Positions 1 to 32,732 of a stretch of 32,732 bases of DNA are shown here, in pieces. Below the pieces are notes generated by a model. The model saw only the letters and a program-made list of their open reading frames with translations, was not told the DNA's origin and did no database searches. The translations under genes and the position numbers were made by a program. Position 1 is the first letter of the stretch, and the number at the start of each line of letters is the position of its first letter. The stretch is from a virus, in the IMG/VR virus record IMGVR_UViG_3300028188_000013, positions 1 through 32,732 of that record; one strand, 5' to 3'.

Positions 1-1
1 A

Positions 2-1783
2 GCGGCGAACCTACTGACCACGGGCACCCTCGGCGCAGGGGCAACGACCGTTACCGATCTTACATCCACCGGCAACACGACCATTGGCAATGCCACTGGA
101 GATGCGCTGACGTTTCATCCAAGCGCGTGGACGCTGACGAATGCAGTATCTATTACGGGCACGTGGACCGATCTTGGAACGGTTACTACGGCTGATATTA
201 ATGGCGGTACGCTGGATGCGGTAACAATCGGCGCGACGACTCCCGCAGCGGCGACGGTGACGACGCTGAATACCAGCGACGACGTTCAGATCGGCGCGGC
301 GAATGGAACCTTTAAGCTTAATGTAAACACCGATGTTACAGTTGAAGGTTCGGTGCAGTTTGAAGGCTTTGGCGTTAGTGCGGCAGGACCAGAGATGTAT
401 TTCAATAAAACCCGTGGCGCGACGGCTGGATCGCATACTATTGTTGCCGATGATGATGAGTTAGGGCAAATCAGTTTTTATGGATCGGATGGAAGTGCCT
501 TCCGCGAGGGAGCGCGGCTAACGGCAGAAGTTGATGGAACGCCCGGTGCAAGTGATATGCCGGGTAGATTTAGTATCTGGACTACCGCAGATGGGGCGGC
601 AAGTCCTACGCGAAGAGTGACAGTTCTTCAGGACGGCAACGTCGGCATCGGCACGGCGAGCCCCTATAGCAAGATGCACTTGTGGGAGGCATCATCCGGT
701 GCAAGTGGTCGCGGTGCGGTTTTGCTTACGCTGGAGTCAGACGCGAATGAAAACCAGATTGAATTTATAAACGCTGCTACTTCTGGTGCTGCTGGTATTT
801 TCTGGAGCGATCAGAACGCAAACGATCAGGGATTTCTGTATTACGATCACTCCAATGATGATATGCTCATAGGGGTTAATGGCGGCACTGCTATGCGCCT
901 CGACTCCAGCGGCAATCTCGGGTTGGGCGTGACGCCGCAAGCAACGTGGCACGGAGATGTATCTGCGTATCAGATCGGCGGCAACGCAACGATGTGGGCA
1001 AATACGTCAGCGGGTGCTGGTACGGCGTTTAGCATTGCCCAAAATGCTTTCTATAACTCATCTAATAATCCAACATATATCAGCAACGACGAGGCATCGT
1101 ATTATAATCAAGTCAATGGTACTCATGCTTTTTATACTGCTGGTGCATCCACTGGCACGATAACGTGGGGAACGGCGAAGCTGACGATTGCTAATAGCGG
1201 ATTGCTCACAACGACCACTGCTGCGGCTGATGTGGGTTTGTATATGTACAATACGCATGCCTCAACGCCTTACGGGATTCAAATCAATTTTAGTGGAGCA
1301 TCCCCCAATAACACAAGCCAATATTACATCTACTGTCTCGATTCAACAGACGCTGACTTCATCGTCTACTCAGACGGAGCGGTCCAGGGTCGCGCCAACA
1401 GTTACGGCGGCATCTCGGACGTTGCGCTCAAGACCAACATCGTTCCAGCGCGTGACTACTGGGACGATTGGAAGAAGCTCAAATACTCCAAGTGGCAGTG
1501 GACGAACGAGTATGAGAAGGATGGCGATGAGGCTAAGAAGCTGTTCGGGATCGTTGCCCAGGATCTCGCAGAAGTATTCCCCGGTTGCACCTACGACACC
1601 GACGAAGGCTTGGCTGTTCGCACATCGGTGGTCAACACCATCGGCGGGAGAGTATTGCAACGCGCCCAAGAGCGGATAGAGGACGTTGAAGGCGCGGTGA
1701 TGAAGTCGGTGTTGGATTGGAAAGCGGAGGCGAAGGCACTACGAGCGGAACTGAATGCACTGAAGAAGCAAATGGCGGCGTAG
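2..1783 (+). CDS. Tail fibre/tail spike protein with C-terminal S74 chaperone domain (5' truncated)
   Basis: The frame is open from the first bases of the window, so the N-terminus lies outside it; the ATG at 257 is internal. The first ~90 visible residues are low-complexity T/G/A-rich repeats (TLGAGATTVTDL, TVTTADINGGTLDAVTIG) typical of trimeric phage fibres. Next comes a beta-rich body with a DGNVGIGTASP motif. The last ~120 residues form a peptidase S74 intramolecular chaperone: GGISDVALKTNI, with the likely nucleophile Ser at codon 1415-1417, then FGIVAQDLAEVFP and a terminal coiled coil. In this family the domain trimerises the fibre and then cleaves itself off just before that Ser. The role is host adsorption at the virion tip. 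The receptor cannot be read from the sequence. Confidence 0.9.
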   Translation, partial: AANLLTTGTLGAGATTVTDLTSTGNTTIGNATGDALTFHPSAWTLTNAVSITGTWTDLGTVTTADINGGTLDAVTIGATTPAAATVTTLNTSDDVQIGAANGTFKLNVNTDVTVEGSVQFEGFGVSAAGPEMYFNKTRGATAGSHTIVADDDELGQISFYGSDGSAFREGARLTAEVDGTPGASDMPGRFSIWTTADGAASPTRRVTVLQDGNVGIGTASPYSKMHLWEASSGASGRGAVLLTLESDANENQIEFINAATSGAAGIFWSDQNANDQGFLYYDHSNDDMLIGVNGGTAMRLDSSGNLGLGVTPQATWHGDVSAYQIGGNATMWANTSAGAGTAFSIAQNAFYNSSNNPTYISNDEASYYNQVNGTHAFYTAGASTGTITWGTAKLTIANSGLLTTTTAAADVGLYMYNTHASTPYGIQINFSGASPNNTSQYYIYCLDSTDADFIVYSDGAVQGRANSYGGISDVALKTNIVPARDYWDDWKKLKYSKWQWTNEYEKDGDEAKKLFGIVAQDLAEVFPGCTYDTDEGLAVRTSVVNTIGGRVLQRAQERIEDVEGAVMKSVLDWKAEAKALRAELNALKKQMAA

Positions 1784-1797
1784 AGAAAGGGACGGAT

Positions 1798-1857
1798 ATG
1801 TCGCAGGGTATGTACCAACTCCTATCTGGTGTTATGCGTATAACATTGACACAATAA
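1798..1857 (+). CDS. Possible 19-codon leader ORF overlapping operator and promoter
   Basis: ATG with an AAGGGACGG-type ribosome-binding site starts 15 bases after the tail-fibre stop. It encodes MSQGMYQLLSGVMRITLTQ and runs through the 14-bp palindrome (read as VMRIT) and the -35 box. It may be a short coupled peptide or only a chance frame; nothing else supports translation. Confidence 0.25.
   Translation: MSQGMYQLLSGVMRITLTQ
1831..1844. promoter_or_regulatory. 14-bp palindromic site, copy 1 (GTTATGCGTATAAC)
   Basis: One of eight copies of GTTAT(A/G)CGTATAAC in the window. This one ends one base upstream of a TTGACA -35 box, a position where a bound protein could block or recruit RNA polymerase. 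It differs from the perfect palindrome by one base (G at position 6). Confidence 0.75.
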
Positions 1858-1873
1858 TAGATCTATGTATATT
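1846..1873 (+). promoter_or_regulatory. Sigma-70-type promoter for the 1901 operon
   Basis: -35 TTGACA (1846-1851), 16-base spacer, -10 TATATT (1868-1873). It matches the spacing and sequence of the other promoters in this window. It is expected to drive the 1901-3978 genes and abuts the palindrome at 1831. Confidence 0.75.
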
Positions 1874-1900
1874 ATATTAAACCCTTAACAGGAGGACGAT

Positions 1901-2257
1901 ATGTCAGTAGAGGTAGACTTTGATCAGACGCTTGTGAACTTTGAAGGCAATGGTGTCAAGGATGAGGAAGGCAAGCCCGTGCGCTTGGGATTTGTTGCTG
2001 GCTTTGCGCTGTCCCGAACCTTCCAGGGCGATGATCGGGATGAGAAGGAACAGGAAAGCGATTGGGAGTTATCACAGCGTATTGGCAAGAGCAATGCTGA
2101 GACAGGCAGATATGGCCCTGTAACGCTCAAGAACAAAGAGGCAGGGCATATAGAGGAGATTATACGTAAAGTCTATCCTATGCCCCTTTACGCTGCTCAG
2201 TGTGCAAGGCTGCTTGAGGCTGATGATACTGTTGAGGAAGCAAAGGAGAAAGAATAA
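1901..2257 (+). CDS. Hypothetical protein, 118 aa
   Basis: Not recognised. A strong AGGAGG ribosome-binding site 5 bases upstream fixes the start. The protein is acidic and charged, opens with MSVEVDFDQTLVNF, has a middle segment rich in D/E/R (GDDRDEKEQESDWE), and ends in a Glu-rich tail. There is no signal peptide, membrane helix or Cys pair. It is the first gene after the promoter at 1846 and its TAA overlaps the next gene's ATG (TAATG), so the two are translationally coupled. A small soluble protein made with the phosphoesterase is the most that can be said. Confidence 0.75.
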   Translation: MSVEVDFDQTLVNFEGNGVKDEEGKPVRLGFVAGFALSRTFQGDDRDEKEQESDWELSQRIGKSNAETGRYGPVTLKNKEAGHIEEIIRKVYPMPLYAAQCARLLEADDTVEEAKEKE

Positions 2258-3537
2258 TGGAACTCACGCCTACAGAACAAGCCGTATTAGAAAGTCGTAA
2301 CAGACTGAAGGAAATGGGGCAGCTCTATGGGCGTGGGTCTATCCATAAGGATACGAGCATTCCCAAAAGCACCGTCAAGAATATCCTCAGAAGATTATCT
2401 GAGCGGGGGTATTTCGAGTTAGGTGAACCGGGGAGTCACGGCAAGGCAGATAGGGCATTCCCCAGAAATATAAGCCCATCTGATGTAGGTTTCCCCCAAC
2501 AAGAAATGGATAAGGATAAAGATGCTATAATAGTTGATCTGCGCCAAGAGATAGATCAGCTAAAAGCCATATTGGAATACAGCACTCATGCTAATTTTGA
2601 TGGCTTGATGGGAGGGACCGTATCATTTCACACCTCAGATCACCACTTCCACAATGCTGGTCATCTCATACAAGCATTCAAAAGCGTTACATCAAAGGCA
2701 TGTGAGGCCATACGGCGCTTTCAGCCGAGGCACTTTATTAATTGTATCGGTGGAGATACTATCCAAGGGCGTGGCATCTATCGTAACCAGCATCTTGATA
2801 ATGTCCTCAATAAGAGGGAGCAACAGATAGCCGCTGCCGCTTGGCGTATGCACGAATATGATGCCGAGTTAAAAAACGCACTGCCTGAGAAAGCCACCAT
2901 TGAGCATATAATTGTCCAAGGGAATCACGATTACAGTGAGGGTGATTCAACGTGCATGGAGTTTGTCTGGGCTATTCGGCAGTTGGGTGTGAATGCTCGT
3001 TTTGTGGGCCAGCGATGGATACAGAACATAGCTGATAAGGGTTTTTATAATGTGCTTATCAATCACGGTTATGGTAATTCTATGTATTCACCATCTCCTA
3101 ATAAGCTGATTGTTGAAACACAAAAGACTCTTATTGACTTGGCCCATAGAGGGTATGTGGGAGATAAAACCATACGGCGCGTATGGCATGGACATACCCA
3201 TTGGAGATCGGGCGGGACAGAACATGCACCTGATGTTCCTTTTGACGTGACAGGTGGTATGCATAGAAATGATAGAGCTAATATAGGCATGAATCAACGA
3301 CCTAATGGATGGTGGATGTTCATCTCACCCCCTGGCTCTAATGATATACTACAGCCTTTGCCTATCATACCAAGCCAGCGAGCTATAAGGGCCGATATGG
3401 ACGATCCTCAATTAGAGCAGAAGAACAGGCAAGATGCAGCACGGTGTATCGAATCATTCGCTGAAAAAATGGTAGACATGGGTGTGGTAAGCGATTGGCG
3501 GGAGGAGCTTCCTGATGGAGCGGATAGAGTATGTTGA
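2257..3537 (+). CDS. Winged-helix domain fused to calcineurin-like metallophosphoesterase
   Basis: The first ~60 residues resemble a MarR/winged-helix DNA-binding fold (EQAVLESRNRLKEMG...SIPKSTVKNILRRLSERGYFEL). A short coiled-coil linker follows (~85-110). The C-terminal part carries every metallophosphoesterase signature in order: SDHHFH (127-132), GGDT (165-168), GNHD (222-225), NHG (269-271) and GHTH (312-315). These residues bind two metal ions in phosphodiesterases, Mre11/SbcD-type nucleases and phosphatases. All metal ligands are present, so activity is expected. The substrate is unknown; the DNA-binding N-domain suggests a nucleic acid. It is translated with the upstream 118-aa gene. 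Confidence 0.85.
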   Translation: MELTPTEQAVLESRNRLKEMGQLYGRGSIHKDTSIPKSTVKNILRRLSERGYFELGEPGSHGKADRAFPRNISPSDVGFPQQEMDKDKDAIIVDLRQEIDQLKAILEYSTHANFDGLMGGTVSFHTSDHHFHNAGHLIQAFKSVTSKACEAIRRFQPRHFINCIGGDTIQGRGIYRNQHLDNVLNKREQQIAAAAWRMHEYDAELKNALPEKATIEHIIVQGNHDYSEGDSTCMEFVWAIRQLGVNARFVGQRWIQNIADKGFYNVLINHGYGNSMYSPSPNKLIVETQKTLIDLAHRGYVGDKTIRRVWHGHTHWRSGGTEHAPDVPFDVTGGMHRNDRANIGMNQRPNGWWMFISPPGSNDILQPLPIIPSQRAIRADMDDPQLEQKNRQDAARCIESFAEKMVDMGVVSDWREELPDGADRVC

Positions 3538-3751
3538 GTGGAGAGATGCCCGAGGAGTAACGCAAGAATGGACAGATATAAAGATCCTCAAGAAGATGGA
3601 TAGTTGTATCTGTTATTCTGTGGGTAGATTGATACGAGAGAATAAAAGGGAGATCGTCTTATTGCCCCATTGGGGTGACGATCCCCCTTTTGGTTGTGGT
3701 GAGATGGTTATTCCTATCAGTAACATTGAGAAGCGTAAGCGGTTGAAATGA
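3515..3751 (+). CDS. Hypothetical protein, 78 aa
   Basis: Not recognised. The start lies inside the end of the phosphoesterase gene and has a GGAGGAG ribosome-binding site 7 bases upstream. The protein is mixed charge, with two Cys (CICY) and a PPFGCGEMVIP segment, and ends in a basic tail (KRKRLK). It overlaps the next gene by 4 bases (ATGA), so it is part of the same coupled operon. Confidence 0.7.
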   Translation: MERIEYVEWRDARGVTQEWTDIKILKKMDSCICYSVGRLIRENKREIVLLPHWGDDPPFGCGEMVIPISNIEKRKRLK

Positions 3752-3978
3752 ATCTAAATATATCTACTGTTGCTAATGGTGTGAAGATTACTATTGAGGA
3801 TGAGGAATACGTCATACAAGAGATAGAAGATAATGAGATAGAGGCATGGCGATCTGCCCTTGCTGCCATCTACGAACAATTCGGCCCTCCTCAGAGTAGG
3901 CATGATAAAAAGAGGCTATATTTTACTATAGCCCCCGGTGATAAGAATGATGACTTTGTAGATACTATTTATCAGTGA
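3748..3978 (+). CDS. Hypothetical protein, 76 aa
   Basis: Not recognised. It starts in an ATGA overlap with the previous gene. It is very acidic in the middle (EDEEYVIQEIEDNEIEAW) and has no motif. It is the last gene of the 1901-3978 operon and overlaps by 14 bases the tail end of the convergent 769-aa gene, so there is no room for a terminator between the two converging operons. Confidence 0.7.
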   Translation: MNLNISTVANGVKITIEDEEYVIQEIEDNEIEAWRSALAAIYEQFGPPQSRHDKKRLYFTIAPGDKNDDFVDTIYQ

Positions 3979-6274
3979 TATCCAATAATCCCCGCGCAAT
4001 GGCGACACATCCACGCCATTGCCGGGCGCATATCTCAGAATCATCTTGCCAATCTTGATTCCACTGAGCTATCTCTTTCAGTCCTTCGCGCAGCCGCTCG
4101 TTCTCCGCTTCCAGCTCCATGCGCTTCACTTCTGAGTCGACCAGGTCTTGGCCGACCGACTCCCAGAGAGATTGGTATTTCGCTACCTCGCGCTCCAGGG
4201 CGATGATGCACTTCTTGCTCGTCTCCGCCAGTCCTACCCGTTCATCACACGATTCATCCAGAGCGGTCCGATGATTGTCTAACCGCTGCTGGTATGTCTC
4301 GATAGTAATCTGTTGATTGGCAGCCTGATTGCTGAGAGATTGGATCTGCTCCTGGATCTGCTTATAGTCCGACTCCATCTCCGGGTCCAGATCGTCAAGC
4401 TGACGCTGCATATCGGGATGAGCTATGGATGAGTTAGCGTGGTGTTTCATTCTTGCGTCCGCTTCCTCTTTTCTTTCGTTGAGCAGGTCGATCTGGGTCT
4501 GGAGTCGTTCCTCCATCTCGCATGGACGCCCCGTTTCTGGATCAATCTGTAGTTGCTTGATCTGCTGCTGGAGTTGCGTCACCTTACTATCATACGCCAT
4601 CTGATCGCGGATGAAGCGGATGTCGCCGTCGAGTCGCTGGATGTGGTCAGCGTGATCGTTGACAACACCATCCCTAATACCATCGCCTTTGATAAGTAAA
4701 AACGGTATTCGCATCGGCGCATCGTGGGTGAGCGTATAGTCATGCGCTTCGTGATCCAGTATCGGCGCATCCTCTGGTGAAAGCATACCATCCTTATACA
4801 TCTGTGCCATCTCCTTGACGGAATCTTCCTCTGCAATGTCGAGTAGTTCATCGGTCAACTCATCAAGTTTCCGCTGCTCACACTCATCGCTATACAGACC
4901 GTTCGTGCCGCTGCATGTAGGGCAGACGATAGGCGCAAGAATGAAATCAGGGCAGTCGGTCAAGCTACTTCCATTCTCATCTTCACCAGAGCAGTTGCTC
5001 TCTTCGTCCGTGTCGTAGCATTGACATTCAGTATTTACGCAGGGCGCAGTGGGGGCATCCTCCTCAAAATCGCCATCCTCATTAAAGCAAATAGCCTCGC
5101 TTTTATCCATATCAACCATACGCTTCTCGCAAGTCTCACACTGCCACATCTGCGTGGTATTATTGTAGATCAGAGTATGGGGCGCATCGCTGGATTCGGG
5201 CGCATCCTGGGTCTGCTCAAAATAGTCTGGATCAGGCTGCGGCACATCGGTGGGCGCATCCTCGCTGGTAATCGTAAACGGTTCTTCCATCTGCATCGCG
5301 GCGATACGTCTTAATTCTGTCTTTACTGCTGTGTCATCATACGCCATCAGTGCTACTCTGTAGATCGCCTTACGCATCTTCGCAATCAGATCATCGCGCT
5401 GCGTACACTCAGGGCATTCTACGTGGACATAGGCTACTGACTCAGGCGCATCCGTAGCGTCCTCGCCTTCGTATTCTATCGCCTGTTGCACTGCCAGATC
5501 GGAAGCAATGTCACACGCTTCGCAATCATCCCAATAAACATAGAATAACTCTCCATTGTTGCTTTCTACTCTGGCGTTGTGGAAGAATAACCAGTCCAAT
5601 CTCTCCCGTAATTCAATTTCTGTAGATTCCATTTCAGTCCAAAACTTACCAACGATGGCAAGTCGTTTTTTGATGGAATCTACCGTGGTGAGCGTTTCTG
5701 TCCGATAGTCAGCACGTTGGATAAATCCCCGATCATCAATCCATTCATTGATTGTATTGTAGAGCAGGAACAGTTCATGTTCAGCGGTTCCTTTTTCAAG
5801 CGCGTCCTCCTCCTCCGCTAGGCACACCGGACACACCGGCACCAACGGCGTGTTGCAGAGGAGACAGCGCGGTTCCTCATCGGGCGTCTCATCAGGCGGT
5901 GCAGCAACCGCACCGAACTGATACGCATTGACGGCGGCGACGATTAGTTGGGCATCTGCGTGTTTCATTGCGTGTATCAGCACAAAACCGTTGGCAGCAA
6001 TCACAGTAGAATAATCGCCACCGACAGCACGTCGTGTCCACGGCAAGGCGGTTACTTCAGTAGCAGATATATCAACACCACTATATTCAGCATCTTCCGA
6101 TTGTTTGCCCATCGGCGCGTTCATCCATTCGGCGTCCTCCTCAGTTACTTCAGCATTTACCAATCTATCCTCAACGACATCAGCCGACTTAAGAGCCTCT
6201 TCAATCTCTATTCTAAATTCTTTATCACAAAGACTCTCAGCTATATTATATAACCGGCGCAGCAAGTTCTTCAT
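3965..6274 (-). CDS. Large acidic multi-CxxC and coiled-coil protein, 769 aa
   Basis: Not recognised. The N-terminal ~420 residues are acidic and hold many Cys pairs suited to zinc: CLLCNTPLVPVCPVC, CEAC, CPEC, CETC, a CVNTECQC cluster, and CPTC plus a later Cys. Between them the tripeptide DAP recurs at module boundaries. It is encoded repeatedly by the same 8-mer, GGCGCATC on the plus strand, at 4716, 4764, 5180, 5198, 5253 and 5445. The C-terminal third (~residues 520-745) is long coiled coil rich in Q/E/R, ending in WNQDWQDDSEICARQWRGC. The start has AGGAG 6 bases upstream and lies inside the end of the sigma gene. It could be a scaffold or RNA polymerase/nucleic-acid binding protein; this is inference only. 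Confidence 0.8.
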   Translation of the reverse strand: MKNLLRRLYNIAESLCDKEFRIEIEEALKSADVVEDRLVNAEVTEEDAEWMNAPMGKQSEDAEYSGVDISATEVTALPWTRRAVGGDYSTVIAANGFVLIHAMKHADAQLIVAAVNAYQFGAVAAPPDETPDEEPRCLLCNTPLVPVCPVCLAEEEDALEKGTAEHELFLLYNTINEWIDDRGFIQRADYRTETLTTVDSIKKRLAIVGKFWTEMESTEIELRERLDWLFFHNARVESNNGELFYVYWDDCEACDIASDLAVQQAIEYEGEDATDAPESVAYVHVECPECTQRDDLIAKMRKAIYRVALMAYDDTAVKTELRRIAAMQMEEPFTITSEDAPTDVPQPDPDYFEQTQDAPESSDAPHTLIYNNTTQMWQCETCEKRMVDMDKSEAICFNEDGDFEEDAPTAPCVNTECQCYDTDEESNCSGEDENGSSLTDCPDFILAPIVCPTCSGTNGLYSDECEQRKLDELTDELLDIAEEDSVKEMAQMYKDGMLSPEDAPILDHEAHDYTLTHDAPMRIPFLLIKGDGIRDGVVNDHADHIQRLDGDIRFIRDQMAYDSKVTQLQQQIKQLQIDPETGRPCEMEERLQTQIDLLNERKEEADARMKHHANSSIAHPDMQRQLDDLDPEMESDYKQIQEQIQSLSNQAANQQITIETYQQRLDNHRTALDESCDERVGLAETSKKCIIALEREVAKYQSLWESVGQDLVDSEVKRMELEAENERLREGLKEIAQWNQDWQDDSEICARQWRGCVAIARGLLDITDK

Positions 6275-7019
6275 AATTGATCTCCTGTTTTAAATCATCC
6301 ATTGCCATCTCTTTTAACTGCCTGACACGCTCCCTTGTTACTCCTATAATATCACCAATAGCCTGTAGCGTCTTAGGCTCCTCTCCATCAAGACCAAAAT
6401 ACATCGTAAGGATTTGTTTTCTCCTACCATTTAGAGAATCAACACCTGTTTGGATGGTAGTATTAATAGTATTCTCAATAAGCATGACCTCAGCAGAGGG
6501 TTGGTGGTCTTTGTATTGAATAGGCTTATCATACTTAGAGGGTGCATCCATCGATAGATCACCTCTCAACTGTCCTGCTAAATCAATGCGTATCTGTTCT
6601 GATAGATCCATCTCATCGCATATCTCATCAAACGTAGAGTTCTCCATCTTCTTCTGCATCTTTATGTATTTTTGTATGTGTGTTATAAGTCCACCGGGAC
6701 GCCTGACTATATCATCTCCCGTAAGTGCCATGCGTATTCTTTGGCGTATCCAATGGACTGCATATGATATGAGTTTATTATTACTGTTCATATCATACCG
6801 CTCAATGGCTTCTATCAGCCCATCAATACCCTCTGAGACAAGATCATCTTGCTCAATACCTCGCCTGAACTGATCGTAGTAAGAGGCTATATCAACAACA
6901 AAGCGGATATTGGCTTGGATAAGTTCATCCCTTGCCTCCAGGTCGCCTTTTTTAGCACGACGTAAAAGCATCCGCTCGCGCTTTCTTGTCAGAGGTGCTA
7001 TGGTGCCAGTATATAACAT
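6246..7019 (-). CDS. Sigma-70 family RNA polymerase sigma factor
   Basis: 257 aa. Region 2 is clear at residues ~25-100 (ELIQANIRFVVDIASYY, QDDLVSEGIDGLIEAIERYD, SYAVHWIRQRI), covering core binding and -10 recognition. A short region 3 follows. Region 4 is at ~195-243 (LNGRRKQILTMYFGLDGEE, TLQAIGDIIGVTRERVRQLK), a helix-turn-helix for the -35 element. It lacks region 1.1, as expected for a small group-3-like or phage factor. It probably redirects host RNA polymerase to a phage gene class, perhaps late genes. The palindrome at 7031 lies between the upstream gam stop and this gene's AGGAG site, which suggests its synthesis is controlled separately within the operon. Confidence 0.93.
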   Translation of the reverse strand: MLYTGTIAPLTRKRERMLLRRAKKGDLEARDELIQANIRFVVDIASYYDQFRRGIEQDDLVSEGIDGLIEAIERYDMNSNNKLISYAVHWIRQRIRMALTGDDIVRRPGGLITHIQKYIKMQKKMENSTFDEICDEMDLSEQIRIDLAGQLRGDLSMDAPSKYDKPIQYKDHQPSAEVMLIENTINTTIQTGVDSLNGRRKQILTMYFGLDGEEPKTLQAIGDIIGVTRERVRQLKEMAMDDLKQEINYEELAAPVI

Positions 7020-7030
7020 AGGTATCTCCT

Positions 7031-7044
7031 GTTATACGTATAAC
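7031..7044. promoter_or_regulatory. 14-bp palindromic site, copy 2 (perfect)
   Basis: GTTATACGTATAAC sits one base after the stop codon of the Gam-like gene and 11 bases before the sigma start, with AGGAG filling the gap. It lies inside an operon between two cistrons, so it may act on mRNA (5-bp hairpin next to the ribosome-binding site), as an elongation block, or as an operator. Confidence 0.8.
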
Positions 7045-7045
7045 A

Positions 7046-7528
7046 TCAAGCCAAAGATACTTTAAAACTATCTTCGCCTGTCACCAGATCAACGCCCTCC
7101 GGTATCTCACCCGTTTCTTTGATGTGAGCCATGATAGACGTTTTATCAGGTATCGTTTTGACATTGAGAAATTCTCCCGGTGCCGTCCCGACGAAAGCGT
7201 CAATATCAGGTATCTCAACTCTATCGCGTCCTTTTATCCTCTTGAGCTTGCCGTTTATCAGATTGATCGTCTTAGCGCCCGAACGCCACAGAAAGCCCTG
7301 TAAGCCTTGCTCATGCCATTGTATCTTTGATTGGACCTTACCCACCTCTGATTCCTTCCATGCCGCTATCTTGTCCATCTCCGCTTGTGCATGAGCATTT
7401 ATACGCTCCATCTCTGTATTCCAATACGCCAACTTGCGAAGATGCTCCTCAGCGCGTTCTTCGGATTCAATGATCTCTGGTTCATCAACGGGATACTCTG
7501 CGTTCGTTTCGTCCGTCATAATATCCAT
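7046..7528 (-). CDS. gam: Gam-like host-nuclease inhibitor
   Basis: 160 aa. The N-terminal helix pair is of Mu Gam type (LRKLAYWNTEMERINAHAQA, KIAAWKESEVGKVQSKIQWHEQGLQGFL). It is followed by the short beta segment typical of the family (AKTINLINGKLKRIKGRDRVEIPD). Proteins of this family bind double-stranded DNA ends and protect them from host RecBCD/exonucleases. Start: AAGGAG 6 bases before ATG. It is the first gene after the promoter at 7561 and is followed by the palindrome at 7031 and the sigma gene. It fits the adjacent recombination functions (ERF, SSB). Confidence 0.82.
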   Translation of the reverse strand: MDIMTDETNAEYPVDEPEIIESEERAEEHLRKLAYWNTEMERINAHAQAEMDKIAAWKESEVGKVQSKIQWHEQGLQGFLWRSGAKTINLINGKLKRIKGRDRVEIPDIDAFVGTAPGEFLNVKTIPDKTSIMAHIKETGEIPEGVDLVTGEDSFKVSLA

Positions 7529-7560
7529 ATCGCTCTCCTTGGGTTATTGTTATACTTAAT

Positions 7561-7589
7561 AACATACTAAATAGTTATTGATTAGTCAA
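7561..7589 (-). promoter_or_regulatory. Sigma-70-type promoter upstream of gam/sigma
   Basis: On the minus strand: -35 TTGACT (7584-7589), 17-base spacer, -10 TATGTT (7561-7566). It overlaps the helicase stop codon. Its 5' leader resembles that of the promoter at 17286 (both contain TTAAGTATA and then TAACC(C)AAGGAGA). Confidence 0.72.
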
Positions 7590-8958
7590 GGTCTTTTTCG
7601 TAATAGTTTTCAGGTATCTCTTGAGTAGAGTCGTAAGGTGCGCGTTCAGCAAAGCAAGCCGACTCAGGTATCCACACCAGTGGCACCTGTCCCGTGGGTC
7701 CATTTCGTTGTTTCTCTATTAATAATGCAGCATCATTGCCGATCTCTTTACCATCAACTCTTTCTTGTAATTCTTCGTAATACCCAGGACGATAAAGCAT
7801 TAATACTATATCGGCATCTTGTTCGATACCGCCGCTGCCACGTAGATCGCTCAACTGAGGTCGTTTATCAGGCCTGCTCTCACATGATCTATTCAACTGC
7901 GATAAGGCCAAAACAGGTGTATCAGTATCTTTGGCTATATTCTTTAATCCAGTACTGATCATATTGAGGCGTTCATTCTCACTATTACCTTGACCTGTCA
8001 TAAGCTGTAAGTAATCCACCACCCATAATCCGATGTCATATCTCTGTTTTAATCGCCTACATTTGGATCGCATCTCCACTATTGATAGTCCTGCTGTATC
8101 ATCAACGTAAATAGGTAGTTGAGCAAATCGTGACATAGCCATTGCCATCTTATCTACGCCTTCTAAATTTAATCGTCCTTGTCGTAGTTCTTGTAACGAT
8201 AGCATGGCTTCAGTGCTTAGAATTCTTTGGCCCACCTGTTGCTTGCTCATCTCACAACTGAATATACCCACGCCCTTCTTCTCTATCTTGGCTACGTTCA
8301 AAGCAAAAGAGAAGGCCAGGCTTGATTTGCCGATACTCGGACGCGCAGCCAAGATGATAAGATCGGGTGCCATGAATCCACCCATGCGATAATTAACAGC
8401 CGAGAAGCCTGTATCGAGTCCAATAAAAGGACGTTTTGAGGCAGAGGCCTTATCATATGTTGAACTGACGTCGCTGAATATATCGCTTAGTGTCGAAGGC
8501 TCTTTGCGATCTGTTGTCCTACTGAGGTTCATCAGCTTATTACTGAACTTCTCTATAGTTTCACCCGCTCCCACGCCATCGTAAATAGCACTCTCGGCTT
8601 CTCTGCCTGTTATGATTATCTCTCTCTCTATTGCTCTGTCTAATACGATCTGGATGTGATTCTTGATATTGGCAGCACTGGCTACCTCAGAGGCCAGCTT
8701 GGATATATAAACGACACCGCCAACCTCTTCATACTTGGATCGCTTTTTAAGCTCATCAGTGAGCGTTAAGGTATCCACCTCAATGCCATTTTGAAACAGT
8801 TTGATAATAGCATCAAAGATAATACCATGATGAGAATTATAGAAGAATGAGTTTTCTAAAGTCTCTGAGGCTAACCCAATAGCATCAGAGGTGATCATCA
8901 TGGCGCTGAGGACGGCTTGCTCTACTTGGACGTCTTGTGGTGGCATACGATCCATCAT
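7582..8958 (-). CDS. dnaB: Replicative DNA helicase, DnaB family
   Basis: 458 aa, normal family length. The N-terminal DnaB domain (~5-105: PQDVQVEQAVLSAMM, FFYNSHHGIIFDAI) is joined by a linker to the RecA-like motor. Walker A is ARPSIGKSS (205-213), Walker B is LWVVDYLQLM (311-320), followed by LSQLNRSCESR and SDLRGSGGIEQDADIVLML. It is a hexameric 5'-3' helicase that unwinds the fork. The start overlaps the stop of the upstream winged-helix replication protein (ATGA), the usual initiator/loader-then-helicase pairing. Confidence 0.96.
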   Translation of the reverse strand: MMDRMPPQDVQVEQAVLSAMMITSDAIGLASETLENSFFYNSHHGIIFDAIIKLFQNGIEVDTLTLTDELKKRSKYEEVGGVVYISKLASEVASAANIKNHIQIVLDRAIEREIIITGREAESAIYDGVGAGETIEKFSNKLMNLSRTTDRKEPSTLSDIFSDVSSTYDKASASKRPFIGLDTGFSAVNYRMGGFMAPDLIILAARPSIGKSSLAFSFALNVAKIEKKGVGIFSCEMSKQQVGQRILSTEAMLSLQELRQGRLNLEGVDKMAMAMSRFAQLPIYVDDTAGLSIVEMRSKCRRLKQRYDIGLWVVDYLQLMTGQGNSENERLNMISTGLKNIAKDTDTPVLALSQLNRSCESRPDKRPQLSDLRGSGGIEQDADIVLMLYRPGYYEELQERVDGKEIGNDAALLIEKQRNGPTGQVPLVWIPESACFAERAPYDSTQEIPENYYEKDLD

Positions 8959-9782
8959 GGCATCTCTACTCCTTTGAATTCTCTCTTTTTAGCTTCGCCT
9001 ATCTCTTCTTGTGTGCCTCTCATCTGATTTCTGATCACCTCCCAGGTCTTGAGTTCAGGATAAGATCTATTCTTAGAGCGTAGTTTAGATGGTGCTTGGA
9101 TGTGTTGGCTTGTCCATGTAGTCAAGGCGTATTTAACTATCTCGCCTATCTCGCGCCAAGATAACTTATCAATTCTCTCCATATCGTCAAATGTTTTGCC
9201 ATAGACAGCAATAGTATCATCAGTCATTTTGATAGGACGCTTGGAGTGCCATTCGTTGATACAGCGCATGGCGTTTTCTGATGGAGTGTAAACTTCTTTT
9301 TTCGATTCTGTTTCCGATTCCGAAGGAATATCTTTTTTATTTAATTTATTAGATTTATTATTATATATGTGGGTTTCTGTTTCCTGTTCGTTTATTGTTT
9401 GTTTATCCTCTGTTTCTTCTTTGTTACTATTGATCTGATGTGGGTCTTGAAAACTCTCCCAATTTATTACAGTTATGACAGAATATCTTGCGTTCCCACT
9501 TCCAGCCTTCTCCCAGATGATCATTTTCTTGCTTTCGAGCCACTCCAATACATCAGATACCTGCTTGGGCTTTATGGTTCGTGGGCATCCTCCCTGGACT
9601 CTATAGGCACATTCTTGGCCGATGTTATTCATTGAGCGATCAATGCGGCCTGTTTCATAGTTAACGCGCAATAATATCCATAGCCATACTCTCAGATAGT
9701 GGTTCGGCATCTCCCATATCTCAGAATTTAATAGCTTACGCCATAGATATATATAGGTTTCATCTGATTGCTGGAGTATCAT
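8955..9782 (-). CDS. Winged-helix phage replication protein (initiator/helicase-loader type)
   Basis: 275 aa. The N-terminal ~115 residues are a winged-helix domain (YLWRKLLNSEIWEMPNHYL, IGQECAYRV, ISDVLEWL-like helix, SVITVINWESFQ). A polar N/K/E/T linker (~118-165) follows. The C-terminal segment resembles the tail of DnaD/phage-O-type proteins (TFDDMERIDKLSWREIGEIVKYA ... LKTWEVIRNQM). This layout directly upstream of a DnaB helicase indicates origin binding or helicase loading. The ribosome-binding site before the ATG is weak. The structured RNA at 9822-9942 ends just upstream, so the RNA may lie in this gene's leader. Confidence 0.78.
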   Translation of the reverse strand: MILQQSDETYIYLWRKLLNSEIWEMPNHYLRVWLWILLRVNYETGRIDRSMNNIGQECAYRVQGGCPRTIKPKQVSDVLEWLESKKMIIWEKAGSGNARYSVITVINWESFQDPHQINSNKEETEDKQTINEQETETHIYNNKSNKLNKKDIPSESETESKKEVYTPSENAMRCINEWHSKRPIKMTDDTIAVYGKTFDDMERIDKLSWREIGEIVKYALTTWTSQHIQAPSKLRSKNRSYPELKTWEVIRNQMRGTQEEIGEAKKREFKGVEMP

Positions 9783-9821
9783 ATTTTTATGTCCATTCGA
9801 GATAATTATTTACATGCTAAT

Positions 9822-9942
9822 ACAGAAAGCACCCGAGATAGTAGATAGAGGCCGCCAAGCCCTATCCTGTCCCTCGCGGGATCAGGTATCTCGGGTGCTT
9901 CAAAAGTTTTAAGTAGTAAATCATTGGCGGCTACTTTCTACA
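9822..9942 (-). ncRNA. Structured small RNA A: three-way junction with pseudoknot
   Basis: Transcribed leftward from the promoter at 9949-9976. P1 is a perfect 14-bp stem pairing 9887-9900 with 9827-9840. P2 (9866-9886) stacks directly on P1: CCUG-A-UCCC, GNRA tetraloop GCGA, then GGGA-CAGG. P3 (9845-9865) is 21 nt and contains GCUU..CGG. The 8 bases GCCGCCAA near the RNA 5' end (9931-9924) are exactly complementary to UUGGCGGC in P3 (9858-9851), a likely pseudoknot. RNA B at 11859 has the same plan with different bases in the same pairing. The function is unknown. It may be a free small RNA or the leader of the 8955 gene. The 3' end is uncertain because the U-run is weak. Confidence 0.75.
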
Positions 9943-9948
9943 ATTACT

Positions 9949-9976
9949 AATATAAGCGGTGATTCAGAAAAGTCAA
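9949..9976 (-). promoter_or_regulatory. Promoter of RNA A
   Basis: -35 TTGACT (9971-9976), 16-base spacer, -10 TATATT (9949-9954) on the minus strand. The predicted start near 9942 places the pseudoknot strand about 11 nt from the RNA 5' end. Confidence 0.78.
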
Positions 9977-9979
9977 CGG

Positions 9980-10174
9980 TCAATCAGAATAATCTCGTAT
10001 CATTTTATTCATATCGACAATAAAATCCTTGACTGATTCTCTCAAGTCTCCTGTTTCTCTGCCCAGGTTATTTTTCTTCACTTGCTCGTCATATATCTTA
10101 TTAACTAACATGCCGAAGTCTCTAATACGCTCCAATATCGGCACAAGATCAGATTCTTTCAACGATTGACTCAT
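9980..10174 (-). CDS. Hypothetical helical protein, 64 aa
   Basis: Not recognised. It is small and predicted all-helical (SLKESDLVPILERIRDFGMLV, ESVKDFIVDMNKMIRDYSD). The start is fixed by AGGAGG 5 bases upstream. The palindrome copy at 10186 directly precedes that site. Its stop is 4 bases from the -35 box of RNA A. Confidence 0.65.
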   Translation of the reverse strand: MSQSLKESDLVPILERIRDFGMLVNKIYDEQVKKNNLGRETGDLRESVKDFIVDMNKMIRDYSD

Positions 10175-10185
10175 TCTATCCTCCT

Positions 10186-10199
10186 GTTATGCGTATAAC
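10186..10199. promoter_or_regulatory. 14-bp palindromic site, copy 3 (one-base variant)
   Basis: Reads GTTATGCGTATAAC on the plus strand. It sits 8 bases after the stop of the 10208 gene and 11 bases before the 64-aa gene start, with AGGAGG immediately following it in the sense direction. The geometry is the same as at 7031. Confidence 0.78.
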
Positions 10200-10207
10200 G
10201 GTGGGTG

Positions 10208-10618
10208 TCAATTCCCTTTTGAGAGTAAGAATCTTTTACGTAACCCATATAAAAATTCAACATACTCACCTTCTGTGTATTGAATTCTCTCTGGACATAA
10301 ATCAATTGCTATTTTATTCAATGGTATAACTTTCCACCACGAGAAGTCATCAGCATAACGAACAGCAAAAAAAGAACGCCCAGCATCAGTAGCCAATGTG
10401 CTTAGTGCTTTATATGATGCGTGTGTCGGATATTGCAGTGGCGCATTTTCGTGTTTATATTCAATGATAGCCACAGGACATGCTTTATCATATTCGACTA
10501 ATAAAAAATCAATGTCTACCGCCGGACAATCCCATCCCCATTCTCTGTGTTTTTGACTGATAGACTCATCACGCCAGCCAGATCGCTCCTTTCTCACTTC
10601 AGGTTTATTCTCTTCCAT
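10208..10618 (-). CDS. PD-(D/E)XK-like conserved phage protein, 136 aa
   Basis: Carries a nuclease-like core: VDIDFLLVEYD followed by PVAIIEYKHE, i.e. Asp35/Asp37, Glu53 and Lys55, spaced as in PD-(D/E)XK enzymes. The RDESISQKHREWGWDCPAVDIDF segment resembles a conserved hypothetical family in phages whose activity is not known to me. Start: AGGAG 6 bases upstream of ATG. It overlaps the upstream ParB-methyltransferase gene by 14 bases. The pairing with a methyltransferase could suggest restriction-like or DNA-processing use, but this is inference. Confidence 0.7.
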   Translation of the reverse strand: MEENKPEVRKERSGWRDESISQKHREWGWDCPAVDIDFLLVEYDKACPVAIIEYKHENAPLQYPTHASYKALSTLATDAGRSFFAVRYADDFSWWKVIPLNKIAIDLCPERIQYTEGEYVEFLYGLRKRFLLSKGN

Positions 10619-11831
10619 CCTCTTCTCCTAATCTACTGGCGCTGATCTTTATCTGATCTTTATCATTATCGACACCTATAAAATTGCACCCTGACTTTAT
10701 GGTTGCTATACCAGTTGTTCCAGCACCACAAAAAGGATCTAATATAATTTGTCCTGGCTCAACAAACCGATTCACTATATCAACCATACCACTCACCGAC
10801 TGCCCCCAATGGTGCCAATCTTTATCGTTATCATTGACTGTATCTTTTGCTACATCTCCAATCCATTTCCCTTTATAATCTCCTTTGGTGAACCAGAGGA
10901 GCGGTTTCCAAAACGTATTCACCTTACGTTGCCAGAGTTGAACCGACTGGCCGCCTGGTGTGAGATAGGACAAAATCCACTGAAAGGTTAGATGTTCTGA
11001 GAGTGCTGTTATTATGGTCGGTAAGTATGATTGGCCTATCATCACAATAAGTGATCCGCCCTCGGGTAATAATTCAAATGCCTTACGGCCCAATATGGGA
11101 TAGAGATAAAGATAATCTTCTGGATAAGGTGGATCAGTAATGATCATGTCTATGTGGCCGATCTCATCGGATGTAATATCCTGTATATCTTTACATATAA
11201 GATTAAATTTGTTTGTTTTAGCCGTTGCATTTTGTTCTATTCGCTGCTCTCTTTTCTGCTCTTGTGTTTTTTCCTTCTCCTTTCTCTTAATCTCCTTGTG
11301 CGCCTTATTGATTGACATATCAGAGGCACCTGTTCGTAGCTTTTGCTTTGTTTCTTCATCAGCCTGTTCAATAATAATCTTAGTCTTGTGAATCGTATCA
11401 TGGGATATACCGGCTTTGGTGGCAAGCTCGGCGCGGGTATCTACTGGCGTCAGACTTTTTGCAGAATTCTGCGGAATGTCGGTTCGCATTCCCTGATTCT
11501 CTTTTGCTCTTGCTGCTATAATGGGTTCATATTTTAGAGCCAACTCAGCCTTTTGAAAGGTAGTTAAGTTTCTTCGGCCAAACTGATTATTTATAACCCA
11601 CTCCAAAACATCCCACCTATTTTCAAACTCCTTACTTATTGTTCTTACTTCTATTCCAAGTTCATCACATATCTTTTTCCTATGATGTCCATCTATAACA
11701 ATGCCGTTCCATAAAATTATAGCTTCGCGCAATCCATCGGCTTCTATATTATCTTTCAGTTGATAATATTCTTCATTCGACAATGGTGGTATAAGTGCTT
11801 GTATTTCTGGATCTATGCGAATCTCACTCAT
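10605..11831 (-). CDS. ParB-like domain fused to DNA methyltransferase (beta-class order)
   Basis: 408 aa. The N-terminal ParB/sulfiredoxin-like domain (~1-100) has IVIDGHHRKKICDELGI. A helical, HTH-like middle (~95-205: AELATKAGISHDTIHKTK, then a highly charged K/E/Q linker) follows. The C-terminal methyltransferase has catalytic motif IV DPPY (233-236) before the AdoMet-binding motif DPFCGAGTTGIA (365-376). This order is typical of beta-class N6-adenine or N4-cytosine enzymes; DPPY is most often N6-adenine. The target site is unknown. The palindrome at 11845 and AGGAGG precede the start, and RNA B lies immediately upstream. Confidence 0.92.
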   Translation of the reverse strand: MSEIRIDPEIQALIPPLSNEEYYQLKDNIEADGLREAIILWNGIVIDGHHRKKICDELGIEVRTISKEFENRWDVLEWVINNQFGRRNLTTFQKAELALKYEPIIAARAKENQGMRTDIPQNSAKSLTPVDTRAELATKAGISHDTIHKTKIIIEQADEETKQKLRTGASDMSINKAHKEIKRKEKEKTQEQKREQRIEQNATAKTNKFNLICKDIQDITSDEIGHIDMIITDPPYPEDYLYLYPILGRKAFELLPEGGSLIVMIGQSYLPTIITALSEHLTFQWILSYLTPGGQSVQLWQRKVNTFWKPLLWFTKGDYKGKWIGDVAKDTVNDNDKDWHHWGQSVSGMVDIVNRFVEPGQIILDPFCGAGTTGIATIKSGCNFIGVDNDKDQIKISASRLGEEDGRE

Positions 11832-11844
11832 TACTACCTCCTAA

Positions 11845-11858
11845 GTTATACGTATAAC
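11845..11858. promoter_or_regulatory. 14-bp palindromic site, copy 4 (perfect)
   Basis: GTTATACGTATAAC lies between the U-run ending RNA B and the AGGAGG of the ParB-methyltransferase gene, 13 bases before its ATG. Confidence 0.8.
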
Positions 11859-11966
11859 AAAAAAGCCTTGGGTATGACTACGGATCTCCGTTGAAGCTCC
11901 GCTCCTGGCATTGCTGCTCAGGATACCCAAGGCTTAATTTCTGTTTGGCAACGGAGTCTTTAGTCA
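11859..11966 (-). ncRNA. Structured small RNA B: same fold as RNA A, with terminator-like end
   Basis: Transcribed leftward from the promoter at 11973-12000. P1 is a perfect 13-bp stem (11923-11935 with 11863-11875) followed by a run of six U, so it can terminate transcription. P2 (11904-11922) is CCUG-A-GCA, GNRA loop GCAA, UGC-CAGG. P3 (11881-11901) is 21 nt with the CGGA/UCCG stem and GCUUCAACGG. CUCCGUUG near the 5' end (11956-11949) is exactly complementary to CAACGGAG in P3 (11893-11886). The P2 lead CCUGA, the GNRA loop, P3 length, GCUU..CGG and pseudoknot placement all match RNA A, while the pseudoknot bases differ. This is compensatory change. The function is unknown. Confidence 0.8.
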
Positions 11967-11972
11967 ATATTA

Positions 11973-12000
11973 AATATAAGCCTAATCAAGAATAAGTCAA
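11973..12000 (-). promoter_or_regulatory. Promoter of RNA B
   Basis: -35 TTGACT (11995-12000), 16-base spacer, -10 TATATT (11973-11978) on the minus strand. The predicted start near 11966 puts the pseudoknot strand about 10 nt from the RNA 5' end, as in RNA A. It sits just past the ssb stop. Confidence 0.78.
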
Positions 12001-12003
12001 GGG

Positions 12004-12432
12004 TCAAAATGGGAGGTCGGTGTCACCGCTCTCAGGATACCCTTGATCGCTTTGCTGCTCCTGTTGCGCTGGCTGGCTCTGCTGCTGTCCCTGATTCTCT
12101 CCCTTACTATCCAGCATCAGCATCTCATTGGCAACGATCTCTGTGGTATACTTCTTCTGACCATCCTTGTCCTCCCAGGAGCGCGTCTGAAGCTTGCCTT
12201 CGATATAGAGCTTAGATCCTTTCTTGACATAAGTGCCGATGATCTCAGCTAACTTCCTGAAGGCCACAAGTCTGTGCCACTCTGTCTTCTCTTGCTTCTG
12301 TCCATCCTTCGTCCATGACTCCGTTGTGGCTATAGAAAAGTTAGCCACCTGATCGCCATTGGGAGTAAAGCGCACCTCTGGATCTTGTCCTACATTACCG
12401 ATCAGCGTTACCTTGTTCAATCCTCTTGCCAT
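12004..12432 (-). CDS. ssb: Single-stranded DNA-binding protein
   Basis: 142 aa. OB-fold of bacterial type: [66 protein letters not shown]. It is followed by a Q/S/P-rich flexible tail and the acidic tip DTDLPF, which in this family recruits partner proteins. I chose the second of two adjacent ATGs (12432) because AGGAGG lies 5 bases before it and only 2 before the first. SSB coats the strands made by the helicase and serves ERF recombination. Confidence 0.95.
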
Positions 12433-12445
12433 CATATCCTCCTTA

Positions 12446-12586
12446 TCATTTGACTACTTTAACATCCAAGCAGACGGTGCAGCGATAGGTGTTCTCTTCT
12501 TTGGTGCTATTGTGGACCCTACGGCCTTTGCCATACAGCTTATCTTGATACTTGTTCTCGCATTTACAAAGTATGATCTTAGTCAT
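12446..12586 (-). CDS. Small zinc-ribbon-like protein, 46 aa
   Basis: [19 protein letters not shown]..., ending [11 protein letters not shown]. Two Cys pairs (CKC and CTVC) about 30 residues apart suggest one zinc site. The start follows GGATGAGG, and the palindrome at 12600 lies 13 bases before the ATG, giving the same promoter-proximal layout as the other palindrome genes. It lies 14 bases upstream of ssb and is probably co-transcribed. The function is unknown. Confidence 0.65.
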
Positions 12587-12599
12587 AATAACCTCATCC

Positions 12600-12613
12600 G
12601 TTATACGTATAAC
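12600..12613. promoter_or_regulatory. 14-bp palindromic site, copy 5 (perfect)
   Basis: GTTATACGTATAAC lies 13 bases before the 46-aa gene's ATG and 6 bases past a 13-bp hairpin (12620-12651). Hairpin, palindrome and ribosome-binding site follow one another in the sense direction. Confidence 0.8.
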
Positions 12614-12619
12614 GGATAT

Positions 12620-12651
12620 GAGTGGCCTCAGTCTCCCCACTGAGGCCACTC
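12620..12651 (-). terminator. 13-bp perfect hairpin without U-run
   Basis: GAGTGGCCTCAGT pairs with ACTGAGGCCACTC around a 6-base loop. It lies between the 99-aa gene and the 46-aa gene. No T-run follows on either strand, so it may be an mRNA processing or stability element rather than an intrinsic terminator. Confidence 0.55.
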
Positions 12652-12663
12652 CCGGCATGGCTC

Positions 12664-12963
12664 CTACTGTTCCACCTCCTCCATTATAAGGTTACTCCAC
12701 GCTCTACCCTCTGCAATAGCGCGGCCCTTTTTCCGACTGAACTGATCAGCCGACGAACAAAACGCATATCCTACCGAAAGAGTCTCATCGTCCTTTTGGA
12801 TCTCGCAAGTAGTCACGCCTCTGATGTTCGGAAACTTGTGATTGTAATGCCGCTTGACGCAACCCCACTTCTCTGCCTTATACCATAGATTAAATATCTT
12901 ATCCCAGGTATCTCCATTGGCGTGAGGCTGATCAATATGGATGTGATGGAAGCGCGTTTTCAT
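12664..12963 (-). CDS. Hypothetical protein, 99 aa
   Basis: Not recognised. Histidine-rich N-terminus (MKTRFHHIHIDQPHAN), then WDKIFNLWYKAEKWGCVKRHYNHKFPNIRGVTTCEI, and a C-terminal segment with KKGRAIAEGRAWSNLI. Three Cys and several His could bind metal but no standard motif is visible. Start: AAGGAG 5 bases before ATG. It is preceded by a structured leader (12984-13068) and sits between ERF and SSB. Confidence 0.7.
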   Translation of the reverse strand: MKTRFHHIHIDQPHANGDTWDKIFNLWYKAEKWGCVKRHYNHKFPNIRGVTTCEIQKDDETLSVGYAFCSSADQFSRKKGRAIAEGRAWSNLIMEEVEQ

Positions 12964-12983
12964 GGTAGCTCCTTATTAAGTTA

Positions 12984-13068
12984 GCCGATCCCCGCTACCC
13001 TCGTCTTAAGTGTTCCCCGGCTCGTTGTCCACAAGATCGGGTATACAGAGATCACGGCAGGGACCGGC
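12984..13068 (-). ncRNA. Structured leader RNA upstream of the 99-aa gene
   Basis: In the minus-strand RNA, GCCGGUCCCUGC (13068-13057) pairs with GCGGGGAUCGGC (12995-12984) as a continuous 12-bp stem containing two G-U wobbles, which favours the minus strand as the RNA. Inside, UACCC can pair with GGGUA and UUG-UGGA-CAA forms a hairpin. It fills the gap between ERF and the 99-aa gene and ends 20 bases before the ATG. It may be a cis-regulatory element or an embedded small RNA. It does not match RNAs A and B. Confidence 0.5.
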
Positions 13069-13075
13069 ATAAGAT

Positions 13076-13867
13076 TTATAGCTTTTCTATTTCTTCGACC
13101 AGGTGCGCCTTATACTTCTTGAGATCACCCACCATGCTCATCTTCCACTCCCCGGCTACATTATACTTCTTGCGCGAGTTCTCGATATGTGGTCGTGGGA
13201 CACCTCTCTTCTCCTCCATCTCCATCAACTCTTTGCAAAGATCATCGAAGAATGACTTATACAGCTTGGTAAGGTTGGCGACTACTACGGGCAACTGCTC
13301 ATCGGTGACGGCGGTCAATTCTTCTACGCCAAACTCATCCAACAGATCCTTGAGCGTGTTGGCATACTCAGCAAAGTCCCTCGCTATAGCGATGTATCCT
13401 TGCTCTGCTCGCTTGCGTAGATCCTCTTTGGGTGGCTCTGGCTGCGGAGTCTGCTCTTTTTGTGGCTTATTACCTCCCTGTCCATCATCGTCGTCACTTC
13501 TCGCGCCACATACCAAAGACTCATAACTAAAGCGTCGTGCGTAACTAATAGCAGATCCCATCGCCTGATTCGGATTAATGCCTTTTTGATCCACGGGCGA
13601 GAAAGGATAGTAGCTCCTGAGCCACTGTCCTGACTCGTGGGCGAGGATCGTTACCAAGACTTGCTCGGAGATGATCTGTGCTACGGCCAAGCCATTAGCT
13701 GCCAAGGCGGGGCGAGTAGCATCAATAACAGAAGCCAAGTCTGCATACTTGCTTCTCAGGTGCGGGTTGTTGGCCGACTTCTCAGCCGCGTCCATCGCTC
13801 CCTGCGCTTTGGCAAGGGCAAGGGCAATCTCGTTGATTTCTTCGCTCTGTATCTCATCGTAGTCCAT
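13076..13867 (-). CDS. erf: ERF-family single-strand annealing protein
   Basis: 263 aa. The N-terminal ~135 residues match the ERF superfamily: EINEIALALAKAQGAMDAA, NPHLRSKYADLASVIDATRPALAANGL, LAHESGQWLRSYYPF, and NPNQAMGSAISYARRFSYESL followed by an acidic DDDDGQ tail. The C-terminal half is helical and less conserved. Such proteins anneal complementary single strands in phage recombination and pair with SSB and Gam, both present here. Start: AAGGAG 6 bases before ATG, downstream of the promoter at 13903. Confidence 0.93.
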   Translation of the reverse strand: MDYDEIQSEEINEIALALAKAQGAMDAAEKSANNPHLRSKYADLASVIDATRPALAANGLAVAQIISEQVLVTILAHESGQWLRSYYPFSPVDQKGINPNQAMGSAISYARRFSYESLVCGARSDDDDGQGGNKPQKEQTPQPEPPKEDLRKRAEQGYIAIARDFAEYANTLKDLLDEFGVEELTAVTDEQLPVVVANLTKLYKSFFDDLCKELMEMEEKRGVPRPHIENSRKKYNVAGEWKMSMVGDLKKYKAHLVEEIEKL

Positions 13868-13902
13868 GTTCAGCTCCTTGTAAGAGTTTTAACTACTCTT
13901 TA

Positions 13903-13931
13903 AATATACTAAATAATAGCTAATAGGTCAA
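13903..13931 (-). promoter_or_regulatory. Promoter of erf and the replication block
   Basis: -35 TTGACC (13926-13931), 17-base spacer, -10 TATATT (13903-13908) on the minus strand. A short AAGAGT/ACTCTT hairpin lies at the start of the leader. Apart from this, the 13868-14027 gap shows no gene. Confidence 0.75.
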
Positions 13932-14027
13932 TAGGTATGTGCAAGTAATTTGGGTATTATTTGATAACATAGTATCAACAAGATGATGATTAAGATCCTA
14001 AGCGCCCATTTATCACCTCTTGATGAT

Positions 14028-14258
14028 TTACATATATGCTTCGTTCGCCTCATTCTCCACCTCCTCAACGAGTCTCAATAGCTCAGGATCATTTAACTGC
14101 TCGTCTGTCGGTTCGGCAGTAGATGCCAATGCTTTTTGTAACTGTTGCCATTGCTTATCTGTAGGCTGTAGGTAGATTGCCGGGAATACAAAATCGTTTA
14201 GTGTAAGAGCATGGCGCAGATTGTTCAACGTGCCCATACTACCAAGATCACTTATCAT
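14028..14258 (-). CDS. Hypothetical protein, 76 aa
   Basis: Not recognised. Start chosen at the ATG 5 bases after GGAGG (MISDLGSMGT); two earlier in-frame ATGs overlap or precede that site. Acidic, helical C-terminus (DEQLNDPELLRLVEEVENEA). It overlaps the 202-aa gene by about 11 bases, so it is the last gene of the 15921-14028 operon. Confidence 0.65.
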   Translation of the reverse strand: MISDLGSMGTLNNLRHALTLNDFVFPAIYLQPTDKQWQQLQKALASTAEPTDEQLNDPELLRLVEEVENEANEAYM

Positions 14259-14856
14259 CATATCCTCCATCTAAAGTGAAGTAAGCCAAGAATTCACCCA
14301 TTGAGGGTAGGTCGTCCAAATCGTAAGATACGAACAGCTTGACGGGTTGATACCCATCATCTTTTGTCGGATTGTGCTTTTTAGTTTGAGCGTAAAACCT
14401 ATCATCTTTAGATAACGGTTCCTGATTGAATCCCACAAACACTTCAAAGGTATTATCATCAAGGTCAATCACATACGCCCACTCGCAAAAGAGGGAGTCG
14501 CCAGCAAAGTCTATGTTGTTGCCGAGTTTTATTACACCCTCGTTATCATATATAATACGTAGCACCTCGGCTCCTGTGTCCCTATGAAGTTCTGGATAGG
14601 TGCGTAAAAAGGACTTACTATCCTCCATGCCGATCATCCCGTTCGCAGCACCAAACTCTTCATACATACGGGTAATTTCTTCGTGAGAGACAAAGATACA
14701 GGCTCCTACTCTCTCCTCAAAATGTGCTCTATCCATCTCATGCAGGAATTTCAGAATCGTTTTACCTTGTCCAGAAGGATACCCATCCCACTGTCCATAC
14801 TGCGCTACTTTGTATTCACCATCTACCTTAACGCAAGTCAAATGTCTCGTTCCCAT
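14248..14856 (-). CDS. Conserved hypothetical protein (MGTRHLT... family), 202 aa
   Basis: Opens MGTRHLTCVKVDGEYKVAQY GQWDGYPSGQGKTILKFL, a start I recognise as recurring in phage and bacterial hypothetical proteins without an assigned function. Mixed alpha/beta, with acidic segments near the C-terminus (YDLDDLPSMGEFLAYF). Start: AGGAG 6 bases before ATG. It is part of the AAA+ neighbourhood. The family seems to report on or act at a conserved N-terminal GQWDGYPSG motif, but no reaction is known to me. Confidence 0.8.
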   Translation of the reverse strand: MGTRHLTCVKVDGEYKVAQYGQWDGYPSGQGKTILKFLHEMDRAHFEERVGACIFVSHEEITRMYEEFGAANGMIGMEDSKSFLRTYPELHRDTGAEVLRIIYDNEGVIKLGNNIDFAGDSLFCEWAYVIDLDDNTFEVFVGFNQEPLSKDDRFYAQTKKHNPTKDDGYQPVKLFVSYDLDDLPSMGEFLAYFTLDGGYDDK

Positions 14857-14865
14857 TTCTATCTC

Positions 14866-15288
14866 CTAATGAACATGAGTGCGTCCATAGTGCAGCCTGG
14901 GCGCGTTTTTGTTGGGCTTGTGATTATGGGTTTCAAATTTAAGGCTCGAAAGATCCACTCCTTTCAACATCAATGCCTGGGCAATCAACTTCTCAAGGAC
15001 GAACTTACCTCCTTCAAATGTCCCTGACTGTGTGACGCAAGTAACGATCCCACCATCCTCTATAGAGATATTGATAGGCATATCACCTTGAGGCGTAGGG
15101 ACGATGATAGCCAGCTTGATGATACCATTATCTGCCAAATCCACCTTCCAGCCCTTGCCACATTGCGTTCGGGTGAATCCACTGACAGCTTGCATTGGGT
15201 AGGTTTCCAGAAGGTTGATAATCTCTCTGGCTGCTTCGTTGCGCTCTCTACGCTCGTAGGACATTACAGAAATTCCATTGCACGGCAT
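14866..15288 (-). CDS. Conserved hypothetical protein, 140 aa
   Basis: Opens MPCNGISVMSYERRERNEAA. The middle holds a beta-rich segment (GKGWKVDLADNGIIKLAIIV, NISIEDGGIVTCVTQSGTFEGG) and the C-terminus is His/Asn-rich and basic (ETHNHKPNKNAPRLHYGRTH). The DGGIVTCV...GGKFVLEKLI stretch is faintly like DUF2997 proteins found beside Ycf46-type ATPases; this needs a profile search. Start: AAGGAG 8 bases before ATG. Confidence 0.7.
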   Translation of the reverse strand: MPCNGISVMSYERRERNEAAREIINLLETYPMQAVSGFTRTQCGKGWKVDLADNGIIKLAIIVPTPQGDMPINISIEDGGIVTCVTQSGTFEGGKFVLEKLIAQALMLKGVDLSSLKFETHNHKPNKNAPRLHYGRTHVH

Positions 15289-15290
15289 GG

Positions 15291-15560
15291 CTATTCTCCT
15301 TCCTTAAGCGCGATGAGCCAATCCATGCCCTTTTCGTTGGCGGTCAACCTCAACGCGAGACACATCCCTGCGAAGCCGCTTTTCAGGGTCCATGACCAGA
15401 ATGTATCTTGCTCAATATCCCCTGTCACCTCAACTCTATATTCGTGAATCTCGTCCCGATCCACATCACACGAAATGCCGGGGAATTTCTCTTTGGCCTC
15501 CTTGCAAAACAGGTCGGTAAGTTCTTTATCGCCGGTGTAAACCAGATCCAGATAAGCCAT
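15291..15560 (-). CDS. Hypothetical protein, 89 aa
   Basis: Not recognised. Starts MAYLDLVYTGDKELTDLF and alternates beta and alpha segments (HEYRVEVTGDIEQDTFWSW). Two Cys, no clear metal motif. Start: AAAGGAG 7 bases before ATG, downstream of a hairpin-rich 94-base gap. It is followed 2 bases later by the 140-aa gene, so the two are one transcription unit. Confidence 0.7.
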   Translation of the reverse strand: MAYLDLVYTGDKELTDLFCKEAKEKFPGISCDVDRDEIHEYRVEVTGDIEQDTFWSWTLKSGFAGMCLALRLTANEKGMDWLIALKEGE

Positions 15561-15579
15561 CTTATTTCTCCTTTGTAAT

Positions 15580-15646
15580 GCTCTCGTTTTTACGGGATCT
15601 TCCCTGCTTATTACGAGAGCGTATCCCCGATGGGCCTAAGCCCATC
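15580..15646 (-). promoter_or_regulatory. Double-hairpin leader before the 89-aa gene
   Basis: Hairpin 1 (15629-15646) is a 7-bp perfect stem GATGGGC/GCCCATC. Hairpin 2 (15580-15620) is an 8-bp stem GCTCTCGT/ACGAGAGC enclosing a GGGA/TCCC hairpin. The second ends about 20 bases before the ATG. There is no T-run. It could be a cis-regulatory leader or RNA processing site. Confidence 0.5.
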
Positions 15647-15654
15647 ACAGCAGC

Positions 15655-15921
15655 CTACCAAGCTGGGCCAGCGCGATACCCATCTGCTTCAATGACGATC
15701 TGCGTATCGTCACTGGCGATGATTCGCATCTCTGTTGCGGTAAAGAAGGCTATGGCCTCGCGGGTGATCTCCTCTGCCTCTTTGGGTATCAGGCCACAAA
15801 CGCGCTCCTTCCAATCCACTGGATTCTGAACCTTATCAAAAGCCTCGGTCAACTCGCTGCGCGTCCAGCCCTGCTTGCTGACGATTTCGTTGTCCATCTC
15901 TGCGAGGGTTAAATTGGTCAT
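15655..15921 (-). CDS. Conserved hypothetical protein, 88 aa
   Basis: Start taken at the ATG (MTNLTLAEMDNEIV) with AAGGAG 8 bases upstream; the longer frame from 15972 lacks a site and would run into the promoter. The protein ends TEMRIIASDDTQIVIEADGYRAGPAW, a tail shape I associate with uncharacterised phage proteins. First gene after the promoter at 15961. Confidence 0.72.
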   Translation of the reverse strand: MTNLTLAEMDNEIVSKQGWTRSELTEAFDKVQNPVDWKERVCGLIPKEAEEITREAIAFFTATEMRIIASDDTQIVIEADGYRAGPAW

Positions 15922-15960
15922 TTTAAATTCTCCTTGTTGGTGTGTTTTAATCTCTCTACT

Positions 15961-15989
15961 AATATAAAACATAGATTTATATAAAGCAA
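15961..15989 (-). promoter_or_regulatory. Promoter of the 15921-14028 operon (cassette copy)
   Basis: -35 TTGCTT (15984-15989), 17-base spacer, -10 TATATT (15961-15966) on the minus strand. The surrounding ~70 bases closely match those of the promoter at 19448, including an identical 18-base run across the -10 box. Confidence 0.8.
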
Positions 15990-16031
15990 GAGTTATTTTG
16001 CTATCAGGTAAAAATAAATGGGGTTATTAAC

Positions 16032-17255
16032 TCAATCAATATCAACCACTCTCCGAACGCTTCCACCCCCCAGCTCAGGAGCCTCTTCCACATCCATCAT
16101 CCTTGATACCCTCAATCCTTCTTCTGGTGCCGTATCATCTGTCTCAATGGCTCTCACGCCGCGCATCTTGGGTATGTTCTCTATCTGCTGTGTTACATAC
16201 TCCTTAGTATCTGCTAACGCCTTCTCAAGCCCTTCCAGCGCGTTTGTCCTGGCTTCGCCCTGTGATGTTGTCCTGGCTACGAAGGCTTGCTCCAGATTGC
16301 TAATCTGCTCATCCAATCCTTTATCAGAATAGACGTTGAGGCAAGAGACTTGCTTGATGAGGTTCTTTAACTGCTGGCCTTGCTTTCCGGTGAACTTACC
16401 TCTGCTGGACAAAGCATTAGAAAGTCCCTGCACCGCTTCGGCTACGATACCATAAAACTGCCCCTCGGCTACTGCCAACGATTCTTCCACCTTCAATCTG
16501 CGTTGTTCCAACTGCACTCCCACCTCGCGCTGCATTTCCTCAAGGATCGTATTGCGCTGCTGATCCAAGGCATCTACCTCCAACAAAGATTCCGCTCTCA
16601 GCTTGGCCGCTCTCGTCTCTGATTCGGATATCTCATCCAGCATGGGTGCAAAACGATAATCTACTACCATACTATAACGGCTTCTGATATACTCAGCATC
16701 AGGTAGGTTACGGCGAATATCTGCAATAGCCTCCTCAATGAACTGCTGACGGCCCATGACGATCTCAGGCAATCTATCGTAGACCCGGCTAAACAGATCC
16801 ACATAAGTATCTCGCATAGATAAGATGTGCGAATCCAGATTATTGCACAGCTCATCAATAGCGGTCCAAAAGGCGGCATACTGATTATCATGCTCTGCCT
16901 TCCATTCTTTATAGGCGGTAGCCGGGAGCAGATGGCCGAACATCACATCAATGGTGAAGAAGTCCACATTGCGCCTTGCGCGATCTGCTGCCCACTGGAT
17001 AGGCTTATAGAACTCTTCAGGGATGAGATCTATCCTACCGCCCTTTAAGACCTTCTTGACGGCATCCTTGCCCTCTGGCGTATCTGTGGGGATACCGAGA
17101 TTCGCCATGCGTTCGGGATTCAACGATACATAGGGCCACCACTGACTGACATGAATATCAATGATAATACCATCCCTGAGAACAGTATCCCACTGAACTT
17201 TCCACTGTGCGACTTTCTGCTGCTCATCTTCGGGCATGAAATCAAGATTGCTCAT
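16032..17255 (-). CDS. Long coiled-coil protein, 407 aa, partner of the AAA+ gene
   Basis: Not recognised with certainty. The N-terminal ~130 residues are globular (IIIDIHVSQWWPYVSLNPERM, a Lys/Asp-rich loop). Residues ~130-340 are long helices (LDQQRNTILEEMQREVGVQL, EQRRLKVEESLAVAEG). The C-terminus is charged and ends APELGGGSVRRVVDID. The overall shape recalls DUF3150-type proteins encoded beside MoxR/AAA ATPases in phages, but I cannot confirm it. Start: AAGGAG 6 bases before ATG, with its own promoter at 17286, just downstream of the AAA+ gene. A substrate adaptor or structural partner of the ATPase is plausible. Confidence 0.78.
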   Translation of the reverse strand: MSNLDFMPEDEQQKVAQWKVQWDTVLRDGIIIDIHVSQWWPYVSLNPERMANLGIPTDTPEGKDAVKKVLKGGRIDLIPEEFYKPIQWAADRARRNVDFFTIDVMFGHLLPATAYKEWKAEHDNQYAAFWTAIDELCNNLDSHILSMRDTYVDLFSRVYDRLPEIVMGRQQFIEEAIADIRRNLPDAEYIRSRYSMVVDYRFAPMLDEISESETRAAKLRAESLLEVDALDQQRNTILEEMQREVGVQLEQRRLKVEESLAVAEGQFYGIVAEAVQGLSNALSSRGKFTGKQGQQLKNLIKQVSCLNVYSDKGLDEQISNLEQAFVARTTSQGEARTNALEGLEKALADTKEYVTQQIENIPKMRGVRAIETDDTAPEEGLRVSRMMDVEEAPELGGGSVRRVVDID

Positions 17256-17285
17256 TTGCTTCTCCTTGGTTAATTTGTATACTTA

Positions 17286-17314
17286 AATATAACTAACAAT
17301 TCTATATATATCAA
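17286..17314 (-). promoter_or_regulatory. Promoter of the coiled-coil gene
   Basis: -35 TTGATA (17309-17314), 17-base spacer, -10 TATATT (17286-17291) on the minus strand, in the gap between the AAA+ gene and the 407-aa gene. The leader is similar to that of the 7561 promoter. Confidence 0.75.
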
Positions 17315-17321
17315 GGATTAT

Positions 17322-19049
17322 TTACAGTTCAATCTTCTTCAATCCTCTACCTTTAACAGGCTCGCCCACCTTATCCTCAACTGTCTTTGGTACGAATCGC
17401 CTGTTTGAGCAATACTCCAACGCCTCATCCGTCATCTCTTGGGTGCTTTTAGCCGTAGGAACAACATATTCCAAGGCCTTGCTCAGATCTGTTATACGTA
17501 TAACAGATCGCCCATCTTCAGTTGCTTCTCTATCTGCCTCAATGCACAGTTGCTCTACATCAGCTCCGGTGAAATCGGTTGCCTGTTCGCCCAATTCAAC
17601 TAACTCATCCTCTGTGACATCCATCTCAATACCCATCTTATCAGCAATGACCTTGATAAGCTCATGCCTCACGCCATCGAAGTGCTGCGGCAGTAAGGGG
17701 ATTACTTGCTCAAAACGCCCCGGCCTCAATAGCTCTCTGGGGATTCTTGATGGGTAATTGGTAGTGCCGATAAAGAATGCAACACCTCTGGGGAAGGCTG
17801 CGAGAAAGGTTTGTAGCTGGCCCTGTATCTCCTGAGACACGCCTGAGCTATCGCCACTATTGAACATGGTGTGTAACTCATCAAAAAGGACGATAGAGGG
17901 TGCAAGGGCTTTGATGCCTTCAAATAATTTGGACATATTCTTATTACTCTCGCCCACAAATTTATTCTTGATCATATCCATACGGATCATTACAAGGGGG
18001 AGATTCAAAGCACATGCCAGAGCCTTAGATAGTTCGGTTTTTCCACACCCTGGATTTCCTGAAAAAACCAGACCTTTCGGGCATCGACCATCGCCAGCCA
18101 TCATCTTAGGATATACATATTTTTTAAAGTAATCTTTGAGCTGATCCAGACCCACAATAGAATCAAAGCCTTTTTCTGGATAGGAAATATCAATCACTCC
18201 ACCATAGGTTTGTCTGACTAAAACATCTTTTCTTGCCTGAACGATCTTACGGGAAACTATCCCACCCTCTAACTCGGCTTGATACAGGCAATCTTCTAAC
18301 TGCAAGAGGTTCAACGCTCCCGTTATCCTTGCCAACTCCTCCTCTGTCAATCCCTCTTCTAAAGTGAGATTGGGGTTGGCATCCATCACTCTGCTAACGA
18401 AGTCTCTGCGCGTATCTACTTCAGGTAAGGGGATATTGATGGGGGCTATGCGTCCTTGCACCAAGGCACCTCTCAGGTCGCTATGGGCAATTAAGAAGAT
18501 TCTATGAGGGCTACCATTACCACTTAATAGGGGCATGGCAGACCACTGGCGCAGATAAGCCAATAAAGTTCGCTCAGGCTCCACCAAGGCACCTTCAGCA
18601 TCAAAGATGAGATCGGCATCATGTATAATGAGAGCGAGAGGAGGTGCAGCGGGATCGTTGAAATACTGCGCCAAGCGTCCAAAGTCAGCTTCTAATCCAC
18701 CACCCTGAGCAAAAGGATTACTGTCCGGTGGTGGTGAATAGCGGCCAAAAACCTCTTCGTGTTCGGGTAGCATCTTGAGGCCGGTAGTTTGATACAACTC
18801 AGCAAAAACATGCGCTTGTGCTACTTCTTCTTCTGAGTTATTCTTCTTGCGGATCGCACCTAACGTCATGCGCTCCAAAAAGCTGGCGCGTCCTACTTGG
18901 CTCGTTCCAAGCGTCTCACCGGGGTAAACAGGATAGCCACCTACGTCACCCATGAGGGCGAATATCTCGCTCTGCTGCGTCTGTAGGTTATTGTGGATCT
19001 GCCTATACCACTGAGGGATCGTGCCGTTGGTTTTGCCTACTGCCTTCAT
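17322..19049 (-). CDS. AAA+ ATPase with two-domain, Ycf46-like layout
   Basis: 575 aa from the ATG (MKAVGKTNG) preceded by AAAGGAG; a longer frame exists but overlaps an upstream small gene. The N-terminal region (~125-285) looks like a degenerate AAA domain (LALIIHDADLIFD, IFLIAHSDLR, LPEVDTRRDFVSRVM, GALNLLQLEDCLYQAE). The active module follows: GFDSIVGLDQLKDYF, Walker A GNPGCGKT (331-338), Walker B IVLFDE (386-391), sensor GTTN (428-431), arginine-finger region RPGRFEQ (442-448), and a C-terminal helical lid with DFTGADVEQLC. This order matches Ycf46/FtsH-like ATPases but there is no protease or membrane segment. It is a remodelling or unfolding motor of unknown substrate. The fifth codon group near the end (VIRIT, 516-520) is encoded by the palindrome at 17491. 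Confidence 0.88.
   Translation of the reverse strand: MKAVGKTNGTIPQWYRQIHNNLQTQQSEIFALMGDVGGYPVYPGETLGTSQVGRASFLERMTLGAIRKKNNSEEEVAQAHVFAELYQTTGLKMLPEHEEVFGRYSPPPDSNPFAQGGGLEADFGRLAQYFNDPAAPPLALIIHDADLIFDAEGALVEPERTLLAYLRQWSAMPLLSGNGSPHRIFLIAHSDLRGALVQGRIAPINIPLPEVDTRRDFVSRVMDANPNLTLEEGLTEEELARITGALNLLQLEDCLYQAELEGGIVSRKIVQARKDVLVRQTYGGVIDISYPEKGFDSIVGLDQLKDYFKKYVYPKMMAGDGRCPKGLVFSGNPGCGKTELSKALACALNLPLVMIRMDMIKNKFVGESNKNMSKLFEGIKALAPSIVLFDELHTMFNSGDSSGVSQEIQGQLQTFLAAFPRGVAFFIGTTNYPSRIPRELLRPGRFEQVIPLLPQHFDGVRHELIKVIADKMGIEMDVTEDELVELGEQATDFTGADVEQLCIEADREATEDGRSVIRITDLSKALEYVVPTAKSTQEMTDEALEYCSNRRFVPKTVEDKVGEPVKGRGLKKIEL
17486..17509. promoter_or_regulatory. Intragenic 24-bp perfect palindrome (14-bp site, copy 6)
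   Basis: GTTATACGTATAAC at 17491-17504 is flanked by GATCT and AGATC, giving 24 bp of perfect two-fold symmetry inside the AAA+ coding region. It is the longest symmetrical version in the window and the only copy far from a start codon. Confidence 0.8.
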
Positions 19050-19050
19050 C

Positions 19051-19227
19051 TTAGTATTCTCCTTTGAGTGCAGCTGCTTTGGCCTTGGCATCATAACGAT
19101 TACCAGCCTTCTGCCGCTTGGTGATTCTCCGCGCCTTGACATCGGCCAAGATCTGAGCGGAGAGGATCTTTCTGGCGGTGCGTTCGTCTACTTTGTGCGT
19201 CTGCATGATGGCGATTAGGTTATTCAT
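19051..19227 (-). CDS. Small basic protein, 58 aa, before the AAA+ gene
   Basis: Encodes MNNLIAIMQTHKVDERTARK followed by a Lys/Arg/Ala-rich helical tail (ADVKARRITKRQKAGN, KAKAAALKGEY). ATG overlaps the upstream stop (TAATG). Its own last codons contain the AAAGGAG used by the AAA+ gene, and its TAA lies 1 base before that ATG, so the three genes are translationally coupled. Basic, helical: possible nucleic-acid binder. Confidence 0.72.
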   Translation of the reverse strand: MNNLIAIMQTHKVDERTARKILSAQILADVKARRITKRQKAGNRYDAKAKAAALKGEY

Positions 19228-19409
19228 TACGATTTCTCTATCATTGCAATAATGACCGCTGCCATTCCCCCGACATACTCGCTTTTGCGAAACATGATCT
19301 CGTCAATCTCGTTTCGAGTGGCGCTATCTTCAATATCCAATAGTTCGGGAAATACCGGCATGAGCTTCTTGGCGATGCTTTTGAATTCCTGTCCGATTGC
19401 GTTTTCCAT
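19227..19409 (-). CDS. Hypothetical protein, 60 aa
   Basis: Not recognised. Helical and amphipathic (GQEFKSIAKKLMPVFPELL, NEIDEIMFRKSEYVGGMAAV), C-terminal IIAMIEKS. Start: AAAGGAA 5 bases before ATG. First gene of the AAA+ operon, ~32 bases after the predicted transcription start of the promoter at 19448. A small adaptor is possible. Confidence 0.68.
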   Translation of the reverse strand: MENAIGQEFKSIAKKLMPVFPELLDIEDSATRNEIDEIMFRKSEYVGGMAAVIIAMIEKS

Positions 19410-19447
19410 TTCAGTTCCTTTCGTGTGTGTGTTTCTTAACTACTACT

Positions 19448-19476
19448 AATATAAAACATAGTCTTTTATAAAGCAA
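19448..19476 (-). promoter_or_regulatory. Promoter of the AAA+ operon (cassette copy)
   Basis: -35 TTGCTT (19471-19476), 17-base spacer, -10 TATATT (19448-19453) on the minus strand. It is nearly the same sequence as the promoter at 15961. Confidence 0.8.
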
Positions 19477-19516
19477 GGATTATTTTCGCCTATTACAAAA
19501 ACAATTTGCCATCTCC

Positions 19517-19544
19517 TTGACTATGCTCTCTATTCCTTTATATT
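19517..19544 (+). promoter_or_regulatory. Rightward promoter of the regulator/lysis operon
   Basis: -35 TTGACT (19517-19522), 16-base spacer, -10 TATATT (19539-19544). The predicted start near 19551 coincides with the AGGAGG of the next gene, giving a nearly leaderless mRNA. It is divergent from the promoter at 19448. Confidence 0.75.
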
Positions 19545-19561
19545 AAATACAGGAGGTGACA

Positions 19562-19771
19562 ATGAGACTACATATAGATGCAGACCGCGTCAAAGCAGAG
19601 CGACTGAACAAAGGCATCAAATCAGAGGCGCAGCTGGCCCGTCAGATAGGCATAGGCAAGATATACCTCAATGGTGTTATGAGAGGTAGACAGAACGCCA
19701 CCCGCCAGATCATAGAGGGTATATGCTGCCAGTTGGATCTTCAGCCCAAAGACTTCTTGAGTTATAAATGA
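19562..19771 (+). CDS. Small XRE (Cro/CI)-type helix-turn-helix regulator
   Basis: 69 aa from the ATG with AGGAGG 5 bases upstream. RVKAERLNKGIKSEAQLARQIGIGKIYLNGVMRGRQNATRQIIEGI fits a five-helix XRE domain, with no extra dimerisation domain. The tail is LQPKDFLSYK. It sits at a divergent promoter pair (19448 and 19517), the usual place for a switch regulator, but no 14-bp palindrome lies there. It overlaps the endolysin gene by 4 bases (ATGA). It is one candidate binder of the palindromes, not the proven one. Confidence 0.83.
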   Translation: MRLHIDADRVKAERLNKGIKSEAQLARQIGIGKIYLNGVMRGRQNATRQIIEGICCQLDLQPKDFLSYK

Positions 19772-20325
19772 TCGGCTTGTGCGCGGGGCATAGCAGAAAC
19801 ACCACGGGCGAACGCCTCTGGGAGTGGCAGCACTGCGCCCAGGTGCAACAGCGCCTATCCACCATCCTTATGGACTGTGGGCATCAGGTAGTTGTTCCTC
19901 CGCTTGAGTATTGGCAGATGGACAATGATACCGCCCTCAAGAATAAAGTGAGATTATTCAATCGTCGCCAAGTGGACTTGGCTATTGAGATCCATGTCAA
20001 CTCGGGAGGAGGTAAATACTCTACCGTATTATATTGGGATAAAGATGGTAAGTTCTCCCCTGGGGGTCGGCAGCTTGCACAATGTATCTCAAATCAGTTC
20101 GCATCAATGAAGCGAATCATATCCAGTTGGAAAGCTGCTGGCCCCCGCTCCCAATCGTCTATGGGGCGCAACCTGTATTTCCTGAATGAGACACATATGC
20201 CAAGCGTTATCACTGAGATGGGTTTTAAGGACGCACCTGAACAGCGAGAGTTTTTTGATTCTAAAACAGGACCGATTGTACATGCTGAACTCATCCACCT
20301 TGGGATAGAGGAGTATATACGATGA
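19768..20325 (+). CDS. N-acetylmuramoyl-L-alanine amidase endolysin (Amidase_3 type)
   Basis: 185 aa, a single catalytic domain. Zinc-ligand motifs in order: LCAGHSRN (His8), an early Glu in GERLWEW, and IEIHVNSG (His). The catalytic Glu is in SVITEMGFKD near the C-terminus. It cuts the bond between muramic acid and the stem peptide. There is no signal peptide and no separate wall-binding domain, so release needs the holin encoded downstream (20515). Confidence 0.92.
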   Translation: MIGLCAGHSRNTTGERLWEWQHCAQVQQRLSTILMDCGHQVVVPPLEYWQMDNDTALKNKVRLFNRRQVDLAIEIHVNSGGGKYSTVLYWDKDGKFSPGGRQLAQCISNQFASMKRIISSWKAAGPRSQSSMGRNLYFLNETHMPSVITEMGFKDAPEQREFFDSKTGPIVHAELIHLGIEEYIR

Positions 20326-20534
20326 ACCGTTTTTATGTTGACGCCGATCTATGTTCTTCTGGTGCGGTTATTGTTCGCCTAAAGACTACTGAAAATACAT
20401 CGTGGAGCCGTGACAGAGAAATATCAAAATTTCCTACTGTATTAACCAGATGGCGTATGGATCGTCTTGCTCGGAAATTGTTATACATTGCTAAGATACG
20501 GGAGGATTTTAATAATGATAACCGATCTGATTAA
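20322..20534 (+). CDS. Hypothetical protein, 70 aa
   Basis: Not recognised. ATGA overlap with the endolysin. Basic, with TRWRMDRLARKLLYIAKI; the C-terminus overlaps the holin start and supplies its GGGAGGA site. Two early Cys/Asp residues, no transmembrane segment. It could be a lysis accessory only by position. Confidence 0.6.
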   Translation: MNRFYVDADLCSSGAVIVRLKTTENTSWSRDREISKFPTVLTRWRMDRLARKLLYIAKIREDFNNDNRSD

Positions 20535-20916
20535 GATAGGCGGGAGCTTGCTGGACAAGATTATTCCTGATCCAGAGGCAAGGGATAAGGCCAAACTGGA
20601 ATTACTGCGCCTGGAGTCTGAGAATGAATTAAAAGAGCTTGAGGTATCTATGAGTGCTATCGTTATGGAGGCCAAGAGCAAGGATAAATGGACCTCCAGG
20701 GCGCGTCCTGGGTTCCTCTACGTGATTTATATTTTGATGCTCTCTGCTATACCAATGGGTATTCTCAGTGCTATCTCGCCTAATACAGCAACGGCTATCA
20801 TCTCAGGTTTTCAGGCATGGTTAGCTGCTATACCTGATAATATAATCGCGCTTTTCGGCGCAGGATATTTAGGTTATTCTGGTGCGCGTAGCTATGATAA
20901 GGCTAAGATCAAATGA
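20515..20916 (+). CDS. Phage holin, 3TM (GTA-holin) type
   Basis: 133 aa from ATG at 20515 (GGGAGGA 8 bases upstream). The N-terminus ITDLIKIGGSLLDKIIPDPEA, the charged helix KLELLRLESENELKELE and the conserved WTSRARPGFLYVIYIL lead into two hydrophobic segments (~residues 71-92 and ~103-123). This is the signature of the holin_3TM family. It forms membrane lesions that let the amidase reach the wall. Holin follows endolysin here, the reverse of many phages. Confidence 0.9.
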   Translation: MITDLIKIGGSLLDKIIPDPEARDKAKLELLRLESENELKELEVSMSAIVMEAKSKDKWTSRARPGFLYVIYILMLSAIPMGILSAISPNTATAIISGFQAWLAAIPDNIIALFGAGYLGYSGARSYDKAKIK

Positions 20917-21812
20917 CCTCTTGGCATAGCTATCCAAAGATATATAACGTAGGCCATGCTGCCATAGATGAGCTTCTACGCGATTCGGTTATCGTAGAGG
21001 AGAAGGTGGACGGCTCACAGTTCTCCTTTGGGATGATAGGTGGAGAGCTATTGGTGCGATCCAGGGGCAAGCAGTTTCCTACGGATGCACCTGATAAGAT
21101 GTTCACCAAGGCGGTGGCGTCTGTTTTAGATCGACAGTCTATTCTCAAAGAGGGTTGGACATATAGAGGAGAGTATCTACAGAAGCCAAAGCATAACGCC
21201 TTGGCCTATGATAGGATACCCAATGATAATATTATCCTCTTCGATATTAACACCAATGAGGAGACATACCTATCTTATGAGGAGAAGGCGGCAGAGGCCG
21301 AGCGCATTGGCTTAGAGATTGTTCCTCTTCTACATAGTGGGATGGTTGACAATATTACCGTATTGACTGATCTATTGGATACTGTCTCTATTCTTGGTGG
21401 TCAGAAGATAGAAGGCTTTGTCATTAAGAACTATAAAAGGTTTACAACCGATGGCAAAGCGATGATGGGCAAGCACGTTTCGGAAGCCTTCAAAGAGGTT
21501 CATTCAAAAGAATGGGGTAAAAGCAATCCAGGCAAGCAAGATATTATTCTTGGATTGATTGATAAATACCGCACACCAGCGCGTTGGCAGAAAGCCGTCC
21601 AGCATATCCAAGAGAGAGGTGAATTAGATGGCTCACCAAAAGACATTGGCAACCTCATCAAAGAGACGCAGAAGGATATACACGACGAATGCTATGAAGA
21701 GATAGCCGTTGCGTTGATGAAGCATTTCTTTCCTCAGATATTGCGTGGTGTTACTCGTGGATTACCTGAGTGGTATAAGGATGAACTTCTCAAGGCGCAA
21801 TTTGATGAATGA
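20913..21812 (+). CDS. RNA ligase (T4 Rnl2/REL-like nucleotidyltransferase)
   Basis: 299 aa. Nucleotidyltransferase motif I is EEKVDGSQF with the AMP-accepting Lys31. RGEY (85-88) fits motif III, EGFVIKN (167-173) motif IV, and MMGKHV near 184-189 may be motif V. A C-terminal helical domain (~215-299) follows. The family seals nicked or broken RNA using ATP. A role in repairing tRNA broken by host anticodon nucleases is plausible, and a tRNA lies downstream. It overlaps the holin by 4 bases (ATGA). Confidence 0.88.
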   Translation: MTSWHSYPKIYNVGHAAIDELLRDSVIVEEKVDGSQFSFGMIGGELLVRSRGKQFPTDAPDKMFTKAVASVLDRQSILKEGWTYRGEYLQKPKHNALAYDRIPNDNIILFDINTNEETYLSYEEKAAEAERIGLEIVPLLHSGMVDNITVLTDLLDTVSILGGQKIEGFVIKNYKRFTTDGKAMMGKHVSEAFKEVHSKEWGKSNPGKQDIILGLIDKYRTPARWQKAVQHIQERGELDGSPKDIGNLIKETQKDIHDECYEEIAVALMKHFFPQILRGVTRGLPEWYKDELLKAQFDE

Positions 21813-22008
21813 TTGTTGTGATGCAGAATATCATGTATGCGATTGGGGTGCCAGTTTTAAATGTGAGTTACCACAAGGACACACCGGGTTGCATAGTTGC
21901 TCTTGGGATGATTCTGAGGCTGTCTGGTTTAAGGATGAGTGTATAGGACAAAGGCTCATCCACATAAACATGACATGGATAACAGGTGCTCTAAATGACG
22001 GTGCATAA
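21805..22008 (+). CDS. Small Cys/His-rich protein, 67 aa
   Basis: MNDCCDAEYHVCDWGASFKC followed by ELPQGHTGLHSCSW, a Cys/His pattern (C-x-LPxGHxGxHxC) seen in many small phage and actinobacterial zinc-type proteins. The start overlaps the RNA ligase stop. No strong ribosome-binding site, so coupling is likely. Function unknown. Confidence 0.65.
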   Translation: MNDCCDAEYHVCDWGASFKCELPQGHTGLHSCSWDDSEAVWFKDECIGQRLIHINMTWITGALNDGA

Positions 22009-22162
22009 TCAAGATGAATTGCGTCAAGTGTTAAAAAAGGAGCTGGCTATCATTGGCAGGCAGTTGGATGATGTATGCAGGGGTACATGGTGGTCATTGC
22101 AGCGCGATGGACGAGTTATATTCTGGTTTGATGATCTGGCGATTGACTTGAGGAGAGAATAA
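21995..22162 (+). CDS. Hypothetical protein, 55 aa
   Basis: MTVHNQDELRQVLKKELAII then GRQLDDVCRGTWWSLQRDGR and VIFWFDDLAIDLRRE. It overlaps the previous gene by 14 bases and ends TAATG into the next. Its last codons include GAGGAGAG, the next gene's ribosome-binding site. Small helix plus beta hairpin, with Trp residues; no known family. Confidence 0.65.
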   Translation: MTVHNQDELRQVLKKELAIIGRQLDDVCRGTWWSLQRDGRVIFWFDDLAIDLRRE

Positions 22163-22263
22163 TGCGTCATCCGATCTATAAGGTATTGGCTATATCAGGC
22201 ACTGTAGTTGCTATGGTATTGCTTCTGTTTGCCATTGGTGTATTTATTAATAACGTATTTTGA
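22162..22263 (+). CDS. Single-span membrane peptide, 33 aa
   Basis: MRHPIYKVLAISGTVVAMVL then LLFAIGVFINNVF: a basic N-terminus and one ~24-residue hydrophobic helix. GAGGAGAG lies 5 bases before the ATG, which overlaps the upstream stop. Last gene of the lysis operon and only 5 bases before the tRNA. It may be a spanin-like, antiholin-like or host-membrane peptide. Confidence 0.65.
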   Translation: MRHPIYKVLAISGTVVAMVLLLFAIGVFINNVF

Positions 22264-22267
22264 TTAT

Positions 22268-22341
22268 CGCGAGACAGGCAGTATGGGTGCTGCGTCAGGT
22301 TCATATCCTGAAGTGTGAAGGTTCGACTCCTTCTCTCGCCT
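22268..22341 (+). tRNA. tRNA with CAU anticodon (Met/fMet-like)
   Basis: Cloverleaf read by eye: acceptor CGCGAGA (22268-22274) with TCTCGCC (22334-22340), the first pair being a C-C mismatch. D stem GCAG/CTGC. Anticodon stem TCAGG/CCTGA with loop TTCATAT (CAT at 22302-22304). T arm GAAGG/CCTTC with consensus loop TTCGACT. No CCA is encoded. The CGCG start and unpaired position 1-72 resemble bacterial initiator tRNA, but the anticodon stem has only two of the three G-C pairs. There is one extra base between acceptor and D stem. A lysidine-modified Ile tRNA cannot be excluded. Confidence 0.82.
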
Positions 22342-22347
22342 GATATT

Positions 22348-22455
22348 GCGAGGGTGCAGTGAGGGGTAATAGCAGGTTGTCCACAAGCCCAAGGCGAGAG
22401 GGACGTAAAGATCCTTGGATCACACCTGAGATTATAGTGACCTGGCCATCCTCGC
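22348..22455 (+). ncRNA. Structured RNA E after the tRNA
   Basis: A 9-bp closing stem (GCGAGGGTG with CATCCTCGC, one G-U) encloses nested stems: CAGGT/ACCTG and CCAAGG/CCTTGG, plus a TTG-TCCA-CAA hairpin. It begins 7 bases after the tRNA in the same strand, so it may be co-transcribed and processed with it. The whole 22264-22541 gap (about 280 bases) holds only the tRNA and this RNA, with no credible ORF. Function unknown. Confidence 0.55.
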
Positions 22456-22541
22456 TCATTTACCAATAATTGTAACCACAAAAAGTAGTGATAGGTACAA
22501 GCCTTGCCATAGACGACATAATATCGCGTATTTTGTCGCGT

Positions 22542-22555
22542 GTTATACGTATAAC
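22542..22555. promoter_or_regulatory. 14-bp palindromic site, copy 7 (perfect)
   Basis: GTTATACGTATAAC ends 9 bases before the GTG start of the 100-aa gene, with AGAGAGGGG in the gap. No good promoter box is visible just upstream. Confidence 0.78.
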
Positions 22556-22564
22556 AGAGAGGGG

Positions 22565-22867
22565 GTGGTTATCTTCAAACTTGTGGGCAAAACGACAGAC
22601 TGGGATAAATTCTTAGATGGCAAGTTGAAGGCTGATTGCTACTATGTGCCCTTTGGTCAAGATCGTGACAAGGCAGCAGCGCGGCTATTTTGCCAACTCT
22701 ATTCTCACGGCGGTCATGGTGTATTTAGTGAACTGATTGAGATGATCCAAACCTTTTTAAGGCTCGGTTATGAATCCCACGGTGATCCTGATAAAAAATC
22801 CTATCGTGAATTCATAGAGCAATTAGAAGAACAAGCGGGTGACTTTATTCCCTATGAGGATGAATGA
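22565..22867 (+). CDS. Hypothetical protein, 100 aa (GTG start)
   Basis: Not recognised. GTG start directly after a GA-rich ribosome-binding site and the palindrome at 22542. Mixed alpha/beta; contains YYVPFGQDRDKAAARLF and an acidic helical C-terminus (EFIEQLEEQAGDFIPYEDE). It overlaps the next gene by 4 bases, so the two are coupled. Confidence 0.7.
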   Translation: MVIFKLVGKTTDWDKFLDGKLKADCYYVPFGQDRDKAAARLFCQLYSHGGHGVFSELIEMIQTFLRLGYESHGDPDKKSYREFIEQLEEQAGDFIPYEDE

Positions 22868-23454
22868 CTGAACTGGCAACAGTAAACACTGAGATAGTAT
22901 CGTATGACGATTGGGCTGAACGAGGGATAGGACTGCGTTCCGAACTGCGCCAGATAGAGGGCGAGGCATCGCGCCTATATTGGGATATAGGTCATTGGCT
23001 GGTCTATGGCGAGAATGCTTTTCCAGATCAATGGTCACAGATGGCTGATGACTTTGGATTCTCTCGCGAGACGGTTCGTAATATGATGTGGGTGGCAAGC
23101 AAGATACCACCCGAGGAGGTCAAGCCTGAACTAAGCTGGTGGCATCATCAGGCCGTCGCTGCGCTACCACAAGGCGATAGGGCGGCTGTGTTAGAGACAG
23201 CTATTGATGATGCTCTGAGCGTCAAGGATACGCGCCTCATCGCCAAGTCAGCCAAGCATGAGCATGACGAAGAGGTCTATGCCGACATCATTCAATCACC
23301 TGGGCAAGAATTAAAAGAAGCACCTCCGGTTGACAATCCTTCTGAGAATACTATATTGACTACGATAGTCCAATGGTCAGAGAGTCAGATAGGCCAAGAA
23401 TGGACACAAGAGTCACATAATAAACTAATTAATTGGCTGGCTGGAGGTGGGTAG
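22864..23454 (+). CDS. Putative HTH/ParB-like regulatory protein, 196 aa
   Basis: Contains LYWDIGHWLVYGENAF, then QMADDFGFSRETVRNMMWVA (helix-turn-helix shape) and LSWWHHQAVAALPQGDRAAV followed by ALSVKDTRLIAKSAK. This sequence of elements recurs in uncharacterised phage and plasmid DNA-binding proteins resembling the HTH part of ParB/KorB. The C-terminus is acidic and Gln/Ser-rich. An internal promoter at 23330 lies within its 3' end. Confidence 0.7.
   Translation: MTELATVNTEIVSYDDWAERGIGLRSELRQIEGEASRLYWDIGHWLVYGENAFPDQWSQMADDFGFSRETVRNMMWVASKIPPEEVKPELSWWHHQAVAALPQGDRAAVLETAIDDALSVKDTRLIAKSAKHEHDEEVYADIIQSPGQELKEAPPVDNPSENTILTTIVQWSESQIGQEWTQESHNKLINWLAGGG
23330..23357 (+). promoter_or_regulatory. 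Intragenic promoter for the RNA leader and sigma-like gene
   Basis: Exact match to the window consensus: -35 TTGACA (23330-23335), 16-base spacer, -10 TATATT (23352-23357), inside the end of the 196-aa gene. The predicted start near 23364 would give a leader of about 310 bases before the 35-codon ORF. Confidence 0.72.
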
Positions 23455-23675
23455 CGAAACGCTGATGCGAAAGCGCAGCACCTCTAACGAGGGTGGTTGA
23501 CCAGAGGAATGCATGAATCTCTTAAATAGGATTAATAATTCTATTTCATGCCACCTTACAACGGACAAGGCTTAGGCCTCATTCGGCCAAATAATTTGGG
23601 TATCCTGTCACATAAACGGTGAGCCACTATCCCCCTAGCAGTTTACCGGGATACCCTTCTATCGGGAGGGTTGCC
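23455..23675 (+). ncRNA. Hairpin-rich untranslated leader
   Basis: No ORF. It contains a TGCG-AAAG-CGCA hairpin near 23466, CCTCT/AGAGG around GGTTGACC, a GCATGAA/TTCATGC stem (23511-23551), GGCC-TCATTC-GGCC, and an 8-bp stem GGGTATCC/GGATACCC (23598-23605 with 23649-23656). The density of stems indicates a structured leader RNA. The last stem begins like P1/P2 of RNA B but lacks the GNRA P2, so it is not counted as that family. Confidence 0.55.
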
Positions 23676-23766
23676 ATGATCGCCAACAAAAGGAGAGACA
23701 GTGCCGAGCAGACGGCCTACGGGTGCAGTTGCGGTCTTACGCTCTCTGGGCGGGAGCAACCCTCCC
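23664..23766 (+). promoter_or_regulatory. 11-bp stem sequestering the ribosome-binding site of the 35-codon ORF
   Basis: GGGAGGGTTGC (23664-23674) pairs perfectly with GCAACCCTCCC (23756-23766). The 5' arm is the ribosome-binding site of the ORF at 23676; the 3' arm ends 13 bases before the sigma-like ATG. GCCG/CGGC and GGAGAG/CTCTCT stems can form inside. It may act as a translational switch for the two coupled genes. Confidence 0.6.
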
Positions 23767-23783
23767 CTAAAACAAATCTATGA
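23676..23783 (+). CDS. 35-aa leader ORF coupled to the sigma-like gene
   Basis: MIANKRRDSAEQTAYGCSCG then LTLSGREQPSPKTNL. GGGAGGG lies 5 bases upstream of the ATG. The stop TGA overlaps the ATG of the sigma-like gene (ATGA). That downstream gene has no good ribosome-binding site of its own within 15 bases, so ribosomes probably reach it by coupling through this ORF. It may be a true peptide (two Cys) or only a regulatory reading frame. Confidence 0.55.
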   Translation: MIANKRRDSAEQTAYGCSCGLTLSGREQPSPKTNL

Positions 23784-24508
23784 ATCCCCAAACCGAAGCA
23801 CATCTTGTAAAGCAGATCCGCACCAACAACCTGACGGCTCTCCATGCCTTTGTCACGGCTCACTATGGTATGGTCTTTGATCTGGCTAAGAAGCACGGCA
23901 CTCCTGAAGAGTATGAAGAGTACGTAGGCGAAGGCTCTGTCGCTTTGTGTGAGGGTGCTAAGAACTTTGCTCATGCGGGATTGGAATGTAGATTCTCCAC
24001 GTATATCCATACGCGCATCAAACGGGCTATGATTACTCACCGTCGCACCAGCGGCACTGTCCAGGGATCAGAGTGGAAAGCACGAACATCCAAGCAAGCA
24101 AGAAAAGTAAGAGATTGGGCAGAGCAAGAGATTGGCGAGACATTAACGGCTGAAGAGGTTGCCTATATTGAACAGATAGGTGATCCATCTGTCAAAGATG
24201 TGCAGCGTCAGAGCGACAATTTAGAGTCCTATCGCTTTATTGATTTGGATGAGTGGGACGAACGTCACGATGCCTCTATAAATCTTTTTGGCGAATCGTT
24301 CTCCCTGCCTTTTAACGAACTACCCCTCACCACCCGAGTCATCTTCCAAGCAGCCCTACAATGTTTTGAGCAGACAGGCAATGCCTCTTTATCCATCATG
24401 GCTGATCTACCTGTCATGGATGATATTACCAGGGATGAGATACATAACGAGCTGTGCGCTGTTTGGGGTATGCTGAAATCAAAGAGGGAGGACCATGCGG
24501 AATCTTGA
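23780..24508 (+). CDS. Divergent sigma-70-like protein
   Basis: 242 aa. Residues ~10-95 resemble sigma region 2: HLVKQIRTNNLTALHAFVTA, GMVFDLAKKHG, YVGEGSVALCEGAKNFAH, CRFSTYIHTRIKRAM. The C-terminal ~60 residues look like region 4 (LPLTTRVIFQAALQCF ... DEIHNELCAVWGMLKSK). It is less typical than the factor at 6246 and may recognise a different promoter class or act as an anti-host factor. Translation appears coupled to the 35-codon ORF. Confidence 0.7.
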   Translation: MNPQTEAHLVKQIRTNNLTALHAFVTAHYGMVFDLAKKHGTPEEYEEYVGEGSVALCEGAKNFAHAGLECRFSTYIHTRIKRAMITHRRTSGTVQGSEWKARTSKQARKVRDWAEQEIGETLTAEEVAYIEQIGDPSVKDVQRQSDNLESYRFIDLDEWDERHDASINLFGESFSLPFNELPLTTRVIFQAALQCFEQTGNASLSIMADLPVMDDITRDEIHNELCAVWGMLKSKREDHAES

Positions 24509-25139
24509 TTATCTGACCCTATGGGATAAGGGCCAAGCACTTGAGGCTGAATATGCTCCTCTGGCTAAAAGGAATATGATAAATGGAGGTAAAAACGTAC
24601 CGCTGAGTGGTAAGCGGATAAAGAAACCAATAAATGTCATTCAGAAAATTGCCAATGACCTTGATATAAGTCAATCGGCATGGTCGCGTTTAAAAAAGGT
24701 TATGAAGTCAAACAAAAACGAAATAATTGATTCACTTATACGCCATGAGATAAGCCTATCAAGGGCCGAGCGAATATTAATTGATAAAAAAAGGGGGATT
24801 GATCGGGCCTCTTGGTTAACCGAAGATGACATAGAGACAATCTTTGATATAAAACTTTGCGGCGAGGGCAACCGGACTAATCGTCAAGTCAGATGCATAG
24901 GTGGGCGTATTGATATATTATCTCAGGATACCATTTACGAAATAAAGAGACATTTAACGCTGGATAAAATGCATGAGGGGTTAGGACAATTGATCATATA
25001 TTCACATTCATATCCCGAGCATAAGTTGGTGTTAGTGGGTCAAGAGTCCAGTATCACGCGCACAATCGCACAAGCAGTTCAGCGATGGGGTATATCGGTT
25101 TGTCTTTATTCTTTCCCTAGAACCTTTGTGGAGATTTAA
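24495..25139 (+). CDS. PD-(D/E)XK nuclease-like protein, 214 aa
   Basis: N-terminal half is helical with an HTH-like stretch (KIANDLDISQSAWSRLKKVM). The C-terminal half carries a nuclease core: GGRIDILSQDTIYEIKRH, i.e. Asp140, Glu149 and Lys151, then EGLGQLIIYSHSYPEHKLVLVG with the Gln typical of motif IV. GGGAGG precedes the ATG, which overlaps the sigma-like gene by 14 bases. Likely acts on DNA or RNA; whether it is a processing enzyme, anti-host nuclease or homing-type function is not shown. Confidence 0.72.
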   Translation: MRNLDYLTLWDKGQALEAEYAPLAKRNMINGGKNVPLSGKRIKKPINVIQKIANDLDISQSAWSRLKKVMKSNKNEIIDSLIRHEISLSRAERILIDKKRGIDRASWLTEDDIETIFDIKLCGEGNRTNRQVRCIGGRIDILSQDTIYEIKRHLTLDKMHEGLGQLIIYSHSYPEHKLVLVGQESSITRTIAQAVQRWGISVCLYSFPRTFVEI

Positions 25140-25141
25140 TT

Positions 25142-25930
25142 ATGCGTGATTTTGTTATTGAATTTGTGCCCATAGATACAATTACGGCACATCCATTATC
25201 CCTTGAGGTTTTTGGGGAATTGGATATAATGAGGATAGAGGATCTCAAAGAAGATATTGAGGAGCGGGGGCTACAATATCCACTTGAGGTAGATAATCAA
25301 AATAGAGTGATCTGTGGTAGCCAGCGATTACGCGCAATCACTGATTTAAGATGGGACACAGTGCCGATTATTCGCCAAAGTGAGCTAAAAACTGAGGATA
25401 GCATTAGGGAACACCTACTTAAAGATAATGTTTTAAGGAGACAATTAACTCCGGGGCAGATGTATAAGGCAGGTAAAGAATTAGAGCGAATTTATGGTGT
25501 GGGCGCTGAAGAGAGGATGAAGGATGGTGTAGCCCTCCGTCCAAATGAGCGGGGGGATACACGAGATCGCGTTGCTGCCGATCTTGGAACATCAGCCTCA
25601 ACCTATGAACGCACCAAGAAAGTATTTGAGGAGGGCAGCGAAGAACTACAACATGAGGTAGATACGGGCCTCAAAAGCATCTCTGCCGCTGCCGAAGAGA
25701 TACGCAAGGGACAGGAGGTATTTCAAGGACAAGAGATGCCTTCTGATGATGGACGGCGGTTGACATTGCGCTATGGGAAGGTCAGGCGGCAGTTAGAAAA
25801 ATATGCTGAATATCTTGAGAAAAACGACCTCAAAGAATTTGCCGATGAACCACGCTGGAAAGATAATTTAGTATATAGCCTTCACGATTTACAGAAGATC
25901 ATTCAATCTAAACTGGAGCAGTTGATGTAA
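25142..25930 (+). CDS. ParB-like protein, 262 aa
   Basis: Residues ~8-85 form a ParB/Srx domain (FVPIDTITAHPLSLEVFG, DIEERGLQYPLEV, RVICGSQRLRAITDLRWDTV). Residues ~95-195 are an HTH/KorB-like helical domain (LTPGQMYKAGKELERIYG, RVAADLGTSASTYERTKKVF, ISAAAEEIRKG). The CTPase GxxRxxA-type pocket appears as GSQRLRA. Lies just upstream of the terminase genes, where ParB-like proteins often occur in phages. Ribosome-binding site GGAG. Confidence 0.85.
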   Translation: MRDFVIEFVPIDTITAHPLSLEVFGELDIMRIEDLKEDIEERGLQYPLEVDNQNRVICGSQRLRAITDLRWDTVPIIRQSELKTEDSIREHLLKDNVLRRQLTPGQMYKAGKELERIYGVGAEERMKDGVALRPNERGDTRDRVAADLGTSASTYERTKKVFEEGSEELQHEVDTGLKSISAAAEEIRKGQEVFQGQEMPSDDGRRLTLRYGKVRRQLEKYAEYLEKNDLKEFADEPRWKDNLVYSLHDLQKIIQSKLEQLM

Positions 25931-26478
25931 TGGATGAGCGGGTGGTATGGGATAGACAAGAAGGTGAAAGTAGCCTCTGGTATGGCCGCTTTGATGAGTA
26001 TAGGCTGATGGGTCCAGAGCGGTCTGTGCTGTCAGTAGTGAACAGAAGGCGTAGGGATCAGAGCAAAAAACAGGCTAAATACTCCCCCGGCGCATGGCTT
26101 GAGAAGGCCAATACCTTCAAGTGGCGCGAACGAGCAGAGGCATGGGATGAGTCCGAGCGACAGCGACAGGCGGCACTGAGGGAGATAGAGGCCGATAAAC
26201 TGTTTGAGAATATTGAACAGGCACTCAAGGCATTGTATGCTAAGTATAGCCAGCGATTACAAGAGTTAGATCCTGATGATATACCCGCTGCGGTGCTGGC
26301 CCCGCACTTCCTATCTACCATCAAGAAGCTGGAGGAGCATTACGGGCGGCAAGCCGTCAAGAAGGTGGAGCTATCTGGACCCGAAGGCAAGCCCATTGCT
26401 ATTGATTTGGAATTACGTCGCATCATTTCGCAACGCGCCGAAGAGTTTCAGGAAGGAAAAGACAAGAATGATCCTTGA
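25930..26478 (+). CDS. terS: Terminase small subunit-like protein
   Basis: 182 aa. SLWYGRFDEYRLMGPERSVL then a basic RRRRDQSKKQ, APGAW-like SPGAWLEKANTFKWRERAEAW and a long helix (ESERQRQAALREIEADKLFE). This W-x-x-RF-x-x-Y-x-x-x-GP-RS pattern is common in phage proteins placed just before TerL and annotated as terminase small subunit or DNA-packaging adaptor. The usual N-terminal HTH is not obvious. Overlaps the ParB-like stop (TAATG). Confidence 0.7.
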   Translation: MDERVVWDRQEGESSLWYGRFDEYRLMGPERSVLSVVNRRRRDQSKKQAKYSPGAWLEKANTFKWRERAEAWDESERQRQAALREIEADKLFENIEQALKALYAKYSQRLQELDPDDIPAAVLAPHFLSTIKKLEEHYGRQAVKKVELSGPEGKPIAIDLELRRIISQRAEEFQEGKDKNDP

Positions 26479-26502
26479 CAGATTCTCCAAATAATGTATA
26501 TT
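26475..26502 (+). promoter_or_regulatory. Promoter of dnaN and terL
   Basis: -35 TTGACA (26475-26480) overlaps the terS stop; 16-base spacer; -10 TATATT (26497-26502). The predicted start near 26509 is about 32 bases before the dnaN ATG. Confidence 0.75.
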
Positions 26503-26537
26503 AATCTTATATAATCATTCTACCCAAAGGGGGATCT

Positions 26538-26551
26538 GTTATGCGTATAAC
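26538..26551. promoter_or_regulatory. 14-bp palindromic site, copy 8, covering the dnaN start codon
   Basis: GTTATGCGTATAAC; its ATG at 26541-26543 is the start codon of dnaN. The ribosome-binding site AAAGGGGG is 8 bases upstream. Protein bound here, or the RNA hairpin, would hide the start codon. Confidence 0.78.
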
Positions 26552-27650
26552 GGCTCGTGGTTCTGATCTGCGTCGTGCTTTTTCTATCGTGTCTGATGCT
26601 GTTCCCAACAAACCGGCTTTGCCTATCTTGGCGAATGTCCTGATAGTGGCAGACAGCGAGGGTTTGTTTATTACCGCCAGTAGTCTTGATATTACTATTA
26701 GGACCAAGGTAGACGCCACCATCAACGAGATGGGATGCCTTACTGTCCCTGCGAAGATCACCAGAGAGATTATCAGCGAGTGGCCGGATGAGGATATAGA
26801 TATTACCTCTGATGAGGAGTCCATGATACTGACTTCTGATTCAGGTCAATACACGTTGCAGGGTATGCCATCCGACGATTTCCCTGAGATGCCAGATAAG
26901 ATGGATGGCACGGTAATTCCTATTGGTGGTAGTGGTATTGATCCTGTGGTGATGGCTGATATGATCAACAAGACCTCTTTTGCTGTCTCGCAAGATGATA
27001 CACGGCCCGTTCTTCAAGGTGTCTTCTGCCGCACTAACGAAGAGGGGGTGTCTATGGTAGCTACTGACGGCCATCGGTTGTCTTGCTATACCTATCCTAT
27101 CATGGGACTGTCTGATGCGGAGGCCATCATTCCTCCGCAGTGCCTATCATCGTTGGCTAAGATGTGCAACGGTGACGGCGAGTTGATTATTAATGGCACT
27201 AACATCTCCTGTGCTATTGGTGATACTGTCCTTGTCTCACGGCTCATCGAGGGTCCATACGTTGACTATCAGCAGATCATTCCTCAGCCTGGGGAGAATA
27301 TCTTGACCGTTGATAGGGATGTGTTGCAACCTACTCTCAAGAGGGTGTCTATCCTCTCCAGCCAGCACACCAGACAGATCAATCTTTCGCTGGGCGAAAA
27401 GGTAGAGATGTCTGCTATCAGTGCAGAGCGTGGTGGCGATGCGCGGGAGGAGGTCAGTGCGGACTACGACGGTAAGGAGATGACGGTAGGGTATAACGGT
27501 CAATACTTGCAGGAGATCCTCAAGTTTATCTCTGGTGTTATCACCATCAACTTTACCAACGAGACAACGGCGTCTATCATCCAATCATCTAACCAAGAGG
27601 TGGGGGATCTGTTTTATCTGTTGATGCCCCTGCGACCGAATGCTGGATAG
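26541..27650 (+). CDS. dnaN: DNA polymerase III beta sliding clamp
   Basis: 369 aa, full length, three clamp domains: start MRITARGSDLRRAFSIVSDAV, LPILANVLI, DDFPEMP near 120, TSFAVSQDDTRPVLQGV, MVATDGHRLSCY, and the usual C-terminus YLLMPLRPNAG. Ring-shaped homodimer that tethers DNA polymerase. Unusually it lies between the terminase genes and away from the replication block. The start codon sits inside a palindrome copy, so its expression is likely tied to that regulatory set. Confidence 0.95.
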   Translation: MRITARGSDLRRAFSIVSDAVPNKPALPILANVLIVADSEGLFITASSLDITIRTKVDATINEMGCLTVPAKITREIISEWPDEDIDITSDEESMILTSDSGQYTLQGMPSDDFPEMPDKMDGTVIPIGGSGIDPVVMADMINKTSFAVSQDDTRPVLQGVFCRTNEEGVSMVATDGHRLSCYTYPIMGLSDAEAIIPPQCLSSLAKMCNGDGELIINGTNISCAIGDTVLVSRLIEGPYVDYQQIIPQPGENILTVDRDVLQPTLKRVSILSSQHTRQINLSLGEKVEMSAISAERGGDAREEVSADYDGKEMTVGYNGQYLQEILKFISGVITINFTNETTASIIQSSNQEVGDLFYLLMPLRPNAG

Positions 27651-29184
27651 CGAAATAGAGCAACATGCCAAGGCGATGGCGGTCTATCACGCCTCTCCCG
27701 CAGCCTGGGTGATAGATCATATTGACATTGACTTAGCTCATTACAGAAGCGAGGAGTCTCTTCGGGCGTGGCTGGCGACAGTCCCGCCCGATTCGCATGA
27801 GTGGTGCCGTAAGCAACTGGCAGCGGGTAAACTTTGCTTAGATGATGGTGTATCCTATCAAGCAGAGATGCTTGACAAGTTGGCAAAGCCTGGATGGTAT
27901 GCTTTCAAGTGGGCAAATGGCACTTCCAAAACGACCATAGCAGCTCTGTTTATCCTATATATGATGGATGTGTATACGGATCTGCGTATACTAACGACAG
28001 CAGGGACATGGAGCCAACTACAAGAGCAGCTATGGCGCGAGGTGCCGCTGTGGTTATCACGGACCAAGTTTGATATAACCGCACAAGGGCATATTGGCAG
28101 AGACTCTATTCACATCCCTCCTCCCTATGATGCTCATACGATCAGCCGTGCAGCATACAAGGCAGCCAACTTTGAGGGCATCCACGCCAAGCACGTAGTC
28201 GTATTGGTCGATGAGGCCAAAGCTATCGCTCCGGACATTTATGATGCTATCCGTAGGATTCTGCGCGGCGGCGAGGATGCTAAGTTGTGGCTTATTCTAC
28301 TCAGTTCACCAGGTAGCCCATCTGGTCCTTTTTATGATCTTTGCACCGGCTCAGAAGGTAGTCGAGTGCAAGTCCTATCTTTATCGGCCTATGAGTCTGA
28401 GCGCGTATCCTTGGATCAGATCCACCAAGATGCGTTAGAGTTAGGCGAGGACTCCCCTCTCTTTATCGCAATGGATTGCGGTGAGTTTCCTGATGAGGGC
28501 GAGGACTCTGTTATTCCTTTGTCATGGGTGCAAGCCAACGTAGATCGCAAGGTAGAGGGCTTCACGTTCAAGTCTTTAGGTGTGGATATGTCGTATTCGC
28601 TGAGAGGTGATAGGACTTGCCTTATTGGGATCTTTGGGCGACAGGTGCGAATATTGGATACTTACAGAGGACGAGAGCCGTCCTATACCGCAGGGAGGAT
28701 ACAGGACTTAAACAAGATCCATCAGTTCCATGCTATCGGTATTGATGATCCTGGCAAGGGTGTGGTAGATATGTGCCGACAAAATGGGCTGAAGATACAA
28801 GACGTTGTTTTTGGGTCTAAGGCTTATACGGACTCTCGTTATGTTAATCTCAAGGCTGAGATGTATTTCAAGCTGCGAGCTGAATTAGAGGCGGGATATA
28901 AAGATCCCGGCAATGAAGAATGCGGATTGTCATTACCTAACGATAAAACCCTGCACCATCAGTTGACAGTACAGGGCTATAGATACGATCTGAAGAATAG
29001 AATACTTATTGAGTCTAAGGATGAACTGCGAAAAAGAGGCGAGTCATCCCCTGATTATGCTGATGCGTTGGCTATTGCTAATCTGATGAGAGCATCCCGC
29101 ACTAACCGCATCCTAACAGAAACCAACCGCACCACGGCAAGACATACGGGCGCAGGGGCTTCTGTAAGAAAGGCTGAGTTTTAG
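27640..29184 (+). CDS. terL: Terminase large subunit (packaging ATPase/nuclease)
   Basis: 514 aa. ATPase: a P-loop-like WANGTSKTT (91-99) in place of the usual GxxGxGK(T/S), a Walker B VVVLVDEA (186-193), and coupling-motif region LLSSPGSPSG (220-229). RNase-H-like nuclease: GVDMSYSLRGD (Asp316), HAIGIDDPG (Asp369/370) and SPDYADALAIAN near the C-terminus. It cuts concatemers and drives DNA into the capsid. It overlaps the dnaN stop by 11 bases with a weak ribosome-binding site, so translation is coupled. Confidence 0.92.
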   Translation: MLDSEIEQHAKAMAVYHASPAAWVIDHIDIDLAHYRSEESLRAWLATVPPDSHEWCRKQLAAGKLCLDDGVSYQAEMLDKLAKPGWYAFKWANGTSKTTIAALFILYMMDVYTDLRILTTAGTWSQLQEQLWREVPLWLSRTKFDITAQGHIGRDSIHIPPPYDAHTISRAAYKAANFEGIHAKHVVVLVDEAKAIAPDIYDAIRRILRGGEDAKLWLILLSSPGSPSGPFYDLCTGSEGSRVQVLSLSAYESERVSLDQIHQDALELGEDSPLFIAMDCGEFPDEGEDSVIPLSWVQANVDRKVEGFTFKSLGVDMSYSLRGDRTCLIGIFGRQVRILDTYRGREPSYTAGRIQDLNKIHQFHAIGIDDPGKGVVDMCRQNGLKIQDVVFGSKAYTDSRYVNLKAEMYFKLRAELEAGYKDPGNEECGLSLPNDKTLHHQLTVQGYRYDLKNRILIESKDELRKRGESSPDYADALAIANLMRASRTNRILTETNRTTARHTGAGASVRKAEF

Positions 29185-31355
29185 AATAGGCTCGTCTGTG
29201 TCCCCGGTCCTGTCCCGGCGCTGGCTATATTCTTACATGCTGCCCTATAATACGATTCCTTCAGTTCGCATCCCACAAAACGCCTTCCCAATCCAATAGC
29301 CTGATGCCCTTCTGATCCGATTCCCATGAAGGGTGAGCATACCACATCTCCCTCATTGCTCCACAGCTTTATCACCCGCTCAATGGTCCCGAGTTGCAGG
29401 GGGCAGATATGCCGCTCGTCCTTCTCGTCCCGCCCCTCAGCGACATTGAGGGTGTCGCTTTCTCTTATATTATACCAGATGGGTCTTGCCCACTCAATCC
29501 ATTGGTTGTTGGTTATGTCTGGCTTGATGGGTTCCGCATTATCTCCCGGCTTACGAAATACAAGGATGTAGTCAGCCAGTGCCGGTCTAAGCCATGATGC
29601 ATCTTTTTTCAGTTGCGTGAAGAGGAGAGATTTAGCCTTAGTTCTGATGGCCTGTGCCTGGGGATCTTTATCAATGCAAACTTCCCCATGATAGATAAAC
29701 CCATGTTCTTGGAATAACTCAATCGTCATGCCCCTGAAGTCCTTCAGGCCGATATACCCATCTCTTACCAGCATAGCAGGGACTTGGGCAACGTGTACCG
29801 CACAATTGCGCCCCGGTTTAGTGATCCGCAATAGGTGATCGGCAATGATGCCAAAATGATCCATGAAAGTGTCTTTGTCGTCCGAGTTGCCTATGTCTCT
29901 GGGCGTTGGAGAATAGGTATAGAGGCTCAGGAACGGAGGAGAGAACACGGACAACCCAACCGAATCATCCTCTATTTCAGCCATACGGATACAGGAATCA
30001 CCAAGCATCAGTTTATAATCATGGGTCTCAACTGTGTCTTCGTTATATTTCTCCACTTTTTCTCCTCCGTCAAGTTCCTCTTTTTCAAATTCCTTGATGT
30101 TTTCTATCAGCTTATCCTTCAGGAATGTAGCCATCTTCTCTTTCCTTTTGATGTTTTTGAATATTGCACTCTCGATGTCTGTCAGGACAATATGGGCATC
30201 CACTGGATGAGTCTGTCCGAACCTATAGGATCTACGGATGCACTGATAGTAAGTCTCCCACGAATCATTTAAACCCATGAAAACCATCTTATGGGCATTC
30301 TGAAAATTCATACCAAAGCCCCCGATCTTGGGTTTGGTGACAAGGACTCTGATCTTACTATCCTGAAAATCTTCAAAAACCTGCGTCTTGTGTTCAGCGT
30401 CATCAGCCCCCGACACCTCAACGGCCCCAGGTATGATCTTTCCCAGCTTGGTTGATTCGTCGTTGAGGCCGCACCATACAATCCACTGGTCCTCATCGTT
30501 GATGAGATCGCAGACTGCCACCATGCGCTCTTCTACGGTGCCCTTACGTATTCTGGCCCTATCAGAGATACCTTTCATACCTGTGAAAAAAAGGGCATCA
30601 TCAGGGCGGTAGTCTGTCTTTACAAACAACGGATTGATGTTAAGCGGAGGAAGGATATAGCCATCATCATCATATCCAAGATCAGATGGTAGTTGAATGA
30701 ACATGCCCCACGATGCCATCCAGCGGAAGAAGGCCTCATGGGCATGGCCCTTGAGCCGCCATCCATCATCGTCGTGAACGAAATATGTTGCCAGCATATC
30801 GTTTCTTGTTTTGACCCCAAGAAACTCTGCATGATTAGCCATCTCCGTTATATCATTGGGTGCTGGAGTGGCCGTACAGCATAGCCGGTAGGGCGTTTTA
30901 CCGAACTGATCAAGCAACTTCAGGCGTGTTTTTCCATCCAGAGACTTCAGAATAGAACTCTCGTCAAGGACTACCCCTTGAAATCTGCTTGTGTCTAACT
31001 TTGTCACCATCTCATAGTTGGTAATTTGTATTCCATCAGTCATCTCGGCATTATTACGGATATAAGGCAAGTCAATGCCGATGATTTTCGCTTCTCTCTG
31101 TGTCTGTCGTGCCACTGACAATGGAGCAACAATAAGGGTATTGTCAGTCATCAGCCGCCCCCACTCAAGCTGCATCCTTGTCTTTCCAAGGCCGGTGTCG
31201 GCAAAGATTGCAGCACGACCCTTGCGAATTGACCATTGCGTCAGATCGCGCTGGAACGGGAACAGCGATGGGTGAATCTCATCCCGCTCCACATGCTTGC
31301 CTGTTTCGTGCGTTATTGATTGCTTATCCTCCAAGAACTGTGCATAGTCTTTCAT
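29181..31355 (-). CDS. SNF2-family helicase fused to DNA methyltransferase
   Basis: 724 aa. N-terminal SNF2/SF2 motor: SLFPFQRDLTQWSIRKGRAA, Walker A ADTGLGKT (52-59), LIVAPLSV (74-81), DESS (131-134), TATPAPND (161-168), then helicase-C GGFGMNFQNAHKMVFMG and CIRRSYRFGQ (372-381). C-terminal methyltransferase: LGDSCIRMAEIEDDSV, motif IV SPPF (472-475), and AdoMet motif SPFMGIGSEG (674-683) with FVGCEL. SPPF suggests N4-cytosine methylation. All key residues are present in both halves. This may be a translocating modification enzyme for phage DNA protection. Promoter at 31383, ribosome-binding site AAAGGGGG. Confidence 0.93.
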   Translation of the reverse strand: MKDYAQFLEDKQSITHETGKHVERDEIHPSLFPFQRDLTQWSIRKGRAAIFADTGLGKTRMQLEWGRLMTDNTLIVAPLSVARQTQREAKIIGIDLPYIRNNAEMTDGIQITNYEMVTKLDTSRFQGVVLDESSILKSLDGKTRLKLLDQFGKTPYRLCCTATPAPNDITEMANHAEFLGVKTRNDMLATYFVHDDDGWRLKGHAHEAFFRWMASWGMFIQLPSDLGYDDDGYILPPLNINPLFVKTDYRPDDALFFTGMKGISDRARIRKGTVEERMVAVCDLINDEDQWIVWCGLNDESTKLGKIIPGAVEVSGADDAEHKTQVFEDFQDSKIRVLVTKPKIGGFGMNFQNAHKMVFMGLNDSWETYYQCIRRSYRFGQTHPVDAHIVLTDIESAIFKNIKRKEKMATFLKDKLIENIKEFEKEELDGGEKVEKYNEDTVETHDYKLMLGDSCIRMAEIEDDSVGLSVFSPPFLSLYTYSPTPRDIGNSDDKDTFMDHFGIIADHLLRITKPGRNCAVHVAQVPAMLVRDGYIGLKDFRGMTIELFQEHGFIYHGEVCIDKDPQAQAIRTKAKSLLFTQLKKDASWLRPALADYILVFRKPGDNAEPIKPDITNNQWIEWARPIWYNIRESDTLNVAEGRDEKDERHICPLQLGTIERVIKLWSNEGDVVCSPFMGIGSEGHQAIGLGRRFVGCELKESYYRAACKNIASAGTGPGTQTSLF

Positions 31356-31382
31356 CTATCCCCCTTTGTTGAGTGTCTATAG

Positions 31383-31411
31383 AATATAGTAAATAAATTG
31401 ATATAAGTCAA
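31383..31411 (-). promoter_or_regulatory. Promoter of the helicase-methyltransferase gene
   Basis: -35 TTGACT (31406-31411), 17-base spacer, -10 TATATT (31383-31388) on the minus strand, overlapping the last codon of the MazG-like gene. Confidence 0.77.
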
Positions 31412-31755
31412 GATATGTCGGTATATTTCTTATTGCTCCCCTTGGCCTTTTCTACAGGATACTTGATTCTATTCTTTGCCATCTTCCACGCAATAGCAGC
31501 CAATGGGTCACAATCCATCTTCTGACACATCATCAAGGCATAGATCATTACATCTGCTATCTCCTCCAAGATAGCATCCTCAGTCCCTTCAATACCTTCC
31601 TCAATCTCTTCATTGGTGCGGAACATGAATATCTCAAGCAACTCAGAGGCTTCAACTGATAGGGCAATGGCAAGGTCCTTGTGGGTGTGGAACTGCCCCC
31701 AATCGCGTTCCTCTGTGAATTGGGCTATATCAGCCATGATCTTTTCTATGGTCAT
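31408..31755 (-). CDS. mazG: MazG-like nucleotide pyrophosphohydrolase
   Basis: 115 aa, all-alpha. Metal-binding pattern: LSVEASELLEIFMF and, ~30 residues on, AILEEIADVMIYALMM; DKDLAIALS-type opening helix (HTHKDLAIAL). Family members hydrolyse (d)NTPs to monophosphates, or lower (p)ppGpp effects in phage-infected cells. Start: AAGGAG 6 bases before ATG. Overlaps the upstream RHH-like gene by 4 bases. Confidence 0.88.
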   Translation of the reverse strand: MTIEKIMADIAQFTEERDWGQFHTHKDLAIALSVEASELLEIFMFRTNEEIEEGIEGTEDAILEEIADVMIYALMMCQKMDCDPLAAIAWKMAKNRIKYPVEKAKGSNKKYTDIS

Positions 31756-31952
31756 TCGCTCTCCTTCCAGAATAACCGCTTGGCTACTACCTCTCCTCTT
31801 GTCATTCCTGTCGCCTTAGACTGCCTGATGATCTCCTTAGCCAATCCCTCGGGTATGCTCATACTGAACGATACCCATCCTGTTTTCTTACGCCTACCCG
31901 CTCCCTTGCGTGATCCTCCCCAGTTGGGACTATCTGTAGGACGTTTAGCCAT
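31752..31952 (-). CDS. Ribbon-helix-helix-like small protein, 66 aa
   Basis: Start placed at the ATG (MAKRPTDSPNW) with AGGAGG 7 bases upstream; the longer frame has no such site. N-terminal GGSRKGAGRRKKTG is a basic, flexible motif common in phage proteins. VSFSMSIPEGLAKEIIRQSK then GMTRGEVVAKRL fits one beta strand and two helices, as in CopG/Arc dimers. Possible transcriptional regulator, and another candidate to bind the 14-bp palindromes. Confidence 0.68.
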   Translation of the reverse strand: MAKRPTDSPNWGGSRKGAGRRKKTGWVSFSMSIPEGLAKEIIRQSKATGMTRGEVVAKRLFWKESE

Positions 31953-32166
31953 TGAAGATCCTCCTGTATAGTTTCTGAGTGAATGACGGCGGTGCGGGTT
32001 CCCATTTATCACAATCGCCCTTTTTATTAACCCACCCGATAGGCGTATCGCCAGTTTTTTCCCACTTACCATCAAAAACCCTTTTACGAGCAATGGGTTG
32101 TATCAGACAGACATATTCGTCAATCCGACCCAACCCGAGATACTTACATCCCTTACAGTAAGGCAT
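31945..32166 (-). CDS. Small Cys-rich protein, 73 aa
   Basis: MPYCKGCKYLGLGRIDEYVC, then KGDCDKWEPAPPSFTQKLYR. Four Cys arranged CxxC...C...C suggest one zinc site. AAAGGAGG lies 6 bases before the ATG. Overlaps the RHH-like start by 8 bases. Function unknown. Confidence 0.7.
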   Translation of the reverse strand: MPYCKGCKYLGLGRIDEYVCLIQPIARKRVFDGKWEKTGDTPIGWVNKKGDCDKWEPAPPSFTQKLYRRIFNG

Positions 32167-32177
32167 ATCAACCTCCT

Positions 32178-32522
32178 TTATGAGAATTCATAACCACTGA
32201 ACGAATATCCCTCTGCGTCGGTCCAGGTATTATCACTCGGATATTCCTTTGCGTGGTGGTGCTGATCGGTTCTCTTTGACTTTACCAAGTATAAGAAATC
32301 AGCAATAGTTATTTGGTCGCCCTCATCGCTCCATATCTCTCCTTCCGTCAGTATATCCTTCCACTGTTTAAAGGATATAATCTCAAAATCATTATATCCT
32401 TCATATTTCCGACACCCGTGAAAGTTAAATTGCCATCCCCATGATGCTTTGCCAATGTGCAGCTCATCATATCGCCCACACTCAGAGCAGATATTAGTTC
32501 GGTGGTAGTAGTTGGTTCCCAT
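32178..32522 (-). CDS. Conserved hypothetical protein (MGTNYY... family), 114 aa
   Basis: MGTNYYHRTNICSECGRYDE then LHIGKASWGWQFNFHGC: an opening I recognise from many phage hypothetical proteins, with CxxC and a later Cys/His that could bind zinc. Rest is beta-rich and acidic. Strong GGAGGAG site; ATG overlaps the upstream stop (TAATG). No function known. Confidence 0.82.
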   Translation of the reverse strand: MGTNYYHRTNICSECGRYDELHIGKASWGWQFNFHGCRKYEGYNDFEIISFKQWKDILTEGEIWSDEGDQITIADFLYLVKSKRTDQHHHAKEYPSDNTWTDAEGYSFSGYEFS

Positions 32523-32732
32523 TACTCTCCTCCGCTAAATAGTAGATCCATCAGTGTCTTTGTCTGCCACTCTTGTTCAGCAGCCCTCGCAGCAGCCCTC
32601 GCAGCATCCACCGCAGCAGCCCTCGCAGCAGCCCTCGCAGCATCCACCGCAGCATCCACCGCAGCATCCACCGCAGCATCCACCGCAGCAGCCCCCGCAG
32701 CATCCACCGCAGCATCCACCGCAGCAGCCCTC
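32522..32732 (-). CDS. Alanine-rich repeat protein, C-terminal part only
   Basis: The frame is open to the window end, so the N-terminus is missing and the apparent GTG start at 32719 is only a repeat codon. Visible part: tandem VDAA and RAA(A) units, then a unique tail AEQEWQTKTLMDLLFSGGE. Ala/Asp/Arg repeats of this kind probably form one long helix. Many phages carry such proteins with variable repeat numbers; function unknown. It is directly coupled to the 114-aa gene. Confidence 0.7.
   Translation of the reverse strand, partial: RAAAVDAAVDAAGAAAVDAAVDAAVDAAVDAARAAARAAAVDAARAAARAAEQEWQTKTLMDLLFSGGE
32578..32732. repeat. Tandem 12-bp and 9-bp repeats (GCAGCATCCACC / GCAGCCCTC)
   Basis: The plus strand reads mixed units of GCAGCATCCACC (encoding VDAA) and GCAGCCCTC (encoding RAA) from 32578 to the window edge. 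All units are multiples of three, so gains or losses keep the frame. Copy number probably varies between relatives by slippage or recombination. The array continues beyond the window. Confidence 0.88.

Follow-up and report, generated by a model that had tools for sequence, protein, structure and literature searches.

Two intergenic gaps in the replication region of an uncultured virus record (32,732 bases, analysed over its whole length and herein called the window) each hold, on the minus strand, a predicted small RNA with a pseudoknot; by their shared fold and by compensatory changes, these two, RNA A and RNA B, are members of one RNA family. Each carries computed promoter and terminator signals, and we propose that they are paralogous small noncoding RNA genes, each of which would be read from its own sigma-70-type promoter and would end at a helix (P1) followed by a U tract, giving transcripts of ~110-125 nt.

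The gap that contains RNA A is flanked by a 64-aa open reading frame (ORF) and the gene for a DnaD-like helicase loader, and the gap that contains RNA B by ssb and a ParB-methyltransferase gene. The original prediction placed a TTGACT-N16-TATATT promoter before each RNA; both are present, with identical spacing, and are the two top-scoring promoter-like sites in 9700-12100 (10/12 each). Both loci have in common a 14-nt block, TTGACCSTTGACTT, that includes the stop codon of the upstream gene together with the -35. The predicted 5' G lies 8 nt beyond the -10 in both RNAs and is also the first paired base. Behind the other promoter-like sites of the window no comparable RNA was found. The promoters and the downstream genes are as follows:

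9949-9976, minus strand: promoter of RNA A, TTGACT-N16-TATATT, from sequence; its -35 begins 4 nt past the end of the 64-aa ORF
11973-12000, minus strand: promoter of RNA B, TTGACT-N16-TATATT, from sequence; its -35 begins 4 nt past the end of ssb
8955-9782, minus strand: DnaD-like helicase loader gene, located downstream of RNA A (PHROG 2514, E 2e-18)
10605-11831, minus strand: ParB-like and DNA methyltransferase gene, located downstream of RNA B (profile matches)

The phage also encodes a sigma-70-family factor with regions 2 and 4 (6246-7019, minus strand), which may read the TTGAC-TATATT promoters at 1846, 13931, 26475, 31411, 9976 and 12000.

From 5' to 3', both RNAs have the same order of elements: a (4 nt), AAAG(U)A, b (8 nt), a linker (24 nt in RNA A, 14 nt in RNA B), P1, P2, the P3 5' strand, b', the P3 3' strand, a' (4 nt), P1' and the U tract. 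RNA A comprises:

9819-9942, minus strand: predicted transcript of RNA A, from the start site to the end of the U-rich tail, both ends predicted from sequence
9938-9941, minus strand: helix a, 5' strand GUAG, then AAAG (sequence and fold)
9924-9931, minus strand: helix b, 5' strand GCCGCCAA (sequence and fold)
9887-9900, minus strand: P1, 5' strand (fold and covariance model)
9866-9886, minus strand: P2 hairpin CCUG-A-UCCC-GCGA-GGGA-CAGG (fold and motif)
9845-9865, minus strand: P3 hairpin, the loop of which carries b' UUGGCGGC at 9858-9851 (fold)
9841-9844, minus strand: helix a, 3' strand CUAC, in the interval between P3 and P1' (sequence and fold)
9827-9840, minus strand: P1, 3' strand, then a weak U-rich tail to 9819 (sequence and fold)

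The corresponding elements of RNA B are:

11858-11966, minus strand: predicted transcript of RNA B, both ends predicted from sequence
11962-11965, minus strand: helix a, 5' strand GACU, then AAAG (sequence and fold)
11949-11956, minus strand: helix b, 5' strand CUCCGUUG (sequence and fold)
11923-11935, minus strand: P1, 5' strand (fold and covariance model)
11904-11922, minus strand: P2 hairpin CCUG-A-GCA-GCAA-UGC-CAGG (fold and motif)
11880-11902, minus strand: P3 hairpin, the loop of which carries b' CAACGGAG at 11893-11886 (fold)
11876-11879, minus strand: helix a, 3' strand AGUC, in the interval between P3 and P1' (sequence and fold)
11858-11875, minus strand: P1, 3' strand, and U6 tract (terminator; sequence and fold)

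P1, P2 and P3 are all present in the MFE structures of RNA A and RNA B (z-scores of -4.7 and -4.0, respectively). The layout of the original prediction therefore stands in outline, with two adjustments to lengths: P1 is of 13-15 rather than 13-14 bp, and the 21 nt given for P3 apply to RNA A, that of RNA B being 23 nt. P2 has the predicted CCUGA start (its A is bulged), GNRA loop and CAGG close, and the 8-nt pairing proposed between the leader and P3 is exact over 8 bp in each RNA (GCCGCCAA:UUGGCGGC in RNA A, CUCCGUUG:CAACGGAG in RNA B). Three features were absent from that earlier description. The first four bases of the predicted transcript pair with four bases between P3 and P1' to form an extra helix, a:a' (GUAG:CUAC in RNA A, GACU:AGUC in RNA B); AAAG directly follows the 5' strand of this helix in both RNAs; and the stretch from a to b forms, with that from b' to a', one imperfect complement of 17-18 nt (-22.7 kcal/mol in RNA A, -18.7 kcal/mol in RNA B).

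Closed on itself via GCUU, the P3 hairpin reaches -9.7 kcal/mol in RNA A and -8.0 kcal/mol in RNA B, weaker than the a-b complement that would partly displace it; the shared GCUU lies partly within the pairing stretch in RNA A and can alternatively pair with b' in the closed hairpin. Adding the leader pairing takes the summed energy from -47.7 to -58.2 kcal/mol (RNA A) and from -41.5 to -52.4 kcal/mol (RNA B), such that the pseudoknot is favoured over the closed state by 10.5-10.9 kcal/mol in summed energies before any pseudoknot penalty. Within each RNA the leader pairs best with its own partner, and cross-pairing between RNA A and RNA B reaches only -5.3 and -11.6 kcal/mol. As modeled, the closed-P3 state and the pseudoknotted state may both be available, the pseudoknot being one of two states. 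For P3, the two sequences would fit either geometry, loop pairing with its outer stem kept or full strand exchange.

Pairing of this extent is rare in shuffled sequence. Helices of 8 or more bp arose in shuffled leaders with a frequency of 2e-4 for RNA A and 5e-4 for RNA B, in agreement with the earlier statement that an 8-nt match in both RNAs at the same position was very unlikely by chance. Over the longer stretch that includes a:a', the leader pairing reaches -23.2 and -19.1 kcal/mol (shuffle means of -7.9 and -5.8 for RNA A and RNA B, respectively), and leader-to-P3-side pairing as strong as this was found in none of 10,000 shuffles of either leader. A descriptor that covers the whole layout, taken at the score of RNA B, finds on average 0.003 matches in a dinucleotide-shuffled window, and two matches together in 0 of 300 shuffles; in real sequence, comparable single matches occur a few times per several megabases. 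Because single matches do occur by chance, either RNA alone is not compelling; a pair that agrees in promoter, P2 and helix order is.

These figures bear directly on the reading that the two are ordinary long terminators with coincidental extra pairings. A GC-rich hairpin followed by a U tract, as in an intrinsic terminator, is found in RNA B as P1 with U6 (CUUUUUUG, a strong tract) and in weaker form in RNA A, where the tract is UUUCUGUAUU and would make a poor terminator; both P1 helices escape a simple terminator scanner, whose loop limit is 8 nt. P1 with its U tract is thus terminator-like, and single descriptor matches arise by chance in megabases of sequence. However, the leader shuffles of each RNA and the window shuffles with two matches all stand at zero, and the promoter, its spacing, P2 and helix a are alike in both RNAs, which makes coincidence a highly improbable account.

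Since MAFFT misaligns RNA A and RNA B, the covariance model was built from RNA A alone, and base pairs were counted by a script on a hand alignment of the two. Twenty base pairs are changed on both sides, 1 is changed on one side and 0 are broken; the two-sided changes fall in helix a (3 of 4 pairs), b (7 of 8), P1 (6 of 13), P2 (2 of 7) and P3 (2 of 4). A covariance model of the nested part of RNA A finds RNA B as its best independent match (25.4 bits, E 1.5e-4). The leader shuffles, the pair counts and this match together sustain the central claim of the original prediction, namely that these are two homologous small RNAs with a covarying pseudoknot, in which the sequences differ and the pairings are kept.

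The same model also strongly matches the plus strand of RNA A; its source is the palindromic P1 and not a second element. This match, together with repeats that are nearly perfect and symmetric on both strands and a location among replication genes, would suit DNA elements, in which the interleaved inverted repeats would serve as an origin, as a nicking site or as a binding site for protein, with the RNA fold a by-product. The structure alone is indeed symmetric (P1 and the interleaved repeats), and the minus strand was chosen on the position of the promoter, the start-site G and the U tract, which follows P1 on the minus strand only. That all three signals indicate one strand argues against a DNA element, as do the letters conserved in the P2 hairpin and the difference between RNA A and RNA B in most of the repeat sequence; we regard a role of this kind as quite improbable.

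The letters that RNA A and RNA B conserve concentrate in P2 (CCUG, the bulged A, GNRA and CAGG), a conservation that rests on two sequences, both from one phage; within the window, the P2 motif is found only at these two places. The small ORFs inside the two RNAs are unrelated to each other, with no credible ribosome site and no plausible shared peptide. The letters of P2 are retained and those of the other helices vary freely, as in a scaffold that presents one recognition hairpin; we therefore favour, though tentatively and at somewhat less than even odds, a reading in which RNA A and RNA B would be transcribed independently, end at a terminator, be unusually stable and offer P2 to a protein. 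The 5' leader would fold back into the P3 half through helices a and b, and P1 would close the 3' end, so that a pseudoknotted core would lock in both ends; such a core would probably serve to make the RNA long-lived and resistant to decay at both its ends. P2 would be presented to a putative RNA-binding protein of phage or host, which might be sequestered or guided, with a possible effect on host or phage. Weighing against RNA genes of this kind are the lack, in the scans, of a homologue outside this phage, the closed state that P3 may also adopt, the weak tail of RNA A and the leader-like position of both RNAs before a same-strand gene.

The main rival builds on the last two points: the RNAs may be 5' leaders, as attenuators or stability elements, RNA A for the DnaD-like loader and DnaB helicase and RNA B for the ParB-methyltransferase, with termination at P1 set by the fold of the leader or by a bound protein or factor. 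Each RNA ends ~27-37 nt ahead of the same-strand start codon, the weak U tract of RNA A would permit read-through, and there is no obvious Shine-Dalgarno sequence before the DnaD-like gene; the AbiF RNA of C. difficile is, moreover, a discrete phage RNA and a terminated leader at once (PMC12373285). On the other hand, no strand is shared among a, b, P1 and P2, which can coexist, unlike the exclusive alternatives of a classic attenuator, and the downstream genes are functionally unrelated, yet one fold is common to both RNAs. In addition, the U tract of RNA B is strong, and the gene behind it retains a strong Shine-Dalgarno sequence and a separate palindrome. We consider leaders a possible but rather unlikely explanation. 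A riboswitch reading was rejected because of the layout and because conserved letters are lacking.

Loop-to-linear complementarity is common in antisense RNAs, which counts for trans-acting base-pairing RNAs, with a b' loop or leader that would pair with target mRNAs and a self-pairing that would be the off state until a target is met. In RNA B, GACUCCGUUG matches a 10-nt stretch of the ssb mRNA (12326-12317) with full complementarity, but this match is at chance level (3 matches with at most one mismatch, a number reached in 17 of 100 shuffles), RNA A has no exact match elsewhere, and pairing with a target needs no covarying 8-bp self-pairing; a trans-acting role therefore appears improbable. 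The complementary stretch of the ssb mRNA (12317-12326) faces the b region of an RNA that itself lies just downstream of ssb.

Searches for relatives bear on the suggestion of a new phage RNA family. With Rfam 15 (4,227 models), the whole window gives only a tRNA (22269-22340) at the gathering threshold, and at relaxed E-values over RNA A and RNA B no model comes near threshold (best 20.2 bits against 45), in line with the earlier remark that no named family has this layout. A blastn search with RNA A and RNA B against the phage collection gave no match, nor did one with the window's first 25 kb. Of the neighbouring proteins searched in IMG/VR, the DnaD-like loader and the ParB-methyltransferase were found only in IMGVR_UViG_3300028173_000433, which is 100% identical to the window; SSB is found at 80 loci with almost no common neighbourhood, where the covariance model finds no such RNA. 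Pattern scans for the P2 motif, five of IMG/VR (two of these among the matches listed only) and one of GTDB contigs, gave no third member, the further places all being without a proper P1 or without the pseudoknot. Across ~1,570 bacterial genomes in four groups, the covariance model gave only two matches of at least 25.4 bits under stricter filters; both were rejected, one as a plain 34-nt hairpin and the other as a GC-rich site where P1 is broken and the pseudoknot absent. The model built from RNA A thus recovers RNA B and no third member, and the suggested family is new to Rfam and, in these scans, confined to this phage. As these collections contain no close relative of the phage, the failure to find homologues counts for little. 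A wider phage RNA family, judged from two paralogues of one phage and pattern-based scans, is unproven rather than refuted, and the word "family" in that sense should wait for a third member.

RNA A and RNA B share features with several known systems. Type III toxin-antitoxin RNAs (ToxI, CptI, TenpI) are small, pseudoknotted, protein-binding RNAs with their own promoter and terminator, and consist of short H-type pseudoknots repeated in tandem ahead of an endoribonuclease gene. RNA A and RNA B are likewise small and pseudoknotted with a predicted promoter and terminator of their own, but are single units of 110-125 nt in two dispersed copies, with no repeat array and with neighbours that match no toxin family; a type III antitoxin was therefore rejected. 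The pRNA of phi29 (~120 nt) has a three-way junction and, as one RNA per genome, pairs loop to loop between molecules; RNA A and RNA B have a similar length, a three-way junction and a loop that pairs outside its own hairpin, but with two copies, a self-specific leader-to-loop pairing and no Rfam match they were not taken for pRNAs. HDV-like ribozymes are double pseudoknots in which a 5' strand pairs into the interior, as it does here, in the order P1-P2-P3-P1'-P4-P2' and with a catalytic C in J4/2. This assignment too was rejected: in RNA A and RNA B the pairing strand is in the P3 loop, the helix order differs, no J4/2-type segment with a catalytic C is found and there is no Rfam match.

In flavivirus xrRNA, the 5' part is tied by pseudoknots into a three-way-junction core and a loop pairs downstream. 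The 5' part of RNA A and RNA B is also tied in, which by analogy would fit protection from a 5'-to-3' exonuclease; however, their loop pairs with the upstream leader and the a' strand with the very 5' end, the helix order differs and there is no sequence match. The AbiF-associated RNA (RF03085; RCd22 of C. difficile prophage phi027) is a discrete, terminator-ended phage RNA bound by protein (PMC12373285). RNA A and RNA B are likewise phage-borne, predicted to be terminator-ended and just upstream of a same-strand gene, but have another layout and no match to RF03085 (the abiF motif); no Abi_2/AbiF protein adjoins them, and PADLOC finds none among seven proteins tested. By analogy, RNA A and RNA B would be nearest in way of working to protein-binding phage RNAs such as the AbiF RNA and nearest in topology to viral xrRNAs, and on what was tested they are members of neither.

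Several further features were observed in the window. The palindrome GTTATRCGTATAAC occurs at 8 places against 0.23 expected (1831-1844, 7031-7044, 10186-10199, 11845-11858, 12600-12613, 17491-17504, 22542-22555 and 26538-26551), mostly just before a Shine-Dalgarno sequence, in one case immediately behind RNA B and in another across the start codon of the sliding-clamp gene; from its sequence it may be either an operator or an mRNA hairpin, GUUAU-ACGU-AUAAC. A hairpin, GAGTGGCCTCAGT..ACTGAGGCCACTC, in a short intergenic stretch (12620-12652) is a probable two-way terminator. Several short GC-rich hairpins (CGAAACG..GCGAAAGCGC) in the intergenic stretch after a gene at 23454-23600 (plus strand) are possibly another structured RNA. 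Among the phage genes are an AAA ATPase (17322-19142, minus strand) similar to the defence protein IetA (PADLOC E 4.5e-21) and a 769-aa protein (3965-6274, minus strand) that matches nothing in Pfam or PHROG and LmuB only weakly (E 3e-5).

A recognised fold is available for few phage noncoding RNAs, and most of these owe their discovery to the existence of many homologues. Here, the fold is supported by compensatory changes between two paralogues in one phage and includes the predicted transcript's own 5' end. We raise, as a speculative and on present evidence unlikely extension, a new class of phage noncoding RNA in which the first bases of the transcript and an 8-nt strand would be threaded into a pseudoknotted three-way junction; such an RNA would be the bacterial-virus counterpart of an end-protected, exonuclease-resistant RNA and would display a protein-binding hairpin, present as two orthogonal copies in one phage. 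If confirmed, RNA A and RNA B would provide a test case for phage RNAs that resist decay from both ends and a lead to the RNA-binding partner of the conserved P2 hairpin.
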